Part shown: positions 1 through 64,000 of the stretch, in pieces
Position numbering within the stretch: position 1 is the first letter of the stretch
Layout: every line of letters begins with the position of its first letter
DNA from: Neorhizobium populisoli
GTDB taxonomy: Bacteria > Pseudomonadota > Alphaproteobacteria > Rhizobiales > Rhizobiaceae
DNA: 64,000 nt
Assembly (NCBI RefSeq): GCF_019430945.1
Contig: NZ_JAHYCB010000002.1
Coordinates: forward strand, 496,001 to 560,000
Direction of reading: 5' to 3'
Notes under the pieces: model-generated
The model's database searches: none
Told to the model about the DNA's origin: nothing
The model's input: the letters and a program-made list of their open reading frames with translations, nothing else
Made by a program: the position numbers and the translations under genes

Positions 1-1023
1 ATGAAAAAAGGCATGTCCCCTGGGGCGCTGCTGCACCCCACCCCGGCCGGGCTGTTCTGTCCCATCGGCCGTTTCCATGTCGATCCGGTGCGGCCCGTCG
101 AGCGGGCCCTGATCACCCATGGCCATTCCGACCATGCCCGCGCCGGCCACACCCATGTGCTGGCGACGCGCCAGACGCTCGACATCATGCGGATTCGTTA
201 TGGCGAGGATTTCTGCGGCTCCGAACAGACGGCGGCATTCGGCGAGGAGATCGATCTCGATGGCGTGCGTGTGAGCTTTCACCCTGCCGGCCACGTGCTT
301 GGTTCGGCGCAGATCGCCATCGAAAAGGACGGCCTGCGCATCGTCGTGTCGGGAGATTACAAGCGCGGCATCGACCCGACCTGCGCGCCTTTCGTGCCGG
401 TCGCCTGCGATGTCTTCATTACCGAAGCCACCTTCGGCCTGCCGGTCTTCCATCACCCCGATCCGAAGGACGAGGTCGAAAAGCTTTTCACCTCGCTTCA
501 GCAGTTTCCCGAGCGAAGCCATCTGATCGGCGCCTATGCGCTCGGCAAGGCGCAACGGGTGATCCGGCTGATCCGCGACTGCGGTTATTCCGAGCCGATC
601 TACATCCACGGCGCGCTGGCGAAACTCTGCGACTATTATGTCGGGCAGGGCATCGACCTCGGCGAAATCCGCCCGGCGACGATCGAGAAAAGCAGCCCGG
701 ATACATTTCGAGGCGCAGTCATCGTCGGCCCGCCTTCGGCTTTCCAGGATCGCTGGGCGCGACGCTTCAACGAACCGCTGATCGCCTTTGCTTCCGGTTG
801 GATGATGGTACGTCAGCGGGCGAAACAAGGTGGTGTGGAATTGCCGCTGGTGATTTCCGACCATTGCGACTGGCCGGAACTGCTGTCGACGATCGAGGAG
901 ATCGGGCCGTCGGAAGTGTGGGTGACGCATGGCCGCGAGGAGGCTTTGGTGCGCTGGTGCGAGCTGAAGGGAATACCAGCCAAGCCGCTGCATCTGGTCG
1001 GGTATGAGGATGAGGGGGATTGA
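1..1023 (+). CDS. Ligase-associated DNA exonuclease (metallo-beta-lactamase fold)
   Basis: A 340-residue metallo-beta-lactamase-fold protein of the family encoded beside bacterial ATP-dependent DNA ligases and thought to process DNA ends in repair. The zinc-binding signature is visible as THGHSDHARAGH near residues 39-50, followed by GHVLGSAQI and SGDYKRGID typical of the CPSF/SNM1-like branch. The ligase gene lies 223 bases downstream on the same strand. The ATG is the first base of the window, so the promoter is not visible; a second in-frame ATG at position 13 is an alternative. The N-terminus aligns with what I remember of the family, so the protein is probably complete. Confidence 0.9.
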   Translation: MKKGMSPGALLHPTPAGLFCPIGRFHVDPVRPVERALITHGHSDHARAGHTHVLATRQTLDIMRIRYGEDFCGSEQTAAFGEEIDLDGVRVSFHPAGHVLGSAQIAIEKDGLRIVVSGDYKRGIDPTCAPFVPVACDVFITEATFGLPVFHHPDPKDEVEKLFTSLQQFPERSHLIGAYALGKAQRVIRLIRDCGYSEPIYIHGALAKLCDYYVGQGIDLGEIRPATIEKSSPDTFRGAVIVGPPSAFQDRWARRFNEPLIAFASGWMMVRQRAKQGGVELPLVISDHCDWPELLSTIEEIGPSEVWVTHGREEALVRWCELKGIPAKPLHLVGYEDEGD

Positions 1024-1056
1024 TGATGATTACATCTTTGCGCCAGTCCGACAGCA

Positions 1057-1210
1057 CCCCCCTCTGCCTTGCCAGGCATCTCCCCCTCAAGGGGGGAGAT
1101 TGGCTAGGGACTCCGACCTCCCTTCAATTGCAAGGCTGGAGTTTGGCAGAACCGGCCCACGAGTCGATCTCCCCCCTTGAGGGGGAGATGGCCGGCAGGC
1201 CAGAGGGGGG
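1057..1210. repeat. RIME-like intergenic inverted repeat
   Basis: A palindromic element between the exonuclease and ligase genes. Outer arms CCCCCCTCTGCC and GGCCAGAGGGGGG are nearly complementary, and each half contains its own small hairpin built on ATCTCCCCC / GGGGGAGAT. Very similar elements occur at 34195-34372 and 59027-59217. The pattern resembles the RIME mosaic elements known from rhizobia. It may form structure in the intergenic mRNA. Confidence 0.75.
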
Positions 1211-1246
1211 TAAACCCCACGGCATACCTTCAACGAGGTGGCGCCC

Positions 1247-2872
1247 ATGAAACCCTTCGCCACCCTCCTGGACCGCCTCGTCCTCACCCCATCGCGCAAC
1301 GGCAAGCTCAAACTCCTCGCCGATTATTTTCGCGACACCCCGGACCCTGACCGCGGCTACGGCCTCGCAGCATTGGCCGGCACCCTCGACCTCAAGGGCG
1401 TCAAACCCGCCATGCTGCGCGAACTGGTTCTGGAACGCATGGACGACGTGCTGTTCCGTTATTCCTACGACTATGTCGGCGACCTGGCCGAAACCATCTC
1501 GCTCGTCTGGGATGGCGGCGCCAAGGATACGGTCGATGACGACCATCAGCCGCGGCTGAGCGAAGTCGTCACCCGCATGAACTCGCTGGGCCGCACCGAA
1601 ACGCGCTCCGCCGTCCGCGATCTCCTCGATCGTCTCGACACATCAAGCCGCTTCGCCTTCCTGAAGCTCGCCACCGGCTCGCTGCGCATCGGCGTTTCCG
1701 CCCGTCTCGCCAAACAGGCGCTGTCGGACATGAGCGGAAAAGACGTGACCGAGATCGAAACGCTGTGGCACGGCTTGACCCCGCCCTACATCCCGCTCTT
1801 TGCCTGGCTGGAGGGCAAGGCGGAAAAGCCGGTTCTGGCAACGCCGGCCATCTTCCACTCCGTCATGCTGGCGAACCCGGTCGAAGACGGCGATCTCGAA
1901 AAACTCGATCCGGCCGATTACGCTGCCGAATGGAAATGGGACGGCATCCGCATCCAGATGTCGAGTTATGGCGGCACGAAAAAGCTTTATTCCCGCTCCG
2001 GCGACGACATTACCGGCGCTTTCCCCGATATCGTCGAGGCGATCAATTTCGAGGGCGTCATCGACGGCGAACTTCTGGTCGGCGGTACGGCGCGTTCCAA
2101 CAACCCGACCCGGACATTCTCCGACCTGCAGCAGCGGCTGAACCGCAAGACGGTGACGGGCAAGATGATCGAGGAATATCCCGCCTTCGTGCGCGCTTAC
2201 GATCTGCTCTTCCAGGGCGACGAGGACATCCGCGCCGAGACCTATTTCGAGCGCCGCAAACATCTTTCCGATATAATCGAGCGCGCGCCGCACGACCGGT
2301 TCGACCTGTCTCAGCTTGTGCCCTTCACCACCTGGACTGAACTCGACACGCTCCGCAAGCAGCCGCCCGATCCGGTCATCGAAGGGGTGATGATCAAGAG
2401 GAAGGACAGCCCCTATCAGGCCGGCCGCCTCAAAGGCCCGTGGTTCAAGTGGAAGCGCGACCCCTACAATATCGATGCGGTGATGCTTTATGCCCAGCGC
2501 GGCCACGGCAAGCGGTCGAGCTATTATTCCGACTTCACCTTCGGTGTCTGGACGGAAACGCCGGAAGGCGAGGAACTGGTGCCGGTCGGCAAGGCCTATT
2601 TCGGCTTTACCGATGCGGAGCTCGAAGTGCTCGACAAGTTCGTGCGCGACAACACGACCGATCGTTTCGGGCCGGTGAGGGCGGTGCGCGCCGAGCCGGA
2701 TTTCGGCTTCGTGCTGGAAGTCGCCTTCGAGGGCATCAACCGCTCCACCCGCCACAAATCCGGCGTCGCCATGCGTTTTCCGCGTATCGCCCGGTTGCGC
2801 CAGGACAAGCTGCCGCGCGATGCCGACCGGCTCGCGACGCTGACCGCGATGGTCGATGCCAAGGAGGCTTGA
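1247..2872 (+). CDS. ATP-dependent DNA ligase (repair-associated family)
   Basis: A 541-residue ATP-dependent DNA ligase that seals nicks through a lysyl-AMP intermediate. Motif I is seen as EWKWDGIR near residue 230, with the adenylated lysine between the two tryptophans. Other ligase motifs include EGVIDGELLVG and EGVMIKRKDSPYQ, and a C-terminal OB-fold follows. It belongs with the family often called cisplatin damage response ligases, paired with the exonuclease upstream. The ATG at 1247 is chosen over a GTG at 1238 because GAGG lies about 8 bases before the ATG. In many genomes an Lhr-type helicase and a PdeM-type phosphoesterase follow, but they are absent here. Confidence 0.92.
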   Translation: MKPFATLLDRLVLTPSRNGKLKLLADYFRDTPDPDRGYGLAALAGTLDLKGVKPAMLRELVLERMDDVLFRYSYDYVGDLAETISLVWDGGAKDTVDDDHQPRLSEVVTRMNSLGRTETRSAVRDLLDRLDTSSRFAFLKLATGSLRIGVSARLAKQALSDMSGKDVTEIETLWHGLTPPYIPLFAWLEGKAEKPVLATPAIFHSVMLANPVEDGDLEKLDPADYAAEWKWDGIRIQMSSYGGTKKLYSRSGDDITGAFPDIVEAINFEGVIDGELLVGGTARSNNPTRTFSDLQQRLNRKTVTGKMIEEYPAFVRAYDLLFQGDEDIRAETYFERRKHLSDIIERAPHDRFDLSQLVPFTTWTELDTLRKQPPDPVIEGVMIKRKDSPYQAGRLKGPWFKWKRDPYNIDAVMLYAQRGHGKRSSYYSDFTFGVWTETPEGEELVPVGKAYFGFTDAELEVLDKFVRDNTTDRFGPVRAVRAEPDFGFVLEVAFEGINRSTRHKSGVAMRFPRIARLRQDKLPRDADRLATLTAMVDAKEA

Positions 2873-2934
2873 ATCTGCCGTTTTGCGCCTATCTATCCAT
2901 CCGCATTTCAAGGCTGGGTATTTGGGCGTACATC

Positions 2935-3141
2935 ATGACGAAATCAGGTTTCATCATCAAAGCCATCATCGCACTGATCGGCTGTTTTGCCGCCGCTTAT
3001 GTCGGCCAGGAACTCCTGGGCGGTGAAGCGCTCGGCTTTATCGCCGGCGGTGCCATTCTCGGCGTCACGGCCGGGCCTTTCCTGATGGCGCTGCTTCGTT
3101 GGCGCAAGGAAAGGGACGCGTTGCGCGCAAAGCAACCGTAG
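2935..3141 (+). CDS. Small hydrophobic membrane protein, unknown
   Basis: A 68-residue protein with two predicted membrane segments: residues about 5-25 (IIKAIIALIGCFAAAYVGQE) and about 33-55 (glycine- and alanine-rich). A basic tail RWRKERDALRAK would sit on the cytoplasmic side by the positive-inside rule. It lies 62 bases after the ligase stop and could be co-transcribed with it, but a spacer of this size is not strong evidence. No family is recognised. It is supported by its composition, its length and the absence of any other gene in the gap. Confidence 0.6.
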   Translation: MTKSGFIIKAIIALIGCFAAAYVGQELLGGEALGFIAGGAILGVTAGPFLMALLRWRKERDALRAKQP

Positions 3142-3263
3142 AAATTCTTTGCTTTTCTTCCCGATCTTCTCGGATGCGTTCATCTCTCGAATGATTGAAT
3201 GGACAGCGTTTCTCGCGAATGCTGAAGTCGGGATCGACAAACTCTAATCAGGCTTGGCAGGAC

Positions 3264-4220
3264 ATGGCAGACATCCGCATTCTTCCTTCGCATTCCACTC
3301 CGGAAGAGGGCGGCGTGAAGCGCCGTACGCTGCTTGCCGGTGCCGCGGGCCTTGCGGCGGCTGCGCTGCTGCCCGCCGGCATGGCGCAGGCGGTCGGTTT
3401 TCCGATGCCGGATGTGCCGCCGCTGGAGAAGGAAGACTATGCCGAGGCGCGCAAGCGTTTTCAAACCAACCTCCTGCGCAAGGGGCCGTCGCCGGAAAAA
3501 TCCGAACCGCTCGGCACACCGGCCGGCGCCAAGCGCGTCACTTATCCCGGCGGTCCGGATGGTTCGATCGAGCTGATCGCCTGGCTGTCGCATTACGAAC
3601 CGATGGGCAAGCCGAAGCCGGCCGTGCTCTTCCTGCATGGCGGCAATGCCACCGGTGACGGCCATTGGGAATTGGTAAAGGGTTATTGGGAAGCCGGCTT
3701 CGTCGTACTTCATCCGTCTTTCCGCGGCGAAAACGGCCAGGAAGGCGCCTATTCCGGCTTCTATGACGAGACGGCCGACGCGCTTGCCGCCGCCACCTAT
3801 CTCGAAAACCTGCCTGGCATCGACAAGAACCGCTTCTTCGTCGCCGGTCATTCGAATGGCGGCACTCTGTCTTTGCTCGCCGCCATGACGCGAAAGTTCC
3901 GCGCCGCCGCGCCGATCTCTGCCGGCGTCAATTCCTGGCGTTATTTCAACCGCTTCGAGCGCGAGGCACGGTTCGATGAAAACGACCCGAAGGAGTTCAT
4001 CATGCGCTCCTCGGTCTGCTTCGGCCCGAGCCTGAAATGCCCGACCCTGCTGCTGCGCGGCACCGAGGAACGCCCCTTCGACGCCGACCACCAGCTGCTG
4101 ATGGACCGCGTCAAGACCGCCGGCACGCCGATCGACGCCAAGCTCTTGCCGGGCAACCACAACGGCGTCGTGCCGGGCGCGGTGCAGGAAAGCATCAAGT
4201 TCTTCAACCAGTTCGCCTAA
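3264..4220 (+). CDS. Tat-exported alpha/beta hydrolase (dienelactone hydrolase / S9-like)
   Basis: A 318-residue secreted alpha/beta hydrolase. The N-terminus has a twin-arginine signal, KRRTLLAGAAGLAAAALL, ending at a likely AQA cleavage site, so export through Tat to the periplasm is expected. The catalytic core shows an oxyanion region LFLHGGN, the nucleophile elbow GHSNGG, and the histidine in GNHNG near the C-terminus. The substrate is unknown; the fold fits esterases, dienelactone hydrolases or acylaminoacyl peptidases. The ATG at 3264 is preferred over a start 69 bases upstream because it puts the signal peptide close to the N-terminus. It converges on the flavoprotein gene that follows. 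Confidence 0.85.
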   Translation: MADIRILPSHSTPEEGGVKRRTLLAGAAGLAAAALLPAGMAQAVGFPMPDVPPLEKEDYAEARKRFQTNLLRKGPSPEKSEPLGTPAGAKRVTYPGGPDGSIELIAWLSHYEPMGKPKPAVLFLHGGNATGDGHWELVKGYWEAGFVVLHPSFRGENGQEGAYSGFYDETADALAAATYLENLPGIDKNRFFVAGHSNGGTLSLLAAMTRKFRAAAPISAGVNSWRYFNRFEREARFDENDPKEFIMRSSVCFGPSLKCPTLLLRGTEERPFDADHQLLMDRVKTAGTPIDAKLLPGNHNGVVPGAVQESIKFFNQFA

Positions 4221-4229
4221 GGCTTCAGC

Positions 4230-5114
4230 TCAAGCCCCGAACATCAGGAACCGGTGCGTGGCGGCGCCGGCCATTGCGCCGTCGCCGACGGCGAGTGCCA
4301 CCGAGCCTGCTGCTCGCGCCGCATCTCCGCAGGCGATGACGCCGGGGATGGTCGTCTGTTTCATCATGTCCGTCTGGATGAAAAGCCCCATCGGGCCGTC
4401 TTCGAGCGCGCAGCCGAGTTGTTCGGCGATCGGGCTGGAGATTTCGCTCTTCGGCATGGTGAAAAGCCCGGCAAAGGAAAGCGTCCGGCCATCCTGCAGC
4501 ACGACATCCGCGTGGCCTTCGATCGCGCGGATCGGGGTCTTTTCAAGCCTGGCGCCGCGGCGGGCGAGCTCTTTCAAGGCAGCTTCGTCGGGCTCGAACA
4601 CGTCGTTCAGCAGGAACGTGGTCGGTCCCCAGTCCGGCAGCATCAGCGCCTGATGCAGCGAGAGCGGTGAAGACGCGATGACGCCGACTTCGCCCTGGTT
4701 CAGCTCGTAGCCATGGCAGTAGGGGCAATGGTAGACGCTTTTGCCCCAGCGTTCCTGCAGGCCTTCAACGGCGGGCAGGTTGTCCTTCACGCCGGTTGCC
4801 AGCACGAGAGCCTTGGCCGTGAACGTTCGACCGCCTGCGGAGACGGAAAAGCCCGTGTCTGTCTTCGCCGCATCGTCCACCCGGCCGTCGCGCCATTGAA
4901 CGGTGGGATAGGCTATCAGCTGCGTCCATGCCTTTGTGGCGATGACGGCGGGATCTTCGCCATCCTGCGTCAGAAACCCATGCGAATGCGCGGCAAACCG
5001 GTTGCGCCGCAGCCCTTCGTCGATGACGAGAATACGGCGGCGGGCACGCGCCAGCTGCAGGGCGGCGGACAGGCCGGCATAACTGCCGCCGATGACGATC
5101 GCTTCGTAATCCAT
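4230..5114 (-). CDS. NAD(P)/FAD-dependent oxidoreductase, thioredoxin-reductase-like
   Basis: A 294-residue flavoprotein. The N-terminal Rossmann motif is VIGGSYAGLSAA, and a second nucleotide-binding region follows mid-protein. A CPYCHG sequence near residue 130 matches the CxxC position of thioredoxin reductases. The C-terminal FAD-binding GVIACGDAA motif is present. It probably reduces a disulfide or small-molecule acceptor; the partner is unknown. The start at 5114 is supported by AGGGAG about 9 bases upstream. It is divergently transcribed from an Rrf2 regulator, and a promoter with flanking inverted repeats lies between them, so Rrf2 control is likely. Confidence 0.88.
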   Translation of the reverse strand: MDYEAIVIGGSYAGLSAALQLARARRRILVIDEGLRRNRFAAHSHGFLTQDGEDPAVIATKAWTQLIAYPTVQWRDGRVDDAAKTDTGFSVSAGGRTFTAKALVLATGVKDNLPAVEGLQERWGKSVYHCPYCHGYELNQGEVGVIASSPLSLHQALMLPDWGPTTFLLNDVFEPDEAALKELARRGARLEKTPIRAIEGHADVVLQDGRTLSFAGLFTMPKSEISSPIAEQLGCALEDGPMGLFIQTDMMKQTTIPGVIACGDAARAAGSVALAVGDGAMAGAATHRFLMFGA

Positions 5115-5144
5115 TTCGAAATGCTCCCTGTGAATCTCGAAACA

Positions 5145-5187
5145 ACATAAGTTACGTGATTGCCGTCGGTCAATCGTTTTGTAACTT
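5145..5187 (-). promoter_or_regulatory. Promoter and candidate Rrf2 operator for the flavoprotein
   Basis: Reading the minus strand, TTGACC at 5173-5168 and TTATGT at 5150-5145 are separated by 17 bases and form a good sigma-70-type promoter for the flavoprotein. Inverted arms AAGTTAC (5149-5155) and GTAACTT (5181-5187) bracket it, and the left arm overlaps the -10 box. This is a natural place for repression by the divergent Rrf2 protein. Confidence 0.6.
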
Positions 5188-5248
5188 CTATTGTTGCGTA
5201 AGGCGGCGCGTGTTAGAAACCGGGGAAATCTGAAGCCAAGGAGCATCG

Positions 5249-5716
5249 ATGCGCCACGACAGCCGCCTTTCCCGCATGCTGCACGTGCTGATCCACATGG
5301 ATCGCCACAAGGGCGCAACGACCTCGGAGCACATTGCGGCGATGCTCAATACCAATCCGGTCGTGGTCCGCCGCACCATGGCAGGTTTACGGGAAAAGGG
5401 TTACGTCCATTCCGAAAAGGGCCATGGTGGCGGCTGGACATTGGGGCGGCCGCTGTCGGAAATGACGCTGCTCGATATCTATCAGGCGGTCGGCGGGCCG
5501 CCGGTCTTTGCTGTCGGTCCGGCCAGCGATAATCCCGAATGTCTCGTCGAACAGGCCGTCAATGCTGCGCTTTCCGATGCCTTCGAAGAGGCGGAGAAAC
5601 TGCTTCTGAAACGGTTCGGCACGGTAACGCTTGCCGATATCGCGCTCGATTTCGACCTGCGTCTGGCGCAGCATCCTAAATGGGCCGAGCGCCTTGGCGC
5701 CGATTGCAATTCCTGA
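5249..5716 (+). CDS. Rrf2-family transcriptional regulator
   Basis: A 155-residue winged-helix regulator of the Rrf2 family. The N-terminal helix-turn-helix is followed by the wing sequence EKGHGGGW, which is diagnostic (GxxGGxx) for Rrf2 proteins such as IscR, NsrR and YwnA. It lacks the three-cysteine cluster of iron-sulfur members: only Cys near residue 92 and a C-terminal Cys are present. That suggests a YwnA-like or thiol-based sensor. The ATG at 5249 follows AAGGAG with normal spacing. It is divergent from the thioredoxin-reductase-like gene, which it probably represses through the palindrome between them. Confidence 0.9.
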   Translation: MRHDSRLSRMLHVLIHMDRHKGATTSEHIAAMLNTNPVVVRRTMAGLREKGYVHSEKGHGGGWTLGRPLSEMTLLDIYQAVGGPPVFAVGPASDNPECLVEQAVNAALSDAFEEAEKLLLKRFGTVTLADIALDFDLRLAQHPKWAERLGADCNS

Positions 5717-5790
5717 ACAGGTTCACCAGCTTCGCGCCAGCCGCGAGTGACATTCTCGCACCCGACGTCATCTGCCGGAATCGGGGTCCC

Positions 5791-6618
5791 ATGCCAATCG
5801 TTCACAAACCTCTGCGCCGTATTTCGGGCCTTGGCCTGGTCTTCGCCGCCGCCACGATGCTTGCCGGTTGCGAAAGCATTCCCTTTGTAACCGATACCAG
5901 CCGCATGAACCCGGATGTCTTCGTGCAGCAGACGGCGCCGGTCTTTGCGGTCCCGGCCTATCAGGATCCGCCGTCGAACCAGCCGAAGCCGATGCCGGGC
6001 GCGATTCCGCAGAAGCGGCAGCTTTATCCGTCGGACTTCCACCAGACCTACGGCCTGCCGACCTCCAATCCGGTGCATCGCACGATGTACGGCATATTGA
6101 GCGACGAAGGTCACACGCTGCCGGCCATTCCGATCACGCGGGTCGATCCTCGCTTTCTGCGCCAGGATGTCGATTACCGCACCACCGAAGCGCCGGGCAC
6201 GATCGTCGTCGATACGCGCCAGCATTTCCTCTATCTCGTTCAGCCGGGCGGCAAGGCGATCCGTTACGGCGTCGGTCTCGGCAAGCAGGGTTTTGCCTGG
6301 AGCGGCCGTGGCGTCATCCAGCGCAAGGCGACGTGGCCGCGCTGGACGCCGCCGGACGACATGGTTGCCCGCCAGCCGGACCTGCGCCAGTTCGCAGCCT
6401 CCGAAGGCGGCGCGACGCCCGGCCTCAACAATCCGCTCGGCGCCCGCGCGCTCTATATCTTCAAGGATGGCAAGGACACGCTCTACCGCGTCCACGGCAC
6501 GCCGGACTGGCAATCGGTCGGCAAAGCAACCTCGTCGGGCTGCGTGCGCATGCTGAACCAGGACGTCATCGATCTCTTCGACCGCGTTCCTTCCGGCACG
6601 CCGATCGTCGTCATCTGA
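5791..6618 (+). CDS. L,D-transpeptidase lipoprotein (YkuD domain), copy 1
   Basis: A 275-residue periplasmic lipoprotein with a lipobox LAGC after a signal peptide, then a linker and a YkuD domain. The catalytic signature HGTPDWQSVGKATSSGCVRM holds the active-site cysteine near residue 250 and the conserved histidine. Enzymes of this family make 3-3 peptidoglycan cross-links or attach proteins to peptidoglycan. The ATG at 5791 is chosen because it puts the lipobox about 26 residues in. A close paralogue begins 293 bases downstream. A rho-independent terminator at 6643-6665 separates the two transcription units. Confidence 0.92.
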   Translation: MPIVHKPLRRISGLGLVFAAATMLAGCESIPFVTDTSRMNPDVFVQQTAPVFAVPAYQDPPSNQPKPMPGAIPQKRQLYPSDFHQTYGLPTSNPVHRTMYGILSDEGHTLPAIPITRVDPRFLRQDVDYRTTEAPGTIVVDTRQHFLYLVQPGGKAIRYGVGLGKQGFAWSGRGVIQRKATWPRWTPPDDMVARQPDLRQFAASEGGATPGLNNPLGARALYIFKDGKDTLYRVHGTPDWQSVGKATSSGCVRMLNQDVIDLFDRVPSGTPIVVI

Positions 6619-6642
6619 TCCTCACGGAAATACGGCATAAGG

Positions 6643-6665
6643 GAGCGGCTTCGGCCGCTCTTTTC
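6643..6665 (+). terminator. Rho-independent terminator after L,D-transpeptidase copy 1
   Basis: A perfect 7-bp stem GAGCGGC/GCCGCTC with a TTCG tetraloop is followed by TTTT, 24 bases after the stop codon. Confidence 0.85.
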
Positions 6666-6911
6666 GTTTCGGCGGCGAAGAGCAATTCCAGACTGAGCTG
6701 TAGAGCGCTTTCCGATCGGAAGGTGCGGTGCGGCTTTTGCTGGATCTATTCTACCACCGCCTCGTGAAATTGCGTGTCGCGGTTGTGAATAGTTGCTTAA
6801 TTACCGCAGGCCTATGTTTTGAAACGAGCCGAATCGGAATGGAACCTTTCGGCTTTCAATTCATTGAAGTATGCTTTTGCCATCCTTGCGTATTTTGTGT
6901 GGTCCTCCCCA

Positions 6912-7634
6912 ATGATCCTGAACGATTCTCTTTCCCGCCGAGGGTTTCTCTCCCTTCTCGGCGTCGGTGCAGCCTCGACGCTGGCCGGTTGCGCGTCAAC
7001 CTCGGCTGGCCCGGGCGATACGATCATCAGCTACCGTGACGGTGGCACTGTCATGCAGCCGACGGCGATGCCGGTCGGCGATCCGGCGGCCGCACAGATG
7101 TACGGCTCCTTCGAGGATGGCGGCTTCGTCATTCCCGCCATTCCCTACGAGCGCATCAACCCGCGTTATTATCGCCAGCGCGTCGTCGATCCGACCGGCG
7201 AACGTCCAGGCACGGTGGTCGTCGATACGCCGTCGCGCTTCCTTTATCTCGTCGAGCCGGGCGGTTCGGCCATGCGCTACGGCGTCGGCATCGGCCGCCA
7301 GGGTTTTGCCTGGTCGGGCGACGGCGTCATCCAGTGGCGCCAGAAATGGCCGAAATGGACCCCGCCGGACGAAATGGTGGCGCGCCAGCCGGAACTGACG
7401 AAATATTCCGCCAAGAACGGCGGCATGCAGCCGGGTCTCACCAACCCGCTCGGTGCCCGCGCGCTCTATATTTTCCGCAACGGCCAGGACACGCTTTACC
7501 GCCTGCACGGCTCGCCGGAATGGAACTCGATCGGCAAGGCCGTCTCGTCCGGCTGCGTGCGCCTGATGAACCAGGATATCATCGACCTCTACGACCGCGT
7601 GCCGGAAAAAGCCCGTATCGTTGTTTGGCAGTGA
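6912..7634 (+). CDS. L,D-transpeptidase lipoprotein (YkuD domain), copy 2
   Basis: A 240-residue paralogue of the upstream L,D-transpeptidase. The YkuD signature LHGSPEWNSIGKAVSSGCVR is near the C-terminus, with the catalytic cysteine in SSGCVR. The N-terminus combines a twin-arginine-like SRRGFLSLLG with a lipobox LAGC, so it may be a Tat-exported lipoprotein, unlike copy 1. The middle of the protein closely matches copy 1 (for example GKQGFAWSG/GRQGFAWSG and NPLGARALYIF in both), which indicates a tandem duplication. The ATG at 6912 lacks a strong ribosome binding site. An upstream in-frame TTG at 6819 would hide the signal peptide and is less likely. Confidence 0.9.
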   Translation: MILNDSLSRRGFLSLLGVGAASTLAGCASTSAGPGDTIISYRDGGTVMQPTAMPVGDPAAAQMYGSFEDGGFVIPAIPYERINPRYYRQRVVDPTGERPGTVVVDTPSRFLYLVEPGGSAMRYGVGIGRQGFAWSGDGVIQWRQKWPKWTPPDEMVARQPELTKYSAKNGGMQPGLTNPLGARALYIFRNGQDTLYRLHGSPEWNSIGKAVSSGCVRLMNQDIIDLYDRVPEKARIVVWQ

Positions 7635-7655
7635 GGACTGGTCGGCGTAGCCGAC

Positions 7656-7789
7656 GGAATGATCCAGTGAATCATTCCGAAGGACGAACGCGCTGAGCCT
7701 AAGCGAAGCGCAAGGCCGCCGGCGAAGCCCGAGCAATCGATCCAGTGAATCGATTGCAATGGCGAACGCCCTGAGCTCAAGCGAAGGGC
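7656..7789. repeat. Tandem two-hairpin repeat with covarying stems
   Basis: Two copies of a unit with a 77-base period. Hairpin A has identical loop CCAGTGA and stems GGAATGAT/ATCATTCC (7656-7678) in copy 1 and GCAATCGAT/ATCGATTGC (7733-7757) in copy 2. Hairpin B has stems GCGCT/AGCGC (7690-7711) and GCCCT/AGGGC (7768-7789) around a shared loop of the form GAGCNNAAGCGA. Stem bases differ but pairing is kept, which points to selection or replication at the level of structure. It lies downstream of L,D-transpeptidase copy 2. Confidence 0.75.
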
Positions 7790-7895
7790 CAGGGGCGGTC
7801 GAATGTTTCCCGATCGCACCCCAGACCAAAGCCTCAACCGGCTGTCACATCTGCCTGATACCCCTCGGCGATAATGCCGGGGGACTGGAAACCGC

Positions 7896-8789
7896 ATGGA
7901 TGACAGGCTTCAAATCGAGACTTCCACCGTCGAGCGTCTGATCGCGGGACAGTTTCCCGATTGGGCGCATCTTCGGTTAAACCCCGTCGCGCAAGGCGGC
8001 TGGTGCAACCGCACGTTCCATCTCGGCCCCGACATGTCCGTGCGCCTGCCGAGCGCGGAGCGTTATGTCGCGCAAGTGGAGAAGGAACACCGTTTCCTGC
8101 CGGTTCTCGCCGCGCAATTGCCGCTGGCCATTCCCTCTCCCCTGGCGCTCGGAAAGCCGGACGAGGACTATCCATGGCCCTGGTCGATCTATCGCTGGAT
8201 CGAGGGAGAGCGCGCCAGCCTGGAAGCCATCCCGAACCTGACGGCTTTCGCCGAAGATCTTGCGGATTTTCTCAAGGCGCTGTGGAAGGCCGACGTGACC
8301 GGCGGTCCGCCCGCCGGCCAGCACAATTTCCATCGCGGCGGTGATTTGCGGGTCTATGACGCCGAAACGCGCCAGTCGATCGACGTGCTTGCCGACGAGG
8401 TTGACGGCGCGCTGATGACCGAAATCTGGGAAAGGGCGCTCGCCTCCCGATGGGCGAAGGATCCCGTCTGGGTGCATGGCGATATCTCCGAGGGCAATCT
8501 CCTCGTCCGCGATGGAAGGCTTTCCGCCGTCATCGATTTCGGCAGTTCCGGTATTGGCGATCCCGCCTGTGATCTCGTCATCGCCTGGACCTTTCTCGAC
8601 GAGCCGGCGGCGCAGGCATTTCGCGAGCGGCTGTTGCTCGATGCGCAAACCTGGGAAAGGGCGCGGGGCTGGTGCCTGTGGAAGGCGCTGATCGTGGTTG
8701 CCGGTCACCCTGGCACCAACCCGCTCGTCAAGGAACAGCACCGCGCCTGGATCGGCCGCGTGGTCGCCGATCATCTCAGGGTGGACTGA
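7896..8789 (+). CDS. Aminoglycoside-phosphotransferase-family kinase
   Basis: A 297-residue protein of the APH/choline kinase superfamily. The catalytic loop is VHGDISEGNLL near residues 192-202, and the metal-binding VIDFGSSGIGDPACDL follows. The N-lobe lacks an obvious glycine-rich loop, as is normal for APH proteins. Members phosphorylate aminoglycosides, macrolides, sugars or other small molecules, and the substrate here cannot be told. The family is widespread in environmental rhizobia without any clinical resistance role. The ATG at 7896 has GGGGGA upstream. Its 3' end overlaps the convergent methyltransferase by 14 bases. Confidence 0.88.
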   Translation: MDDRLQIETSTVERLIAGQFPDWAHLRLNPVAQGGWCNRTFHLGPDMSVRLPSAERYVAQVEKEHRFLPVLAAQLPLAIPSPLALGKPDEDYPWPWSIYRWIEGERASLEAIPNLTAFAEDLADFLKALWKADVTGGPPAGQHNFHRGGDLRVYDAETRQSIDVLADEVDGALMTEIWERALASRWAKDPVWVHGDISEGNLLVRDGRLSAVIDFGSSGIGDPACDLVIAWTFLDEPAAQAFRERLLLDAQTWERARGWCLWKALIVVAGHPGTNPLVKEQHRAWIGRVVADHLRVD

Positions 8790-9564
8790 TCGTTCCCCAC
8801 ACCAGCTTTGTACGGACGGTAAAAGTCAGGTCGCCATCTGAATTCGCATAGGGTGCCAGAAGCGCGATGAGTTCCGCATCGAATTCAGCCATCCGGCCTG
8901 CGAGTTTCGACGGCGCGAACGTGTCGCGGGAATGCTGGCAGAGGATGAAATCGCCGACGCTCTGCAGGAATGGTTCTGAAAGGCAATATTCGCGGCCTTC
9001 GATATCGAGATAGCGCTCGTAACCTGCCATCTCCTCCTGCTTGCCGGCATGATCGAACGCCTTGCTGGTAATGGCCGGCACCCATCTGGCAAGGAAATGG
9101 CGCCAGTCATCCTCCCAGTCGGGCTCGAAAGGCGTATCACCTGAAATCACTGCCAGCCGATGACCGGAAGATGCATGGGCGGCCAGTCGCGGGAAAAGCC
9201 GCGCGTGATCCATCCAGTGAATGCTTGTCGCCGCGACGGTGAGGTCGAAATGCCGCTCGCCGATCGCAAAATCCTCGGCATAACCCTCGATCCAGTCGAT
9301 ATTCGGCGCATCGCCGCCGGGCAGCGACCTTCCGAGCGCGATCATGTCCGCCGAGGGATCGACAGCCGTCACCTGCTGGAAATGCCCTGCGAGCGGCCGC
9401 GCAATCTTGCCCGGCCCGCAGCCGAGATCGAGCAGGTTTTGCCGCCGCGGCGCAATTGCCAGAAGCTTTTCGAAAACCGTATCGGGATAGGGCGGGCGAT
9501 AGGAATAGTTCTCGACGACATCCGCATCCTGGAAGGAGGCGCCGGCACGCTGGTTTTCGACCAT
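8776..9564 (-). CDS. Class I SAM-dependent methyltransferase
   Basis: A 262-residue Rossmann-fold methyltransferase. Motif I is LLDLGCGPGKIARPL near residues 45-59, the acidic residue binding the ribose is in VTAVDPS, and a post-I region with SIHWMDH follows, as in the trans-aconitate and UbiE-like groups. The substrate is not identifiable. It is a single gene converging on the APH-family kinase with a 14-base overlap of coding ends. Confidence 0.85.
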   Translation of the reverse strand: MVENQRAGASFQDADVVENYSYRPPYPDTVFEKLLAIAPRRQNLLDLGCGPGKIARPLAGHFQQVTAVDPSADMIALGRSLPGGDAPNIDWIEGYAEDFAIGERHFDLTVAATSIHWMDHARLFPRLAAHASSGHRLAVISGDTPFEPDWEDDWRHFLARWVPAITSKAFDHAGKQEEMAGYERYLDIEGREYCLSEPFLQSVGDFILCQHSRDTFAPSKLAGRMAEFDAELIALLAPYANSDGDLTFTVRTKLVWGTISPP

Positions 9565-9651
9565 GAAAGGCTCCGCTCTTTCGTTGCAGTCGAAGACCGC
9601 CGTCTAGACGGCGCGCGTGTCAGGCGGATGACAGGCTGACTTACCGGCCGA

Positions 9652-10113
9652 TCATTCGCCCGCCTTGTTGAGCCTTTCCTTCAGGGCGATAATGCTGTCG
9701 CGCACGGCGACCGCCTCCTCGACGCTGCAGCCGATCGCCTGGCCGATCGCGGCATAGACCTCGTCCGCCTGCGCCTTCAGGCCGGCGCCCTTTTCCGTCA
9801 AGGTGATCACCACCTGCCGCTCGTCTTGCGGGTCACGCTGGCGGGCGACGAGGCCGGATTGCTCAAGGCGTTTGAGGAGAGGGGAGAGCGTGCCGGAATC
9901 GAGCCCGAGCTTTTCGCCGAGCACCTTCACCGTGTGACCGTCCTCTTCCCACAGAGCCAGCATGACGAGATATTGCGGGTAGGTGAGGCCGAGCGGCTCC
10001 AGCAGCGGCTTATAGGTGCGGTTGAACGCATGCGCGGCGCCATAGATCGCAAAACACAGCTGTGCATCGAGCCTGATCTCGACATCTTTCGCCTTGGGCG
10101 CGTTTTTCTGCAT
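9652..10113 (-). CDS. ohrR: MarR-family organic hydroperoxide sensor OhrR
   Basis: A 153-residue MarR-family repressor. The N-terminal reactive cysteine sits in LDAQLCFAIYGAAH near residue 19, the expected OhrR position, and the wing region ERQVVITLTEKG is typical. Oxidation of this cysteine by organic hydroperoxides releases the protein from DNA. It is divergent from ohr, and a near-perfect palindrome lies between the genes. The ATG at 10113 is preferred to one 78 bases upstream because family members begin shortly before the LDAQLCFAIY segment. A minus-strand promoter, TTGCAA (10191-10186), 17 bases, GATATT (10168-10163), is visible. Confidence 0.93.
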   Translation of the reverse strand: MQKNAPKAKDVEIRLDAQLCFAIYGAAHAFNRTYKPLLEPLGLTYPQYLVMLALWEEDGHTVKVLGEKLGLDSGTLSPLLKRLEQSGLVARQRDPQDERQVVITLTEKGAGLKAQADEVYAAIGQAIGCSVEEAVAVRDSIIALKERLNKAGE

Positions 10114-10174
10114 GGCTGGTCCTGACTTCACGGTTTCGTGCGCTACTTTTTCTTGTGCCCGCAATATCGCAGGC

Positions 10175-10230
10175 TTGACGCCGGATTGCAACGCGCGTAA
10201 TTAGATTGTGCGCAATTGAATTGCGGACAA
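10175..10230 (+). promoter_or_regulatory. ohr promoter and OhrR operator
   Basis: TTGACG (10175-10180), a 17-base spacer and TAATTA (10198-10203) form the ohr promoter. A 25-base palindrome at 10206-10230 covers the expected start site. Its core is CGCAATT, one central G, then AATTGCG, with outer TTGT and ACAA and one mismatched pair. This is the arrangement known for OhrR repression. Confidence 0.8.
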
Positions 10231-10275
10231 GATTTAACGCTGGTTCAGCCAGTTTTCAACGAAGGGAAGAATATC

Positions 10276-10698
10276 ATGCCCATTCTCTACACCACCAAGG
10301 CTTCTGCCACCGGCGGCCGCGCAGGCCATGGCGCTTCCGAAGACGGCGTTCTCGACGTCACGCTCACAGTTCCGAAGGAACTCGGCGGCGACGGCGCTCG
10401 CGGCACCAATCCGGAGCAGCTTTTCGCCACTGGTTATTCCGCCTGCTTCCTCGGCGCGCTGAAGGTCGTTGCCGGCAAGGAAAAGGTGAAGATCCCGGAC
10501 GACGCCAAGGTGACTGCAACGGTCGGCGTCGGCCCGCGTGAAGACGGCGGCGGCTTCGGCATCGAGGTTTCGCTCTCCGTCAGCGCTCCGGGCATCGACA
10601 AGGCCCAGCTGGAAGATCTCGTCGCCAAGGCGCACATCGTCTGCCCCTATAGCCACGCGATGCGCACTTCGACGGAAGTCCAGGTTTCGGTCGAGTAA
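10276..10698 (+). CDS. ohr: Organic hydroperoxide resistance protein Ohr
   Basis: A 140-residue thiol peroxidase of the Ohr/OsmC family, which detoxifies organic and fatty-acid hydroperoxides in the cytoplasm. The two catalytic cysteines are in GYSACFLGAL near residue 56 and AHIVCPYSHAMR near residue 120. The length matches the family. The ATG at 10276 is preceded by GAAGGGAAG. It is controlled by the divergent ohrR and ends at a strong terminator at 10723-10757. Confidence 0.95.
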   Translation: MPILYTTKASATGGRAGHGASEDGVLDVTLTVPKELGGDGARGTNPEQLFATGYSACFLGALKVVAGKEKVKIPDDAKVTATVGVGPREDGGGFGIEVSLSVSAPGIDKAQLEDLVAKAHIVCPYSHAMRTSTEVQVSVE

Positions 10699-10722
10699 TC
10701 GACGAGCGTCGATTTCGACAAG

Positions 10723-10757
10723 GCCGTCCGCAGTTGATCGCTGCGGGCGGCTTTTTT
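10723..10757 (+). terminator. Rho-independent terminator of ohr
   Basis: An 11-bp stem, GCCGTCCGCAG/CTGCGGGCGGC with one T-G wobble, a 7-base loop, and a run of six T. Confidence 0.9.
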
Positions 10758-10784
10758 CCGTCTGGCATGTCGCCAGAAATGCGA

Positions 10785-10809
10785 AAAGCCTGGGCGCTGC
10801 CCAGGCTTT
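10785..10809 (-). terminator. Rho-independent terminator of the small exported protein gene
   Basis: A perfect 11-bp stem AAAGCCTGGGC/GCCCAGGCTTT with a 3-base loop. On the minus strand the stem runs into TTTT. It lies 21 bases past the stop of the gene ending at 10831. Confidence 0.85.
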
Positions 10810-10830
10810 CCGAATGTCGAAACCGGTCGT

Positions 10831-11127
10831 TTAGTTGTTGCAGGCGGTATTGCCGCTGCCGAGCGGAGCGCCCTGGGCACCGACGCCCGGAGTGCCGGGA
10901 GCACAAAACTCGTTGCTGCCGGCCGACGAAGAGCCGGAAATGCCGATGGTCGAGTTATCGTTGATGCTCTGGGTCGTCATGTTGTCGACGTAGGGATCGG
11001 CAGGAACGGCCTGACGGGAATAGGTACCTGAATTGTACTGCGCATCCGAGTCGTCCATGACGGTCTGCGCGAAAGCCGAGGTGGCGAGGCCCATGGCCAG
11101 GGCGGAAGCTGCTAGGATCTTGTACAT
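10831..11127 (-). CDS. Small exported protein, unknown
   Basis: A 98-residue secreted protein. The signal peptide MYKILAASALAMGLATSAFA ends in a good AFA cleavage site. The mature part is rich in Ser, Gly, Asn and Asp with no recognisable domain, and contains two cysteines (EFCAPG and the C-terminal ACNN) that could form a disulfide. The ATG at 11127 is preferred to one 18 bases upstream because AAGGGA is well spaced before it. It is a single-gene unit with its own terminator. No function can be assigned. Confidence 0.75.
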   Translation of the reverse strand: MYKILAASALAMGLATSAFAQTVMDDSDAQYNSGTYSRQAVPADPYVDNMTTQSINDNSTIGISGSSSAGSNEFCAPGTPGVGAQGAPLGSGNTACNN

Positions 11128-11303
11128 TGCTGTGTCCCTTTTCATTGCTTGTGAACGAGGGCCTAACGGGCAAAACGGAAAACTTGTTCCGAAATTGCAG
11201 CCTTCACATTTTCGTGCATGATACTGACACTACATCATTTTTTGAGGATTGCCGGCATTGCGCCCCGGCAATCACGCGGCCATGCATCTTGAAAGGGTGC
11301 ATT

Positions 11304-11402
11304 CTAGAACATCGCTGCAATATCCATCGCCACATAGGCGACGCCGCCGAAGATTACGAAAACGGTACATGCCAACATGGCATCCGATATGGTCAGCTTC
11401 AT
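11304..11402 (-). CDS. Possible 32-residue membrane peptide
   Basis: A short open frame encoding MKLTISDAMLACTVFVIFGG and then a hydrophobic tail, ending after 32 residues. One transmembrane helix would span residues 8-30. The upstream ribosome binding signal is weak (AAAAG). It lies inside a 444-base stretch (11128-11571) that otherwise shows no gene. It is kept because a clean hydrophobic helix with acidic and basic flanks is unlikely in random GC-rich DNA, but it is unproven. Confidence 0.35.
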   Translation of the reverse strand: MKLTISDAMLACTVFVIFGGVAYVAMDIAAMF

Positions 11403-11571
11403 CTTTTCATGCCGCGTTCATGCGGCTCCCTTGCGACTTCATCGTCGTCAGGGACAGGAATAGAAGCAACAACCTAACGGCTTCTCTACCGGTTCATTAA
11501 AGTTTTCTAAATTATCGAAATGGGACTATAAATCCTCGCCGGATCCCGCAGGCCTAACCCGGATATCTCTG

Positions 11572-12159
11572 TCAGGCGAAGATTGCCGTCGCACCCGTGA
11601 TGAACAGAAGCGCGATCGCCACCACGATCGCCACGACGGTTTTGCTTTTGGCAAGCGCGGCTGTGCCCAGAAGCGCGTAATAGGTCAGGTTGAGGCCGGC
11701 CCAAAGCGCGACGTCGCTTATCGGCCATGGCGTCGTATAGGCGGATATGGCCGGCGGAATTTGCGTCATCATGTTGCTGGCCAGCACGCAGAAGACCACC
11801 ACGCGCCGGTGCTCCATGATGTGACCATCCAGCGTGTCGGTCTCGGACGCTTTCGGAAATACCTGGGTGGCCGCGAAATAATAGAGAAGCGCGATCAGCG
11901 ACACGGCGAGCGCCATCGGGTAGCTCACATTCGCTACTTCGCGATAGGCCCAGGCATTCATCCAGAACGTGATCAGATCGACGAGAAGCAGCGCGCCGAA
12001 AAGCGGCGCCACGATCCCCATCTTGCGCTTGTCGCGTTCGTCGTAAGCGCGCGAGAAGCCGGACACCACTTCCGCAACGGCAAAGCCGAGCAGCAGGCCG
12101 TAAAAGGCGAACATGAAACTGAATGCGTCGCTCAACGAAACTTCCCTGACAGGTCGCAT
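11572..12159 (-). CDS. Multi-pass membrane protein, unknown
   Basis: A 195-residue integral membrane protein with about five or six helices: FSFMFAFYGLLLGFAVAEVV, IVAPLFGALLLVDLITFWM, YPMALAVSLIALLYYFAA, VVVFCVLASNMMTQIPPAI, then two C-terminal helices near YALLGTAALA and VVAIVVAIALLFI. The cytoplasmic loop RAYDERDKRKMG is charged. The ATG at 12159 has no clear ribosome site. An in-frame TTG at 12135 has AGGGAAG five bases upstream and may be the true start. No family is recognised. It is a single gene downstream of, but not clearly linked to, the MarR gene. Confidence 0.75.
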   Translation of the reverse strand: MRPVREVSLSDAFSFMFAFYGLLLGFAVAEVVSGFSRAYDERDKRKMGIVAPLFGALLLVDLITFWMNAWAYREVANVSYPMALAVSLIALLYYFAATQVFPKASETDTLDGHIMEHRRVVVFCVLASNMMTQIPPAISAYTTPWPISDVALWAGLNLTYYALLGTAALAKSKTVVAIVVAIALLFITGATAIFA

Positions 12160-12396
12160 GAACTGGTAACGGCCGCCGTCGCGACGTTGGCCGGGCTGCG
12201 TGATCGGGCGCTGGTCTGCCCGGTGTTAGCGCCTTGATCGCGTTCGACATTACAGGCATGCAGGCGAGTTGCAAGTCGGTCTGGTCGCGTTCAGCCGCTG
12301 CGGAAACGTCTTTGAGGCTGACAGGGGGAGGGCGGTGGTGCCGCAGGAGGCGACCTGACGCATAACCCGATATGGTGCGTGTCCCGACCGCCCGGC

Positions 12397-12861
12397 TTAC
12401 CGGACTTTTCCCAGGATCGACCGGAGCTCGCCGGATGTGGCGCCACCGTCTTGCAGTTCCGCATCGATCTCCGCATGCACCCGCGTCCAGATCGGCAGCG
12501 CGGCGGTCAGCATGGTCATGCCATCGGGGGTGAGGCGCAGAAGACGGCCGCGGCGATCTTTCGGGTCGGTGGTGGTCTCCACCAGGCCGCGCCGTTCCAG
12601 CACTTTCAGCGCTGCCGTCAGCGTCGTGCGGTCCATGGCGAGCAGGTTGGCGACCGAGCTCATCGTCGCCGGCTGGGGACGGTTCAGCGACATCATCAGC
12701 GAAAACTGTCCGTTGGTCAGCCCGATCGGCTTCATCGCATTGTCGAAACGCCTTGCCAGGGCACGCGCTGCGCGCTGCACATGCAGGCAAAGGCATGTAT
12801 CGCGCACATGGATCGTCGTCGAAAAGGGAATCACTTCGGGGGCAGGCGTGTTTGACAGCAT
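12397..12861 (-). CDS. MarR-family transcriptional regulator
   Basis: A 154-residue MarR-type winged-helix protein. The recognition helix region is MDRTTLTAALKVLERRGLVE near residue 75, and the wing DPKDRRGRLLRLTPDG follows. Two cysteines near the N-terminus (TCLCLHV) could be redox or metal sensors. It is divergent from the DUF899 gene, with overlapping promoters and a 12-bp palindrome between them. The -10 box lies so close to the ATG that the mRNA would be leaderless. It probably represses itself and the DUF899-DUF1579-VOC cluster. Confidence 0.9.
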   Translation of the reverse strand: MLSNTPAPEVIPFSTTIHVRDTCLCLHVQRAARALARRFDNAMKPIGLTNGQFSLMMSLNRPQPATMSSVANLLAMDRTTLTAALKVLERRGLVETTTDPKDRRGRLLRLTPDGMTMLTAALPIWTRVHAEIDAELQDGGATSGELRSILGKVR

Positions 12862-12896
12862 GGATTTATTATGTTGATATCAACGCATTCTGTCAA
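12852..12896. promoter_or_regulatory. Overlapping divergent promoters with central MarR operator
   Basis: Plus strand: TTGACA (12852-12857), 17 bases, TGATAT (12875-12880), reading toward DUF899. Minus strand: TTGACA (12896-12891), 17 bases, CATAAT (12873-12868), reading toward marR. The perfect palindrome GTTGATATCAAC (12873-12884) sits between and touches both -10 boxes, so a bound MarR dimer would block both promoters. Confidence 0.75.
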
Positions 12897-12915
12897 GGAA
12901 ATGAGGAGCCCTGCC

Positions 12916-13665
12916 ATGGATGTCACCGTCGCCCCGAAGAATGCCGTCGTTTCCGAGGAGGAGTGGCTGGAGCGCCGCAAGGAACTCCTGGCACTGGAAA
13001 AGGAAGAGACCCGTTTGCGCGACAAGGTGCGCGCTGCGCGCCAGGCGCTGCCCTGGGTCAAGGTGGACAAGGACTATGCCTTCGATACGCCGAAGGGCAG
13101 AAAGACGCTCGCCGATCTCTTCGAAGGCCGCAGCCAGCTGCTCGTCTACCATTTCATGCTCGGCCCGGACTGGGATGCCGGCTGCACCGGCTGCTCCTTC
13201 CATTCCGACCATGTGGACGGCATGCTGCCGCATCTCAACAATCACGACGTGACCTATGTCGCGGTGTCGCGCGCGCCGCTCGACAAGATCGAAGCCTATC
13301 AAAAGCGCATGGGCTGGAAATTCCCCTGGGTCTCGTCCTTCGGTTCGGATTTCAATTTCGATTATCACGTCTCCTTCACAAAGGAGGATTTGGCCAAGGA
13401 CAAGGTCACCTATAATTACCGCGAGGTCCCGCCGGCCGAGGCGCATGACGAACTTCCCGGCCTGTCCGCCTTCTACAGAAACGAGGCGGGCGAGGTGTTC
13501 CACACCTATTCGAGCTATGCCCGCGGCGGCGAGGAGCTGATCGGTACGCTGATGATCCTCGACCGCGCGCCGCTCGGCCGCAACGAGAGTTCAACCATGA
13601 ACTTCGTCAAGCGCCACGACGAATATGAACCGAAGCCGGAAGCCGGTTCATCCTGCTGCCATTAA
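12916..13665 (+). CDS. DUF899 thioredoxin-like protein
   Basis: A 249-residue member of the DUF899 family, which has a thioredoxin-like fold. The characteristic cysteine motif is DAGCTGCSFHSDHVDG near residue 83, giving a CxxC pair, and a second cysteine pair ends the protein (SSCCH). A role in thiol redox chemistry is plausible but not established for the family. The ATG at 12916 is chosen because AGGAG lies 7 bases upstream; longer in-frame starts run into the promoter. It is the first gene of a probable three-gene unit with DUF1579 and VOC proteins under a divergent MarR. Confidence 0.88.
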   Translation: MDVTVAPKNAVVSEEEWLERRKELLALEKEETRLRDKVRAARQALPWVKVDKDYAFDTPKGRKTLADLFEGRSQLLVYHFMLGPDWDAGCTGCSFHSDHVDGMLPHLNNHDVTYVAVSRAPLDKIEAYQKRMGWKFPWVSSFGSDFNFDYHVSFTKEDLAKDKVTYNYREVPPAEAHDELPGLSAFYRNEAGEVFHTYSSYARGGEELIGTLMILDRAPLGRNESSTMNFVKRHDEYEPKPEAGSSCCH

Positions 13666-13709
13666 GCGGGTCCATTATTTTCCAAGAAAAGCGTGAGGAG
13701 GATACGACG

Positions 13710-14189
13710 ATGAGCATGATGGAAATGCCCAAGCCGCAGGCCGAGCATGGCTTTCTCGAAAGAATGGTCGGAAGCTGGAAGGTTACCTCCAACAGCATGG
13801 GACATTCGGAAGTCTGGACGGAAACCTGCCGCTCGCTGAACGGCGTCTGGTTCGTCGCCGAAGGCAATGGCGACATGCCGGATGGCGGCGGCCCCGCCAC
13901 CACGGTGCTGACCCTCGGTTACGATCCGGCAAAGGGCCGTTATATCGGCACCTGGTTCGGCACGATGATGAACCATCTCTGGGTCTATGACGGCGAAGTC
14001 TCCGATGACGGCAAGACGCTGAGCCTCTACACGACCGGGCCGGATTTCGCCGAGCCGGGCAAGATGGGCGACTACCGCGAACAGATCACCTTCACCGCCA
14101 ACGACCATCGCACCTTCACCTCCAGCGCCAAGCAACCGGATGGAAGCTGGAAGCAGTTCATGCAGGCGGATTACGCGCGGGTGGGGTGA
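13710..14189 (+). CDS. DUF1579 family protein
   Basis: A 159-residue protein of the DUF1579 family, recognised from FLERMVGSWKV near the N-terminus and the pattern LGYDPAKGRYIGTWFGTMM in the middle. The fold is probably a lipocalin-like beta-barrel, and the biochemical role is unknown. The ATG at 13710 is preceded by GAGGAGG. It lies 44 bases after DUF899 and is probably co-transcribed with it. Confidence 0.85.
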   Translation: MSMMEMPKPQAEHGFLERMVGSWKVTSNSMGHSEVWTETCRSLNGVWFVAEGNGDMPDGGGPATTVLTLGYDPAKGRYIGTWFGTMMNHLWVYDGEVSDDGKTLSLYTTGPDFAEPGKMGDYREQITFTANDHRTFTSSAKQPDGSWKQFMQADYARVG

Positions 14190-14208
14190 GGACCTCGTTT
14201 ATGTTTTG

Positions 14209-14347
14209 CCCCTCACCCTAACCCTCTCCCCGTTCTGACGGGGAGAGGGGACGTGCCCCGCTCGACGGTCAAGATGGGGGAGACGGCGCGGCTAGCTTCC
14301 TTCTCCCCGTCGAAACGGGGAGAAGGTGCCGGCAGGCGGATGAGGGG
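14209..14347. repeat. Intergenic inverted repeat, CCCTCACCCTAACCCTC type
   Basis: The left arm begins CCCCTCACCCTAACCCTCTC and contains a hairpin CTCCCCGTTCTGACGGGGAG. The right half contains CTCCCCGTCGAAACGGGGAG and ends GGCGGATGAGGGG. The element sits inside the probable DUF1579-VOC transcript. A related element is at 30495-30626. Confidence 0.65.
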
Positions 14348-14391
14348 CTGCTTTTCCAAAACATTCAAATTCATTCCTGAGGAGAAAATTT

Positions 14392-15213
14392 ATGCTGCAG
14401 ACCAATCCCCAATCCCGTTCAGAGACCCATGGCAAATTCATCTGGGTCGAGCTGATGACCTCCGACACCAAGGCAGGCGGCGAGTTCTACTCGTCCGTCG
14501 TCGGCTGGAAGGTGAAGGAAATGAGCATGCCGGGGGCCGGCGACGCGATGCCGCCCTATTTCCTGTTCGAGATGGGCGAGGGCGACAATTGCCCCGGCAT
14601 CGGCGGCATGATGGATTTCCCGCCGGAACTCGAAGGCAAGCTGCCGCCGAACTGGACCGGTTATGTCGCGGTCGATGACTGCGACCAGATGTGCAAGGAT
14701 TTCGTGGCGAATGGTGGTCGCGTGCAGCGCGATCCGGAAGACATTCCGGGCATCGGCCGTTTTGCCGTCGTCGCCGATCCGCATGGCGCCGTCCTTTGCA
14801 TCATGACGCCGCTGCCGATGGAAAACCCGCCGGCAGAACTCGCCTGGGATGCGGTCGGCAATGTCGGCTGGCGCGAGCTTTATGCCGGAAATGGCCGGGA
14901 AGCCATGGACTTCTACGGCAAGATGTTTGGTTGGACCCTCGACCACGATTTCGACATGGGGCCGATGGGCACCTACCACATCTTCTCCCATAACGGCCGG
15001 CAGACCGGCGGCATGATGACGAGGCCGGAACAGGTGCCGGTGCCCTGCTGGTGCTATTATTTCATCGTCGATGCGATCGATGCTGCCATCGACCGCGTCA
15101 AGGCCGGCGGCGGCCAGATCCTGATGGGTCCGATGGAAGTCCCCGGCGGCTGGATCGTCCAGGGGCTCGATCCGCAGGGTGCCTATTTCTGCCTGACGGC
15201 CGGCAAGCGCTGA
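14392..15213 (+). CDS. VOC family protein, two glyoxalase-like domains
   Basis: A 273-residue protein made of two vicinal-oxygen-chelate domains, residues about 12-130 and 150-270. The first begins GKFIWVELMTSDTKAGGEFY and the second GWRELYAGNGREAMDFYGKM, the two repeated VOC half-modules. It resembles the soluble VOC proteins often annotated as glyoxalase/bleomycin-resistance-like; substrate and metal dependence are unknown. The ATG at 14392 follows GAGGAG. It is the third gene of the MarR-linked cluster, but a structured repeat lies between it and DUF1579, so it may be expressed at a different level. Confidence 0.85.
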   Translation: MLQTNPQSRSETHGKFIWVELMTSDTKAGGEFYSSVVGWKVKEMSMPGAGDAMPPYFLFEMGEGDNCPGIGGMMDFPPELEGKLPPNWTGYVAVDDCDQMCKDFVANGGRVQRDPEDIPGIGRFAVVADPHGAVLCIMTPLPMENPPAELAWDAVGNVGWRELYAGNGREAMDFYGKMFGWTLDHDFDMGPMGTYHIFSHNGRQTGGMMTRPEQVPVPCWCYYFIVDAIDAAIDRVKAGGGQILMGPMEVPGGWIVQGLDPQGAYFCLTAGKR

Positions 15214-15228
15214 TCGCTTTTGTCATGT

Positions 15229-15257
15229 CGGCCCCGCTTCGGCGGGGCCGTTCGTTT
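15229..15257 (+). terminator. Rho-independent terminator after the VOC gene
   Basis: A 9-bp stem CGGCCCCGC/GCGGGGCCG with a TTCG tetraloop, followed by the T-rich tract TTCGTTT. Confidence 0.8.
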
Positions 15258-15306
15258 CATCGTCTACCGATTGCGCGATGAAGTCGCGTGCTTTCGTCTC
15301 GCAAGC

Positions 15307-16065
15307 TCAATGCCGTATGGCGTTGATGCCGTTGAACATCGCGTCGAGATTGCCGTTTTCGGCGGCGTAGCGAAGCGGCTTGCAGCGCTCGACCACCACT
15401 TCCGTCACGTCCGGCTGGTCGGTGAGGATCTGCATGACTTCCGAGATGAAATCGGCAAGCGGCATGGCATTCGGATCGCTTGCCTGATGCGCGCCCATCA
15501 GTTCGGTCTGGACATAGGGCGGAACGATCTCGATCACCTGAGTGCCCGTATCCTTCAACTGGTGACGCAGTCCCATCGTATAGGAATGAATGGCCGCCTT
15601 GGTGGCCGAATAGGTCGGCGTCATGGCCATGGGCACGAAAGCGAGACCGGACGAGACGTTCAGCATCGCCGCATCCTTGCCTGTCCGCAGATGCGGCAGC
15701 AGGGCGGCACCGAGGCGGATCGGGCCGAGCAGATTGGTGGCGATCGTCGTCTCGGAGATTTCCAGATAGTCGCCCCCGGCACCGATCTCCTCCATCACCA
15801 TAATGCCGGCATTGTTGAGAACGGCATTCAGCGACGGATAGGTTTTTACGATCTCGGCGGCAAACGCTTTGATGCCCTCCGCATCGGTCATGTCGAGCGC
15901 CATGGCCTGCATGCCGGGATTGGCGGCGGTCACTTCCGCCAGCGCCGATTGCCGCCGGCCGGTAATGATCACCTGATTGCCGAGCGCGTGAAACGCTTCG
16001 GCCAGCGCCCTGCCGATGCCCGATCCGCCGCCGGTGATGAGAATAGTGTTGCCGTTCATCTTCAT
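15307..16065 (-). CDS. Short-chain dehydrogenase/reductase (DltE-like)
   Basis: A 252-residue classical SDR. The cofactor loop is ITGGGSGIGRALAEAF near residues 9-24, NNAG is near residue 86, a catalytic serine lies in NVSSGLAF, and YSATKAAIHSY carries the catalytic Tyr and Lys. It resembles DltE-type oxidoreductases with the C-terminal stretch IVPPYVQTELMG. The substrate is unknown. The ATG at 16065 has AGGAAAGG upstream. It is divergent from an HxlR-type regulator that probably controls it. Confidence 0.9.
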   Translation of the reverse strand: MKMNGNTILITGGGSGIGRALAEAFHALGNQVIITGRRQSALAEVTAANPGMQAMALDMTDAEGIKAFAAEIVKTYPSLNAVLNNAGIMVMEEIGAGGDYLEISETTIATNLLGPIRLGAALLPHLRTGKDAAMLNVSSGLAFVPMAMTPTYSATKAAIHSYTMGLRHQLKDTGTQVIEIVPPYVQTELMGAHQASDPNAMPLADFISEVMQILTDQPDVTEVVVERCKPLRYAAENGNLDAMFNGINAIRH

Positions 16066-16167
16066 GGTTTTCGCCTTTCCTGATTGCGTGACGGGAAAAT
16101 ATGGCCGACAGTCTCCATCGGGAAGAAGGCACCCAAAAGATTTATACATACCAAAAGGAGAGTGACT

Positions 16168-16587
16168 GTGGTGCAGGGCATCAAGCCATCGATGCGGTCG
16201 CCGTTGGGCCGTGAAATCCCCGATCAGGTCGATCCGGTTCTGGAGGAACTGGTGCGCGGTATCATTGCCCAGGTGGCCGACAAATGGACGATGCTGATCC
16301 TCGAAGTCCTGGAAGAGCATGGCACCCTGCGCTTCACGCAGATCGGCAAGCTCACCGAGGGCATCAGCCAGAAGATGCTGACCCAGACCCTGCGCCAGAT
16401 GGAGCGCGACGGCTTCGTGTCGCGCATCGTCCATCCGGTCATCCCGCCCAAGGTGGAATACAGCCTGACGGAACTCGGTCATAGCCTCAGCGCTGCTTTC
16501 TGCGGTGTCTGGGAATGGGCCGCCGCCCGTCACGCGGATATCGAAGCCGCCCGCCGCGCTTTCGAGGCGCGCAACCGGGCGGACTAA
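16168..16587 (+). CDS. HxlR-family transcriptional regulator
   Basis: A 139-residue HxlR-type winged-helix regulator, recognised by VADKWTMLILEVLEEHGTLR, the following RFTQIGKLTEGISQKMLTQT recognition region and the wing that ends in PPKVEYSLTELG. No obvious sensor cysteine motif is present apart from Cys in AAFCGVWEW. The GTG at 16168 is chosen because AAGGAG lies seven bases upstream; an in-frame start at 16084 overlaps the divergent promoter. The divergent SDR gene is the likely target. Confidence 0.87.
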   Translation: MVQGIKPSMRSPLGREIPDQVDPVLEELVRGIIAQVADKWTMLILEVLEEHGTLRFTQIGKLTEGISQKMLTQTLRQMERDGFVSRIVHPVIPPKVEYSLTELGHSLSAAFCGVWEWAAARHADIEAARRAFEARNRAD

Positions 16588-16630
16588 GCAAGCACCTGCG
16601 CGGTCGCTGCCGCCTCTCACGACCCCGTGA

Positions 16631-16642
16631 TTAGCATGCTAA
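16631..16642. promoter_or_regulatory. Perfect 12-bp palindrome upstream of the MFS gene
   Basis: TTAGCATGCTAA lies between the HxlR gene and the DHA2 pump, 120 bases before the pump start. It could be an operator. It is not followed by a T-run, so it is not a terminator. Confidence 0.35.
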
Positions 16643-16761
16643 GCTTTGTTGCATTGCGGCAGAGATGGTGGTTTAACGGGTTTCGCCGACCGCCCCAATC
16701 CGGCAGCCGGGCAGCCTCTCCCTCCGGCTTCTCCTGATATGCCCTCCATGGCACGCCACTC

Positions 16762-18213
16762 ATGACTTCCGTCGACGATACCACCGTTTTCGCGGTCGAA
16801 CGCGATCCCAAACTGCGTTTCATCATCCCGGCCGTGGTCGCGGTTGCCTTCCTGATGGAACAGCTCGACCAGACGATCATCGTCACCGCCATTCCCGATA
16901 TCGCGGCAAGTCTCGGCACCGTGCCGCTCAGGATGAACCTCGCGATCACCACCTATGTGCTGACGCTTGCCATGTTCATTCCGGTCAGCGGCTGGTTTGC
17001 AGACCGGTTCGGCGCGCGGCGCGTCTTCATGGCGGCGCTGCTCGTCTTTTCGGTAGGGTCGATCCTCTGCGGCATGGCGACCAGCCTGCCGATGCTGATC
17101 GCCACCCGCGCGCTACAGGGCATCGGCGGCGCGATGATGACGCCGGTCGGCCGGCTGATCCTGATCCGCAGCTTTCCGCGCGCCCAGCTGATCACCGCCA
17201 TGACCTACATGACCCTGCCGGCGATCGTCGGTCCTTTGCTTGGCCCGCTTTTGGGTGGTTTCCTGACCACCTATGTCTCCTGGCGCTGGATCTTCTGGGT
17301 CAACGTGCCCTTCGGCATTATCGGCATGCTGGTGGCGATGCGGTATGTCGAGGATACCAGGGTCGATGCCACCGCAAAGTTCGACCTGCCGGGTTTCCTG
17401 ATGGTCGGCGTGTCCTGCGTGCTCTTACAGTTCGGCATCGAAAATATCGGCCGCCCGACCGTTCCCGTCTCGGCGATCGTCGGCGTCATCGCCGTTGCGG
17501 TCCTGCTGTTCCTCGCCTTTGTGCGTTATGCGAAGAGCGTGGCGGCACCGGCCGTCGACATGAACCTCTTCAAGGAACGCACGTTCACGATCGGCACGCT
17601 GGCCGGCGGCGTCTGTCGCATCGGGCTGAACGGCGTGCCCTTCCTGTTGCCGCTGATGCTGCAGGTGGCCTACGGCTTCAGCGCCATGACGACGGGCCTG
17701 ATCACCTCCGTCAGCGTGCTGAGCGCGCTTGTGGCGCGGCCGCTTCTGTCGCGGGCGCTGCGCCGTTTCGGTTTCGCCCATGTGCTGACCTGGAGCGCCG
17801 TCGGCGGCTCCGTCATCATCGCCGGCTTTACGCTGCTCGGGCCTGACACGCCGCACTGGATCATCTCCGCCTATGCCATGCTGTTCGGCTTCATGCGCGC
17901 CATGCAGTTCATGAGTTCCAACACGCTCTCCTATTCCGATATGCCGGCCTCCCAGCTTTCCCGCGCCACCTCGGTCGGCGGCGTGCTGCAACAACTCTCT
18001 GTCACCTTCGGCGTTTCGATCGCCGCCATGCTGCTCGGCCTCGTCACACAAGACGGTTCGGCGCTGACGCCGGAGACGTTTGATACGGTCTTCCTGATTT
18101 CGGCTGTGCTGCCATTGCTCGGTATTCCGGGGTTCTTTTTCCTGAAGCCGGAGGATGGGGCCGAGGTGAGCGGGTATTCTTCGCAAAATAAAAGAAAATC
18201 CGAGCGCTCTTAG
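16762..18213 (+). CDS. MFS efflux transporter, DHA2 (EmrB/QacA) family
   Basis: A 483-residue drug:proton antiporter with about 14 transmembrane helices. The DHA2 motif is visible as MEQLDQTIIVTAIPDIAASL at the first helix (motif D1: LDxTIVNVALP), and GWFADRFGARRVF is the conserved loop 2-3 motif A. It probably exports a toxic compound at the inner membrane; specificity is unknown. The ATG at 16762 has a weak ribosome site. No membrane-fusion partner (EmrA) is adjacent. The gene ends shortly before an AT-rich segment with different composition. Confidence 0.9.
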   Translation: MTSVDDTTVFAVERDPKLRFIIPAVVAVAFLMEQLDQTIIVTAIPDIAASLGTVPLRMNLAITTYVLTLAMFIPVSGWFADRFGARRVFMAALLVFSVGSILCGMATSLPMLIATRALQGIGGAMMTPVGRLILIRSFPRAQLITAMTYMTLPAIVGPLLGPLLGGFLTTYVSWRWIFWVNVPFGIIGMLVAMRYVEDTRVDATAKFDLPGFLMVGVSCVLLQFGIENIGRPTVPVSAIVGVIAVAVLLFLAFVRYAKSVAAPAVDMNLFKERTFTIGTLAGGVCRIGLNGVPFLLPLMLQVAYGFSAMTTGLITSVSVLSALVARPLLSRALRRFGFAHVLTWSAVGGSVIIAGFTLLGPDTPHWIISAYAMLFGFMRAMQFMSSNTLSYSDMPASQLSRATSVGGVLQQLSVTFGVSIAAMLLGLVTQDGSALTPETFDTVFLISAVLPLLGIPGFFFLKPEDGAEVSGYSSQNKRKSERS

Positions 18214-18318
18214 ATTCCACGCCAACGGGGCGGCATCTTAAGTCGATAAAATAACAAGTTGTTGTATTTTTAGGAGGTTGTGATAATATTTATCGGCAAT
18301 CATGAGTTGGAGGTTGTC

Positions 18319-20037
18319 ATGGATGCTGCCGGTGTGATCGATATTTTCTTTTCAAAAATGACAATTCCAATGGCGGTCATGACCATGATAGTGGCGATCG
18401 CATGTTTCGGGTTTTCTTTTAAGAAATTCACCACTCTTGCGTGGCAACCCGGTATGTCAAAGGTTCCGATTGGCGCGAGATATTGGACGACATACTATAA
18501 TTATTATGTATCTGGAATTATATATGCATCTATATCGATAATATTGTTTATATTGCTTATATTTTCACCCGAATTGCTTGATTATATATTGAAGATTATT
18601 TCGGGGAAGCTAAATTTGGGGGAACTGTCGATACCGACACAGGGTTTTCCCGATGTCGCGCGACCGATCGTGGCACTGAGTGTGATCTTCGTTTTGTTCG
18701 GAAGCCGTAAAAGCCCATTTCACGGAGTCGAGGAAGGGCTTCGTGGGTTTCTTCAGGATTGCGCATCTATTCCGACGAAAGTGCGATCTGTTGTCAATTC
18801 AATGGTCAAAGCAACATTCGATCCATCGAGAAAAAGCCAGTTGGCCGGCGCTGCGGCCGAGTTCATGTCCGATGCGTCGATGGATGAATGGCCCGAACAC
18901 GTCAAGGGCAAATCCTTTGACGACAAGCTTTACAAGATACTGGCTGTGAAAGCGGAGATCGACAAGTGGTCCAGCACGATGTCTGAGCTCAATGCCCTTC
19001 ACAAAGAATGCGCTGAAGAGTTCGGCCGATTGGACGCCGACATGCGATCGCTTTTTTTGCAGATCGAGAACTACATCGATCTCATTAAAAATAACGCTGA
19101 AAAACATGATATAGATGAAATGGAAAGAGATATACTCTTGTATTTGGATAATATGGAATCCAGAGTGTATTTGCCGATAGCATGGAAGCTTTTTATCGGA
19201 TCGAGATTTATTTCGAGGCGGCGGCAGATATTGGAAAAAGTGGGATTTCTGGATCTTCCTATGACGAAGCCAAGAGTTGTATTAAAGTCGATGCAAGAGG
19301 ATATCTATCAAATTTCAGCCGGATTGCTATTCGTTATATACCCCGTTGGTATTTTCATTGCGTCGGCTTTCTTACATTGGAAGCCGGACAATAAATGGTG
19401 GGACGTTCTATTGATTTGGCCTATGCAATTCGTGATTTTCTTCCTGTCCATCCTGGTGCCGGCGATATGGATTGCCGACAGGATACATAAAGACAACAAA
19501 AATCGCTTTCTGGGTTATTTGATTGCCGCACCTTTTGGATTTTTCGGCTCGATCTTGAGCATCGCCGCAACCCGCGGAATAGCTGACGGGGTCATTTCTG
19601 CCTCGACCGGTCAAGGCCTCGCTTCCGCGATCGTTTCTGCAGGGGCAGTCGCTCCGTTCGGTTTCTGCGCGGCGATAGTTACTGTTACTCTATCGGTACT
19701 TTCGGATATTCCGCGGAATTTTATCGGGCGATCTTTGTTAGATGGTCTGATAACGGCGATCGCGGCCGTGTTTTCGGTCGTTCTGGCGTTTGGTTTTGCT
19801 CAGGAAATTGATCGTCCCCTTTGGGACTTGCTCTGGCCCGATCAGGCCTTGATCCAGCAATTGCCGACGCTGAGACCCCTGCAGATGATAGTGCCTCTGA
19901 TCTCTTTCGCCGGATTTGCTCTCGGATTGTATGTACCTTCCGCCTTTCGCCGATATCGGCAGGGTCTTTCTTCGTCAACGTCAACGGCGCCAAAGCCGGT
20001 ATCGCCCCCGCGGTCAGTCGAGGTGGCATTGCCCTAG
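18319..20037 (+). CDS. Large multi-pass membrane protein with central coiled-coil domain, orphan
   Basis: A 572-residue protein that I do not recognise. About three N-terminal helices (MTIPMAVMTMIVAIACFGFS, YYVSGIIYASISIILFILL, ARPIVALSVIFVLFG) are followed by a roughly 190-residue soluble, charged, helix-rich segment (residues about 145-335), then about six helices (including ISAGLLFVIYPVGIFIASAF and AIVSAGAVAPFGFCAAIVTV) and a short Ser/Pro-rich tail. The first two thirds of the gene are strikingly AT-rich, with many ATA and TTA codons, unlike its neighbours, while the last 100 bases return to host composition. That suggests horizontal acquisition. The ATG at 18319 follows GGAGG; a GTG at 18280 is possible. 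Confidence 0.8.
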   Translation: MDAAGVIDIFFSKMTIPMAVMTMIVAIACFGFSFKKFTTLAWQPGMSKVPIGARYWTTYYNYYVSGIIYASISIILFILLIFSPELLDYILKIISGKLNLGELSIPTQGFPDVARPIVALSVIFVLFGSRKSPFHGVEEGLRGFLQDCASIPTKVRSVVNSMVKATFDPSRKSQLAGAAAEFMSDASMDEWPEHVKGKSFDDKLYKILAVKAEIDKWSSTMSELNALHKECAEEFGRLDADMRSLFLQIENYIDLIKNNAEKHDIDEMERDILLYLDNMESRVYLPIAWKLFIGSRFISRRRQILEKVGFLDLPMTKPRVVLKSMQEDIYQISAGLLFVIYPVGIFIASAFLHWKPDNKWWDVLLIWPMQFVIFFLSILVPAIWIADRIHKDNKNRFLGYLIAAPFGFFGSILSIAATRGIADGVISASTGQGLASAIVSAGAVAPFGFCAAIVTVTLSVLSDIPRNFIGRSLLDGLITAIAAVFSVVLAFGFAQEIDRPLWDLLWPDQALIQQLPTLRPLQMIVPLISFAGFALGLYVPSAFRRYRQGLSSSTSTAPKPVSPPRSVEVALP

Positions 20038-20178
20038 GTTCTACGCTGGCAGTTGCCACGTCGCCGCTCTCGATGCATTCCGAGCATGCGGCAAAGGCCG
20101 GCGCATCGGTGGCGCCGCAGATCCGGGAAAGCATCCCGAGGTCTCTAGGATCGATCGCGAGCATCTTCAGGCGGCTTC

Positions 20179-21699
20179 TCAGCGCCGTGCCGCCGCGAAG
20201 AACACTTCCGGGCCTTCCACCTCCACCAGCCGTTTCCCCTCGATCTGCCAGAACCGGTTGCCGATGGTGCGTACGAAACTGCGGTCGTGGGAGACGAGCA
20301 GGCAGCTTGCCTGATGTCCCAGCAATTCCGCCTCCAGCGCCTCCTGGCCATCGATATCGAGATGATTGGTCGGTTCGTCGAGCAGGTAGAAATTCGGCTC
20401 GCGAAGTCTCAGCACCAAGAGCCCCAGCCGCGCCTTCTGCCCGCCGGACAGGGCTGAGACCGGCTTGCCCTGCATATCGATCGACATGCCGGCGCCGGCC
20501 AGCAGGGTGCGCGCTCGCTGGTCGCCGATATCGAAACGGTGGATGATGGTTTCGTGCGGGGTGCGCCGGTCGTCGAGATCGGCCAGCGCCTGGTCGCCGT
20601 AACCGAGCACCAGAGAGGGCGTCGCCTTGATGCCGTCCGCCGTCGAGTTAGGCTCGGCGATCGCCCGGCGCAGCATCGTCGCCAGCCGCGTCTTGCCGGT
20701 GCCGTTGCGGCCGAGCAGTACGATCCGGTCGCCCTGGCAGATGAACTGCTGGCCGGTGCGAAACAGCAATGTGCCGTCCGGCGTCTTCACCTCGGCATTA
20801 TCGAGTGTCACCAGCACCTTGGCATGCGTGCAGCGGTTGGCGAGGCGGATGGCGCCGGCGGAGCGTTCCAGATGCGCCGGCTTAGTGGCATCCTCCAGCT
20901 TTTCGGCCCTTTCCTTTAGCTGCTTGGTCTTGGTGATCAGAAGATCGCTGCCGGAATTGATGCCGATATTCTTCAGCTTCGCCGCCTGCTTGCGCAGTTG
21001 GTCGGCGGTCTTCATGTCCCGCTCGTAGCGCCTGGCATCCGCGGCATCCGCCTCGTCCAGCGCCACCCGCGCCGGGCTGTAGGGCAGGGAGAAGACCTGG
21101 CTGTTCTCCGGCCGCAGAAACAGGGTGCGGCTGCTGACGGCATCGAGAAAGGCGCGGTCATGGCTCGCGAGGATCACCGGCACATCTCGCGGCAGCGCAT
21201 TCAGCCAGTCTTCCAGCAGCGCGATCTTGGCGAGGTCGAGATGGTTTGTCGGCTCGTCGAGCAAAAGCACGTCCGGCTCGGCCACCCAGGCCCGCGCGAT
21301 GAGCGCCAGCCGCTGCCAGCCGCCGCTCAAAGCGGAAAGCTGTCGTTCCTGCAGCTCTTCCGGCACCTCCATGCCTGCGAGAACTACATCCGCCCGCCAG
21401 CTCTCGCTGTCGATCTGGTCGGCCGGCAAGGCCTGCAGCACGGCATCCCGGAAGGTTGCGCCAACAAGGGCAGGAGGCACGTTCTGCTCTACCAGTCCGA
21501 CCGTCAGCCCGCGGGCACGGGTAATCTCACCCTCGGTCGCATCCAGCCGGCCGGTGATGCAGTTCAGAAGCGTGGACTTGCCGCGCCCGTTGGCTGCGAC
21601 GATGCCGATCCGGTCGCCGGCATTGACGGTGAGATTGAGCCCGGAAAACAGCGGGCTGGAAAGGATCACTCCGAGATTGCGGAGGTTGAGAATGCTCAT
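20179..21699 (-). CDS. ABC-F family ATPase (ribosome-associated)
   Basis: A 506-residue soluble protein with two ABC ATPase domains and no membrane segment, as in the ABC-F family (Uup, EttA, Vga/Msr). Walker A motifs are ANGRGKST and GRNGTGKT. Signature motifs are LSGGWQRLALIA and LSGGQKARLGLL, and Walker B segments LLLDEPTNHLDL and YLLDEPTNHLDI are clear. The linker between domains (about residues 220-270, KTADQLRKQAAKLKNIG) is charged. ABC-F proteins act on the ribosome; some protect it from antibiotics. The first domain begins almost at the N-terminus. A possible leader peptide lies upstream, hinting at translation-responsive control. Confidence 0.92.
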   Translation of the reverse strand: MSILNLRNLGVILSSPLFSGLNLTVNAGDRIGIVAANGRGKSTLLNCITGRLDATEGEITRARGLTVGLVEQNVPPALVGATFRDAVLQALPADQIDSESWRADVVLAGMEVPEELQERQLSALSGGWQRLALIARAWVAEPDVLLLDEPTNHLDLAKIALLEDWLNALPRDVPVILASHDRAFLDAVSSRTLFLRPENSQVFSLPYSPARVALDEADAADARRYERDMKTADQLRKQAAKLKNIGINSGSDLLITKTKQLKERAEKLEDATKPAHLERSAGAIRLANRCTHAKVLVTLDNAEVKTPDGTLLFRTGQQFICQGDRIVLLGRNGTGKTRLATMLRRAIAEPNSTADGIKATPSLVLGYGDQALADLDDRRTPHETIIHRFDIGDQRARTLLAGAGMSIDMQGKPVSALSGGQKARLGLLVLRLREPNFYLLDEPTNHLDIDGQEALEAELLGHQASCLLVSHDRSFVRTIGNRFWQIEGKRLVEVEGPEVFFAAARR

Positions 21700-21852
21700 G
21701 ATAAATCTCTGGTCTTGCCGCAGAAGGACGGTGTTGCCGGCACGCAGCTTTCAGCAACGCCGCCGTTTGCGGTGGGTATGAAATGGCAGGTGAATACCTG
21801 CCGGCCACGAAGGACCGACCAGAATGAGGATGTGTGAGAAAACGGCCTCTGG

Positions 21853-21927
21853 TCAGCCCTGCAAACGCATCTGCAGGGCGACGATCGGGCCACGGGGCCG
21901 GTAGAACCGGAGATAGAAATTGCGCAC
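21853..21927 (-). CDS. Candidate leader peptide upstream of the ABC-F gene
   Basis: A 24-codon frame starting with GTG at 21927, with a strong AGGAGG five bases upstream, encoding MRNFYLRFYRPRGPIVALQM followed by RLQG and stop. The last codons lie in a strong hairpin, GCCCTGCA/TGCAGGGC (21856-21879), and a second perfect hairpin GGCAGGT/ACCTGCC lies at 21785-21802. The peptide stop is 153 bases before the ABC-F start. The layout resembles ribosome-mediated attenuation of antibiotic-response genes; this role is inferred. Confidence 0.6.
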   Translation of the reverse strand: MRNFYLRFYRPRGPIVALQMRLQG

Positions 21928-21960
21928 GTGACCCTCCTTTCTCTGATGAGCACGGGAGGT

Positions 21961-21989
21961 GAAATATCATCGCACCCGGCGGATTGCAA
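21961..21989 (-). promoter_or_regulatory. Predicted promoter for leader peptide and ABC-F gene
   Basis: On the minus strand TTGCAA (21989-21984), a 17-base spacer and TATTTC (21966-21961) would start transcription near 21954, about 27 bases before the leader-peptide GTG. Confidence 0.4.
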
Positions 21990-22086
21990 TCTGACGGCGT
22001 GGAATGATGGCTCTGCCGGTCTTGCCCCACCCGGCCCGCTGCTATAGGGCCGATCCGAGACAGAGTTAGATTTCAGGGGAGAGCCG

Positions 22087-22389
22087 ATGACCGCCGGTGA
22101 CGACGACTACATCTATGACGAGGCAACCGGCGAATGGCGCCCGGCGTCGGAAATCGCCGCAGCCGCCGCACTGGCCGCCGAAGTGCGCGACGCCTCCGGC
22201 AACCTGCTGCAGGACGGCGATTCCGTCACTCTGATCAAAGACCTGAAGGTCAAGGGCGCCGGCCAGACCCTGAAACAGGGCACGGTGATCCGCTCGATCC
22301 GGCTGACGGACAATCCCGAAGAGATCGACTGCAAGCATGACGCCATCAAGGGTCTGGTGTTGAGGACGGAGTTCGTGAAGAAGCGGTAA
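22087..22389 (+). CDS. PhnA/YjdM-like protein lacking the zinc ribbon
   Basis: A 100-residue protein whose C-terminal two thirds match the PhnA (YjdM) domain: DASGNLLQDGDSVTLIKDLK, then VKGAGQTLKQGTVIRSIRLT and the ending LVLRTEFVKK. The N-terminal zinc ribbon of typical YjdM proteins is replaced by a short acidic segment DDDYIYDEATGEWRP. Despite the historical name, the family is not known to degrade phosphonates. The ATG at 22087 follows GGGGAGAG. A 39-base sequence similar to its last codons recurs at 22991-23029. Confidence 0.82.
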   Translation: MTAGDDDYIYDEATGEWRPASEIAAAAALAAEVRDASGNLLQDGDSVTLIKDLKVKGAGQTLKQGTVIRSIRLTDNPEEIDCKHDAIKGLVLRTEFVKKR

Positions 22390-22421
22390 AAGGCAAGGCG
22401 AGACGAAACGTGCGTTGTCGA

Positions 22422-22892
22422 TCAGCCGAATTTGTCGTCCGTCATGCCGACGCCCGTATCCTTGTCTTTGGGAAACAGGCCATAGTAGCAATCGGAACCG
22501 ACTATCCGATCGTCATTATAAACGGTCGATAACGTCACTTCGCAGAACTTGTCGCCGAGATTAGCGCGGTAGAAGCGCTTCATGTACTCACGCGGATAGA
22601 CTTCAATATAGTCACTCACCGGCGCAATCTCCGTCATGCATTGGTTGATCTCGCTCCAGATGGCACGGTCCGCCCTGTAAAGATTGGCCGGGTTGGTGGA
22701 CGGATAGCACCATCTCGCCGGTCCCTTTATCCGCCGCAAAGTGGACGCCATATTCTCGATCCGGTCCTTGGCCGATTGCGGCCAGGCGAATCTGTCCATG
22801 TTCGTGATCTCATCCCAGGCAACAAAGCTCGCAATGAGCAATGCGACGGCAAGGACAAGTCGTTTTATCCGACCTTGCGGGTAAAGTTTCAT
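22422..22892 (-). CDS. Membrane-anchored or exported protein, unknown
   Basis: A 156-residue protein with an N-terminal hydrophobic segment RLVLAVALLIASFVAWDEI (residues about 9-27) that could be a signal anchor, and a hydrophilic domain containing four cysteines (RWCYPS, INQCMTE, KFCEVT, SDCYYG) that could form two disulfides in the periplasm. No family is recognised. The ATG at 22892 is chosen so that the hydrophobic segment lies at the N-terminus; a longer in-frame start upstream is possible. It lies between the PhnA-like gene and a copy of that gene's tail. Confidence 0.65.
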   Translation of the reverse strand: MKLYPQGRIKRLVLAVALLIASFVAWDEITNMDRFAWPQSAKDRIENMASTLRRIKGPARWCYPSTNPANLYRADRAIWSEINQCMTEIAPVSDYIEVYPREYMKRFYRANLGDKFCEVTLSTVYNDDRIVGSDCYYGLFPKDKDTGVGMTDDKFG

Positions 22893-22990
22893 AGCGGAAT
22901 CATAGGGTAATGATTGGTTGCATCCGGATTGCCTGGTACCAAGCTGTGTCGTTCGGCCCCATCTGTCAACCAACGCGCTGCCAACTTGAT

Positions 22991-23029
22991 GCCCTAGTGC
23001 TGCGGACCGAGTTTATGCGGAAGCGGTGA
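22991..23029 (+). pseudogene. Remnant resembling the 3' end of the PhnA-like gene
   Basis: Thirteen codons read ALVLRTEFMRKR-stop, against GLVLRTEFVKKR-stop at the end of the intact gene: 9 of 12 residues and 28 of 39 bases identical. No upstream PhnA coding sequence is left. It may be the tail of a second, deleted copy. Confidence 0.5.
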
Positions 23030-23035
23030 GGACGG

Positions 23036-23473
23036 TCATTCCGGTGGCCGCTGGACCGAAACATCCAACGGCTCGAAGTGGCGGATATTGTTTGTAACGA
23101 CAGTCAATCCGTGTGCTTTTGCGGTGGCGGCGATCATCACATCGGCCAGATCCTGCGGGGTTCCGCTTGCGTCCGCGTCGTCAGCCATCTCGCCTGCAAT
23201 CCTCGCTGCATCGGCATCGAAGGGCAGGATGCGATCTTTAAATGTTGAACCGATGCCATCAAGCCAGTCGGCAAGCTTCGCGGCGCGCTCTTGGCCGCCT
23301 TTGCGATCAAGCTTTCGGATGCCGCGCTCAATTTCCGCGATGGTGATCGCTGCGATATAGAGCCGCCCGGCTGCGCCTTCGGTTATTATCCAGTCACGCA
23401 AGGCAGTCGAAGGCTCATATCTGCCAGGCGCCAAGCGGGAAATGACGTTCGTGTCGAGAAGATACCCACTCAC
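23036..23473 (-). CDS. VapC/FitB-type PIN-domain toxin
   Basis: A 145-residue PIN-domain ribonuclease toxin. The acidic catalytic residues are visible in YLLDTNVIS (Asp7), TIAEIERGIRKL, and the C-terminal PQDLADVMIAATAKAHGLTV, with VVTNNIRHFE at the end of the fold. It cleaves RNA when released from its antitoxin. Its ATG overlaps the antitoxin stop codon by four bases, so the two are translationally coupled. The conserved order antitoxin then toxin supports a functional module. Confidence 0.92.
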   Translation of the reverse strand: MSGYLLDTNVISRLAPGRYEPSTALRDWIITEGAAGRLYIAAITIAEIERGIRKLDRKGGQERAAKLADWLDGIGSTFKDRILPFDADAARIAGEMADDADASGTPQDLADVMIAATAKAHGLTVVTNNIRHFEPLDVSVQRPPE

Positions 23474-23721
23474 AGGTCGATATCACGCATAGTCGAACGA
23501 TCCCGTTCGAACTCGATTCCGCCGGGAAACGACATGAGATACTCGCCGAAATTCAACTGGGCTTTGCCGAGTGCCTTTTGGGCGGCCTCCGCAGCTTCGA
23601 TGCTGACCAACGCAGCCACTGGCTTGCCGTGACGGGTAATCGTCACGATCTCGCCCTTCAACGCCTGATCGACAAGAGTGGAGAAACCGGCCTTTGCCTC
23701 GCGGAGATTGACTGTCGACAT
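23470..23721 (-). CDS. Phd/YefM-family antitoxin
   Basis: An 83-residue antitoxin. The N-terminal Phd/YefM DNA-binding fold is seen as MSTVNLREAKAGFSTLVDQA and VTITRHGKPVAALVSIE, and the C-terminal part (NFGEYLMSFPGGIEFERDRS) would wrap the VapC toxin. The ATG at 23721 is preferred to one 21 bases upstream because AGAGG lies eight bases before it. A 22-bp palindrome just upstream is the likely autoregulatory operator. Confidence 0.9.
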   Translation of the reverse strand: MSTVNLREAKAGFSTLVDQALKGEIVTITRHGKPVAALVSIEAAEAAQKALGKAQLNFGEYLMSFPGGIEFERDRSTMRDIDL

Positions 23722-23732
23722 GGCATATACCT

Positions 23733-23779
23733 CTGTAGTCACATGTGACTACAGTAGGGGCTGGCCTTGCCGATTTCAA
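23733..23779 (-). promoter_or_regulatory. Promoter and operator of the Phd/VapC module
   Basis: A perfect 22-bp palindrome, arm CTGTAGTCACA (23733-23743) and its complement to 23754, overlaps the -10 box of a promoter read on the minus strand: TTGAAA (23779-23774), 17 bases, TACTGT (23756-23751). Toxin-antitoxin operons of this class repress themselves at such sites. Confidence 0.8.
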
Positions 23780-23787
23780 TCACAGAG

Positions 23788-25356
23788 TTACCGCTTCAAA
23801 CTCCCCAAAATCCCGCGAACGATCGCCCGGCCCACCTGCGTCGCCACCGTCCGCGTCACGCTCTTCATTGCCGCTTCGATGATCGTCTCGCGCTGGTAGC
23901 CGGAGCGTCCGCGCGGCTGGTCGCGGCGGTCGTCGTCGTCCTTGTGGCCGAAGCCCGGCAGCGTCCAGCCGGTGGTCTCGCCGGAGCCGGCGGGCTGGCC
24001 GGGGTCGAGTTCGTCCTGCGCCTTTTTTGCAGCCGCCTGGTCGGATGCCGTCTTAGCCTTGGCGGCCAGCATTTCGAAGGCGCTTTCGCGGTCCACGTCC
24101 TCGTCATAAATTCCGAGAACCGGGCTCCTGTCCATCACGGTCTGGCGCTCGGCATCGGTCAGCGGGCCGATGCGGCCCGACGGCGGGCAGATGAGGGTGC
24201 GTTCGACCATCGACGGCGCGCCCTTGCCTTCCAGCGTCGAGACCAGCGCTTCGCCGGTGCCGAGATTGGTGATGGCCGTGGCGCAATCGAAAGCCGGGTT
24301 GGGGCGGAATGTATCGGCGGCGGTGCGCACCGCCTTCTGCTCGCGCGGCGTATAGGCGCGCAGCGCGTGCTGCACCCGATTGCCGAGCTGGGCCAGTACC
24401 GTTTCCGGCACATCGAGCGGGTTCTGGGTGACGAAATAGACGCCGACGCCCTTGGAGCGGATCAGGCGCACCACCTGTTCGACACGATCGAGAAGAACCT
24501 TCGGCGCCTCGTCGAACAGAAGATGCGCCTCGTCGAAGAAGAAGACCAGCTTCGGCTTGTCCGGATCGCCGACTTCCGGCAGTTCCTCGAAGAGTTCGGA
24601 GAGCAGCCAGAGCAGGAAGGTCGCGTAGAGTCGCGGGTTCATCATCAGCTTGTCGGCGGCAAGGATCGACACCTGGCCATGGCCGGTATTGGGGTTGACC
24701 CGCATGATATCGGTGATCTTCAGCGCCGGCTCGCCGAAGAAATGTTCCGCACCCTGCTGTTCCAGCACCAGCAGCGCGCGCTGCACGGCGGCGACCGACG
24801 ACTTGGAGATCAGCCCGAACTGGCTGGAAAGCTCGGTGGCGTTTTCAGCCATGTAGTTGAGCAGCGAGGTGAGGTCCTTGAGATCGAGCAGCGGCAGGCC
24901 GGCCTTGTCGGCGATCTTGAAGGCGATGTTGAGCACGCCTTCCTGCGGCTCGGACGCATCCATCAGCCGGGAGAGCAGCAGCGGTCCCATTTCGGCGATC
25001 GTGGTGCGGACCCGGTGGCCCTTTTCGCCGTAGATATCCCAGAAGATCACCGGGAACTGCTCGAACTCATAATCCTGATAGCCGATCTGTTCGGCGCGCT
25101 TGAGGAGGAAGTCCTTGGCCTCGCCCTTGGCGGCGATGCCGGACAGGTCGCCCTTGATGTCGGCGGCGAAGACCGGCACGCCGGCGCGCGAAAAGCCTTC
25201 GGCAAGCACCTGCAGCGTCACCGTCTTACCGGTGCCGGTGGCGCCGGTCACCAGGCCATGGCGGTTGCCGAACTTCATGTCCAGATATTCGGCCTTGTTG
25301 AGCGTATCGTCCGGCTTGCGGCTGCCGCCGATGAAGAGTTTTCCGGTCTCGTCCAT
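23788..25356 (-). CDS. HerA-like ATPase, DUF853 (YjgR) family
   Basis: A 522-residue P-loop ATPase of the DUF853/YjgR family, related to HerA/FtsK-type translocases. Walker A is VTGATGTGKTVTL near residue 38, a Walker B-like segment is KLVFFFDEAHLLFDEA near residue 274, and an arginine-finger region VYFVTQNPLDVPETV follows. The C-terminal region (residues about 420-490) is low-complexity and charged. Its biological role is not settled. The ATG at 25356 is chosen over an upstream TTG because AAGGCGG has better spacing. It is divergent from the YihY gene. Confidence 0.9.
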   Translation of the reverse strand: MDETGKLFIGGSRKPDDTLNKAEYLDMKFGNRHGLVTGATGTGKTVTLQVLAEGFSRAGVPVFAADIKGDLSGIAAKGEAKDFLLKRAEQIGYQDYEFEQFPVIFWDIYGEKGHRVRTTIAEMGPLLLSRLMDASEPQEGVLNIAFKIADKAGLPLLDLKDLTSLLNYMAENATELSSQFGLISKSSVAAVQRALLVLEQQGAEHFFGEPALKITDIMRVNPNTGHGQVSILAADKLMMNPRLYATFLLWLLSELFEELPEVGDPDKPKLVFFFDEAHLLFDEAPKVLLDRVEQVVRLIRSKGVGVYFVTQNPLDVPETVLAQLGNRVQHALRAYTPREQKAVRTAADTFRPNPAFDCATAITNLGTGEALVSTLEGKGAPSMVERTLICPPSGRIGPLTDAERQTVMDRSPVLGIYDEDVDRESAFEMLAAKAKTASDQAAAKKAQDELDPGQPAGSGETTGWTLPGFGHKDDDDRRDQPRGRSGYQRETIIEAAMKSVTRTVATQVGRAIVRGILGSLKR

Positions 25357-25469
25357 ATGCAACTATCCGCCTTCTGTTCGCGTTCAACGCCAACGGCTTA
25401 CCGCCGGCAATCTCTTATAGGATGCGGCACGGCGGCGGGCAACGAAAAGCATCCGCGCGGAGATGGGTG

Positions 25470-26528
25470 ATGACGACAGGCGACGGATCACTATTCGGAA
25501 GAGATGAAGGCATGTCCGCTGGCCGGGCCGGCGCATCTGAAAAGGTCGCGGGAGAAAAGGCCAGGGACGAAAAGAGCAGGGGCCGCGATGCCGAATCGCC
25601 TGCCGAAATCCCGGCCCGAGGCCTGAAGGATGTGTTCTGGCGGCTCTACGCCTGCCTCACCGAAGACCGCATCACGCTGATCGCCGCCGGTGTCACCTAT
25701 TATCTGCTGCTGGCGCTGTTTCCCGCCGCCAGCGCGCTCGTTTCTCTCTATGGCTTCGTATCCGACCCGACGGCGATCGTCGACCGCATCGCTTTCCTGA
25801 GTTCCGTCATGCCGGCAGATGCGCTGAACATCTTCCTCGACCAGCTGAGGGCGCTCACCTCTGAACACGGCGCGACGCTTTCGATCGGCCTGATCGGCGG
25901 CCTCGCTCTCGCATTATGGAGCGCCAATAACGGCATAAAGGCACTGTTCGAGGCAATGAACGTCGCTTACGGCGAGGATGAGAAGCGCAATATCGTCTGG
26001 CTGAACGTGGTGTCGCTACTCTTCACGCTCGGCGCGCTGTTCCTGGCGATCGTCATCCTCTTTGCCATGGGCATCGTGCCGGCGGTGCTGAAATATTTCT
26101 GGCTCGACCAATGGACGGAAATTATCATCCGCTTCGCCCGCTGGCCTGTGATGATGGCCTTCGTCACCGGCGGCATCATGATGCTCTACCGCTTCGGCCC
26201 CAGCCGCGAACCCGCCAAGTTCCGATGGCTCACCTGGGGCGCGGCATTTTCCACCATCGCCTGGCTCACCGCCTCCATTGCGGTTTCCTATTACTTGTCC
26301 AATATTGCCGATTATAATGCCACTTACGGCACGCTCGGTGCGCTGATCGGTTTCATGGTCTGGACATGGATTTCCGTCATCATCGTCATCGTCGGAGCGG
26401 AGATCAACGCGGAACTGGAGCACCAGACGGCGAAGGATTCGACGACCGGCCGGCCGAAGCCGATGGGCCGGCGAGGCGCCTATATGGCGGACACGCTGGG
26501 TGAGGCTTCGGGTGGAGGGAAGGGGTGA
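25470..26528 (+). CDS. YihY/virulence factor BrkB family membrane protein
   Basis: A 352-residue inner-membrane protein with six predicted helices typical of YihY/BrkB. After a charged N-terminal extension of about 50 residues come LIAAGVTYYLLLALFPAASA, LSIGLIGGLALALWSANNGI, VVSLLFTLGALFLAIVILFA, VMMAFVTGGIMMLYRFGP and two more, with the family's NGIKALFEAMNVAY segment. The family was once called ribonuclease BN in error, and its function is still unclear. The ATG at 25470 has GGAG seven bases before it; other in-frame starts exist. Confidence 0.9.
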   Translation: MTTGDGSLFGRDEGMSAGRAGASEKVAGEKARDEKSRGRDAESPAEIPARGLKDVFWRLYACLTEDRITLIAAGVTYYLLLALFPAASALVSLYGFVSDPTAIVDRIAFLSSVMPADALNIFLDQLRALTSEHGATLSIGLIGGLALALWSANNGIKALFEAMNVAYGEDEKRNIVWLNVVSLLFTLGALFLAIVILFAMGIVPAVLKYFWLDQWTEIIIRFARWPVMMAFVTGGIMMLYRFGPSREPAKFRWLTWGAAFSTIAWLTASIAVSYYLSNIADYNATYGTLGALIGFMVWTWISVIIVIVGAEINAELEHQTAKDSTTGRPKPMGRRGAYMADTLGEASGGGKG

Positions 26529-26553
26529 TGGCCGAACGGCGCGCGTGTTGTTC

Positions 26554-26673
26554 TCCGTCATCCCTGTGTTTGTCACAAGGATCCAGCAGCATCGCGTCTG
26601 CGATGCGAAAGAGTCTTTTTAGCCCAAAGACTTGGGCCGGCTGGGTTCCTGTGACAAGCACAGGAATGACGGA
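26554..26673. repeat. Intergenic inverted repeat with TCCGTCAT / ATGACGGA ends
   Basis: The left end TCCGTCATCCCTGTG and right end CACAGGAATGACGGA are complementary with one mismatch. Internal complementary stretches TTGTCACAAGGATCC and TGGGTTCCTGTGACAAG extend the pairing. It fills the gap between the YihY and DUF2267-like genes. A related CGTCAT / ATGACG element is at 46516-46593. Confidence 0.65.
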
Positions 26674-26780
26674 GGAGGTGTCGTCTCCTGCTCTGTCAAA
26701 ACCACTTGCCATCGCCGAAACCTTCGGCCAAAACTAACCCTATTACCTTGACGTGAACGTCAAAACCCGAGGAGAGATTG

Positions 26781-27173
26781 ATGAACGAACTGGTTTCCCG
26801 CGTCGCCGATTCTGTCGGCATTGCTCCGGATGTTGCCGAAAAGGCGATCGGCATGATGCTCGGTTTCCTGCAGCGCGAGGCCGATGACGGCGCGGTCGCC
26901 AAGATGATCGAGGCAATCCCGGGCGCTCCAGAACTGGTTGCCCAGTATAATGGCGAGGGTGCCGGCGGCGGCGGTCTGCTTGGCAGCCTGATGTCGAGCT
27001 TCGGCGGCGGCGGCGTCATGGCGCTCGGCCAGCAGCTGATGAGCCAGGGCCTCGGCATGGGCGAAATCACCGGTCTCGCCAAGGAAACCATGGCGGTTGC
27101 CCGCGAACACGCCGGCGATGAAGTGGTGGATACGGTGATCGCTTCGGTGCCGGGGTTGAGCCAGTTCGTCTGA
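26781..27173 (+). CDS. Small helical protein, DUF2267/DUF2780-like
   Basis: A 130-residue protein beginning NELVSRVADSVGIAPDVAEK, a pattern I associate with DUF2267- or DUF2780-type helical domains, followed by a glycine-rich linker EGAGGGGLLGSLMSSFGGGG and a second helical segment. No enzymatic motif is present and the function is unknown. The ATG at 26781 has GAGGAGAG upstream. A strong terminator at 27197-27226 closes the unit. Confidence 0.78.
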   Translation: MNELVSRVADSVGIAPDVAEKAIGMMLGFLQREADDGAVAKMIEAIPGAPELVAQYNGEGAGGGGLLGSLMSSFGGGGVMALGQQLMSQGLGMGEITGLAKETMAVAREHAGDEVVDTVIASVPGLSQFV

Positions 27174-27196
27174 TCGGACGGTTTGCCGGACAGGAG

Positions 27197-27226
27197 GCCG
27201 CTGACTACAAGGTCGGCGGCTTTTTT
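27197..27226 (+). terminator. Rho-independent terminator
   Basis: A 9-bp stem GCCGCTGAC/GTCGGCGGC with one wobble pair and a 6-base loop, followed by TTTTTT. Confidence 0.9.
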
Positions 27227-27248
27227 GTGCGGGCTTAAGGGGCTTGAA

Positions 27249-27569
27249 ATGCTGACCTTTGCAAGTGCCAGAAGACTTGCCGAAACCTATGTCGAGGTGA
27301 TCACCAACGGCGATGGTGAATTGCTACGCGATTCGACGATTGCAAAGCCCTACGGCTGGATCTTCTTCTACCAGAATCGCGAATATTTGCGTGACCCGAC
27401 AAACATACTCAATGCCTACGGTGGAAATGCCCCGTTCGTTGTCGATCGCGATACTTTAGAAGTGCGTGTGTTTGGTACGGCGTGGCCTCTGGAGACCTAT
27501 ATCGACCAATACGAGGCGACAATGCCGCCTGCCAGATTGTCAGGAAAACCGCAAATCCCATCCTGGTAA
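27249..27569 (+). CDS. Imm35/YrhB-domain immunity-like protein, orphan
   Basis: A 106-residue protein resembling the immunity protein 35 (YrhB) family: an N-terminal helix ASARRLAETYVEV, then GWIFFYQNREYL, then NAPFVVDRDTLEVRVFGTAW and the final YIDQYEA helix. Members neutralise polymorphic toxins delivered by contact-dependent or type VI systems. No toxin, Rhs or VgrG gene is nearby, so it would be an orphan immunity gene or have another role. Base composition is lower in GC than its neighbours, compatible with transfer. The ATG at 27249 follows the terminator by only 22 bases. Confidence 0.75.
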   Translation: MLTFASARRLAETYVEVITNGDGELLRDSTIAKPYGWIFFYQNREYLRDPTNILNAYGGNAPFVVDRDTLEVRVFGTAWPLETYIDQYEATMPPARLSGKPQIPSW

Positions 27570-27599
27570 GATGACTGGCCGAAAAGACCGGAAATCTGA

Positions 27600-27675
27600 T
27601 GGTGCCCCCGCCGAGGAATTGAACCTGGACCTGCTACGAACGAAGTAGCTGCTCTGACATTGAGCTACGAGGGGC
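27600..27675 (-). tRNA. tRNA-like sequence, degenerate, anticodon position CGT
   Basis: The minus strand reads as a 76-base tRNA shape ending in an encoded CCA. The acceptor arm GCCCCTC pairs with CGGGGGC at five positions plus one G-T. The anticodon stem GCTAC/GTAGC is perfect with loop TTCGTTC. A T-arm with TTCAATT loop has one mismatch, and the D-stem GCTC/GAGC is shifted by one base. T instead of a purine after the anticodon and the extra base before the acceptor strand are abnormal. It may be a decayed tRNA or a tRNA-like RNA with another role. Confidence 0.5.
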
Positions 27676-27887
27676 GGCGGGATCAGGCTAAATCATTAGT
27701 CTTTAATAATATGATAGTGAATATAAACATTTGCGTGATCGTAAATAACGAACGTCAACCCGTGCCGATCTCGTGATGGCACCGGTGTCGCAGGTGGTAA
27801 AAACCCATTGACTTTTGCCCTTTTGAGGCACATTTCAGGCGGTGAAGGGGCACCTGTTCAGGCAGCCCTATTTCAAAGGACAAAGAG

Positions 27888-27947
27888 ATGAACCCCGACA
27901 GTCGAAGTTCGACGTCAATATACCGACCTGTCTTTTCGGGGCTCTGA
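27888..27947 (+). CDS. Candidate 19-residue leader peptide before the CorA gene
   Basis: A short frame MNPDSRSSTSIYRPVFSGL with AAAGGA seven bases upstream of its ATG. It ends 57 bases before the transporter start, and between them lie a hairpin ATCCTT/AAGGAT and a small one, GGACC/GGTCC, near the ribosome site. A weak promoter TTGACT (27808), 17 bases, CATTTC lies upstream. Leader peptides are known to control some magnesium transporter genes; this case is inference. Confidence 0.4.
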   Translation: MNPDSRSSTSIYRPVFSGL

Positions 27948-28004
27948 TCCTTCTTTTTCAAGGATACGCGCTCCGGAGGACCAATGGTCCGAAAAGGAGC
28001 CGTC

Positions 28005-29057
28005 ATGCTGCGTATCCATGCCTATGACCTCGACCGCCTCGTATCGGTCGCTTCCGACATGCCCGCCATTGCAGCCGCGGAATTGCCCGTAGATGGGCGA
28101 CCGGCGGAAGCTGCGTCGTCGGAAGTTGCCGCCGCACCGGCGATCGTCTGGTACGATCTCGTCAGCCCCACCGCCGAGGAAGAGCGCGAAGTGGGCGAGC
28201 GCCTCGGCATCACCGTGCCGACCATGGACGAGATGGAGGATATCGAGCTTTCCGCCCGGCTTTATCAGGAAGACGGCGCCGAGTTCATGACCATGACCGT
28301 GCTGACGCGGCCCGACAGCGGTTCGCCGCGCAAGGTGCCGGTCACCTTCATCGTCAAGGGCCAGATCCTCGTCACCGTGCGCCATTCCGAGCCGCGTCCG
28401 TTCGATGCCTTCATGGCCCGCGCCAGAAAGCCGAACGGCGCCGGCCTGCATTGCGGTTACGGCGAGCTGATCATGACCGGTCTTGTCGAAGCGATCATCG
28501 ACCGCATGGCCGATACGCTGGAACGGCTCGGCACCGATATCGACCTGATCTCGCAGGAAGTGTTTTCGACCAAGGCCGCCAAGGCCAACAAGAAGACGCG
28601 CGACCTGCAGGAGCTGATGCGCGAGGTCGGCCTCAAGGGCGAGTTCATCACCGTGGTGCGCGAAAGCCTCGTCAGCATCAGCCGCGCGGTCGCCTATTAT
28701 GCCGCGCTCGACGGCGTCGACCGCAAGCTTTCCAAGGAACTGCGCCAGCGGCTGAAGCTTCTGGCGCGGGATGCCACGTCGCTTGGCGATCATTCGGCGT
28801 TTCTGTCCGGCAAGATCAACTTCCTGCTCGATGCAACGCTCGGGCTGATCAACCTCGAGCAGAACCAGATCATCAAGATCTTCTCGGTCGCCTCGGTGGT
28901 CTTCCTGCCACCGACGCTGGTCGCCTCGATCTATGGCATGAACTTCGCCAACCAGCCGGAACTGCAATGGACCTACGGTTATCAGATGGCGATCGCCATG
29001 ATGATCGTCTCGATGGCGCTGCCCTATCTGTATTTCAAGCGGAAAGGGTGGCTGTAG
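28005..29057 (+). CDS. CorA-family magnesium/divalent cation transporter
   Basis: A 350-residue CorA-type channel. The diagnostic YGMNF motif is near residue 305, between the two C-terminal transmembrane helices (IFSVASVVFLPPTLVASIYG and YQMAIAMMIVSMALPYLYF), and the large N-terminal cytoplasmic domain has long helices. It forms pentamers in the inner membrane and carries Mg2+ or other divalent ions such as Co2+ or Ni2+. Two starts are possible: the ATG at 28005 with AAGGAG, and an ATG at 27984 with GGAGG; the shorter form matches the usual N-terminus MLRIHAY. Expression may be controlled by the leader upstream. Confidence 0.92.
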   Translation: MLRIHAYDLDRLVSVASDMPAIAAAELPVDGRPAEAASSEVAAAPAIVWYDLVSPTAEEEREVGERLGITVPTMDEMEDIELSARLYQEDGAEFMTMTVLTRPDSGSPRKVPVTFIVKGQILVTVRHSEPRPFDAFMARARKPNGAGLHCGYGELIMTGLVEAIIDRMADTLERLGTDIDLISQEVFSTKAAKANKKTRDLQELMREVGLKGEFITVVRESLVSISRAVAYYAALDGVDRKLSKELRQRLKLLARDATSLGDHSAFLSGKINFLLDATLGLINLEQNQIIKIFSVASVVFLPPTLVASIYGMNFANQPELQWTYGYQMAIAMMIVSMALPYLYFKRKGWL

Positions 29058-29118
29058 CGCGGCCCGTTGGTCAGGATTGCGAAAGGGGATTGCCGCCGGT
29101 CGGCATCCCCGCATCGCG

Positions 29119-30417
29119 TCAGTCGTCGTCTTTCAGGTAGTTGCTGCCGTTGATCACCAGCAGCTTGTCGGAGCCGACATCCGGTTCGAAAATGCTCAGG
29201 GTTTCCGTTTGGCCGGTCGCGTGCCTGAGGTCGAGGCGATAGCCGGAAAGCGTGTATGTGCCGGTTTCGGCGGCGCGTTTGCCGGTGGTGCTCAGGCCGC
29301 TGCTCGAGCCGGCGATCTCGTTGCTGGCGGAGGCGCCATGCCAGCCGGTGCGGCGGAACGTGCCGTCCGGTTTCAGCGTCAGCGTCCGGCTGGAGGCGAC
29401 CGATCCGGAAGAGGTCGCGGTCATGCCGCTGGACGCGAATGTAAACGTCCATTCGCCGTCAAGCGTCGCGCCGTCCTTAAAGGCGGGGATGGCGCGATAT
29501 TCCCGTTCGCCGATCTTGATGTTCTTGCCGCTCTTTGCAAACGCCGATGCCTCCGGTTCGATCGTGCCGTAATCGGAGGTGACGCTGCGCAGCTCGATAT
29601 TGCCGGCGGAAAAGAAGCCGCCGCCCTTGAGGCTGTAGAGCCCGCACTCGGTGGGGTTTTCGCGGCAGTGCTCGGCGATCGACAGGCCGCCCTTCGGTAG
29701 CTCGGTCGAGAATATTCCCTTCTGATCGAACACCTTGATCAGGCTGTCGGAATAGAAATCCATGCCACCGAACACGTTCGGTCTCAGGCCCGTATCGAGA
29801 TAGGTAAAGACGCCGTCCAGCCCGCCGTCGCCGCCGGAAGGCGCGATTTCGAAATCCTTGTCGGACGGATCGAGCTTCACCGAGCGCACCAGTGCCGCAA
29901 ACTCAGCCTCCGCCTGGCTGCTGCGATCGCCGCGGAGGTTGAACTGCACGAGCTGCAGATAGGCCTGCCGTTTGTCGCCCGCGATGCCGACGACGATTTG
30001 GCTGACGGAAACGCCCTTCATGCTGGCGCAGCAGCGGTCCTCGACGCGGATGTCGTGGCCGTTCACCGTCACGCCGTAGTGCTTGACGGTGATATCTTCC
30101 TTGGCCATGTCGGGCAGGGTGTTGACGAATGTCTTGAGGCCAGCCGGCAGCGAATTGCGCGCCGCTGAGACCGGCTTCATGATCTGGATCATCGCGGTGC
30201 CGCGCTTGTCCTTATCCGTTTCCGGAAATTCCTTCTGCAGCATGAAGAGAGTGGTCTTGCCGACCTTGTTCCAGCCGGTCTGAGGCAGTGTCACGGTCAG
30301 CCCGTCGATATCGGTTGTCTGCGCCCATGCCGGGGAAAATGGGAAAAGCAAAAGGAAAATGGAGAAAACAACAACCAGCCGGCCGGTGCCGGCCCGATCG
30401 ATCAACCCGTAAAACAT
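29119..30417 (-). CDS. Large exported protein, unknown
   Basis: A 432-residue protein with a signal peptide ending FSPAWAQ (residues about 14-33). The mature protein has two parts: an N-terminal domain (about 35-185) with LTVTLPQTGWNKVGKTTLFM, and a C-terminal beta-rich region (about 190-432) with GTYTLSGYRLDLRHATGQTE near the end, like proteins that bind or sense cell-envelope ligands. I do not recognise a family. Two adjacent cysteines (EDRCCASM) are notable. It is a single gene convergent with corA. Confidence 0.72.
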   Translation of the reverse strand: MFYGLIDRAGTGRLVVVFSIFLLLFPFSPAWAQTTDIDGLTVTLPQTGWNKVGKTTLFMLQKEFPETDKDKRGTAMIQIMKPVSAARNSLPAGLKTFVNTLPDMAKEDITVKHYGVTVNGHDIRVEDRCCASMKGVSVSQIVVGIAGDKRQAYLQLVQFNLRGDRSSQAEAEFAALVRSVKLDPSDKDFEIAPSGGDGGLDGVFTYLDTGLRPNVFGGMDFYSDSLIKVFDQKGIFSTELPKGGLSIAEHCRENPTECGLYSLKGGGFFSAGNIELRSVTSDYGTIEPEASAFAKSGKNIKIGEREYRAIPAFKDGATLDGEWTFTFASSGMTATSSGSVASSRTLTLKPDGTFRRTGWHGASASNEIAGSSSGLSTTGKRAAETGTYTLSGYRLDLRHATGQTETLSIFEPDVGSDKLLVINGSNYLKDDD

Positions 30418-30494
30418 GCCGCCCGCCTGCGTTGTTTCAACTGTCGCCGACGGGAATTGGGGCGGGTGAGGGGTAAATCAAGGGTGACGGGCGG

Positions 30495-30626
30495 CCCCTC
30501 ATCCGACGGCCGCCACATTCTCCCCCAATGCGGGAGAAGGGCGCACGCTGCAAAAGCGTGCCAAATCTCAACGGTCGGTTTGGGGCACGCCCCCTCTCAC
30601 CGTCAGGACGGTGAGAGGGTTAGGGG
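30495..30626. repeat. Intergenic inverted repeat, second CCCCTCATCC type
   Basis: The left end CCCCTCATCCGACGGCCGCC and the right part CACCGTCAGGACGGTGAGAG, followed by GGTTAGGGG, form a mosaic related to 14209-14347. An internal hairpin CTCCCCCAATGCGGGAG-type stem is visible. It separates the exported-protein gene from the aldo/keto reductase gene. Confidence 0.6.
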
Positions 30627-30657
30627 CATGCTTTACCGGCTCACGCCAATGATCCGA

Positions 30658-31485
30658 TCAATTATCCCACTTCGGCGCCAGATGCCCAGGATTGACGATG
30701 CGGCCGGCGGGCTTGGCGAGCTTGTGAACCGCCTGCATTTCGTCCTCGGACAGGGCGAAATCGAAGACGTCGTAGTTTTCCGGCAGGCGGGAAACGGTCG
30801 CGGTTTTCGACAGCGCGATGACGTCCTTCTGCTGGATCGCCCAGCGCAGCGCCACCTGTGCAGCCGTCTTGCCGTGCTTGGCGCCGATATCCTTCAGCAC
30901 TTCGTCGCCCGGAACCGCGCCGTTTGCCATCAGGTAATAGGAGGTCAGGGACATGCCGTGCTTGCGCATTTCCGCCAGAACCTTGGTCTGGTCGAGATAG
31001 GGGTGGTATTCGACCTGGTTGGTGGCGAGCGGCGCGTCGGAAAACTTCACGGCCTCCTCGATCAGCGCGACCGAGAAGTTGGAAACGCCGATATTCTTCA
31101 CCTTGCCGGCCTTTTTCAGGTCGTTCAGGGCGCCCATCCGGTCGGCGAGCGGCATTTCGCTCTGCGGCCAGTGCAGGAGCAGAAGGTCGACATAATCGGT
31201 CTTCAGCTTGTCAAGGCTCTCGTCGACGGAGGCGAGGAAATCCTTGTGGCCGACACGATCGACCCAGACCTTGGTGGTGAGGAAGATATCGGCGCGCGGA
31301 ATGCCGGAATTATGCAGGACCTCACCGACGGCCGCCTCGTTCTTGTAGATCTGCGCAGTATCGACATGGCGGAAGCCGAGCTTCAACGCTTCCGGCAGCA
31401 CGCGGGCGACGTCTTCGTCGGGCATACGGAACGTGCCGAAACCGAGGGCTGGAATGTTTGCGCCATTGGCGCTGACATCGAACAT
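30658..31485 (-). CDS. Aldo/keto reductase (2,5-diketo-D-gluconate reductase type)
   Basis: A 275-residue TIM-barrel NADPH-dependent carbonyl reductase. AKR signatures are visible: GFRHVDTAQIYKNEAAVGE, with the catalytic Asp and Tyr near residues 37-50, and VDLLLLHWPQ near residue 100, with the catalytic histidine. KVKNIGVSNFSV follows, and the C-terminal cofactor region is LSKTATVSRLPEN. It resembles the DkgA/DkgB subgroup by length. The ATG at 31485 has AGGAG upstream. A second, different AKR follows on the same strand. Confidence 0.9.
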   Translation of the reverse strand: MFDVSANGANIPALGFGTFRMPDEDVARVLPEALKLGFRHVDTAQIYKNEAAVGEVLHNSGIPRADIFLTTKVWVDRVGHKDFLASVDESLDKLKTDYVDLLLLHWPQSEMPLADRMGALNDLKKAGKVKNIGVSNFSVALIEEAVKFSDAPLATNQVEYHPYLDQTKVLAEMRKHGMSLTSYYLMANGAVPGDEVLKDIGAKHGKTAAQVALRWAIQQKDVIALSKTATVSRLPENYDVFDFALSEDEMQAVHKLAKPAGRIVNPGHLAPKWDN

Positions 31486-31635
31486 GAATGTGCTCCTGAG
31501 AAAAAGGCCCGGCAAGATTGCTTGATTGCGGCCAGGCGGAATGAGGCCCGCTATACATGGACCGATTTTGTGACGGATCAACCTCCGTCTTTTGGGGAGG
31601 TGGGTTGTAGATGGGGATGACGGCGGTGCGGCGAT

Positions 31636-31738
31636 CCTAACCCTCCCCCTTGTGGGGAGGGTGGCCGGCAGGCGGGAGGGGTTTTCACTTTATAGCGAAG
31701 ATCCCCTCCCCAACCCCTCCCCACAAGGGGGAGGGGCT
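31636..31738. repeat. Intergenic inverted repeat, CCTCCCC type
   Basis: Left arm AACCCTCCCCCTTGTGGGGA then GGGTGGCCGGCAGGCGGGAG. Right arm CCCCTCCCCAACCCCTCCCC then ACAAGGGGGAGGGG. The two halves can pair over most of their length. It lies between two same-strand aldo/keto reductase genes. Confidence 0.65.
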
Positions 31739-31745
31739 TCTCGCA

Positions 31746-32783
31746 TCACCCCGCAATCGGCGGGTTAAGCCGCGCAAAACCCTCCTGCCGCCGATACGGA
31801 AAATACGGATAAGGCGCCGTCACAGCACTCGCCGCATCGAGCTTTTCCACTTGCTCCTTCGTCAGCGACCAGCCGACAGCGCCAAGGTTCTGGCGAAGCT
31901 GTTCCTCGTTGCGGGCGCCGATGATGACGGAGGAGACCGTCGGTCGGCCGACCAGCCAGTTGATCGCCACCTGCGGCACGGTCTTGCCTGTCTCTGCTGC
32001 GACTTCTTCCAGCGCATCCACCACCTTGTAGAGCAGTTCGTCATCCACCGGCGGGCCAAAATCAGCCGTCTCATGCAGCCGGCTGCCGGCCGGGATGGGC
32101 TTGGAGCGGCTGATCTTGCCGGTGAGGCGTCCCCAGCCGAGCGGGCTCCAGACCAGCGCGCCGAGCCCCTGATCTGCCCCAAGCGGCATCAGGTCCCATT
32201 CGTAATCGCGGCCGACCAGCGAGTAATAGACCTGGTTCGCTACATAACGCGTCTGCCCGTGCTTCTCGGCGGCGGCGAGCGATTTCATGATCTGCCAGCC
32301 GGCGAAGTTGGAGACGCCGATATAACGCAGCTTGCCGTCCTGCACGAGCCGGTCGAGCGTCGAGACGACTTCCTCGACAGGCGTCGAGGCATCGAAGGCA
32401 TGCAGCTGGAAAATGTCGATATGATCGGTGCCGAGCCGCTTCAGCGATGCTTCGACAGAGGCGATCAGCCGCGAGCGGGAGGAACCCCAGTCGGCCGGAC
32501 CGTCACCCACCGGCAGGCTGGCCTTGGTGGAGATCAGCACCTCGTTGCGGCGGCCCTTGATGGCCTCGCCGAGCACTTCTTCCGAAGCGCCTGCCGAATA
32601 GACGTCGGCCGTATCGAACAGGTTGACGCCGGCTTCGAGGCAGATGTCGACGAGGCGGCGGGCCTCTTCCACATCGGTCGTGCCCCAATGGGAAAACAGC
32701 GGGCCGGAGCCGCCGAACGTGCCGGCGCCGAAGGAGAGAACCGGCACTCTGAGGCCGGATGCGCCGAGATTGCGATATTCCAT
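31746..32783 (-). CDS. Aldo/keto reductase (YajO/Kv-beta-like)
   Basis: A 345-residue aldo/keto reductase with the AKR signatures GVNLFDTADVYSAGASEEVL near residues 48-67, IDIFQLHAFD near residue 125 with catalytic His, and RYIGVSNFAGWQI. The N-terminal MEYRNLGASGLRVPVLSFGA is typical of the Kv-beta/YajO class. It probably reduces aldehydes using NADPH. The ATG at 32783 is chosen by the family start. It lies 77 bases downstream of the MFS transporter gene on the same strand, so the pair may be one operon controlled by the LysR gene beyond. Confidence 0.9.
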   Translation of the reverse strand: MEYRNLGASGLRVPVLSFGAGTFGGSGPLFSHWGTTDVEEARRLVDICLEAGVNLFDTADVYSAGASEEVLGEAIKGRRNEVLISTKASLPVGDGPADWGSSRSRLIASVEASLKRLGTDHIDIFQLHAFDASTPVEEVVSTLDRLVQDGKLRYIGVSNFAGWQIMKSLAAAEKHGQTRYVANQVYYSLVGRDYEWDLMPLGADQGLGALVWSPLGWGRLTGKISRSKPIPAGSRLHETADFGPPVDDELLYKVVDALEEVAAETGKTVPQVAINWLVGRPTVSSVIIGARNEEQLRQNLGAVGWSLTKEQVEKLDAASAVTAPYPYFPYRRQEGFARLNPPIAG

Positions 32784-32860
32784 GATCCTATTCCTTTTGT
32801 TGCATGCCGCCCGAAGCGGAAAACCGGTTGCGGGAGCACGGCATGCGTTGAACAGACAGA

Positions 32861-34048
32861 TTATTCGGCAGGCGAGGCGAGGGCGGCATTGTCGGCACTG
32901 CGCCGGTCGAGACGAATGGCGATCAGCGCGACGGCCAGGGCTGCAATCGGCACGAGGCCGGCGACGAAGGTGACCGAACCGAGGCCGGGGCCGTGGTCGA
33001 TGACTGCACCGCCAAGCCAGGCGCCGATCGCATTGCCGAGGTTGAAGGCGGCGATGTTGAAGGAGGAGGCGAGGCCCTGGCCCGCACCTTCCGCCTTGGC
33101 CAGCACCCACATCTGCAGCGGCGAGACGGTGGCGAAGGCGGCTGCACCGAACAGACCGATGGCGATCACGGCGAGAACCGGCTGGTGGATGGCGGCGGTC
33201 ATGGCGAGCAGCACCACAGCGAGAGCGACGAGACTTCCGACGATGGTCGGGATCAGGTGCCGGTCGGCCAGCCAGCCGCCGAACAGGTTACCGACCACCA
33301 GACCACCACCGAAGACGAGCAGGATCGGCGAAACGGCAGCTTCGGAAAAGCCGGTGATCTGCGTCAGAATCGGGGCGATATAGGTGAAGCCCGCAAACAC
33401 GCCGACCCAGGACAGCACGGTGGTCAGAAGGCCAAGGATGACCGAGCGGCGGCCGAGCACGGCCAGCACGCCCTGCGAGGCTTCTTGCTTGTCGTCGGCA
33501 GCATTATCCTTCGGAACCAGCGCGGCGATGACCGCAAATGCCACGATGCCGATCAGTGTCACGGCCCAGAAGGTCGCCCGCCAGCCATAGGCCTGACCGA
33601 GCCAGGTACCGAAGGGCACACCGAGAATATTGGCGACGGTGAGGCCGGTGAACATGATGGCGATGGCCGAAGCCTTCTTGTTCGGAGCCACGAGGCTGGT
33701 GGCGACCACCGAACCGACGCCGAAGAAGGAGGCATGCGCGAAAGCAGTCAGCACGCGGGCGGCCATCAGCGTCCAGTAATCGGGTGCAATGGCACAGGCG
33801 AGGTTGCCGACGGTGAACACCACCATCAGCGCCATCAGCAAGGTCTTCTTCGACCATTTGCCGGCAATCGCGCCGAGGATGGGCGCACCGATGACGACGC
33901 CGAGCGCATAACCGGAAATCAGCAGGCCGGCGGCGGAGATCGAAACGCCGAGATCCTTGCTGACATCGATCAGCAGACCCATGATGACAAATTCCGTGAC
34001 GCCGATCCCGAAGGCGCCCGCCGTCAGGGCATAAAGTGCAAGTGGCAT
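32861..34048 (-). CDS. MFS transporter, DHA1 (AraJ/YdhP-like)
   Basis: A 395-residue, 12-helix MFS transporter of the DHA1 branch. It opens MPLALYALTAGAFGIGVTEF, characteristic of AraJ/YdhP proteins (arabinose efflux and drug export type), and motif A is AGKWSKKTLLM after the second helix. It probably exports a small metabolite. The ATG at 34048 is chosen from family knowledge, with AGGA 8-10 bases before it. It is divergent from a LysR regulator across a RIME-like repeat, and it is followed by an aldo/keto reductase gene. Confidence 0.9.
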   Translation of the reverse strand: MPLALYALTAGAFGIGVTEFVIMGLLIDVSKDLGVSISAAGLLISGYALGVVIGAPILGAIAGKWSKKTLLMALMVVFTVGNLACAIAPDYWTLMAARVLTAFAHASFFGVGSVVATSLVAPNKKASAIAIMFTGLTVANILGVPFGTWLGQAYGWRATFWAVTLIGIVAFAVIAALVPKDNAADDKQEASQGVLAVLGRRSVILGLLTTVLSWVGVFAGFTYIAPILTQITGFSEAAVSPILLVFGGGLVVGNLFGGWLADRHLIPTIVGSLVALAVVLLAMTAAIHQPVLAVIAIGLFGAAAFATVSPLQMWVLAKAEGAGQGLASSFNIAAFNLGNAIGAWLGGAVIDHGPGLGSVTFVAGLVPIAALAVALIAIRLDRRSADNAALASPAE

Positions 34049-34194
34049 GAGGGGAGTCCTTGTTGGTTGTTCCGGGGAGGGCGGAACGTGATGCAACGCA
34101 ATATCGTCGCGCCGGACTTGCATGGGTAGCGGGGGAAGTGGATAATCATTTGTGAAATTGATTCATAGATAGAGATTGGACCAAGTCTCATGTG

Positions 34195-34372
34195 ATACCC
34201 CCTCTGGCCTGCCGGCCATCTCCCCCACAAGGAGGGAGATTGGCTGGGCGCACCGGCTTCCTCGAACAACGAGTGTTGCCGATTGCCGTGCCGTCGATTG
34301 GACGAAGGCCGTGCCACGAGTCGATCTCCCCCCTTGTGGGGGAGATGGCCGGCAGGCCAGAGGGGGGTATCT
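34195..34372. repeat. RIME-like intergenic inverted repeat, longest arms
   Basis: The arms run about 40 bases and are almost perfectly complementary: GATACCCCCTCTGGCCTGCC at the left and GGCAGGCCAGAGGGGGGTAT at the right, then inward GGCCATCTCCCCCACAAGG and CCTTGTGGGGGAGATGGCC. Between the arms is about 100 bases of unrelated sequence. The 359-base gap 34049-34407 holds this element plus the divergent promoters of the LysR and MFS genes. Confidence 0.85.
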
Positions 34373-34407
34373 CAGATCGCGACATCCAAGACAGAACAAG
34401 GAGCCCC

Positions 34408-35301
34408 ATGGACAACCGAGCCGGCGAAATGGAAGTCTTCACCCTGGCGGCGGAGCTGAAAAGCTTCTCCGCTGCCGGTCGGCGGCTGAAACTTTCGCCG
34501 TCCGCCGTCAGCAAACTCGTCACCCGCCTGGAAGACCGGCTCGGCACCCGCCTCGTCGTCCGCTCCACCCGTCTCCTTCAGCTCACTCCGGAAGGCGAGA
34601 CCTATCTCGCCCGCGCCCGGCGCATCCTGGCCGAGATCGCCGACACCGAAGAGGTCGTCTCCGGCGGCGGCAAGATGCGGCCGCGCGGGCCGCTGGTCGT
34701 CAACGCCTCGGTGGGTTTCGGCGAAAGCTACATCCTGCCGCTGACCGCGGAATTTCTGGCGGCGTTTCCGGACGTGCAGCTCGACGTGACGTTGACCGAC
34801 GACATGGCTGACCTGATCCGCGACCGCGTGGACGTCGCCATCCGCCACGGGGCCTTGCGCGATTCATCGCTGATGGCGAGAAAACTCGGCGAGAGCCGCC
34901 AGGTGGTCATCGCTTCGCCGGCCTATCTCGAACGATACGGCATTCCGCAAACCCCGGCCGAACTCATCCACCACAATTGCATCAATTTCAATTTCCGCCG
35001 CGCGGTGGAAGGCTGGCCGTTCCGTGATCCGGCGACGGGCCGGCGCGACGTCCTGCCGGTTTCCGGAAACCTCAAGGCCAGCAGCGGCTCGATCATCCGC
35101 CAATATTGCCTGAATGGCCAGGGCATCGGCCGCGTCGGCCGTTTTCATGTGGAGCCAGATATCCAGGCTGGCCGGCTGGTGCCTATCCTGGAGGATTTCA
35201 ATCCGGAAGACATCGAAGCCATCCACGCCGTTTTCGCCGGCCACGAACACCTGGCAGCCCGCATCCGCGCCTTCATCGATTTCATCGCCGAGAGGATGTG
35301 A
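34408..35301 (+). CDS. LysR-family transcriptional regulator
   Basis: A 297-residue LysR-type regulator. The N-terminal helix-turn-helix is FSAAGRRLKLSPSAVSKLVT near residues 20-40, and the dimerisation helix and two-lobed effector domain follow (FGESYILPLTAEFLAAFPDV onward). The ATG at 34408 is four bases after AAGGAG. Divergence from the MFS/AKR genes indicates that it controls them; the inducer is unknown. It converges on the GST gene with only three bases between stop codons. Confidence 0.9.
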   Translation: MDNRAGEMEVFTLAAELKSFSAAGRRLKLSPSAVSKLVTRLEDRLGTRLVVRSTRLLQLTPEGETYLARARRILAEIADTEEVVSGGGKMRPRGPLVVNASVGFGESYILPLTAEFLAAFPDVQLDVTLTDDMADLIRDRVDVAIRHGALRDSSLMARKLGESRQVVIASPAYLERYGIPQTPAELIHHNCINFNFRRAVEGWPFRDPATGRRDVLPVSGNLKASSGSIIRQYCLNGQGIGRVGRFHVEPDIQAGRLVPILEDFNPEDIEAIHAVFAGHEHLAARIRAFIDFIAERM

Positions 35302-35304
35302 ACC

Positions 35305-35961
35305 TCAATCCCGATCCGGCGCGCCGAGCGGGAAGAATGACCGATACGGCCGGCCTTCATCCACCGCGCGGGCGAAGGATGGGCGAGCGAGCAGGCGGTT
35401 GCGATAGGCGGTGACGTTCGGAAAACGGTCGCCGAGCGGATGCGTCCAGTCTGCGTAGAACAGAGCGGGGGCGGCGGCGCAGTCGGTAAGGCTGAAATCG
35501 CCGGCGGCCCATTCTCGGTCCTTCATCCGTTCGTCGAGCCAGCCATAGGCATTGTCCAGCATCGCCCGCGCCTCATCGACGCCATAGGGATCGCGATGTT
35601 CTTCAGGGCGGATGGCGTTGAAGACGACCTTCTGCTGCGGCGTGGAAATATAATTATCGAAGAACCGGTCCATCATCCGCACCTCGATCGCCTTGTCCGG
35701 ATCCGCGGGAATGAGTTTTATGGGTCCGGGATAACGCACGTCGAGATATTCGATGATGATCGTCGCCTCGAAGACCGGACGGTCTCCGTCCATCAGCATC
35801 GGAAAGCGTTTGACCGGCCAGAGGCTGCAAAGTTCCTCATAGGCGGCAGGGTCTTCCGGCCCCAGCATGCGCGTGTCGAACTGCGTGCCGTTTTCGTAAA
35901 GTGCCACCAGCGCCTTCTGGCAGTAGGACGAAAACGGGTGCGAATAAAGAACCGGACGCAT
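35305..35961 (-). CDS. Glutathione S-transferase family protein
   Basis: A 218-residue GST. The N-terminal thioredoxin-like domain begins MRPVLYSHPFSSYCQKALVA, with Ser/Cys residues at the expected catalytic helix, and the glutathione-binding region VKRFPMLMDGDRPVFEATII contains the cis-proline. The C-terminal helical domain has LTDCAAAPALFYADW. It probably conjugates glutathione to electrophiles or acts as a thiol transferase. The ATG at 35961 has GGGAGG nine bases upstream. The AT-containing region just upstream (35962-36037) looks like its promoter. Confidence 0.9.
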   Translation of the reverse strand: MRPVLYSHPFSSYCQKALVALYENGTQFDTRMLGPEDPAAYEELCSLWPVKRFPMLMDGDRPVFEATIIIEYLDVRYPGPIKLIPADPDKAIEVRMMDRFFDNYISTPQQKVVFNAIRPEEHRDPYGVDEARAMLDNAYGWLDERMKDREWAAGDFSLTDCAAAPALFYADWTHPLGDRFPNVTAYRNRLLARPSFARAVDEGRPYRSFFPLGAPDRD

Positions 35962-36037
35962 TTGCAAATCCTCCCAAACCGATTGCAAATTGAAATCGGA
36001 TAACGAATAGCGAAACTGGTTAGAATTTGCAATCGGT

Positions 36038-36799
36038 TTATGCAAGGCGGCCGATCGGGATGATCTCTTTCGCCATGGTATGGAAGGGATTGCCCTCCCA
36101 GTCGCCCAGCCAGATATCGACCGCCAGCCCGGCATCGCCGCTCAGCCGCTCTAGAGCGTCCTTGGCCGTGTAGCGAATCTGCGCCGAAGCGGAGAGGTCC
36201 TGGCCGGTGGCGATCACCCGAAAGCCGTTCTCATAGGTCAGGATGTCGGTGGCCTCGTCGTAGACGGACTCGTTCCACGCTTCGATGCGGCCATGTTCGG
36301 GATGCTCGATCTCGCGGCTGCCGGCGCGTTTCGTCCAGTTCTCCCAGCTGCGATAGGCCGGGTTGCGGCTGTCGAAGATGAAGCGCCCGCCGGGCGCCAG
36401 GTGCGCGGCGATCGTCGCGAGCGCCGCCCTCTGGTCCTCGGTGGTCAGAAACACCTGGAACGCGTGGCCGGTCAGCAGAACAAGGTCGAAACGCCGGTCG
36501 AGCCGGACGGTGCGTGCATCCGCCTCCACCCATTCGACCCGCTCGCCGCCGGGACGCCTGGCCGCAATCTCCAGCATGGCCGCCGCCGGATCGACGCCCA
36601 CCACATCACGACCTGCCGAAAGTGCAGCCGTCAGTTCCCCCGTGCCGCAGCCGAGATCGAGGATGGCGCGGGCATCCCTGGCGAGCCCAGTGCAATAATC
36701 GAAATCCGCAGCCCAGCCGTTTGCCGCATCGTAGAACTGCGCCAGCAGCGGATCGCGATAAAGCGCGTCTTCGGCCAGTTCGCGTGCGGGTTCAGGCAT
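36038..36799 (-). CDS. Class I SAM-dependent methyltransferase
   Basis: A 253-residue methyltransferase with motif I AILDLGCGTGELTAAL near residues 42-57, the acidic residue in VGVDPAAAML, and post-I motifs FDLVLLTGHAFQVF and HLAPGGRFIFDSRN. The substrate is unknown. Its ATG overlaps the end of the chaC gene by eight bases, so it is translationally coupled to ChaC. That physical link may mean a shared role in glutathione or thiol metabolism, but this is inference. Confidence 0.85.
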   Translation of the reverse strand: MPEPARELAEDALYRDPLLAQFYDAANGWAADFDYCTGLARDARAILDLGCGTGELTAALSAGRDVVGVDPAAAMLEIAARRPGGERVEWVEADARTVRLDRRFDLVLLTGHAFQVFLTTEDQRAALATIAAHLAPGGRFIFDSRNPAYRSWENWTKRAGSREIEHPEHGRIEAWNESVYDEATDILTYENGFRVIATGQDLSASAQIRYTAKDALERLSGDAGLAVDIWLGDWEGNPFHTMAKEIIPIGRLA

Positions 36800-37514
36800 C
36801 GGCCGCAACCGGCTTTTGCGCTCGCAGCGCCCGGATCTCCTCCGCCACCATTTCCTGCAGCCGCCAGAGATTGCGGTCGCGGATGCCGAATTCGGCCAGA
36901 TGCACGACGGTATTGTAGAGATATTCGGCGCAGGAGCCGCGATGGCCGCAGGCGCGCGCCAGGATCGGCGCCACCTCGTCGAGCGGCAGGAGCGGTTTGA
37001 CGATCCGCTGGCTGCTGCCACCGACCCAGAAGACCAGCGATTTGACCGTCTCGCCCTCCGGCGTACGTACCTGCAGCCAGCGCATCGAGGAAAGGCTGTC
37101 CTTGTTGCTCACTTCGCGCCGCAACGCCTTTTCAATCTGCTCGCGCTTTTCCGCGTCGGCGACGCGGTAGATCACGCCGTCGCAGCGGCCGCCGCGCGAC
37201 AGCATCATCATCAGGCCGGGCTGGGCCGGCGAGCCGCGGCCGCGCTCGATCTTCAGCGAAAACGACCGGTGCCAGCCATAGATCGTCGCCCGTTTGGAGG
37301 CGACGGATTCGAAACCCGGTTTCCAGATCAGCGAGCCATAGGCGAAAATCCACAGCGGTTCGTCGCCGATTTCCGCCGAGAGCCGGTCGGTCAGCAGGAC
37401 GTAATCCTCATCGGTCAACGGCGTCCAGGATGGCGGCAGGCCGGGATCGGCCTCCTCGCGAAAGCAGAGGTCGACAAGCTCCTGGGTGAGCGACATGGGG
37501 GCGGATCTGGGCAT
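36792..37514 (-). CDS. chaC: Glutathione-specific gamma-glutamylcyclotransferase (ChaC)
   Basis: A 240-residue ChaC-family enzyme, which splits glutathione to 5-oxoproline and Cys-Gly in the cytoplasm. The substrate-binding loop is IFAYGSLIWKPGF near residue 58 (YGSLxW), and the probable catalytic glutamate is in KALRREVSNKDSL. The C-terminal region CAEYLYNTVVHLAEFGIRD is conserved. The ATG at 37514 lacks a clear ribosome site; an in-frame TTG 21 bases upstream and an ATG at 37496 are alternatives. A methyltransferase gene overlaps its 3' end. Confidence 0.9.
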   Translation of the reverse strand: MPRSAPMSLTQELVDLCFREEADPGLPPSWTPLTDEDYVLLTDRLSAEIGDEPLWIFAYGSLIWKPGFESVASKRATIYGWHRSFSLKIERGRGSPAQPGLMMMLSRGGRCDGVIYRVADAEKREQIEKALRREVSNKDSLSSMRWLQVRTPEGETVKSLVFWVGGSSQRIVKPLLPLDEVAPILARACGHRGSCAEYLYNTVVHLAEFGIRDRNLWRLQEMVAEEIRALRAQKPVAADA

Positions 37515-37745
37515 GGTTTGACGGCTTTTCGGCAATGAAACGGTTTATGGAAAGCCGGAGACTGCAAGCCGCGAAAGGTCTAGTCAACCCGTTTTCCGGC
37601 GCGTTCGGCGAGTTTGCCTGACGACCGAACGACCCGATCTCACCCCTTTGCCCCATCCATGCCCGATTGTTCTGGTCAAACGCCCATCACGGAATATTTC
37701 CGTGCGTAACCATTCCCGAGATTTCGAGATGGAGTAATTGATCTG

Positions 37746-37895
37746 ATGCGTTGGCTTTTTATTGCGGTACTGGTGATCCTGGTCGGGCTCATCCTCAGCA
37801 TTGCGTTCATGAATGACAACCAGGATTTCCCACAGACCGACACGCCCGCACCGGCTCAACAGAACCAGCTCGCGCCACCGCCCGGCAATCCCTGA
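37746..37895 (+). CDS. 49-residue single-pass membrane protein
   Basis: A short protein beginning MRWLFIAVLVILVGLILSIA (one transmembrane helix) followed by a Gln/Pro-rich hydrophilic tail ending PPPGNP. The upstream GGAG is 11 bases from the ATG. The hydrophobic N-terminus, codon use and stop placement look coding. It stands alone between chaC and the tam gene. The function is unknown. Confidence 0.6.
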   Translation: MRWLFIAVLVILVGLILSIAFMNDNQDFPQTDTPAPAQQNQLAPPPGNP

Positions 37896-37913
37896 TAATT
37901 CAGGCCGCAAACG

Positions 37914-38684
37914 TCAGCTTTTGACCGCGATCATGAACAGCCGCGGAAAGCGCAGCAGCACCCGCCCGTCCGCCATCGGCGGATAGGCGGCGGTGATGCG
38001 TGCCGTGTAATCGGCGGCGAAGGCTTGCGCATATTTCGGGCCGGCGGCATCGAGATAGGGCCTGAGCCCCGTGCCGCGCACCCATTCGACGATCGCTTCG
38101 GCATTGGCGAGCGGGTGGTAATAGACTGTGTGCCAGACATCGACACGGACGGATTTCGGCATCAGCGCATCGAAATAGGCGGCCGGCGAGGGCAGCACCG
38201 CACGACGCACCTTGCCGCCTTCGAAAGCCGGCGCCCAGGGACCGGCGGCACCGGTTTCCTCCATCAGCACATGGCTCGGTTCGGTGAGATTGTCCGGCAT
38301 CTGCACGGCCAGCACGCCACCGGGTTTCAGGTGGTCCATCAGCCGCGAAAGCACGGCGATATGGTCCGGTATCCACTGGAAGACGGCATTGGCATAAAGC
38401 AGGTCCGCCGGCATGTCCGGGGTCCAGGTATTGAGATCGGCCTTCATAAATTCGCTGCCGGGCAGGCGCTTTGCGGCGGCGGCGAGCATGTTGTCGTCGC
38501 TGTCGAGCCCGATCACATTGCCTGCCCCGAAACGCTCGACCAGAAGCTCGGTGGAATTGCCCGGCCCGCAGCCAAGGTCATAGGCAATGACCGCATCCGC
38601 CAGCGGCACCTGCGCAAACAGATCGCGGGCCGGACGGGTCCGCTCGTCTTCGAATTTCACATATTGCTGCGCTGACCAGGCCAT
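37914..38684 (-). CDS. tam: Trans-aconitate 2-methyltransferase
   Basis: A 256-residue SAM methyltransferase matching Tam, which methylates trans-aconitate, a toxic by-product of the TCA intermediate cis-aconitate. It starts [20 protein letters not shown], characteristic of Tam, followed by motif [17 protein letters not shown], and it carries [11 protein letters not shown] and [17 protein letters not shown], which are family-specific. Length and N-terminus match E. coli Tam closely by memory. It is a single-gene unit. Confidence 0.92.
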
Positions 38685-38855
38685 TTCGCTTCACTCTCGA
38701 CGAATCCGACAACATGGAAAATGCCACTCATCGAAGCGGCTCTCTACGCATAAAAACATCAAATTTTGTGATGACTCATCTCATATTATCGCTTGACCTT
38801 GAGGTGATGGCCGGACTTCACTCACCGCAATTTTCGTAAGCTCAAGGAGACTATC

Positions 38856-39743
38856 ATGGCCGTCAACACCGCCGCGCGCACCACCACCTGGACCTATGTG
38901 GATGGCGAATGGCTGGAGGGCAACCCGAAGCTCATCGGCCCGACCTCGCATGCCATGTGGCTCGGTTCGACGGTGTTCGACGGCGCCCGCTGGTTCGACG
39001 GTATCGCGCCGGATATCGATCTGCACTGCCAGCGCGTCAACCGCTCGGCGACCAACATGGGCATGCAGCCGGTGATGAAGGCCGAGGAGATCGAGGCGCT
39101 CGCCTGGGAAGGCGTCAAGAAATTCGACGGCAAGACGGCGATCTATATCAAGCCGATGTACTGGTCCGAACACGGCATGCCCTACAGCGTCGTCACCGCC
39201 GACCCGGAATCGACCCGCTTCTGCCTCTGCCTGTTCGAGGCGCCGATGAATACGGCGAAGCCCTCGTCGCTCACCGTCTCGCCCTATCGCCGCCCGAACC
39301 CGGAAGTGGCGATGACCGGTGCCAAGACCGGCAGTCTTTACCCGAACAGCGGCCGCATGATCATGGACGCCCGCAACCGTGGCTTCGACAATGCGCTTGC
39401 TCGCGACATGAACGGCAATGTCGCCGAAACCGCCTCCTCGAACATCTTCATGGTCAAGGACGGCGTTGTGATGACGCCGATCGCCAACGGCACCTTCCTC
39501 GCCGGCATCACCCGCTCGCGCGTCCTGAACCTGCTGCGCCAGGCCGGCCTCGACGTGCGCGAAACCACGCTGACGGTCGAAGATTTCATGGATGCCGACG
39601 AGATCTTCACCTCGGGCAACTATTCCAAGATCGTCCCGGTCAACAAGTTCGAGGATCGCCAGCTGCAGGAAGGCCCCGTCGCCCGCAAGGCACTGGAAGT
39701 CTACATGGACTGGGCCCGCTCCAAGCGCGGCCAGGACGTCTAA
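38856..39743 (+). CDS. ilvE: Class IV (branched-chain) amino acid aminotransferase
   Basis: A 295-residue PLP enzyme of fold type IV. The lysine that binds PLP is expected in the TGAKTGSLYPNSGRMIM region, and ETASSNIFMVKDGVVMTPIA is a hallmark of IlvE/D-amino acid aminotransferases. It probably transfers the last amino group in Val, Leu and Ile synthesis, though a second IlvE may exist in the genome. The ATG at 38856 has AAGGAG upstream. The 171 bases before it contain no other gene. Its stop codon overlaps the convergent hydrolase stop by four bases. Confidence 0.88.
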   Translation: MAVNTAARTTTWTYVDGEWLEGNPKLIGPTSHAMWLGSTVFDGARWFDGIAPDIDLHCQRVNRSATNMGMQPVMKAEEIEALAWEGVKKFDGKTAIYIKPMYWSEHGMPYSVVTADPESTRFCLCLFEAPMNTAKPSSLTVSPYRRPNPEVAMTGAKTGSLYPNSGRMIMDARNRGFDNALARDMNGNVAETASSNIFMVKDGVVMTPIANGTFLAGITRSRVLNLLRQAGLDVRETTLTVEDFMDADEIFTSGNYSKIVPVNKFEDRQLQEGPVARKALEVYMDWARSKRGQDV

Positions 39744-40369
39744 GCGGTCGTTACGGCCCCGAAAACCTTCGCCAGAAACTCTCCGGCATAGGCAGCGCCG
39801 CTGCCGGAGATCGTATGCCCGAGGCCGGGCTCGATCCGCATCTCGACCGGCAGGCCGAGTGCCGCGAGCTTGCCGGCTGCGTTTTCCGTTTCCTCGGCGG
39901 AAATCACCCGGTCATCGGTGCCATGCACCAGCAGAAGCGGCGTCGAACCCTTTGGCGCATGCGGTTCGGGTGCCGAAAGCCGCCCCGAAAACCCGACCAC
40001 GGCGCCCACTGGCCAACGCCCGCTGGCGATCGCATCGAGCGACATGATCGTGCCTTGCGAGAAACCGACAAAGGCAACCCGGTCCAGCCGGCCGACAAAG
40101 CCGTTCTCCTCGATGATCGCCGAAACCGTCGCGTCGAAACCCGGCCGTGCCGCGGCAATCCGCGCCGGGCGGTTTTCTGCTGTGACGCCGACGACGGAAA
40201 ACCATTGACGGCCCTGTCCGGTTGCCGAGGGTTCCGGACCGTCCGGTGCGGCGAAGAAGGCACTCGGAAGTGCCGTGGCCAACCGCTTGCCGAGCGAGGC
40301 AAGGCTTTCCCCATTGGAACCGACGCCATGCAGCAGGATGACGAGAATGTCGGAAACGGCGTCTGCCAT
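39740..40369 (-). CDS. Alpha/beta hydrolase, carboxylesterase/phospholipase type (YpfH-like)
   Basis: A 209-residue serine hydrolase. The nucleophile elbow is AFVGFSQGTIMSL near residue 102, the catalytic Asp is in LLVHGTDDRVIS, and the histidine in EPGLGHTISGSG. It resembles the YpfH/dienelactone-like carboxylesterase 2 group. The substrate is unknown. It is cytoplasmic, since no signal peptide is present. It is convergent with ilvE and overlaps its end. Confidence 0.87.
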   Translation of the reverse strand: MADAVSDILVILLHGVGSNGESLASLGKRLATALPSAFFAAPDGPEPSATGQGRQWFSVVGVTAENRPARIAAARPGFDATVSAIIEENGFVGRLDRVAFVGFSQGTIMSLDAIASGRWPVGAVVGFSGRLSAPEPHAPKGSTPLLLVHGTDDRVISAEETENAAGKLAALGLPVEMRIEPGLGHTISGSGAAYAGEFLAKVFGAVTTA

Positions 40370-40511
40370 GGAAAATGCCTTTGCGTCTGGGGGAGAGAGC
40401 TCGTCGCGGATGCGAAAAGCACGAGGGTGGGCGGCGGTCTTGTTACGACATCATCCTCAACGGCGCCAGCGCGCGGGGAGTGACCGGAGCGTTCAGTGTT
40501 TGGAGCCAATT

Positions 40512-40823
40512 CTAGGCGTCGTTGTCGTCAAACCGGATATCCCGCCCGCCATGGAAGACCCTGACGATTGTTACGACGTCTTCTTCGACCCGAAAGGCTA
40601 TGGTTGCCTTTTTCCGGTAACCGACGAGCCGAAGACCCGGACGGATGTCATCATGCGCCATGCCACGAGCCGGGAAAATCTCGAACCGGAGGCAATAGTC
40701 GATGATCGAGTCCACATAGGCTATCGCGGCGCGGCCACCGCCCTGGCTATGCAGATATTGTGAGATTTCCCGAAGATCAGCCTGAGCGCCGAGCGAAAAC
40801 TGAACCCTGTATTTCAGCCCCAT
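40512..40823 (-). CDS. ParE/RelE-superfamily toxin (module 1)
   Basis: A 103-residue toxin of the ParE/RelE fold, with KYRVQFSLGAQADLREISQY at the N-terminus, GLRLVGYRKKATIAFRVEED and VTIVRVFHGGRDIRF at the end. ParE toxins poison DNA gyrase, while RelE toxins cleave mRNA; the sequence suits ParE better. It follows a ParD-type antitoxin with a 10-base overlap of coding frames, so the two are coupled. Confidence 0.88.
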   Translation of the reverse strand: MGLKYRVQFSLGAQADLREISQYLHSQGGGRAAIAYVDSIIDYCLRFEIFPARGMAHDDIRPGLRLVGYRKKATIAFRVEEDVVTIVRVFHGGRDIRFDDNDA

Positions 40824-41104
40824 TGGCTTTTGCGCCGGGCCAGACCGTGAATGTACTCGTGCAGCTCCTGCCGGGTTTCTTCCGCCGATTTGGCCTTCGA
40901 AGGATCGGCGTCATGCACTTCCAATGCCGGCACGACCTCATCTCGGATCCACTGCTCTATTTCCGCATCATTGTCCGCCAGATACCGCAGCCCCTCGGCG
41001 ACGACTTCGCTCTCGTTGGCGAACTCGCCGGACGCGATCTTCTTCTCGACAAGTTCGACCATGTCTTCGGGAAGCGAGATCGTGATGGACCGGTTTGGGC
41101 GCAT
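40814..41104 (-). CDS. ParD-family antitoxin (module 1)
   Basis: A 96-residue ribbon-helix-helix antitoxin. The N-terminal RSITISLPEDMVELVEKKI is the RHH strand-helix region, followed by SGEFANESEVVAEGLRYLAD. The C-terminal arm (residues about 55-96) is charged and binds the toxin. The ATG at 41104 has AAGGAG eight bases upstream. An inverted repeat AGACAA (41122-41127) and TTGTCT (41158-41163) flanks the likely promoter and may be the autoregulatory site. Confidence 0.88.
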   Translation of the reverse strand: MRPNRSITISLPEDMVELVEKKIASGEFANESEVVAEGLRYLADNDAEIEQWIRDEVVPALEVHDADPSKAKSAEETRQELHEYIHGLARRKSQWG

Positions 41105-41161
41105 GATGGGCTCCTTTTCTCAGACAATTTAACATAGCAGCTTTATCTCGGCTATTTTTGT

Positions 41162-41449
41162 CTAAACGCTTTCCGGCCATTCCCGTGCGCCATGCTGCAC
41201 AAAGAGCACTTCGATCCGCTCCTCGGTGACGCGATAGGCGACGACATAGGGAGTGCCGATGATCACAAGCTCGCGGGTGCCGGCGATTTCACCAGGGCGC
41301 CCTATGAAGGCGTTGGCATTCAGCAGACGGGTGATCTTCGTATGGATATCATGAACGATTTTGGCGGCAGCTCGCGGGTTGCGTTCGCCAATATAGTCCC
41401 CGATGTTTGCCAACTCGCGCAGATAGCGTCGGGTGAAGACGATCTGCAT
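41162..41449 (-). CDS. RelE/ParE-superfamily toxin (module 2)
   Basis: A 95-residue toxin with the RelE/ParE pattern: MQIVFTRRYLRELANIGDYI, GRPGEIAGTRELVIIGTPYV and AYRVTEERIEVLFVQHGARE. It is unlike the module 1 toxin in detail, so the pair is not a simple duplication. It follows an RHH antitoxin by five bases on the same strand. Its stop codon is 57 bases before the ATG of the module 1 antitoxin, so two complete modules lie end to end. Confidence 0.88.
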   Translation of the reverse strand: MQIVFTRRYLRELANIGDYIGERNPRAAAKIVHDIHTKITRLLNANAFIGRPGEIAGTRELVIIGTPYVVAYRVTEERIEVLFVQHGAREWPESV

Positions 41450-41454
41450 TCAGG

Positions 41455-41691
41455 TCAGGCCGGGCCGTATTTGTTCAGGACCGCGGTGATTTCCTCATCG
41501 CTTGCAAACTCGCCTTTTTCGGCTTCTGCCAGACCGGATTCCACACCGGCAATCCACCGCTCCTGCCATGCCAGCGAGCGTCCATGGGCCAACGCATCCT
41601 CGATGATCTGGCTGCGCGTCAGCCTCGAGCGCTCTGTCAGCCGGTCGATACGCCGGCTAAGATCGTCTGATATCTCGGCATCCTGCTTCAT
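41455..41691 (-). CDS. Ribbon-helix-helix (CopG-type) antitoxin (module 2)
   Basis: A 78-residue antitoxin with an N-terminal RHH motif, DDLSRRIDRLTERSRLTRSQ then IIEDALAHGRSLAWQERWI, and an acidic C-terminus ending NKYGPA. The ATG at 41691 is the first plausible start; the ribosome site upstream is weak. It pairs with the toxin five bases downstream. Confidence 0.82.
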   Translation of the reverse strand: MKQDAEISDDLSRRIDRLTERSRLTRSQIIEDALAHGRSLAWQERWIAGVESGLAEAEKGEFASDEEITAVLNKYGPA

Positions 41692-41785
41692 GTCGGGCAA
41701 TCTGCCATAGAGGGCATGCTTGCGCCAGCGCCTCTGCAGCAAAGCTCATGCGACCGGCTGCGATATTTCATGCGTGCCCAGCCCT

Positions 41786-42529
41786 TCACACGAACCGCAC
41801 GGCTGCCGTGCCGATGATGATTGCCGAGACCGCGATCATCAGGGATTTCACCGGCAATCTCTTCACGATAAGCGCGCCGAAAGGCGCCGCCAGCACGCCG
41901 CCGAGGATGAGGCCGAGCGCCGAGGACAGTTCCGTCCAGCCGAGCGCGATGATGAAGGTGGCGGAAATGACCGTCGTCACCGCAAATTCCGTGAGGTTGG
42001 TCGAGCCGATCACCTTTTTGGGCTCATGGCCGCGACCGAGCAGCGAACTGGTGACGATCGGACCCCAGCCGCCACCGCCCATGGCATCCAGCAGGCCGCC
42101 CGCGCCGCCGACATAGGGCACGATCCAGTCATGCACATCGCGCGGAAACTTCGGGCGGAATGCCTTGTAGAGGATATAGAGGCCGACGCCGATCAGATAG
42201 ACCGAGACAAAGGGCTCGATGACATGCCCGTCGATATTCGACAGCGCATAGGCGCCGATCACGCCGCCCACCATGCCTGCCGGTGCGAGCCTGACGACCA
42301 GACGCCAATCGACATTGCGCTGGTAGAGATGGGACAGACCGGACGCCGCGGTGGTGAAACATTCCGTCACATGCGTCATGGCGCTCGCCACCGCCGGCGG
42401 CACGCCGACGGCTAGCAGGCTCGTCGTCGTCAGCACGCCGAAGGCCATGCCGAGCGCGCCATCGACGATCTGGGCAAAAAAGCCGATCGCGACAAAAATC
42501 AGGACTTCGGTCGTCAGGAAGTCGAACAT
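41786..42529 (-). CDS. TauE/SafE-family sulfite/anion exporter
   Basis: A 247-residue inner-membrane protein with about eight helices and the TauE/SafE repeats: FFAQIVDGALGMAFGVLTTT at the start and VPYVGGAGGLLDAMGGGGWG in the middle, both with the conserved glycine-rich turn. The family exports sulfite, sulfoacetate or other anions; the specific substrate is unknown. The ATG at 42529 is chosen over longer starts because it places the first helix at the N-terminus. Confidence 0.9.
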   Translation of the reverse strand: MFDFLTTEVLIFVAIGFFAQIVDGALGMAFGVLTTTSLLAVGVPPAVASAMTHVTECFTTAASGLSHLYQRNVDWRLVVRLAPAGMVGGVIGAYALSNIDGHVIEPFVSVYLIGVGLYILYKAFRPKFPRDVHDWIVPYVGGAGGLLDAMGGGGWGPIVTSSLLGRGHEPKKVIGSTNLTEFAVTTVISATFIIALGWTELSSALGLILGGVLAAPFGALIVKRLPVKSLMIAVSAIIIGTAAVRFV

Positions 42530-42720
42530 GCGGGCGCTCTCCCGGCTTGATTCCAAAGCAATTCCAGCAAAAGTGCGAAGCAGGTCCGTGTCCGGATTTG
42601 CTGTAAAAACAAATGGCTAGAACACGTGCAGCGATCAAGGGCGCCACAAATGTTTTAACCCGAAACAATCCGCAATCGTTTGAAAGGTTCCGCCCGCCGC
42701 AGCCGGCGGATGGGTCAAGC

Positions 42721-43209
42721 TCAGATCGCCGGGATTGCCGCCGATGCTTCGAGCGGCGTGGCAATAGCCGGTTGGCCATGGGTCGAGAGCAAGGCTTCGA
42801 ACCGGCGGAACGCGTTGATGCCGCGCCAGCCGATCTGGGATGTCACGCGCTGCAACGGGTCAAGCGCGGTGGCGAGATCCTCCATTGTCAGGTCGTGTCT
42901 GGGAGCCTCGCCGGCGCGGCGACGACGATCGGCAAACCGGAAGGCCTCTTCCACCAGCGCGGTAAACAGGCGATCGGCAAATGCGGCCCGCTTGCCGTCG
43001 TCGTCGACCACGATCCACATCGTGTCTAGCATGGCGAGGCGATAGCCCGTCAGCTCATGGAAAAGCGCAAGATCGGCTTCCGAATAGGGCTTTTCAGCCT
43101 CCATCGCCGAAATGCGAACTTCCGGCGCTGCATTCTTCCACGTCTCGGCATCATCACGCTGGTTCGGCTCAAGGCCGCCCGCTGTCTCCACAATCACATC
43201 AATGCTCAC
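42721..43209 (-). CDS. Conserved-looking hypothetical protein
   Basis: A 162-residue soluble protein, helix-rich from about residue 40 on, with YSEADLALFHELTGYRLAML near the start and EDLATALDPLQRVTSQIGWR in the C-terminal half. No domain is recognised. The GTG at 43209 is favoured because GAGAGGA lies just upstream and the sequence before it looks non-coding. No operon partner is visible, and the upstream neighbour on the same strand is 132 bases away. Confidence 0.68.
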   Translation of the reverse strand: MSIDVIVETAGGLEPNQRDDAETWKNAAPEVRISAMEAEKPYSEADLALFHELTGYRLAMLDTMWIVVDDDGKRAAFADRLFTALVEEAFRFADRRRRAGEAPRHDLTMEDLATALDPLQRVTSQIGWRGINAFRRFEALLSTHGQPAIATPLEASAAIPAI

Positions 43210-43341
43210 GGAATTCCTCTCGTCAGTCAAAGTCAAAGCGCAAGGCGAAAATCGAGGCAATGACTGAGGCTAAAAGAGCAATCCTGTGCGAAGCTGACTG
43301 GCATTCATGTTTTGTGGAGACGGGCTGCTGAAGGGCGTCGG

Positions 43342-43665
43342 CTATTTCGCCGTCTTCACCATCAGCGCATCGGCGGAAATCTCGCCGCCGATCTCGGTCT
43401 TCTTGGTCTTCTTGTCGTAAACGCAGATCGTGCTGACCGTCGCCTTGGCGCCGACCGCCTTGCCGCTGACCACGGCCAGCCCGTAATGCTCGCTGCCATA
43501 GGGGTCGACCACGGTCTTGCCGTTTTCGATCAGCCCTTTGGCGGCGGTGATGCAGGCCTTGCTGACATCCTTCTGGAACTGTCCCCAGGCATCGTCGGAA
43601 GAGGCATGGGCGCTGCCGGCGGCGGCAAAGAGGAGGATGGCGGGGAGGGCAGATTGAAACTTCAT
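43342..43665 (-). CDS. Small exported protein, unknown
   Basis: A 107-residue secreted protein. The signal peptide MKFQSALPAILLFAAAGSAH ends near SAHAS, followed by a mature domain of about 85 residues with two cysteines (SKACITAA and STICVYDK) likely to form a disulfide. The repeated valine/threonine pattern suggests a small beta-domain. No function is known. The ATG at 43665 is chosen because it starts the signal peptide. Confidence 0.72.
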   Translation of the reverse strand: MKFQSALPAILLFAAAGSAHASSDDAWGQFQKDVSKACITAAKGLIENGKTVVDPYGSEHYGLAVVSGKAVGAKATVSTICVYDKKTKKTEIGGEISADALMVKTAK

Positions 43666-43837
43666 GAAAATGCTCCGAATCGTTTGATGTGGCCCATTTC
43701 TTGTATGTTGTAATTTCAGCAATTTCCTGACGCGCAAGCCTTGATTTTTGGCAAGTTCACCGTTGCCTCCGGGCCCCTGCGCTCCTATGTTCCGGCACGA
43801 CGCTTTCTCAAGTTGTTTGCCGCAAAGGAGTAGACCT

Positions 43838-44440
43838 ATGGCTTTCGAACTTCCTGCACTCCCCTACGATTACGAAGCTCTCGTGCCCTTCATGTCGAAG
43901 GAAACGCTCGAATTCCACCATGACAAGCACCACAAGGCTTACGTGGACAACGGCAACAAGCTCGCTGCCGAAGCCGGCATGGCCGATCTTTCGGTCGAGG
44001 ACGTCGTCAAGAAGTCGTTCGGCACCAATGCCGGCCTCTTCAACAACGCTGCCCAGCACTACAACCACATCCATTTCTGGAAGTGGATGAAGAAGGGCGG
44101 CGGCGGCAACAAGCTGCCGGGCAAGCTCGAAGCAGCAGTCGCATCCGATCTCGGCGGCTACGACAAGTTCAAGGCTGACTTCATCGCTGCCGGCACCACG
44201 CAGTTCGGCTCCGGCTGGGCCTGGCTCTCGGTCAAGGATGGCAAGCTCGTTATCTCCAAGACCCCGAACGGCGAAAACCCGCTGGTTCACGGCGCAGACC
44301 CGATCCTCGGCGTCGATGTCTGGGAACATTCCTACTACATCGACTACCGCAATGCCCGCCCGAAATATCTCGAAGCCTTCGTCGACAGCCTCATCAACTG
44401 GGACTACGTCCTGGAGCGCTACGAAGCCGCCACGAAGTAA
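43838..44440 (+). CDS. sodB: Iron/manganese superoxide dismutase
   Basis: A 200-residue Fe/Mn superoxide dismutase. The metal ligands are visible: His in LEFHHDKHHKAYV near residue 26, His in AQHYNHIHFWKWM near residue 77, and Asp and His in LGVDVWEHSYYIDYRNARPK near residues 160-164. Residues around the Gln in AAGTTQFGSGWAWL are typical. It removes superoxide in the cytoplasm. The ATG at 43838 has AAGGAG upstream and the gene ends at a strong terminator. Confidence 0.95.
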   Translation: MAFELPALPYDYEALVPFMSKETLEFHHDKHHKAYVDNGNKLAAEAGMADLSVEDVVKKSFGTNAGLFNNAAQHYNHIHFWKWMKKGGGGNKLPGKLEAAVASDLGGYDKFKADFIAAGTTQFGSGWAWLSVKDGKLVISKTPNGENPLVHGADPILGVDVWEHSYYIDYRNARPKYLEAFVDSLINWDYVLERYEAATK

Positions 44441-44457
44441 TTCGACGGAAAATTTTC

Positions 44458-44495
44458 GAAGCCCGGCCACCCAGCCGGGCTTCTTTCTTTTTGTC
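44458..44495 (+). terminator. Rho-independent terminator of sodB
   Basis: A perfect 10-bp stem GAAGCCCGGC/GCCGGGCTTC with a 6-base loop, followed by a T-rich tract. Confidence 0.92.
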
Positions 44496-44543
44496 TTTTG
44501 ATCATGCCCGGACGACCCTTTGCGAAAAGAAGGATTTGCCCGA

Positions 44544-45527
44544 ATGCGACAGCTTTTTCTTCCTCTGGCATTTTCAATGCTGATCACCGCGGGCCACGCG
44601 CGCTCCGAAGAGGCGGGGCAAGCCGGGCCGCCCGGTGAAGCGCAGACGCTCGGCGCACAGATCGAAAAATGTTTCTCGCCATCCTCGCAGGCAAAGGGCC
44701 GGGTGGTCATCGCCTTCGATGCCGATGCGGCAGGAGCGGTGACCAATCCGCGTGTCGTCCTGGGCGGAGAAGGCGAAGCGGAAAAAATGCTCGCCGCAGC
44801 CGGTATCCGGGCCATTCTCCGCTGCGCGCCCTATAAGCTGCGTCAGGCCGGCGAGGTGCGTGTTCCCTTCGTCGCATCGCCGGAAGAGGGGCAGGCGGGC
44901 ATCGATATCGCGCCGACATCCGGACCGGAAGATAGACCTGCGGGTGTGGATGCCGCGCGCCTGCGCAGCTTTTCCTATCAAGGCCTGACCGTTCGCCTGG
45001 AAGCACCGGCAGGTTATTGCCGCATCGACCCCGAGGCCGGTGAATACGAGCGTGTCGTCTGGAACTCCATGGATCGTCCCTCATCTGCCAAGGAGGTCCT
45101 GATGGCGCTCGATATCGACTGCGCCACGTTCAATGCCGCCAAGGCCGGTCAACCGGGCAGGCCCAAGAGCTTTTTCTATGTCATCGCCCCGACGGGTGAG
45201 CCGGACGTCACCGTCCCGCTCTCCGATTTCCTGGCTAAGGTGCATGCGCAACAGGTGAAGCGTATTCCCTTGACCAGGCGCTACTGGCAATCGCCGCCCG
45301 TCGGCGGCACGGCGGTGGTCGGCCTCGACGAGCGGGCCGTCTATGTGGCGAACCGGACGGTTGATGCATCCGGCAAGGTAACCGTGTCCGGCATCAGCGG
45401 GCTCACCATGCTGCGCGGCAAGCAGTTCATGCTCAACCTTTTCGATGGCGACGGCACCAACATGCGTCCCGAATTGCCGGACCTGATGACGAGGGCGGTG
45501 GCGGAACTGCACGACCTGTCGAAATGA
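44544..45527 (+). CDS. Exported protein with TolA/TonB-like N-terminal domain
   Basis: A 327-residue secreted protein with a signal peptide RQLFLPLAFSMLITAGHARS. Residues about 35-115 resemble the C-terminal domain of TolA/TonB proteins: an ALGAQIEKCFSP-like start, VVIAFDADAAGAVTNPRVVL, and AIRAILRCAPYKL with the paired cysteines of that fold. The rest (about 130-327) is unrecognised. It may act in the cell envelope, but it lacks the membrane anchor of real TolA. The ATG at 44544 is chosen for the signal peptide. It stands alone. Confidence 0.7.
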   Translation: MRQLFLPLAFSMLITAGHARSEEAGQAGPPGEAQTLGAQIEKCFSPSSQAKGRVVIAFDADAAGAVTNPRVVLGGEGEAEKMLAAAGIRAILRCAPYKLRQAGEVRVPFVASPEEGQAGIDIAPTSGPEDRPAGVDAARLRSFSYQGLTVRLEAPAGYCRIDPEAGEYERVVWNSMDRPSSAKEVLMALDIDCATFNAAKAGQPGRPKSFFYVIAPTGEPDVTVPLSDFLAKVHAQQVKRIPLTRRYWQSPPVGGTAVVGLDERAVYVANRTVDASGKVTVSGISGLTMLRGKQFMLNLFDGDGTNMRPELPDLMTRAVAELHDLSK

Positions 45528-45631
45528 CGAATTACCGCAGAATTGGGCCGGCTATCGCCACGATCAAAAAACTGTAATGTGAACCGGTTATCGGCCTCTC
45601 CCATCACAAATTCCTGAATGAAAACCCCATC

Positions 45632-46471
45632 ATGACATCCAGTCCTCTTCTCCGCTTCGGCATCATCGCCGACCCGCAATATGCCGATGCCGAGCCCTGG
45701 GCCTTGCTCGACCGTTATTACCGCAACAGCATTGCCAAGCTGGAAGAAGCCTTCGGTGTGCTGAACGGTGAGGACCTCTCCTTCGTGGTGACGCTGGGCG
45801 ACCTCATCGACAAGGATTGGCAGAGCTTCGATCCGGTTCTGGCCGCCTACAAGGGCCTGAGGCACGAGAGCTTCCTGATGCCCGGCAACCACGATTTTTC
45901 GGTCGCACCGGAAAGGCTCGGCGAGGTGCATGCCCGCCTCGGCATGCCGGCCGCCTGGCACGATTTTTCCCGCGGCGGCATCCGTTTCGTCATCATCGAC
46001 GGCAACGAGATGAGCGTCTTCTCGGCGCCCGAAGGCACACCGCGTCATGCCGCAGCCAGGGCGCGACTCGATGCGCTGCTGGCCGAGGGCGCGATCAATG
46101 CCAAGGAATGGAACGGCGGCATCGGCGACGAACAGTTCGCCTGGCTGGAAGCCACGCTCGCCCGCGCCAAGGCAGCCGGCGAGAAGGTCGTCGTCATGGG
46201 CCATTATCCGCTTTATCCGGAAAACGAGCACAATCTCTGGGGCGGCGAGCGTCTCCTCGATCTTTTCGAGCGCTCCGGCAATGTCATCGCTTACCTGAAC
46301 GGCCACAACCACGTCGGCAATCTCGGCCGGCATGGCTCGACCTGGTATGTGAATTTCAAGGGCATGGTGGATACGGAGAAGCAAAACACCTTCGCCGTGG
46401 TGGAGCTTTATCCGGACCGGATCGAGATCATCGGTTATGGGCGCGAGGACAGCCGGACGTTGCCGCTTTAG
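45632..46471 (+). CDS. Calcineurin-like metallophosphoesterase
   Basis: A 279-residue dinuclear metallophosphoesterase. The five signature blocks are visible: FGIIADPQYAD (D-x-H/Q variant), VVTLGDLID, LMPGNHDFS, VVVMGHYPLY and AYLNGHNHVGN. It resembles manganese-dependent ADP-ribose/CDP-alcohol diphosphatases. The Gln in place of the usual first His (DPQY) is found in that subgroup. It is cytoplasmic. The ATG at 45632 follows AAAACCCC without a clear ribosome site, so the start is less certain. Confidence 0.88.
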   Translation: MTSSPLLRFGIIADPQYADAEPWALLDRYYRNSIAKLEEAFGVLNGEDLSFVVTLGDLIDKDWQSFDPVLAAYKGLRHESFLMPGNHDFSVAPERLGEVHARLGMPAAWHDFSRGGIRFVIIDGNEMSVFSAPEGTPRHAAARARLDALLAEGAINAKEWNGGIGDEQFAWLEATLARAKAAGEKVVVMGHYPLYPENEHNLWGGERLLDLFERSGNVIAYLNGHNHVGNLGRHGSTWYVNFKGMVDTEKQNTFAVVELYPDRIEIIGYGREDSRTLPL

Positions 46472-46515
46472 GCTTATGGGGCGTATTGGGTACGCAAGAT
46501 CTTGCCCTGCGCTCG

Positions 46516-46593
46516 ACGTCATCCTCGGCCTTGTGCCGAGGATCTAACCACGTTTGATGTGGACAGATGCTCGGGACAAGCCCGAGCATGACG
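46516..46593. repeat. Short intergenic repeat with CGTCATCC / GCATGACGG ends
   Basis: Contains two internal hairpins, TCCTCGG/CCGAGGA and GCTCGGG/CCCGAGC, bounded by CGTCATCC and ATGACGG. It is related in its ends to 26554-26673. It sits between the phosphoesterase and the ThuA gene. Confidence 0.6.
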
Positions 46594-46637
46594 GCGGAAT
46601 TTCAGCTTCGGCCAGCACCGTCCGTCCGCCCAAGTCG

Positions 46638-47282
46638 CTATCCTCGCGCCGCCCAGCTCAACCCCCGCCGCAAAATCGTCCGCATCCACGGATGCTCGAA
46701 TTCCGCAGCCACGTGCCCAAGCGCCGAATAGAAAACGCGCCCCTTGCCAAAGTGCCGCTTGTAGACGACCGGCATGGTGATGTTGCGCACCGCCTCGTCA
46801 TAGTCACCGCTGAAGGTCGTGGTGGCGAGGATTTCGATCGAGGGGTCGTAATGCAGATAATACTGCTCCGACCGATAGTCGAAATCCGGAATGCCCTGCA
46901 TTAGCGGATCGTTCGGCCGGGTGATGTTGACGCGGAAATCGATGACATTGCCCGGATGCGCCACCCAGGTGGAGCCGGCCAGATACCGAAACGGCGCGCT
47001 TTCCTTGAAAGACGTCGACAGCGCCCCGTGATGCCCGCCAAGCCCAAGCCCGCCGCGCACGGCCGCCACCAGCGCATCCGCATGCGCCCGCTCCAGTTTT
47101 TCCCCGGTAATGATCGGCACCAGCAGGTCCGCCTTGGCGATGTGGTCCGAGCCGAAAATGCCGAGGTCACCGGTGATCTCGACCGCAAACCCGTCTTCCG
47201 TCAGGATGTCGCCGGTGATGCGGGCGCATTCCTCCGGCTCATGGAGTTTCAGCCCGCCCCAGACGATGATGGCTTTGCGCAT
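46638..47282 (-). CDS. ThuA-domain protein
   Basis: A 214-residue member of the ThuA family, recognised by RKAIIVWGGLKLHEPEECAR at the start, GLGLGGHHGALSTSFKESAP in the middle, and VFYSALGHVAAEFEHPWM near the end. The fold is related to class I glutamine amidotransferases, and the family is named after rhizobial trehalose-utilisation loci. No trehalose transporter is nearby, so that role cannot be inferred here. Confidence 0.88.
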   Translation of the reverse strand: MRKAIIVWGGLKLHEPEECARITGDILTEDGFAVEITGDLGIFGSDHIAKADLLVPIITGEKLERAHADALVAAVRGGLGLGGHHGALSTSFKESAPFRYLAGSTWVAHPGNVIDFRVNITRPNDPLMQGIPDFDYRSEQYYLHYDPSIEILATTTFSGDYDEAVRNITMPVVYKRHFGKGRVFYSALGHVAAEFEHPWMRTILRRGLSWAARG

Positions 47283-47387
47283 TTCTGGTCCTGTGTTTGC
47301 CGTAGATCTGGCGTTTGACTGGTAGGTGGATCGCCTATCATTCGGCGATTGGCAACGGGGTCCGCTTTCGGCCCAGAGCAGTCACCG

Positions 47388-48038
47388 TCAATGCGGTTGC
47401 CGACTATCCGATATCGGGGCTGAAGCGTGATCCCAGAAAGCCTGCACCGCAAACAGCATTTCCGCATGCAGGGATTCATACCGGTCTTGTGCTTCCGGAG
47501 AGAATGCGGGTTTGCCGTTGTCATCACGCGGAACGGCCTCGCCCAAGGCGATCGCCATGTCGATGTAATAGTAGGTCATGTCGCCATAAGGTCGCTTGCA
47601 ATCCATCAGTTCGACATATGCGCCCGCGGCCCACGTGTTCATGCTTCTGATGAGCGAAAGGTGTTCTGGGGTAATGGTGAACATGAAGCCGGTTTCCGTC
47701 GGCACCTTGATGACGGCGTCCCCCCAGGAGTTGAGTTTGAGGACACCATTTTCCGCGACGGCAGCGTGATAATTGTCGATCTTGTAAGATCCTGGACGTA
47801 TTTCGTATGTTTTGAAGAAATGCCTGGCCGTGTTGGCCAGTGCGTGCGCAAGAAATTCCCACCTGTACGGGTCCTGTGCATCTATAGCCGGGTGAAGAGA
47901 AAGAAGCTCGGATAACACCGCGCCGTTGGCTTCGTCGTCGTTCATGACGCCCAAAAGATAGATACCGCCAGCTTCGGTAGGGTTCCAGTAGGGATGCATT
48001 CGGGTTCGAAGGGCTTCTATCAAATCGGCGTTTGTCAC
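47388..48038 (-). CDS. Hypothetical protein, lower-GC region
   Basis: A 216-residue soluble protein that I do not recognise. It contains EALRTRMHPYWNPTEAGGIY near the N-terminus, and a C-terminal half with CKRPYGDMTYYYIDMAIALG. The GTG at 48038 is preferred because AAGGAAG precedes it; an in-frame ATG at 48236 would add 66 residues of poor coding quality. Composition and the unusual neighbours suggest the 47.4-48.5 kb segment is a foreign or decaying patch. Confidence 0.6.
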   Translation of the reverse strand: MTNADLIEALRTRMHPYWNPTEAGGIYLLGVMNDDEANGAVLSELLSLHPAIDAQDPYRWEFLAHALANTARHFFKTYEIRPGSYKIDNYHAAVAENGVLKLNSWGDAVIKVPTETGFMFTITPEHLSLIRSMNTWAAGAYVELMDCKRPYGDMTYYYIDMAIALGEAVPRDDNGKPAFSPEAQDRYESLHAEMLFAVQAFWDHASAPISDSRQPH

Positions 48039-48201
48039 GACGCGGCTTCCTTTCCTTGATCCACGACGTGCGTAAATTGTCCTCGTCACGTTCGCGACAA
48101 GGTCCGTTATTGGCGCAAGCTCGTCACCGCACCGACTCTTTTCTTGTCCGCTCTTTTTGTTAGTCAGCCGCGCTGGTGGATGGATGGTCTGTCGTCCAAT
48201 A

Positions 48202-48306
48202 TCAGTGCTTAGCTTTATTTCGCTTGGAGCGGACATGTGCCCAGTAAGAGGCGCATAGTCCCAACAGAACGCTTAAAATATAGATCAGTAACCTTGATTC
48301 AGGCAC
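48202..48306 (-). pseudogene. Possible small membrane tail with PEP-CTERM-like features
   Basis: A 34-codon frame with a GTG at 48306 reads VPESRLLIYILSVLLGLCAS and then YWAHVRSKRNKAKH: a VPES motif, one hydrophobic helix and a basic end, like a PEP-CTERM sorting tail. Upstream in-frame sequence is short and has no good start, and other frames nearby hold interrupted hydrophobic stretches. Probably a remnant. The 463-base gap 48039-48501 otherwise shows no intact gene. Confidence 0.3.
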
Positions 48307-48501
48307 TTCCGCGGTGGCAAAAAATGTACGCGCCTGTGAGGAGAATACGGGCCAGCCATTCAGTGAATATGAAGATGAGCAAAAGCTTTACGAAAGCCAT
48401 ATTCGATACCGCCATTGGAATAGCCAGTAAATGCAACGCAGCTTCTATCTACGCAAGACGTGCAAACAAGAAGAAGGCCGCCAGAAACGCAAATAGGCAT
48501 T

Positions 48502-49194
48502 TCACGCCGCTCCATTCGCTGCCCACCCGGCAACCCACATCCCCCTTAACCTCTCCCCATCCCCCGGAAAAAACGCCTGCACCGGCTCGCAATGCTCCAC
48601 CCGGTCGGCTCGAAAGTTGCGGATCGCCTCCCTTAGTTCGCACCAGGCGACGATATTGGCGGTCTGCGAATAATAGATCAGCGCGATCGGCCGGATCGTG
48701 CGGTCTGTCGCGCGGCCGAGTTCGTCGCGGTAGCCGAGGGAGAGTTTCTGTTCGTCGCGGATCGCCCGGCGCAGCATGGCGAGGTCGACGGCTTCCGGCA
48801 CGGGTGCGGCACTACCCCAGGCATGCAGCGCGTTGGTGGAAAACGTGCCGGCGAGCGGCGCGGGCACCACGGCGGCGATCTTGCGGTTCACCTGTTTGGC
48901 CGCTTGTTTGAGGCCGGTGTCGCCGGTGCGTTCCAGCAACGCCAGCGCCAGCACGATCGCCTCCGTCTCCTCGATCGACAGCATCAGCGGCGGAAGCGTA
49001 AAGCCGGGGCGCAGGATATAGCCGATGCCGCGCCCGCCCTCGATCGGCACCCGCATCGCCTGAAGGGCGGCGATATCGCGATAGATCGAGCGCGGCGTGA
49101 CTTCCAGTTGGGCGGCGATCTCGGCCGCGGTCACCGGCTTTTTAGCCAGCCGCACGATCTGGATGATCTCGAACAGCCGCGAAGCCTTCCGCAT
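48502..49194 (-). CDS. YafY-type WYL-domain transcriptional regulator
   Basis: A 230-residue DeoR-like regulator: the N-terminal helix-turn-helix MRKASRLFEIIQIVRLAKKP then VTAAEIAAQLEVTPRSIYRD, a middle segment, and the WYL domain (residues about 140-225) with KLSLGYRDELGRATDRTIRP and IVAWCELREAIRNFRADRVE. In WYL regulators this domain binds small ligands or nucleic acid. It is divergent from a LysE-family exporter gene, with a palindrome between them, and is likely to control it. Confidence 0.88.
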   Translation of the reverse strand: MRKASRLFEIIQIVRLAKKPVTAAEIAAQLEVTPRSIYRDIAALQAMRVPIEGGRGIGYILRPGFTLPPLMLSIEETEAIVLALALLERTGDTGLKQAAKQVNRKIAAVVPAPLAGTFSTNALHAWGSAAPVPEAVDLAMLRRAIRDEQKLSLGYRDELGRATDRTIRPIALIYYSQTANIVAWCELREAIRNFRADRVEHCEPVQAFFPGDGERLRGMWVAGWAANGAA

Positions 49195-49223
49195 GGCGTT
49201 TTCCTGTGATGAGACCTATGGCT

Positions 49224-49243
49224 ACTGACAATACGCTGTCAGT
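49224..49243. promoter_or_regulatory. Candidate operator of the WYL regulator
   Basis: Inverted repeat ACTGACA (49224-49230), a six-base spacer and TGTCAGT (49237-49243), located between the divergent WYL-regulator and LysE-family genes. Confidence 0.6.
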
Positions 49244-49328
49244 TGGCCTGCCGTATAGGACCGCATATCCGATTGAAAAACAAGGCTTCGGTGATTTGAA
49301 GCCGGACATTGCGAGATGGGAAACTGAC

Positions 49329-49961
49329 ATGACCTACACGGAAAACCTCTGGCTCTTCTTCACGCTCCTCTTCGGCATCATCGTCGTGCCGGGCATGGAC
49401 ATGATCTTCGTGCTCGCCAATTCGCTGACGCGTGGCCGCGCCGCCGGATTGGCAGCCACGGCGGGCATCATCGCTGGCGGGCTGGTGCATTCGCTTTACG
49501 GAGCGATCGGCGTCAGCCTGCTGGCAAGCCTGATGCCCATCCTGTTCCGGCCGCTTTTGATCGGCGGGGCGCTCTACATGGCCTGGATCGGCGTGACGCT
49601 GATCCGCAGCTCTATCACCGTCGAGCATGTCGGACCGGCCGATACGCATTCCAACTGGGAGGCCTTTCGCCGTGGCGCGATCACCTGCCTCATCAATCCC
49701 AAGGCCTATCTCTTCATGCTGGCGGTCTATCCGCAGTTCTTGCGGCCCGATTTCGGCCCGCTCGCGCCACAGGCGGCGATCATGGCGGCAATGACCGCCG
49801 GCACGCAGCTGGCGATCTACGGCGGGCTCGCCTTTGCAGCCGGGCGTGCGCGGGATGCGTTGGTGGGCAATGCCGACGCGACGATCTGGGTCGGTCGCAT
49901 CGCCGGCTTTCTGTTGCTCGTCGTTTCTCTGCTGACCCTGTGGGAAGGCATTGCCCCATGA
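49329..49961 (+). CDS. LysE-family translocator
   Basis: A 210-residue exporter with six helices typical of the LysE/RhtB family. It starts with a helix NLWLFFTLLFGIIVVPGMDM with the conserved VPGMDM-type turn, and contains ITCLINPKAYLFMLAVYPQF, the family's INPKA motif. It probably exports amino acids or related molecules at the inner membrane. The ATG at 49329 is chosen because upstream in-frame sequence is unlikely to be coding. A WYL regulator diverges from it. Confidence 0.88.
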   Translation: MTYTENLWLFFTLLFGIIVVPGMDMIFVLANSLTRGRAAGLAATAGIIAGGLVHSLYGAIGVSLLASLMPILFRPLLIGGALYMAWIGVTLIRSSITVEHVGPADTHSNWEAFRRGAITCLINPKAYLFMLAVYPQFLRPDFGPLAPQAAIMAAMTAGTQLAIYGGLAFAAGRARDALVGNADATIWVGRIAGFLLLVVSLLTLWEGIAP

Positions 49962-50209
49962 CGAAGAGATGTTGCCTGGCTTTTGTCAATTCCGCCTGGA
50001 ATTCTTCAATATATACCGAAGAGAGGGCCGTTGCGCTTCAATGAACGATGACGGCGATTGTGATGTAAATTGTGAACACTGTGTTCAGCAAAACGGCTCC
50101 AACCTTTACGCTCCTGACAGAAAAGTTACTTCTTTCAAATGCATAAGCTTGCCATCATCGCATCGCACAAGGATTTACCGGGATCACCGGTTCAATGAGG
50201 AGAGGTTAC

Positions 50210-50647
50210 ATGAAGTTCAAGCTTATCGGCGCCGCCGTGGCCGTACTCTGTCTGGGCATGGGCGCCGTAACCGCCCAGGAAACCCCGGTCGCCAAGCGCG
50301 AGGCGCTGATGAAGGGCATCGGCGGTTCCGTCGCCCAGCTCAGCGGCATTGCCAAGGGCGACAAGCCCTTCGATGCGGCCGTGGTCAAGACGGCGCTCAC
50401 CACGATCAGCACCAATATCAAGGCTTTCCCGGATCTCTTCCCGGCAGGTTCGGAAGCCAATTCGGCTGCCGCCCCGGCCATCTGGGAAAACAATACCGAT
50501 TTCCGCGCCAAGGCCGCCAAGATGGGTGCCGATGCGGATATGGTTCTGGCTTCCATGCCGACCGATCAGGCCGGCGTCCAGAAGGCCATGCAAACGATCG
50601 GCGCCAACTGCAACGCCTGCCACCAGACCTATCGCCTGAAGAAGTAA
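50210..50647 (+). CDS. Cytochrome c556/c'-type protein
   Basis: A 145-residue periplasmic haem protein with a signal peptide MKFKLIGAAVAVLCLGMGAV cleaved near AQE. The haem attachment motif is at the C-terminus, NCNACHQTYRLK, as in class II cytochromes c (four-helix bundle c' and c556). It probably carries electrons or binds gases in the periplasm. The ATG at 50210 has GAGGAGAGG just before it. A terminator follows at 50670-50697. The 248 bases upstream (49962-50209) show no gene. Confidence 0.9.
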   Translation: MKFKLIGAAVAVLCLGMGAVTAQETPVAKREALMKGIGGSVAQLSGIAKGDKPFDAAVVKTALTTISTNIKAFPDLFPAGSEANSAAAPAIWENNTDFRAKAAKMGADADMVLASMPTDQAGVQKAMQTIGANCNACHQTYRLKK

Positions 50648-50669
50648 TCGCCCTATCTTGGGTACCATG

Positions 50670-50697
50670 ACGGCCGCAGCCTCTGCGGCCGTTCTTG
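50670..50697 (+). terminator. Rho-independent terminator after the cytochrome c' gene
   Basis: A perfect 10-bp stem ACGGCCGCAG/CTGCGGCCGT with a 3-base loop, followed by TCTTGT. Confidence 0.82.
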
Positions 50698-50777
50698 TCT
50701 GGAGCGCCGTGCGTCCTTTCGGGCGCACAAAGGACGCTCCAGCTCTTTATGCTGTAGATGAGCGGACGGAGATGGCA

Positions 50778-51692
50778 ATGGCCTCGGTTCTATCGAAAAT
50801 TCTCGGTGCGGGCGTGGTGATCGTCGCCGTCGGCGCCGCTGCCGCCTGGTTTCTCACCAAGCCCGATCCGCATCCCGATAGTTACTGGGCCAATCTCGGC
50901 ACGCCCGATCTCGCCAAGGGCGAACAGCTCTTCTGGGCTGGCGGTTGCGCCAGCTGTCATGCCGCCACCGGCGCTTCCGGTGATGCGTTGAAAGTGATGT
51001 CCGGCGGCCGGGCGCTGCCGAGCCCGTTCGGCACGTTCCATATTCCGAATATCTCGCCAGATCCGAAGGCCGGTATCGGCGGCTGGACGCTGGCGCAGTT
51101 CGGCAATGCCATGACCCGCGGCGTCGGCCCAAATGGCGAACATCTTTACCCGTCCTTCCCATACGGTTCCTATGCGCGCCTGCCGGCAAAGGACGTCAAC
51201 GACCTCTTCGGTTACCTGAAGACGCTGCCCGCCAGCCAGAATATCGCCCCGCCGCACGAACTGGGCTTCCCGTTCAACATCCGCATGGCGGTAGGCGGCT
51301 GGAAATTCCTCTATTTCAACGACCAGCCGCGCGTGCAGCTCGCCTCCGCCGACGACAAGCTCAAGCGCGGTCAGTTCCTCGTCGAAGGCCCCGGCCATTG
51401 CGGCGAATGCCACACCCCGCGCGACGCCATGGGCGGCTTCCTGCCCGGCAAGTGGCTGGCCGGCGGCCCGAACCCGGAAGGCAAGGGCACCATCCCCAAC
51501 ATCACCCCCGGCGGCGATCTGGGCTCCTGGAGCGAGGGCGATATCACCAACTATCTCGAAACGGGTTTCACCCCCGATTTCGACACGGCGGGCGGCTCGA
51601 TGGTGGAAGTACAGCAGAACATCGCGCATCTGCCGAAAGGCGATATCGAGGCGATCGCGGCTTATCTGAAGGCGGTGCCTTCGGTGAAGTGA
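50778..51692 (+). CDS. Membrane-anchored dihaem cytochrome c
   Basis: A 304-residue cytochrome c with an N-terminal membrane anchor (VLSKILGAGVVIVAVGAAAA) and two haem-binding motifs, GCASCHAATG near residue 57 and GHCGECHTPR near residue 208. Each lies in a separate class I domain, like the cytochrome c subunits of sugar and alcohol dehydrogenases. No dehydrogenase gene is adjacent, so the electron donor is unknown. The ATG at 50778 is preferred to one at 50772 because GGAG is then well spaced. Confidence 0.9.
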   Translation: MASVLSKILGAGVVIVAVGAAAAWFLTKPDPHPDSYWANLGTPDLAKGEQLFWAGGCASCHAATGASGDALKVMSGGRALPSPFGTFHIPNISPDPKAGIGGWTLAQFGNAMTRGVGPNGEHLYPSFPYGSYARLPAKDVNDLFGYLKTLPASQNIAPPHELGFPFNIRMAVGGWKFLYFNDQPRVQLASADDKLKRGQFLVEGPGHCGECHTPRDAMGGFLPGKWLAGGPNPEGKGTIPNITPGGDLGSWSEGDITNYLETGFTPDFDTAGGSMVEVQQNIAHLPKGDIEAIAAYLKAVPSVK

Positions 51693-51697
51693 GATGC

Positions 51698-51726
51698 TTG
51701 CAAAAAATGCTATCATTCGCTAAATT
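51698..51726 (+). promoter_or_regulatory. Promoter of hicAB, giving a leaderless transcript
   Basis: TTGCAA (51698-51703), a 17-base spacer and TAAATT (51721-51726). The expected transcript start at about 51733 coincides with the hicA ATG, and no ribosome site precedes the ATG. Confidence 0.55.
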
Positions 51727-51732
51727 GCTTGT

Positions 51733-51987
51733 ATGAACAGCAAGCACCGCAAGACGCTGGAAACTGTCTTTCGAGATCCAGTATCTGGGACGCTCGAATG
51801 GGCGGCCATCGAGAGTCTGCTTGCTGCAGTCGGTTGCGCTGTTATCGAGGGAAGCGGTTCTCGCGTTCGTTTTGACAAGAACGGCGAGATTGAGAACTTT
51901 CACCGGCCGCATCCGGCGAAGGAAGCAAAACGCTATCAGGTGCGGGCTGCGCGGTCTTACTTGATCCGTCTAGGGATAACGCCATGA
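51733..51987 (+). CDS. hicA: HicA-family toxin
   Basis: An 84-residue HicA-type mRNA interferase. The dsRBD-like fold is seen as SLLAAVGCAVIEGSGSRVRF and the C-terminal FHRPHPAKEAKRYQVRAARS. The usual catalytic histidine of the GSHH motif is replaced (GSGSR here). Some HicA subfamilies look like this and may use the His in FHRPHP, but activity should not be assumed. The hicB ATG overlaps its stop by four bases. Confidence 0.85.
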   Translation: MNSKHRKTLETVFRDPVSGTLEWAAIESLLAAVGCAVIEGSGSRVRFDKNGEIENFHRPHPAKEAKRYQVRAARSYLIRLGITP

Positions 51988-52316
51988 CCAATGTGATGAC
52001 TTACAAGGGCTACTCTGCCCGCATTGAATACGATGACGAAGACGGCATCTTGTTTGGCCGGCTTGCCGGAATTCGCGATGGCGTCGGCTTTCACGCGGAC
52101 AATGTCGAGGAATTACGGGCAGCGTTCCATGAAGCCGTGGACGACTACATCGAAACCTGCGCCAAAATCGGCAAGGAGCCGCAAAAACCTTATTCAGGCA
52201 AGATGATGTTCCGGGTCGATCCCGATGTTCATCGTCGCGCCGCTCTCGCCGCCGAACTTTCGGGCAAGAGCCTCAATGAATGGGCGGGCGAAGTTCTGGC
52301 CAAGGCCGCCGGATAG
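51984..52316 (+). CDS. hicB: HicB-family antitoxin
   Basis: A 110-residue antitoxin. The N-terminal partial RNase H-like domain (YSARIEYDDEDGILFGRLAG, then VEELRAAFHEAVDDYIETC) binds HicA, and the C-terminal ribbon-helix-helix (FRVDPDVHRRAALAAELSGK) binds DNA. It overlaps hicA by four bases (ATGA), so the two are coupled. The hicA-then-hicB order is the usual one. Confidence 0.9.
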   Translation: MTNVMTYKGYSARIEYDDEDGILFGRLAGIRDGVGFHADNVEELRAAFHEAVDDYIETCAKIGKEPQKPYSGKMMFRVDPDVHRRAALAAELSGKSLNEWAGEVLAKAAG

Positions 52317-52339
52317 GCCCTGGCCGATCTCCTGGCGCT

Positions 52340-52840
52340 TTAAGCCAGCGCTTGCGTATACCGCATGCCGGTCACCGGGCGCGGCACGAAATCCATGTGT
52401 TCGTAGAAGCGGTGGGCGGCGAAGTTGCCGGTGGCGGCGCTGACCGAAAGATAGCCGCAGCCAGCGTTTTTCGCCATTTCGCGGGCGCGTGCCACCAGAT
52501 GCTGGCCGGTGCCGTGGCCGCGATGGCCGTCACGCACGAAGAGGTGGTGCAGGTCCATGCCGCGACTGCCTTCCTGCGCGCGGTAGAGCGGCACGAGGAT
52601 GGCGTAACCGATCAGTTCCGAACCGGCCTCGGCAACGAGCGCGGTGATCCACGGAATCGGTCCGAAGAGGTCGCGCTCAAGCTTTTCGGGCGTCATCGCG
52701 GCGGGATCGCTGTGATGGGCGGCCAGCAGCGCGATCATTTCGTTGAGCGCCGGCAGGTCGCGCGGCTTGGCACTGCGGATCGTCACAACGGATGGGCGGG
52801 GCAGGGTGATTTCGGTATCGAGGATTGTATTGGGGGTCAT
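52340..52840 (-). CDS. GNAT-family N-acetyltransferase
   Basis: A 166-residue acetyltransferase. The acetyl-CoA-binding motif A is LFVRDGHRGHGTGQHLVARA near residues 101-120 (R/Q-x-x-G-x-G/A variant), and the preceding beta-strand is MDLHHLFV. The C-terminal YEHMDFVPRPVTGMRYT is typical of amine or amino acid acetyltransferases. The substrate is unknown. The ATG at 52840 is favoured over one nine bases upstream because AAGGA is then properly spaced. Confidence 0.85.
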   Translation of the reverse strand: MTPNTILDTEITLPRPSVVTIRSAKPRDLPALNEMIALLAAHHSDPAAMTPEKLERDLFGPIPWITALVAEAGSELIGYAILVPLYRAQEGSRGMDLHHLFVRDGHRGHGTGQHLVARAREMAKNAGCGYLSVSAATGNFAAHRFYEHMDFVPRPVTGMRYTQALA

Positions 52841-52890
52841 GTCCGGCATTCCTTTTTCGGTCTTGTCGTGCCGTCAGGTGCCGTTTGATA

Positions 52891-52919
52891 CAACAAAGCC
52901 GCCTGACGGCGGCTTGTTG
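52891..52919 (-). terminator. Probable terminator of the proline iminopeptidase gene
   Basis: Stem AAGCCGCC/GGCGGCTT with a 4-base loop, extended by CAACA/TGTTG around a one-base bulge. It lies 112 bases past the minus-strand gene stop at 53031. No long T-run follows. Confidence 0.5.
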
Positions 52920-53030
52920 ACATTGTGATCTGTCGAGCCGCCCTTTACAGGTAGGCCCAAAAATACGAGCAGGAGATGGTGGTGCGCGTCTTGATCATGG
53001 CGGCTTAGATGCGCCCGAATCCGGGACTTG

Positions 53031-53993
53031 TCAAGCGACCTCTACGAAACGATTAACGGCATTCGCGATCGCCTCCGCCATGCCGCTATCGCCGGTCGAA
53101 TGCCCGGCATTTTCCAGCAGCACCAGTTCGCAGCCGGGCCAAACGTGGGAAAGCTCGAACGCCGTCTTCGGCGGCCCCTGCAGATCGAGCCTGCCCTGGA
53201 TCAGCACACCGGGAATGCCGGCCAGCTTATGCGCCTCGCGCAGCAATTGCCCATCCTCCAGCCAGGCGCGATGGTGGAAGTAATGGACGCAGAGCCGCGC
53301 ACGGGCGAGGGCGAAAACCGGATCGCGCCAGCGCTCCGGCAATCCAGCCTGCGGCTCGGCGGAGATGGAGCCCGCCTCCCAGACATGGAAATCGAAAGCG
53401 GCCTTTTGCCGGACGGCCGGATCGGCGTCGTTCAGCAGCGCATGATAAGCGGCGACCGGATGCAGTTGCCGCAACGCTTCGGGGACGGCCGCCACGAACC
53501 GCTCATGCGCCTCGGGCAGAAACAGCGCCATGCCACTATAGAGCCAGTCGATCTCCGACCAGCGCGTCGTCGTAACCCCGGCCAGCACCATTGCCGAGAC
53601 CTGATCGCAAAACGCTTGCGCATAGGCCAGCGCCAGCGTCGCGCCCCAGGACGAACCGAAAACCAGCCAGCGCCCGATGCCGAGCCTTTCCCGCAGCGCC
53701 TCGATATCGCCGATCAGATGCCCGGTCGTATTGTCCGCAAGCGTGTTGGAAAACTCGGCGGCACTCGGCGTGCTTTGCCCGCAGCCGCGTTGGTCGAACT
53801 GGACGATATGCCAGACGGCCGGATCGAAATGCCGCCGCACGCTGTCCGACATGCCTGAGCCCGGCCCGCCATGCACAAGCAGCGCGGGCTTGCCCATCGG
53901 ATTACCGGAAAGGGCGAAGAAAATCCGGTTGCCGTCCGGGCGCTCCAGAAAGCCGGTCTCGTAGGGCGCAAGGGGAGGGAAGAGGTCAGGCAT
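53031..53993 (-). CDS. pip: Proline iminopeptidase
   Basis: A 320-residue alpha/beta hydrolase of peptidase family S33 that releases N-terminal proline. The HGGPG motif is seen in LLVHGGPGSGMSDSVRRHFD, the DQRGCGQS motif follows, and the nucleophile elbow is VFGSSWGATLALAYA, with the catalytic Ser near residue 110. GRLDLQGPP and NAGHSTGD carry the Asp and His. All are diagnostic for Pip. The ATG at 53993 is chosen because the N-terminus LFPPLAPYETGFL is typical. Confidence 0.93.
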   Translation of the reverse strand: MPDLFPPLAPYETGFLERPDGNRIFFALSGNPMGKPALLVHGGPGSGMSDSVRRHFDPAVWHIVQFDQRGCGQSTPSAAEFSNTLADNTTGHLIGDIEALRERLGIGRWLVFGSSWGATLALAYAQAFCDQVSAMVLAGVTTTRWSEIDWLYSGMALFLPEAHERFVAAVPEALRQLHPVAAYHALLNDADPAVRQKAAFDFHVWEAGSISAEPQAGLPERWRDPVFALARARLCVHYFHHRAWLEDGQLLREAHKLAGIPGVLIQGRLDLQGPPKTAFELSHVWPGCELVLLENAGHSTGDSGMAEAIANAVNRFVEVA

Positions 53994-54081
53994 GGCACAA
54001 ATCCGTTTTGAGCTACCGCATGCTCGCCTATCATATATTGACAATAGATGTTACGATTGCCGCAGAACGAGGATCATCGCT

Positions 54082-54348
54082 TTGACCAGCATTGCATTGA
54101 ATGAACATTACGAACGCTTCATCAAAAAGCAGCTGGATTCCGGCCGTTACAACAACGCCAGTGAAGTCGTGCGCGCCGGACTTCGCATGCTTGAGGATTT
54201 CGAAGACGCGCGCGAAAAGTGGCTTCGCGATGAAATTCCGGGGCGGTTTGCCGAACTACAATCTGATCCCGCCAAGGCAGTTCCGCTGGATACCGCTTTT
54301 GCTCGGCTTGAGGCCAGGCACAAGGCTCGCACTGCGCAGGATAAATAG
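54082..54348 (+). CDS. ParD-family antitoxin (module 3)
   Basis: An 88-residue antitoxin of the ParD/RHH type: TSIALNEHYERFIKKQLDSG then RYNNASEVVRAGLRMLEDFE is the ribbon-helix-helix and linker, and the rest binds toxin. The start is a TTG at 54082 with GAGGA eight bases upstream; no ATG is suitably placed. It overlaps the ParE-type gene by one base (TAGTG). It faces away from pip, and the intergenic sequence contains TTGACA at 54038. Confidence 0.82.
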   Translation: MTSIALNEHYERFIKKQLDSGRYNNASEVVRAGLRMLEDFEDAREKWLRDEIPGRFAELQSDPAKAVPLDTAFARLEARHKARTAQDK

Positions 54349-54668
54349 TGCTCACCATGCGCCATGAAGTTGTACTCCATGCGTTGGCGGAAGAAGAACT
54401 CGGTCAACTTTATGACTATATTGTCGGGAACTCAGGTCCGGTAATTGCGTGGAAATACATTCTGGGTGTGCGCCAATTCATCGAAGGACTGGCCGATTTT
54501 CCCGAGCGTGGAACGATCCGGGAAGGCTCGGTGCCGGGCCTGCGGATTATCGGATATCGCCGCAGCCTCAGTATCGCATTTCATTTTCACGAGGGCCGCG
54601 TCGTGATCCTTGGCTTCTTCTACAACGGTCGCCTTGCAACATCGGAAATTCTCGAAGAACGGCTTTAG
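54348..54668 (+). CDS. ParE/RelE-superfamily toxin (module 3)
   Basis: A 106-residue toxin with ParE features: EVVLHALAEEELGQLYDYIV, GLRIIGYRRSLSIAFHFHEG and VVILGFFYNGRLATSEILEE. The GTG at 54348 overlaps the antitoxin stop and fits the CAGGAT ribosome site; an ATG at 54357 is a second choice. It converges on the MerR regulator gene with a four-base overlap of coding ends. Confidence 0.85.
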   Translation: MLTMRHEVVLHALAEEELGQLYDYIVGNSGPVIAWKYILGVRQFIEGLADFPERGTIREGSVPGLRIIGYRRSLSIAFHFHEGRVVILGFFYNGRLATSEILEERL

Positions 54669-55081
54669 TGCTCCCCGCCACATAGCCCGTGGTCGGACAG
54701 CGACCGGATCACATAACATTCCTCGATCGAATGGCCGCCGTCGCAATGGGAGACGATGCGGGCGAGTTCTTCCTCCAGCTTCTTCAGCTTCTCGATCTTT
54801 TCCCGGACGGCGGAAAGGTGGTCGGCAGCGATGCGGTCGGCGTCGGCGCAGGGCAGGTTCGGGTGCTGGCTGAGCGCGATCAGTTCGCGGATCGCCTGAA
54901 TGTCGAGGCCGAGGTCGCGGGCATGGCGGATGAAGGCGAGTCGCTCGAGATCGGTCCGTTCATAGCGTCGCTGATTGCCCTCGGATCGCTCGGCCGCGTC
55001 CAAGAGGCCCATCTGCTCGTAATAACGGATCGTGGGCACCTTGACGCCGGTGCGCCGTGAAAGATCGCCAATCGACAGCAT
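54665..55081 (-). CDS. MerR-family metal-responsive regulator (CadR/PbrR/ZntR-like)
   Basis: A 138-residue MerR-type regulator. The N-terminal helix-turn-helix MLSIGDLSRRTGVKVPTIRY, then YYEQMGLLDA, is diagnostic, and the long dimerisation helix follows. Cysteines at residues 78, 113, 122 and 134 plus His117 match the metal-binding positions of ZntR/CadR/PbrR proteins, so it probably senses a divalent metal such as Zn, Cd or Pb, or perhaps Co. Its own promoter region also carries the divergent promoter of a small membrane protein with 19-base spacing, the MerR target hallmark. Confidence 0.9.
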   Translation of the reverse strand: MLSIGDLSRRTGVKVPTIRYYEQMGLLDAAERSEGNQRRYERTDLERLAFIRHARDLGLDIQAIRELIALSQHPNLPCADADRIAADHLSAVREKIEKLKKLEEELARIVSHCDGGHSIEECYVIRSLSDHGLCGGEH

Positions 55082-55096
55082 TGCCGGAAAATCCCC

Positions 55097-55127
55097 TTGA
55101 AGCTCTAGTGACTATAGGGATTATCTA
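55097..55127 (+). promoter_or_regulatory. MerR-type promoter with long 19-base spacer
   Basis: TTGAAG (55097-55102), a 19-base spacer and TATCTA (55122-55127). The spacer holds an imperfect dyad, CTCTAG and CTATAG around TGA, as in ZntR/CadR/PbrR operators. It reads toward the small membrane protein gene at 55166, and the regulator gene starts at 55081 on the other side. Confidence 0.7.
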
Positions 55128-55165
55128 GTACGTCACCGGAGACTAGACAAGCGGAGAGGTGACGG

Positions 55166-55402
55166 ATGCCCATGTATTACAGCCATTGCGGGCGCGAAAC
55201 GGCGCTCAAAAATATCGCAAGACTGTTTTGGGGCCTCGTCGCCCTGGCGGCAGGCTTCTGGCTGCTGTTGGCAATGGAAATGTTGCGCGGCCTGAAAACG
55301 ATGCCGGGGGCGGAATGGGAGCGCGAGGCTGAACCCGAAGGTCGCGCTTCCCATCATCCGCCCCTGGCCGTCGCCAATGACAATCCGGCTGGAGGTCGGT
55401 AG
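55166..55402 (+). CDS. Small single-pass membrane protein under MerR-type control
   Basis: A 78-residue protein with one transmembrane helix (LFWGLVALAAGFWLLLAMEM, residues about 20-39) and a hydrophilic tail. The N-terminus YYSHCGRETALKN carries Cys and His that could bind metal, and the tail has a His pair, ASHHPPLA. The ATG at 55166 follows GGAGAGGTG. It is the only gene downstream of a typical metal-MerR promoter; normally an efflux pump or reductase sits there. No family is recognised. Confidence 0.72.
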   Translation: MPMYYSHCGRETALKNIARLFWGLVALAAGFWLLLAMEMLRGLKTMPGAEWEREAEPEGRASHHPPLAVANDNPAGGR

Positions 55403-55455
55403 GATTGCCGGCGAAACGACTGCGTCGAAAGTGGCGGGCCGCAGCCTTTAGATGA

Positions 55456-56043
55456 TTATGCGGAGAACAGGTCGTCCTCGTTCTTCTTCGATCCGGCCTT
55501 GGCCGTCGGCTGAACACCGCCCAATGGAGCATTGCCGGCCTGGGCGCCACCCTGCTGGGTGTCTCCCGCGCCGGCACCCATGTTCATCGCCGTATCCTGC
55601 TTCTTGCCGTTGACTCCCATGGCTTCGAGGATCGCCTTGCGGATTTCCGCTTCGACGGCTTCGCGTTCTTCCGGCGACATGGCGGCAAGACTGTCTTCGC
55701 TGAGGCCGTGGGCTTCCAGATACTGGTCGCGGATGCGTTCGGCGAGCGTCTTCTTGGACATGTCCATGAACTGGTCTTCGATCGCCGTCGACGGCGCATC
55801 GCCCAGCCATGTATCGCCGGCTGGCTGGTCGACCTCGACGCCCTGGCTTTCCATCGACCACAGCGCGTCGGCAAGTTTGGCGCCGAATACGGTGTCGCTG
55901 CCGGTTATGCCGCCGGAACCGGCCTGGCGCGGCAGACTATTGGCGTCGCCGCCTTCGCTGCTGCCGCCCTTGCCGTTTTTATTGCCGGAAATGTTCAGAA
56001 GTGAAGGTACGTAATATGGGTTGGTGCTGCCAATCGTCGTCAT
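55456..56043 (-). CDS. Hypothetical protein with ITGSxT...LAxALW motif (A)
   Basis: A 195-residue soluble protein, rich in Gly, Asn and Ser in its first 50 residues, followed by ITGSDTVFGAKLADALWSME and a helical region (TLAERIRDQYLEAHGLSEDS). The C-terminus is low complexity. The motif ITGSxT...LAxALWxxE recurs in the 87-residue protein at 57513-57776, and both begin with a similar short N-terminal segment (STNPYYVP vs GLNGYHYP). No family or role is known. The ATG at 56043 is chosen by this comparison. Confidence 0.65.
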   Translation of the reverse strand: MTTIGSTNPYYVPSLLNISGNKNGKGGSSEGGDANSLPRQAGSGGITGSDTVFGAKLADALWSMESQGVEVDQPAGDTWLGDAPSTAIEDQFMDMSKKTLAERIRDQYLEAHGLSEDSLAAMSPEEREAVEAEIRKAILEAMGVNGKKQDTAMNMGAGAGDTQQGGAQAGNAPLGGVQPTAKAGSKKNEDDLFSA

Positions 56044-56160
56044 CGCGGTCGTCCTCGCCCGGTGAGTCCTCAACTGACGATTGGCTTAGGTTCCCAAACC
56101 TGCACGAGGCTTTCGGATTTGATCATCGTCAACCGGTCGTTTGCATTTCGGGCATATCTC

Positions 56161-56182
56161 GTATAGGGTACCCCCCTATACT
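56161..56182. promoter_or_regulatory. Candidate DmeR operator over the dmeRF -10 box
   Basis: Inverted repeat GTATAGGG (56161-56168) and CCCTATAC (56174-56181) with a six-C tract between them. TATACT (56177-56182) is a good -10 for dmeR. The C-tract flanked by TA-rich arms is the site style of RcnR/DmeR-type repressors. Confidence 0.65.
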
Positions 56183-56197
56183 AAACCGGAGAAAACC

Positions 56198-56470
56198 GTG
56201 GCGCATACGATCCGCGAAAAGACAAAGCTTCTGGCGCGGGTGCGCCGGCTGAAGGGACAGATGGAAGCGGTGGAGCGCGCGCTGGAGGCGGAACGTCCCT
56301 GCGGCGAGGTGCTGCAATTGCTGGCCTCGATCCGCGGCGCGCTGAACGGGCTGACCGGCGAGGTGATGGAAGATCACCTGCACGAACACGTGGTGCATGC
56401 GGCGGATGAGACGGAGCGGGCGCAGGCGGCGCAGGAGCTCGCCGAAGTGCTGCGCACCTATATGCGCTGA
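56198..56470 (+). CDS. dmeR: Metal-sensing repressor of the FrmR/RcnR family (DmeR)
   Basis: A 90-residue all-helical repressor of the DUF156/FrmR-RcnR group: AHTIREKTKLLARVRRLKGQ at the start, Cys in EAERPCGEVLQLLA near residue 35, and HLHEHVVHAADE near residues 60-71 with the metal-binding histidines. The DmeR call rests on the adjacent dmeF gene, 39 bases downstream. It should sense Co2+ or Ni2+. The GTG at 56198 has GGAG six bases upstream. Confidence 0.88.
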   Translation: MAHTIREKTKLLARVRRLKGQMEAVERALEAERPCGEVLQLLASIRGALNGLTGEVMEDHLHEHVVHAADETERAQAAQELAEVLRTYMR

Positions 56471-56509
56471 ATTTCAGCGCCGAAGATTGAAGATCGAAGG
56501 AGAATAGAG

Positions 56510-57499
56510 ATGGCGCAGACCCTCGAGGATATGAGGCATGAACATGTGTTTCTGGGCGCCGATCACCAGCGCAACGAACGCCGCGTCTGGCTGGTGATCG
56601 CGCTCACCGCATCGATGATGGTGGCGGAAATCGTCGCCGGCTCGATGTTCGGTTCGATGGCGCTGACGGCGGACGGCTGGCACATGTCGACTCATGCGGG
56701 CGCCATGCTGATCTCGGCGCTGGCCTATCTTTACGCCCGCCGCCAGGCAAAGAACCCGCGCTATACGTTCGGCACCGGCAAGCTGGGTGATCTCGCCGGT
56801 TTTGCCAGTGCCATCGTGCTGGCCCTGGTGGCGCTGATGATCGCCTGGGAAAGCCTGTTGCGCCTTGCCAATCCGGTGGCGATCGATTTCGACCAGGCCA
56901 TCCTCGTGGCGGTCATAGGCCTGGCGGTCAACCTCCTCAGTGCCTGGCTGCTGAAGGAAGATCATGGTCGCCATGCGGGGCATCACGGCGGTCACCACGG
57001 CCACCGCGGCGGCCATCACGGAGGTCACGATCATGCCGGCCACCATGGCCATCACGACCGGGCGCGCGGCAAGGACCACAATCTGCGCGCCGCCTATCTG
57101 CATGTCCTGGCCGATGCTTTGACTTCGGTGCTGGCGATTGCCGCCCTGCTGCTCGGCCGGTCCTATGGCTGGAATGCGCTCGACCCGATCATGGGCATTG
57201 TCGGCGGTCTGGTGATTGCCCGCTGGTCCTGGGGATTGATCCGCTCGACGGCAACCGTGCTGCTCGACGCGCAGGCGGACGAGGAGGGGCTGGCGGAAAA
57301 GATTCGGGCGCAGGTGGAAACGGAAGAGGATCGCATTTCGGACCTGCATGTCTGGCAGGTCGGGCCGGGCCATCACGCCGCGATCGTGGCGCTGGTCGCT
57401 TCAAGGCCCCAATCGCCGTCCTTCTACAAGGAGAAGCTCCGGGGCATCCGGGATTTGTCGCATGTTACCGTCGAAGTCACGCCGAAGGTCGCGGCGTAA
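56510..57499 (+). CDS. dmeF: Cation diffusion facilitator DmeF (Co/Ni efflux)
   Basis: A 329-residue CDF transporter with six helices and a C-terminal cytoplasmic domain. Metal-site motifs are LTADGWHMSTHAGAMLI in helix 2 (the DmeF H/D variant) and YLHVLADALTSVLAI in helix 5, and a very His-rich loop at residues about 150-190 lies between helices 4 and 5. The DmeF subgroup exports Co2+ and Ni2+ from the cytoplasm. It follows dmeR in one operon. The long C-terminal region ends in VTVEVTPKVAA. Confidence 0.93.
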   Translation: MAQTLEDMRHEHVFLGADHQRNERRVWLVIALTASMMVAEIVAGSMFGSMALTADGWHMSTHAGAMLISALAYLYARRQAKNPRYTFGTGKLGDLAGFASAIVLALVALMIAWESLLRLANPVAIDFDQAILVAVIGLAVNLLSAWLLKEDHGRHAGHHGGHHGHRGGHHGGHDHAGHHGHHDRARGKDHNLRAAYLHVLADALTSVLAIAALLLGRSYGWNALDPIMGIVGGLVIARWSWGLIRSTATVLLDAQADEEGLAEKIRAQVETEEDRISDLHVWQVGPGHHAAIVALVASRPQSPSFYKEKLRGIRDLSHVTVEVTPKVAA

Positions 57500-57512
57500 C
57501 GGAAGTTCGAAA

Positions 57513-57776
57513 TCAGGCGAATTCTTCGTAGGCGCCGGCGACCCAGTCGCTCGACATGGCCGGCATGTGTTCGGAGAAGGAGGCGGCATCGCCCGTCTCC
57601 ACCGCCCACAGTGCGTTGGCCAGCGAAGACGACAACAGCGTGCTGCTGCCGGTAATCGCGTCAGCGGAACGCTGGAACGTCACGGTCTCGCGCGGAGCCG
57701 CTTCTTCGGTTTTCCGGTCCATTTCGACAGTCCGGTTCGGGTAGTGATAGCCGTTGAGGCCGCTATCGATCTTCAT
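57513..57776 (-). CDS. Hypothetical protein with ITGSxT...LAxALW motif (B)
   Basis: An 87-residue protein with AITGSSTLLSSSLANALWAV, the same core motif as the protein encoded at 55456-56043. Its N-terminus MKIDSGLNGYHYP resembles that protein's, and its C-terminus WVAGAYEEFA is distinct. It converges on dmeF, with 13 bases between stop codons. The two related genes thus flank the dmeRF operon. No function is known. Confidence 0.65.
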   Translation of the reverse strand: MKIDSGLNGYHYPNRTVEMDRKTEEAAPRETVTFQRSADAITGSSTLLSSSLANALWAVETGDAASFSEHMPAMSSDWVAGAYEEFA

Positions 57777-57919
57777 GGCGGTACGCCCGTCTCCAAATTA
57801 GTTAACAAATGGTTAACGCATGAAGCTTGCGCGAGGCTTGCGTCCGCCGTGGCGGTTTGATGACAGGGGCTTGACAAAAATGACGCCTGACCCGTCGGGG
57901 TGCGGCGGTCCCTATTCGT

Positions 57920-58453
57920 TCAGGTTCGCAGGAATTTGTCGACAATCGCGGCGGTCAGTCGTTGATTGTTGCGGTACCAGCCATCGTCGGTGAAGAAGAC
58001 CGGCTCGCCTAAGTCCCAGCCACTCATGCTGAAATCGCTCTGGCGGGAGAAGAAGTCGATGAATTCCGCTTCCGTTGTCCATGTGGCGATCGGGGTGCCG
58101 GGATAGGAGCCATCCTGGATATCGCAAAGGATCACGCCGTCTTGCGTGCGGATCAGGCCATGGCCGCAGAAATCCCGATGGGACTGGTGGATCAGGCCTT
58201 CGCCGATCTCGGCTTCGGCAAGCTTGTGCCACAGGCGCCGCGCCCGTTCTGCACCGAGAGCCTTGCGGGAAAGCCCGTCGCGCAATTCCGCGTGCCGCCG
58301 GTCCATCTCCTCATCGGTCGCGTCGACGACGGGGTAGGGCGGCCATTCCGGCTTGTTCCGGTTGCGACGCTGTTTCCAGATCGACCAGGAAAGCCGGCCG
58401 ACGATTGCGACGATGATGGCATAACAGACGATCGGAATAAGGATGCCGGCCAT
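57920..58453 (-). CDS. Membrane-anchored hypothetical protein
   Basis: A 177-residue protein with an N-terminal helix AGILIPIVCYAIIVAIVGRL, a charged juxtamembrane region, and a C-terminal domain (residues about 90-177) with RDFCGHGLIRTQDGVILCDI, two cysteines in that stretch and repeated aromatic residues. No family is recognised. It begins 10 bases after the DUF1697 gene ends, in the same direction, so the two probably form an operon. The ATG at 58453 has GAGGATAAGGGC upstream. Confidence 0.7.
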   Translation of the reverse strand: MAGILIPIVCYAIIVAIVGRLSWSIWKQRRNRNKPEWPPYPVVDATDEEMDRRHAELRDGLSRKALGAERARRLWHKLAEAEIGEGLIHQSHRDFCGHGLIRTQDGVILCDIQDGSYPGTPIATWTTEAEFIDFFSRQSDFSMSGWDLGEPVFFTDDGWYRNNQRLTAAIVDKFLRT

Positions 58454-58463
58454 GCCCTTATCC

Positions 58464-58979
58464 TCACCCTTCCATCGCCCGCGCCATCTCGGCGAGCTTG
58501 CGGACGGTGTTGAGATTGCGCGAGGTGCCGGCCTTCAACGCCGGCAGCCTCAGCTTCGATTTCCCCGAGCCGATCGGATAATGCACATAGATCTCGCGGT
58601 CGGCGACCACAGCCTCTTCATCGTCCGGCGCCACCATGCCGTCGAGCGCATTCTTCGGCGCCTTTTCATTCAGGAAATGCACCAGCAGGAAATTCGGCTT
58701 GGCGTCAGGGAAGGGCGCGTTTTGCGCGATCTCTTCCATTTCTTTCGTGCTGCGAACCATGACGCCCGGCTTCTTGCCGAACTTTTCGCCCAGCGCATCG
58801 TCGAGAAGGTCCGCGACCGCCTGTTCCTTGTCGTCGGAGCGGAAGAGGACATTACCGCTCTGGATATACGTTTTGACGTCGGTGAAGCCGAGGGTTTCGC
58901 AGATGGACTTGAGTTCGGTCATCGGGAGCGGGGTGCCGGTGACGTTTACGGCGCGCAGCAGGGCGATGTAGGCGGGCAT
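58464..58979 (-). CDS. DUF1697 family protein
   Basis: A 171-residue protein matching DUF1697: MPAYIALLRAVNVTGTPLPM at the start, CETLGFTDVKTYIQSGNVLF, and the C-terminal RLPALKAGTSRNLNTVRKLA are characteristic. The biochemical role of the family is unknown. The ATG at 58979 is the family-consistent start. It is probably co-transcribed with the membrane-anchored gene that follows. Confidence 0.9.
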   Translation of the reverse strand: MPAYIALLRAVNVTGTPLPMTELKSICETLGFTDVKTYIQSGNVLFRSDDKEQAVADLLDDALGEKFGKKPGVMVRSTKEMEEIAQNAPFPDAKPNFLLVHFLNEKAPKNALDGMVAPDDEEAVVADREIYVHYPIGSGKSKLRLPALKAGTSRNLNTVRKLAEMARAMEG

Positions 58980-59026
58980 GCGGGGTTCCTCTCTTTGAGC
59001 GGCACTATCGGCGGCGTACCGCGCCA

Positions 59027-59217
59027 TACCCCCCTCTGCCCTGCCGGGCATCTCCCCCACAAGGAGGGAGATTACAGGTGGCGTAACCTTTCCGCCAATC
59101 TATCGTCTACTGCGCGGCTACTGAAGATGCGTTGCCAGGTTCTTTGCTTGGGGAAACCAGCGCCCCCAGCCAATCTCCCCCCTTGTGGGGGAGATGCCCG
59201 GCAGGGCAGAGGGGGGT
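59027..59217. repeat. RIME-like intergenic inverted repeat
   Basis: Left arm TACCCCCCTCTGCCCTGCCG then GGCATCTCCCCCACAAGG. Right arm CCTTGTGGGGGAGATGCC then CGGCAGGGCAGAGGGGGGTG. The arms are almost perfectly complementary and enclose about 90 bases without coding features. Same family as 1057-1210 and 34195-34372. Confidence 0.8.
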
Positions 59218-59242
59218 GCCATAGGGCACACACCTCAACACC

Positions 59243-61351
59243 TCACATCTTCCCCGCCATCTTGATCGCAAACGCATACTCAAACGCGATCTCCTCCAAC
59301 CTTTGGAAGCGCCCCGACTTGCCGCCATGGCCGGCCGTCATGTTGGTCTTCAGCAGATACGGCCCACCCTCCGGCGCCATCTCGCGCAGCTTTGCCACCC
59401 ACTTTGTTGGCTCCCAATAGGTCACCCGCGGGTCCGTCAGGCCGGAGATCGCCAGGATCGGCGGATAGGGTTTTGCCGCGATATTGTCATAGGGCGAATA
59501 GGCGGCGATCCACTGGTATTCTTCGAGGCTGTCGATCGGGTTGCCCCATTCCGGCCATTCCGGCGGGGTGAGCGGCAGCGTGTCGTCGAGCATCGTGTTC
59601 AAGACGTCGACGAAGGGCACGGCGGCGATGATGCCGGCGAATTTTTCCGGCGCCATGTTGGCGATGCCGCCCATCAGCATGCCGCCGGCCGAGCCGCCCT
59701 CGGCGATGATGTTCGCGTAGGACGTGAACTTCTGCTCGTTCAGATAATCAGCCGCGGCGATGAAGTCTTTGAACGTGTTCGCCTTGTGCTCCATTTTGCC
59801 GTTTTCGTACCAGGCAAAACCCTTGTCCTTGCCGCCGCGGATATGGGCGATGGCGTAGACGAAGCCGCGGTCGGCAAGCGACAGGTTGTTGGTCGAGAAC
59901 GAGGCCGGGATGGTGATGCCGTATGCGCCATAGCCATAAAGCAGGCAGGGCGCCGAACCGTCGAGCGGCGTGTCTTTCCGGTAGAGCAGCGAGACCGGCA
60001 CCAGTTCGCCGTCATGTGCCGGCGCCATGACCCGGCGGGTGACGTAGTCGTCCGGATTGTGGCCAGACGGCACTTCCTGCGTCTTGAGCAGCGTGCGCTC
60101 GCGGGTGACCATATTGTAGTCGAACAGCTGCGACGGCGTCGTCATCGACGAATAGGAGAAGCGGATGACGTTCGACTCGTATTCGGCAGCGCCCTGCAGA
60201 CCCAACGAATAAGCTTCTTCGGCGAAGGCGATGGCGTGCTGTTCGCCGCTCTTGCGGTCCAGGATGATGATCTGCGGCAGGCCGTCCTTGCGCTGCAGCC
60301 AGAGCAGATGGCCGGCAAACGCCATGTGGCTGATGATCAGACGACCCGGCTCGTGCGGTACGAGTTCAATCCAGTTTTCCTTGCCCGGCGCGTTGACCGG
60401 GGTCTGCATGATCTTGAAATCCTTCGCATCGCCGGCATTGGTCAGGATGTAGAAGACGTCGCCGCCTTCCGTCATCGAATATTCGATGCCTTCCTCGCGC
60501 TCGGCCACCAGCGCCGGCTCGGCCGTCAGGTCCTTGGTGGACAACAGCCGGTATTCCGAGGTTTCGTGGTCGTGGATGTCGATATAGATGAAATCGTCGA
60601 GCAGCGAGCCGCCGACGCCCATGAAGAAGCCCGGATCCTCTTCCTCATAAACCAGTCGATCTTCCGATTGCGGCGTGCCAACGACGTGATGGAAGACCTT
60701 GGAAGGCCGATGGTTTTCGTCCTGCAGCGTATAGAAGAAGCTCTTGCCGTCCGGTGCCCAGACCCCGCCGCCACCGGTGTTCTCGACCACGTCGGACAAG
60801 TCCTCGCCGGTCGCAAGATCGCGGATGCGCAGGGTGTAATATTCCGAACCCTTGTCGTCGTAACCCCAGATGCCGTGCGAATGGTCTGTCGTATGATCGA
60901 TGCCGGACAGGCGGAAATAATCCTTGCCCACCGCTTCCTTGTCGCCGTCGAGCAGGACCAGCTTATCGCCACCGTCGCGCGGAGTGCGGAAATAATGCGG
61001 CTGCTCGCCGCCGGTGACGAACAGCGAGCCATAAGCAAACGGCCCGTCCTTCATCGGCACCGAGGAATCGTCTTCCTTGATGCGGCCGCGCATCTCGGCA
61101 AACAGCGCCTTCTGTAGCGCGGCAGTATCGCCCATCGCCGCTTCCATATGGGCGTTTTCGGCCTCCAGATGCTTGCGGATTTCAGGGTCGAGGATCGACG
61201 GATCCTTGAACATCGCCTGCCAGTTATCGGCACGCAGCCAGGCATAATCGTCGGTGCGGGTGATGCCGTGACGCGTATCCGTCAGCGGCTTTTTCGGCGC
61301 GACGGGGGCGGTCGGAAGATTGGCGAAAGGCGACGGACGGGAGGTGGCCAA
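59243..61351 (-). CDS. ptrB: Prolyl-oligopeptidase-family serine protease, oligopeptidase B type
   Basis: A 702-residue S9A peptidase resembling oligopeptidase B, with a seven-bladed beta-propeller followed by the hydrolase domain. The nucleophile elbow is IIAEGGSAGGMLMGGIANMA, preceded by CLLYGYGAYGITIPASFS, and the catalytic histidine lies in TAGHGGKSGRFQR near the C-terminus. It cleaves short peptides at basic residues. The start appears to be TTG at 61351 with GGAG seven bases upstream; no in-frame ATG is close enough. Confidence 0.92.
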   Translation of the reverse strand: MATSRPSPFANLPTAPVAPKKPLTDTRHGITRTDDYAWLRADNWQAMFKDPSILDPEIRKHLEAENAHMEAAMGDTAALQKALFAEMRGRIKEDDSSVPMKDGPFAYGSLFVTGGEQPHYFRTPRDGGDKLVLLDGDKEAVGKDYFRLSGIDHTTDHSHGIWGYDDKGSEYYTLRIRDLATGEDLSDVVENTGGGGVWAPDGKSFFYTLQDENHRPSKVFHHVVGTPQSEDRLVYEEEDPGFFMGVGGSLLDDFIYIDIHDHETSEYRLLSTKDLTAEPALVAEREEGIEYSMTEGGDVFYILTNAGDAKDFKIMQTPVNAPGKENWIELVPHEPGRLIISHMAFAGHLLWLQRKDGLPQIIILDRKSGEQHAIAFAEEAYSLGLQGAAEYESNVIRFSYSSMTTPSQLFDYNMVTRERTLLKTQEVPSGHNPDDYVTRRVMAPAHDGELVPVSLLYRKDTPLDGSAPCLLYGYGAYGITIPASFSTNNLSLADRGFVYAIAHIRGGKDKGFAWYENGKMEHKANTFKDFIAAADYLNEQKFTSYANIIAEGGSAGGMLMGGIANMAPEKFAGIIAAVPFVDVLNTMLDDTLPLTPPEWPEWGNPIDSLEEYQWIAAYSPYDNIAAKPYPPILAISGLTDPRVTYWEPTKWVAKLREMAPEGGPYLLKTNMTAGHGGKSGRFQRLEEIAFEYAFAIKMAGKM

Positions 61352-61431
61352 GGAAGCACTCCGGGAACAATGAAAGGAGTGCCAGAGATAGGGGGCGCAT
61401 GCCTTGGTGGCAAGCGAGGAAAGGCGATGCG

Positions 61432-61548
61432 TTATTTCTTCTTCCGGTCGTGAAGAGCAGCATCCCGCTCGTTCTGCCACCAGACGAAGGCGGCGACACA
61501 CGACACGCCTACAATAGGTGTCAGGAAGAGGATCAGATTCTCGATCAT
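61432..61548 (-). CDS. 38-residue single-pass membrane protein
   Basis: A small protein starting MIENLILFLTPIVGVSCVAA and ending in a basic tail HDRKKK; one transmembrane helix covers residues 4-23. Its ATG overlaps the stop of the preceding 83-residue gene by four bases (ATGA), which indicates translational coupling. No family is recognised. The pair with the upstream gene is the main support for its reality. Confidence 0.6.
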   Translation of the reverse strand: MIENLILFLTPIVGVSCVAAFVWWQNERDAALHDRKKK

Positions 61549-61796
61549 GCCTTCAACCTTTCGAGCGTTTTCATTGCAGCCAAATGTAATGCCAGGCCGA
61601 GAAGAAAACAAGCAAGAGGCGAGACAATCAGCCAAATTGGGCTCACCTGCGTGCTGATGTCGCCATATATCAAACGGGTTGTGGGCGTGAGTACCCCAAC
61701 GAGGATCACACCGATCCCGATATTGTTCAGGAATGTCGCGCGTAGCTTGATCTGCTCCTTTGTTGCATCCGATAATTGGGTTGCCGTGCTTTCCAT
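61545..61796 (-). CDS. 83-residue two-helix membrane protein
   Basis: A protein with a charged N-terminus (ESTATQLSDATKEQIKLR), two membrane helices (NNIGIGVILVGVLTPTTRLI and SPIWLIVSPLACFLLGLALH), and a basic tail. I have seen similar short two-helix proteins in other proteobacteria but cannot name the family. Co-transcription and four-base overlap with the 38-residue gene suggest that the two act together, perhaps as subunits of one small membrane complex; this is inference. Confidence 0.68.
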   Translation of the reverse strand: MESTATQLSDATKEQIKLRATFLNNIGIGVILVGVLTPTTRLIYGDISTQVSPIWLIVSPLACFLLGLALHLAAMKTLERLKA

Positions 61797-61922
61797 TTAT
61801 CAAACACCCTCAAATCACCCCAACCGTTCACAACATCTTATTTCGCGTTCTGGTAGGTGGTCAATTTGGCAGTCGTCCCCTAGTTTCCGCGCCATCCTTG
61901 AGTCATCGTGGATGGACCAAAC

Positions 61923-62309
61923 ATGAAGAAGACCCTGTCGCTGGTGGCTTTTGCCCTGTTTTCCGTGTCGAGCGCCCATGCGCTCGATGCCCGCATCGTC
62001 AGGCAGCTCGATGCGCTTGCCCCGGACGAACGTCGCGAGCAGCGCTGCGATATGGAAGCGGCCGATCGCATCCGCAAGGAAGGCGATTTCAAGCCGGACA
62101 AGGTGATCGCCTATGCGTTCGGCGATACGATCGAGGCGGGGAACGCAATCCGCGCGCCGGGCGCCGTCTTCCGTGCCGGTGGTGACTGGTATCGCCTGAA
62201 GTTCAAGTGCGAAACGGGCGAGGAAGGCCTGAAGATCATGTCCTTCGACTTCAAGATCGGCGACAAGGTGCCGAAGGAGCAGTGGGAAAGATACTACCTC
62301 TACGACTGA
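61923..62309 (+). CDS. DUF930-domain exported protein
   Basis: A 128-residue periplasmic protein with a signal peptide MKKTLSLVAFALFSVSSAHA and a DUF930-like domain: LDALAPDERREQRCDMEAAD and RLKFKCETGEEGLKIMSFDF carry the two conserved cysteines expected to form a disulfide. The family is common in rhizobia and its function is unknown. The ATG at 61923 starts the signal peptide. It is a single gene. Confidence 0.85.
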   Translation: MKKTLSLVAFALFSVSSAHALDARIVRQLDALAPDERREQRCDMEAADRIRKEGDFKPDKVIAYAFGDTIEAGNAIRAPGAVFRAGGDWYRLKFKCETGEEGLKIMSFDFKIGDKVPKEQWERYYLYD

Positions 62310-62363
62310 TCCAGTTTTTGGCTAAAAGGTCGGGAATCCTAGGTCAGGAGTAATATGCATTGG

Positions 62364-63620
62364 TCAGGCCGGCGGAGTTCGCTTCGGCCGGTCGAGAGCA
62401 AAATCCTCGAACCAGGCCTGGCTGTCGCCGGCAATCATCGCGGCGATCATCCGCGAGGCGAGGTAGGAGAAGGTGATGCCGTTGCCGCCATAACCATAGG
62501 CGGCGAATATGTTCGGCGAACCGGGTACGGGGCCGATCAGCGGCAGGCCATCGGAGGTCTCGCCGAAGGCGCCGCACCAGGCATGCGAGATGGTCGCATT
62601 CGCCTTCGGCCAGAGCTTCGTCAGCTTTTCCTTGAGCTTCAGCGTCTTGTCCCACAACATCGCATCGCGCTTTTCCGGGTCGGCGATCTCTTCGTCCTCA
62701 CCGCCGATGATGATGCGGTTGTCGGCTGTGACGCGCATGTAGAGATAGGGATCGCTCGCTTCCCAGATCAGTGCCCGTTCCGCCCAGAGACGATCCGGCG
62801 ATTGCGGCACGGTCGACAGCGCAAAGCTCGAGGCCGTCGCATGGGTCTCCGGCATCACGAAATGCGGCATGACATAACCGGTCGCCAGCACCACCTGCGC
62901 AGCCTCGATCACGTAAGGCCCATCGGTCTCGATGACGACCCGCTTGCCTTCGTCGTGGAAATTGACCGCATTGGCGGCAATCATCCGGGCGCCGCGGGAA
63001 GCGGCAATATCGAGCAGCGACCAGCAGAGCAGCAGCGGATCCGCCTCCGCCGATCCGGGCGAAAGGATAGCCGCCTCGCGATCAAGGCCGAATTCTTTGC
63101 GCAGCGACAGATAGGGCAGGAAGACGCCCGGCAGACCGGCGCGGTGGCGAAGATCAAGCTCTTCCCGCAACTGCCTGTCTCCTGTCTCGCCGGCTGCGAT
63201 GTAAAGCGTCGGGCGCGGATGGAAGACGCAGGCGATACGATGGATGGCAACGAGCTCGGCCAGCCCCGCCACAGCGGCGCGACTGCGGCGATAGACATGT
63301 GCCGCCGTCTCGAAGCCGTAAAGCGCCGTCAGGTCCGCCAGCGAACTGTCGGTTTCCCATTGCAGCATGGCTGTACTGGCCCGCGTGCTGCCGAGCCCGA
63401 GCTGCTCCCGGTCGATCACCACCACCTCGTGGCCGAGCGATGTCAGGTGTTCGGCGGCAAGTGCGCCGGTAATGCCGCCGCCGACCACCGCCACATCGGT
63501 GGATATGCTTTCCGTCAGGGCCACCCGCTCGGGGGCTTTCAGATGCATGCCCCAGGGCGAGCGTCCGGTCAGAAGATCGTCATGACTGGTGTTTTCGAAA
63601 CTAAGGCTTGAAGCACTCAA
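62364..63620 (-). CDS. FAD-dependent oxidoreductase (DAO family)
   Basis: A 418-residue flavoenzyme of the DAO superfamily, similar to gamma-glutamylputrescine oxidase-like proteins. The FAD-binding motif DVAVVGGGITGALAAEHLTS is near residues 42-61, and the C-terminal part includes ISHAWCGAFGETSDGLPLIG, which is typical. The substrate is probably an amine or amino acid derivative. The start is TTG at 63620 with AAAGGA eight bases upstream; there is no nearby ATG. The next gene on the same strand ends 31 bases upstream of this start, so the two may be co-transcribed. Confidence 0.87.
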   Translation of the reverse strand: MSASSLSFENTSHDDLLTGRSPWGMHLKAPERVALTESISTDVAVVGGGITGALAAEHLTSLGHEVVVIDREQLGLGSTRASTAMLQWETDSSLADLTALYGFETAAHVYRRSRAAVAGLAELVAIHRIACVFHPRPTLYIAAGETGDRQLREELDLRHRAGLPGVFLPYLSLRKEFGLDREAAILSPGSAEADPLLLCWSLLDIAASRGARMIAANAVNFHDEGKRVVIETDGPYVIEAAQVVLATGYVMPHFVMPETHATASSFALSTVPQSPDRLWAERALIWEASDPYLYMRVTADNRIIIGGEDEEIADPEKRDAMLWDKTLKLKEKLTKLWPKANATISHAWCGAFGETSDGLPLIGPVPGSPNIFAAYGYGGNGITFSYLASRMIAAMIAGDSQAWFEDFALDRPKRTPPA

Positions 63621-63651
63621 TACACAGATCCTTTCGTTTCCAGATGGCCGC

Positions 63652-64000
63652 TCAGCCTGGAAGATGCGGCGTCGTTTTCCGTTCCGGGAAGAGTTCCGAG
63701 ATGATCGTCATGACGATCAGCGACAGCGGCAGCGCCAGCATGGCGCCCACCGCGCCCCACATCCAGGTCCAGAACAGGATGGCGAGAAAGACGATGAATG
63801 GGTTGATCTCCCACTGCCGGCCCATGACCGCCGGAAACACCAGGTTTTCCATCGCCAGATGGATGGAGAAGAAGATGAAGGCCGGGATCAGCCCAATGAT
63901 CAGTGCATCATGGGTGAGGATGCCGGCGATCGCCACGGCGACCGTCATCAGGGTAATGCCGATGAACGGAATGAAACTGGACAGGAACGCGAACACGCCC
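63652..64000 (-). CDS. AI-2E/PerM-family permease, C-terminal part
   Basis: An incomplete gene running off the window end; about 115 C-terminal residues are visible, with FAFLSSFIPFIGITLMTVAV, NPFIVFLAILFWTWMWGAVG and AMLALPLSLIVMTIISELFP, as in the AI-2E transporter family (PerM/TqsA). It is a multi-pass inner-membrane protein, probably a small-molecule exporter. Its N-terminal part lies beyond the window, so the exact subgroup cannot be told. Confidence 0.82.
   Translation of the reverse strand, partial: GVFAFLSSFIPFIGITLMTVAVAIAGILTHDALIIGLIPAFIFFSIHLAMENLVFPAVMGRQWEINPFIVFLAILFWTWMWGAVGAMLALPLSLIVMTIISELFPERKTTPHLPG

Follow-up and report, generated by a model that had tools for sequence, protein, structure and literature searches.

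Introduction

The leaders of erm genes combine a strong ribosome site with a stall of the ribosome near residue 10; in these leaders the pairings 1:2 and 3:4 exclude the pairing 2:3, and the downstream ribosome site can be masked. The leader described here precedes an ABC-F gene in a stretch of 64,000 nucleotides from Neorhizobium populisoli (the window, to which all positions refer). It resembles the ermC leaders in that it is short, has a strong ribosome site, an early stall (which is inferred in our case), and, by computation, mutually exclusive pairings and a masked ribosome site. It differs from erm in that the controlled gene codes for an ABC-F protein and not for a methyltransferase, in its occurrence in Alphaproteobacteria, in its peptide and in the placement of the first hairpin (H1) inside the last codons of the leader. 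We suggest that the locus works as an ermC-like attenuator, in which ribosomes stalled by an antibiotic switch on an ABC-F that protects ribosomes, and we put the probability of this reading at roughly three in four.

Several other leaders bear comparison. The vmlR leader of Bacillus subtilis involves uORF stalling, a conditional intrinsic terminator and NusG-dependent pausing (PMC9226507). Stalling on a uORF controls an ABC-F resistance factor there, as we infer for our case; vmlR, however, comes from another phylum, and no terminator-like site was found between positions 21600 and 22200 of the window. In Streptococci, MsrDL (MYLIFM) and MefAL are the leader peptides of msrD and mefA in an ABC-F operon with a Rho-independent terminator, and MefAL as well as ErmDL carry an Arg/Lys-X-Arg/Lys motif (PMC10314930). 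This motif resembles the R-x-R found here and the early arrest site is likewise reminiscent of macrolide leaders, whereas msrD belongs to Streptococci and is controlled by transcription attenuation. Regulatory uORFs occur in Gram-negatives as well. The uORF of the Escherichia coli topAI-yjhQ operon senses ribosome-targeting antibiotics (PMC12121999), but this is a toxin-antitoxin operon and not an ABC-F gene. In rhizobia, the mRNA of a DUF1127 gene of S. meliloti likewise has a uORF in its leader which responds to translation inhibitors, and a mechanism via C-rich first codons and probably Rho has been proposed (PMC12218461); in contrast, our leader has a conserved peptide and a predicted masking of the ribosome site.

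Finally, upstream ORFs of Alphaproteobacteria encode RAPP-like arrest peptides such as ApdP; the families described stand before secDF, secA or yidC and include localization signals (PMC10987492, PMC12992588). The likeness lies in Arg-Gly/Ala-Pro near the arrest site of an upstream ORF from the same class. Here, however, R-G-P-V/I stands at about residue 12 of frames of mostly 20–24 residues that precede an ABC-F gene. We considered membership in the RAPP-like group and rejected it, since the motif is not RAPP, RGPP, RAGP or a close variant near the C-terminus of a frame before a sec or yidC gene.

Antibiotic-induced control of resistance genes by leader peptides has been described mainly for Gram-positives, as two reports on S. 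meliloti state (PMC7298713, PMC12218461). We recognised no description of the present leader/ABC-F system in the open-access literature searched; the statement of a first-pass annotation of this DNA that no case is described in this group holds within that literature only. The analysis below supports a leader of a known attenuator type that recurs across Alphaproteobacteria. If our reading is true, such a class-wide version with a new conserved peptide would mean that sensors based on ribosome stalling have a long history and a wide distribution among Gram-negatives of soil and plants, a large ABC-F subfamily would be marked as likely ribosome-protection factors and a directly testable arrest motif would be at hand.

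Leader frame and ABC-F gene

The features of the locus are collected in Table 1. The first-pass annotation had pointed to a frame of 24 codons that starts with GTG, has AGGAGG five bases upstream and ends inside a hairpin, and reading the sequence confirms this; the spacer is GTCAC. From the leader stop to the ABC-F start codon there are 153 nt, and the stretch 21700–21960 folds better than 200 of 200 dinucleotide shuffles (z −4.6). The second perfect hairpin, which had been noticed as well, is indeed present in the window, but its sequence is not conserved and relatives carry other sequence at that place. An Rfam scan of the window returned a tRNA as its sole match and gave no match at the gathering score for the leader region. 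The ABC-F gene is accessory in the genus: of 57 genomes searched, 11 have it. The leader frame is no chance ORF, since it stands before the gene in all 11 of these genomes, typically as VHNFYFRYYRTRGPVDALQMRLQG, and also far beyond the genus.

Table 1. Positions of the leader, the hairpins, the putative switch elements and the ABC-F gene in the window
Feature	Position	Strand	Basis
Leader Shine-Dalgarno, AGGAGG	21933..21938	−	read from sequence
Leader ORF, 24 codons, GTG (21927) to TGA (21855–21853), VRNFYLRFYRPRGPIVALQMRLQG	21853..21927	−	sequence and homologues 5′ of the same ABC-F
Presumed arrest motif R-P-R-G-P, leader codons 10–14	21886..21900	−	hairpin-anchored counts, synonymous codons
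Hairpin H1 (element 1 and start of element 2), leader codons 17–24, GCCCTGCAGATGCGTTTGCAGGGC, 24 nt	21856..21879	−	inverted repeat; relatives
Element 2, AGGGCUGACCAGAG	21847..21860	−	complementary to element 3; 1 of 100 shuffles does as well (L006)
Element 3, UUCUGGUCGGUCCU	21811..21824	−	pairs with element 2 or element 4
Second perfect hairpin, GGCAGGTATTCACCTGCC	21785..21802	−	sequence; relatives differ here
Element 4, AGACCAGAGA, ABC-F ribosome-binding region	21706..21715	−	complementary to element 3; 4 of 100 shuffles do as well (L006)
ABC-F ATPase gene, 506 aa, ATG at 21699	20179..21699	−	NCBIfam best match, predicted fold

The best NCBIfam match of the ABC-F protein is NF000355 (ribosomal protection-like ABC-F) with 289.8 bits, which is below the cut-off of 380. 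In Pfam only ABC_tran and general ATPase models match; the linker model that is usual for ABC-F proteins does not, though a two-helix linker is predicted. The predicted structure (mean pLDDT 85, from 12 sequences) has linker helices at residues 207–249 and 252–276, and in this model the protein meets the ABC-F fold with two ABC domains and a long two-helix linker. Foldseek places PoxtA and VmlR2 on top, with human ABCF1, YbiT, EttA and YheS close behind. As the fold is shared with housekeeping ABC-F proteins it is not decisive for the resistance type. The protein is probably a ribosome-protection factor, with protection and resistance both being inferred.

Conservation of the leader in Alphaproteobacteria

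ABC-F homologues were found in 56 of 297 genomes of the family, in 62 of 397 of the order and in 14 of 385 of a class sample; named genomes were also searched and the five closest loci (L030–L034) used. A phylum sample yielded 25 positive genomes out of 398, all 25 from Alphaproteobacteria. Our comparison set consists of 135 upstream regions of this ABC-F subfamily, 133 of them distinct. Left out were G551 and G997, where the gene is cut off or partial, and the hits new in the phylum sample (including G1286 and G1313). The three phylum-sample hits that were inspected have relaxed leaders (L258, L260 and L261).

The strict motif R-x-R-G-P-[V/I]-x-A is present in 87 of the 133 distinct regions, never on the antisense strand and in none of five shuffled sets. 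Counts anchored on the strict peptide motif are partly circular and the hairpin-anchored ones are the fair ones. H1 itself was found in 125 of the 133 regions as compared to 0–1 in three shuffled sets. Here the shuffles are the control; the antisense count, also 125, is none because the hairpin is self-complementary. Anchored on H1, 122 of these 125 regions carry G-P-x-x-A-[L/P] in frame with it, and the residue counts are 104 for the first R, 91 for the second R and 123 each for G and P, so that the second Arg is absent in 34.

A leader profile anchored 128 of the 135 regions. It found no leader in the other seven (L018, L029, L184, L187, L192, L213 and L215), of which L215 has a divergent version. 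The tests on 121 UTRs described below further exclude L196, L028, L017, L134, L214 and two duplicates. Among the 128 anchored leaders, 76 have seven bases matching AAAGGAGGTGAT at the ribosome site and 118 at least five, and the frame is 20–24 residues long in 111. Strict leaders precede the ABC-F gene in 16 families (counted by family handle). Between clades the sequences diverge while the layout of leader, hairpin and switch stays. A lack of conservation of the peptide or its ribosome site in relatives would have refuted the attenuator; ribosome site, peptide core, hairpin and switch layout all recur. The peptide had also been characterised as rich in Arg and aromatics. What is conserved of this is the core R-x-R-G-P-V and not a general richness in these residues; the leaders as a group are rich in His and Arg.

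Specificity of the leader motif

We searched the 297 family genomes for the strict motif with a degenerate DNA pattern and obtained 88 matches in 80 genomes, as compared to 44 matches for a backward control pattern. By position 34 of the 88 matches lie before this ABC-F gene, namely 33 and one more before the shortened ABC-F of G572. All of the remaining 54 were checked and none is followed by H1, with the same check being positive for 11 of 11 known leaders. Thus, no strict-motif leader was seen before another gene in these genomes. The genome-wide search covers the strict motif only and excludes relaxed ones.

Out of 75 other ABC-F loci three were skipped for too little upstream DNA, and the strict motif was found in none of the other 72. 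These loci are distant (26–34% identity) and mostly from other classes, and therefore test subfamily and class together. A single H1-like match among the other ABC-F loci lies directly 3′ of the stop of the upstream gene; we rejected it as probably the terminator of that gene.

Competing pairings and simulated ribosome positions

In the UTRs element 2 commonly reads GGGCUGACCAG and follows directly after H1, element 3 reads CUGGUCUGCCC and element 4 AGACCAGAGA. In 69 of the 121 UTRs no more than 5 of 100 shuffles reach the 2:3 score, and the same holds for the 3:4 duplex in 67. The elements differ together between clades with the layout unchanged: L023, L166, L168–L170 and L172 combine GGCUGAC with GUCAGCC and GUCUCAUC (or its G-U version) with GAUGAGAC or a near version, and L020, L024, L025 and L139 have GAUC versions. 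Four cases of an A in element 3 each go along with a U in element 2 (Fisher p 0.0002). This comparison covers the 85 of the 121 UTRs that fit simple patterns; few lineages are involved and the value is not tree-corrected. The signal has its limits. Perfect 3:4 runs are above the control (6.50 versus 5.23) but perfect 2:3 runs barely so (5.51 versus 5.29 shuffled), and the 2:3 signal depends on tolerating a UU mismatch. When element 4 was swapped between sequence classes, the native one beat at least 90% of the swaps in only 42 of 121 UTRs. For the set of 121 UTRs we thus find, by computation only, mutually exclusive pairings one of which masks the ABC-F ribosome site.

We then simulated ribosome positions by keeping the footprint single-stranded in silico and computed how much energy the ABC-F site needs to open. 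With the ribosome at R-x-R this energy falls by at least 1 kcal/mol in 72 of 121 UTRs and increases in 10. With the ribosome at the leader stop it falls in 14 and increases in 57, and for the leader start the counts are 22 and 14. In a scan along the P-site codons, counted from the first R and covering 61 of the 121 UTRs, the energy changes on average by −0.25 to −0.45 kcal/mol at codons −6 to −3, by about −1.5 to −2.4 kcal/mol at codons 0 to +8 and by 0 to +0.7 kcal/mol at codons +10 to +12. The responsive stretch is wider than the motif, which is located at its front.

The window itself is less clear-cut than the set. In its minimum-energy fold the partner of the ABC-F site is a stretch of leader codons and not element 3, and opening is not stall-specific, as it costs 8.8 kcal/mol in the free UTR, 3.0 with the stalled ribosome and 3.2 with a ribosome at the start. 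The window alone would therefore not prove a stall effect, since the start-positioned ribosome opens the site equally well. In one relative (L007) the simulated stall even makes opening harder (8.1 to 9.7).

Proposed mechanism

The first-pass annotation had suggested ribosome-mediated attenuation by leader and hairpins, and the conserved leader, the hairpin, the competing pairings and the simulated opening by a stalled ribosome speak for it. We suggest that it operates in the following steps, in which translation of the leader, the stall and its dependence on a drug are inferred. Without drug, ribosomes would complete the leader fast and H1 (1:2) would form. Element 3 would then pair with element 4, the ABC-F ribosome-binding region, and little ABC-F would be made. 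In the presence of an antibiotic that acts at the peptidyl transferase centre or in the exit tunnel, the ribosome would stall at R-x-R-G-P (codons 10–14) and get in the way of the 5′ side of H1. The 3′ side, now free, could together with the next bases (element 2) capture element 3, the ABC-F site would open and the ABC-F protein made upon induction might protect the ribosomes.

Control is in our view probably mainly translational and not by an intrinsic terminator, though the translational part is inferred. Instead, the stalled or moving ribosome on the leader could determine whether transcription terminates, intrinsically or through Rho, before the ABC-F gene is reached. This has precedent, as both VmlR and MsrD are ABC-F proteins under transcription attenuation (PMC9226507, PMC10314930) and the S. 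meliloti uORF gives probably Rho-dependent attenuation of the DUF1127 gene (PMC12218461). At our locus, however, no terminator-like site lies between 21600 and 22200, U runs occur in only 23 of 121 UTRs and the partner of element 3 sits right at the ABC-F ribosome site. We therefore regard termination as the decisive step as rather unlikely; Rho-dependent control is not excluded.

The putative arrest motif

For the ermC-like attenuator that we prefer, our first guess at the inducing drug, made by analogy from the R-x-R motif, is one of the macrolide type. A plain +X+ macrolide motif cannot account for every leader, however, since the second Arg is missing in 34 of 125 leaders; the strict motif is confined to 87 of 133 regions. 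Positions 3 and 6 of the motif (leader codons 12 and 15; 21894–21892 and 21885–21883) change together across relatives. An R at position 3 is combined with V or I at position 6 in 91 of 91 leaders, but a non-R residue in only 10 of 34 (Fisher p 4e-18, not tree-corrected), and in the other 24 position 6 is D, N or another residue. The non-R leaders are scattered in a quick tree. Judged from these sequences, the joint change hints at two arrest codes. It is possible, though we put this forward only tentatively, that the leaders form a class-wide drug-sensing arrest peptide with the core x-[QT]-[R or H/Y/F/C]-G-P-[V or D/N]-x-A-L and two interchangeable arrest codes; its stalling chemistry would then be new and tied to Gly-Pro instead of copying +X+, and tuned to exit-tunnel inhibitors of the soil.

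The arrest might also need no drug. A RAPP/RGPP-like or SecM-like arrest at R-G-P-V, relieved by the ABC-F protein or another factor, would sense general translation trouble or the ABC-F level. Such an arrest fits the finding that no other pair is as constant as Gly-Pro (123 of 125 for each residue), whereas the second R is kept in only 91. RGPx versions appear in uORFs that cluster with ApcA (PMC10987492; for RGPP see PMC12992588) and MsrD lowers its own expression (PMC10314930). Neither RxPP nor RxGP, however, is present in our leaders and the downstream gene codes for an ABC-F protein and not for a localization factor. Moreover, the site is only about 10–12 residues away from the start. Such a short distance is typical of drug-dependent leaders. 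In our view an arrest without drug is unlikely.

Constraint on peptide and RNA

The leader seems to be under two kinds of constraint. Anchored on H1, pN/pS over six codons is 0.39 in the leader frame versus 1.21 and 1.37 in the other frames, and the codons for Arg, Gly, Pro and Val vary synonymously at their third bases. Over nine codons the leader frame is open in 125 of 125 leaders. This says little, as the other frames are open in 121 and 109. Within the H1 codons pN/pS is 0.99. These ratios, like the Fisher values, carry no correction for relatedness. We read the opening part of the leader as being under peptide-level constraint and its last third, H1, as being constrained at the RNA level.

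H1 is also kept where the frame stops inside the hairpin, for example in L032, L205 and L207–L210, and it shows compensatory changes from GCCCTG/CAGGGC to GCCCCG/CGGGGC or GCCCCA/TGGGGC. The search pattern demands GCCC/GGGC arms and two matching inner pairs. Since paired arms are thus required by the pattern itself, compensation was judged from pair counts: pairs 5, 8, 9 and 10 exceed all of 200 shuffles, and pairs 1–4, 6 and 7 vary too little or are not above the 200 shuffles.

Selection on the peptide alone cannot separate stalling from a small functional protein, with the hairpins acting as mRNA stability elements and without any stall-dependent switch. But the C-terminal third of the leader shows constraint on the RNA and not on the peptide (pN/pS 0.99), and it is shortened where the frame stops inside H1; moreover, the pairing of element 3 with the ribosome site has no place in such a scheme. 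We thus consider a small protein very unlikely. A starvation attenuator, in which want of charged tRNA stalls the ribosome at the Arg and His codons of these His- and Arg-rich leaders, can practically be dismissed because Gly-Pro is more constant than either Arg and ABC-F is no amino acid pathway gene.

Plasmid loci and genomic surroundings

The ABC-F gene is present in 12 plasmid records, and all six that were examined have the leader. Four of them have the strict form, namely Ketogulonicigenium vulgare, Pararhizobium sp. A13 and the plant symbionts Sinorhizobium meliloti M162 and M270. The other two have relaxed versions, R-N-C-G-P-V in Gemmobacter fulvus and R-T-H-G-P-D in Shinella sp. PSBB067. 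In the four plasmid records with annotation the annotated neighbours differ; leader and ABC-F gene thus stay together amid changing surroundings.

At one further locus (L246 in G572) the leader stands before an ABC-F frame which lacks about residues 119–235, with no stop codon. In the window, a 585-aa ORF (18280–20037, plus strand) adjoins the ABC-F gene; it contains hydrophobic stretches as judged by eye, and neither Pfam nor NCBIfam gives a match to it at E 0.001. At 23036–23742 on the minus strand Pfam identifies a Phd/YefM antitoxin followed by a PIN-domain protein, likely a type II toxin-antitoxin pair.
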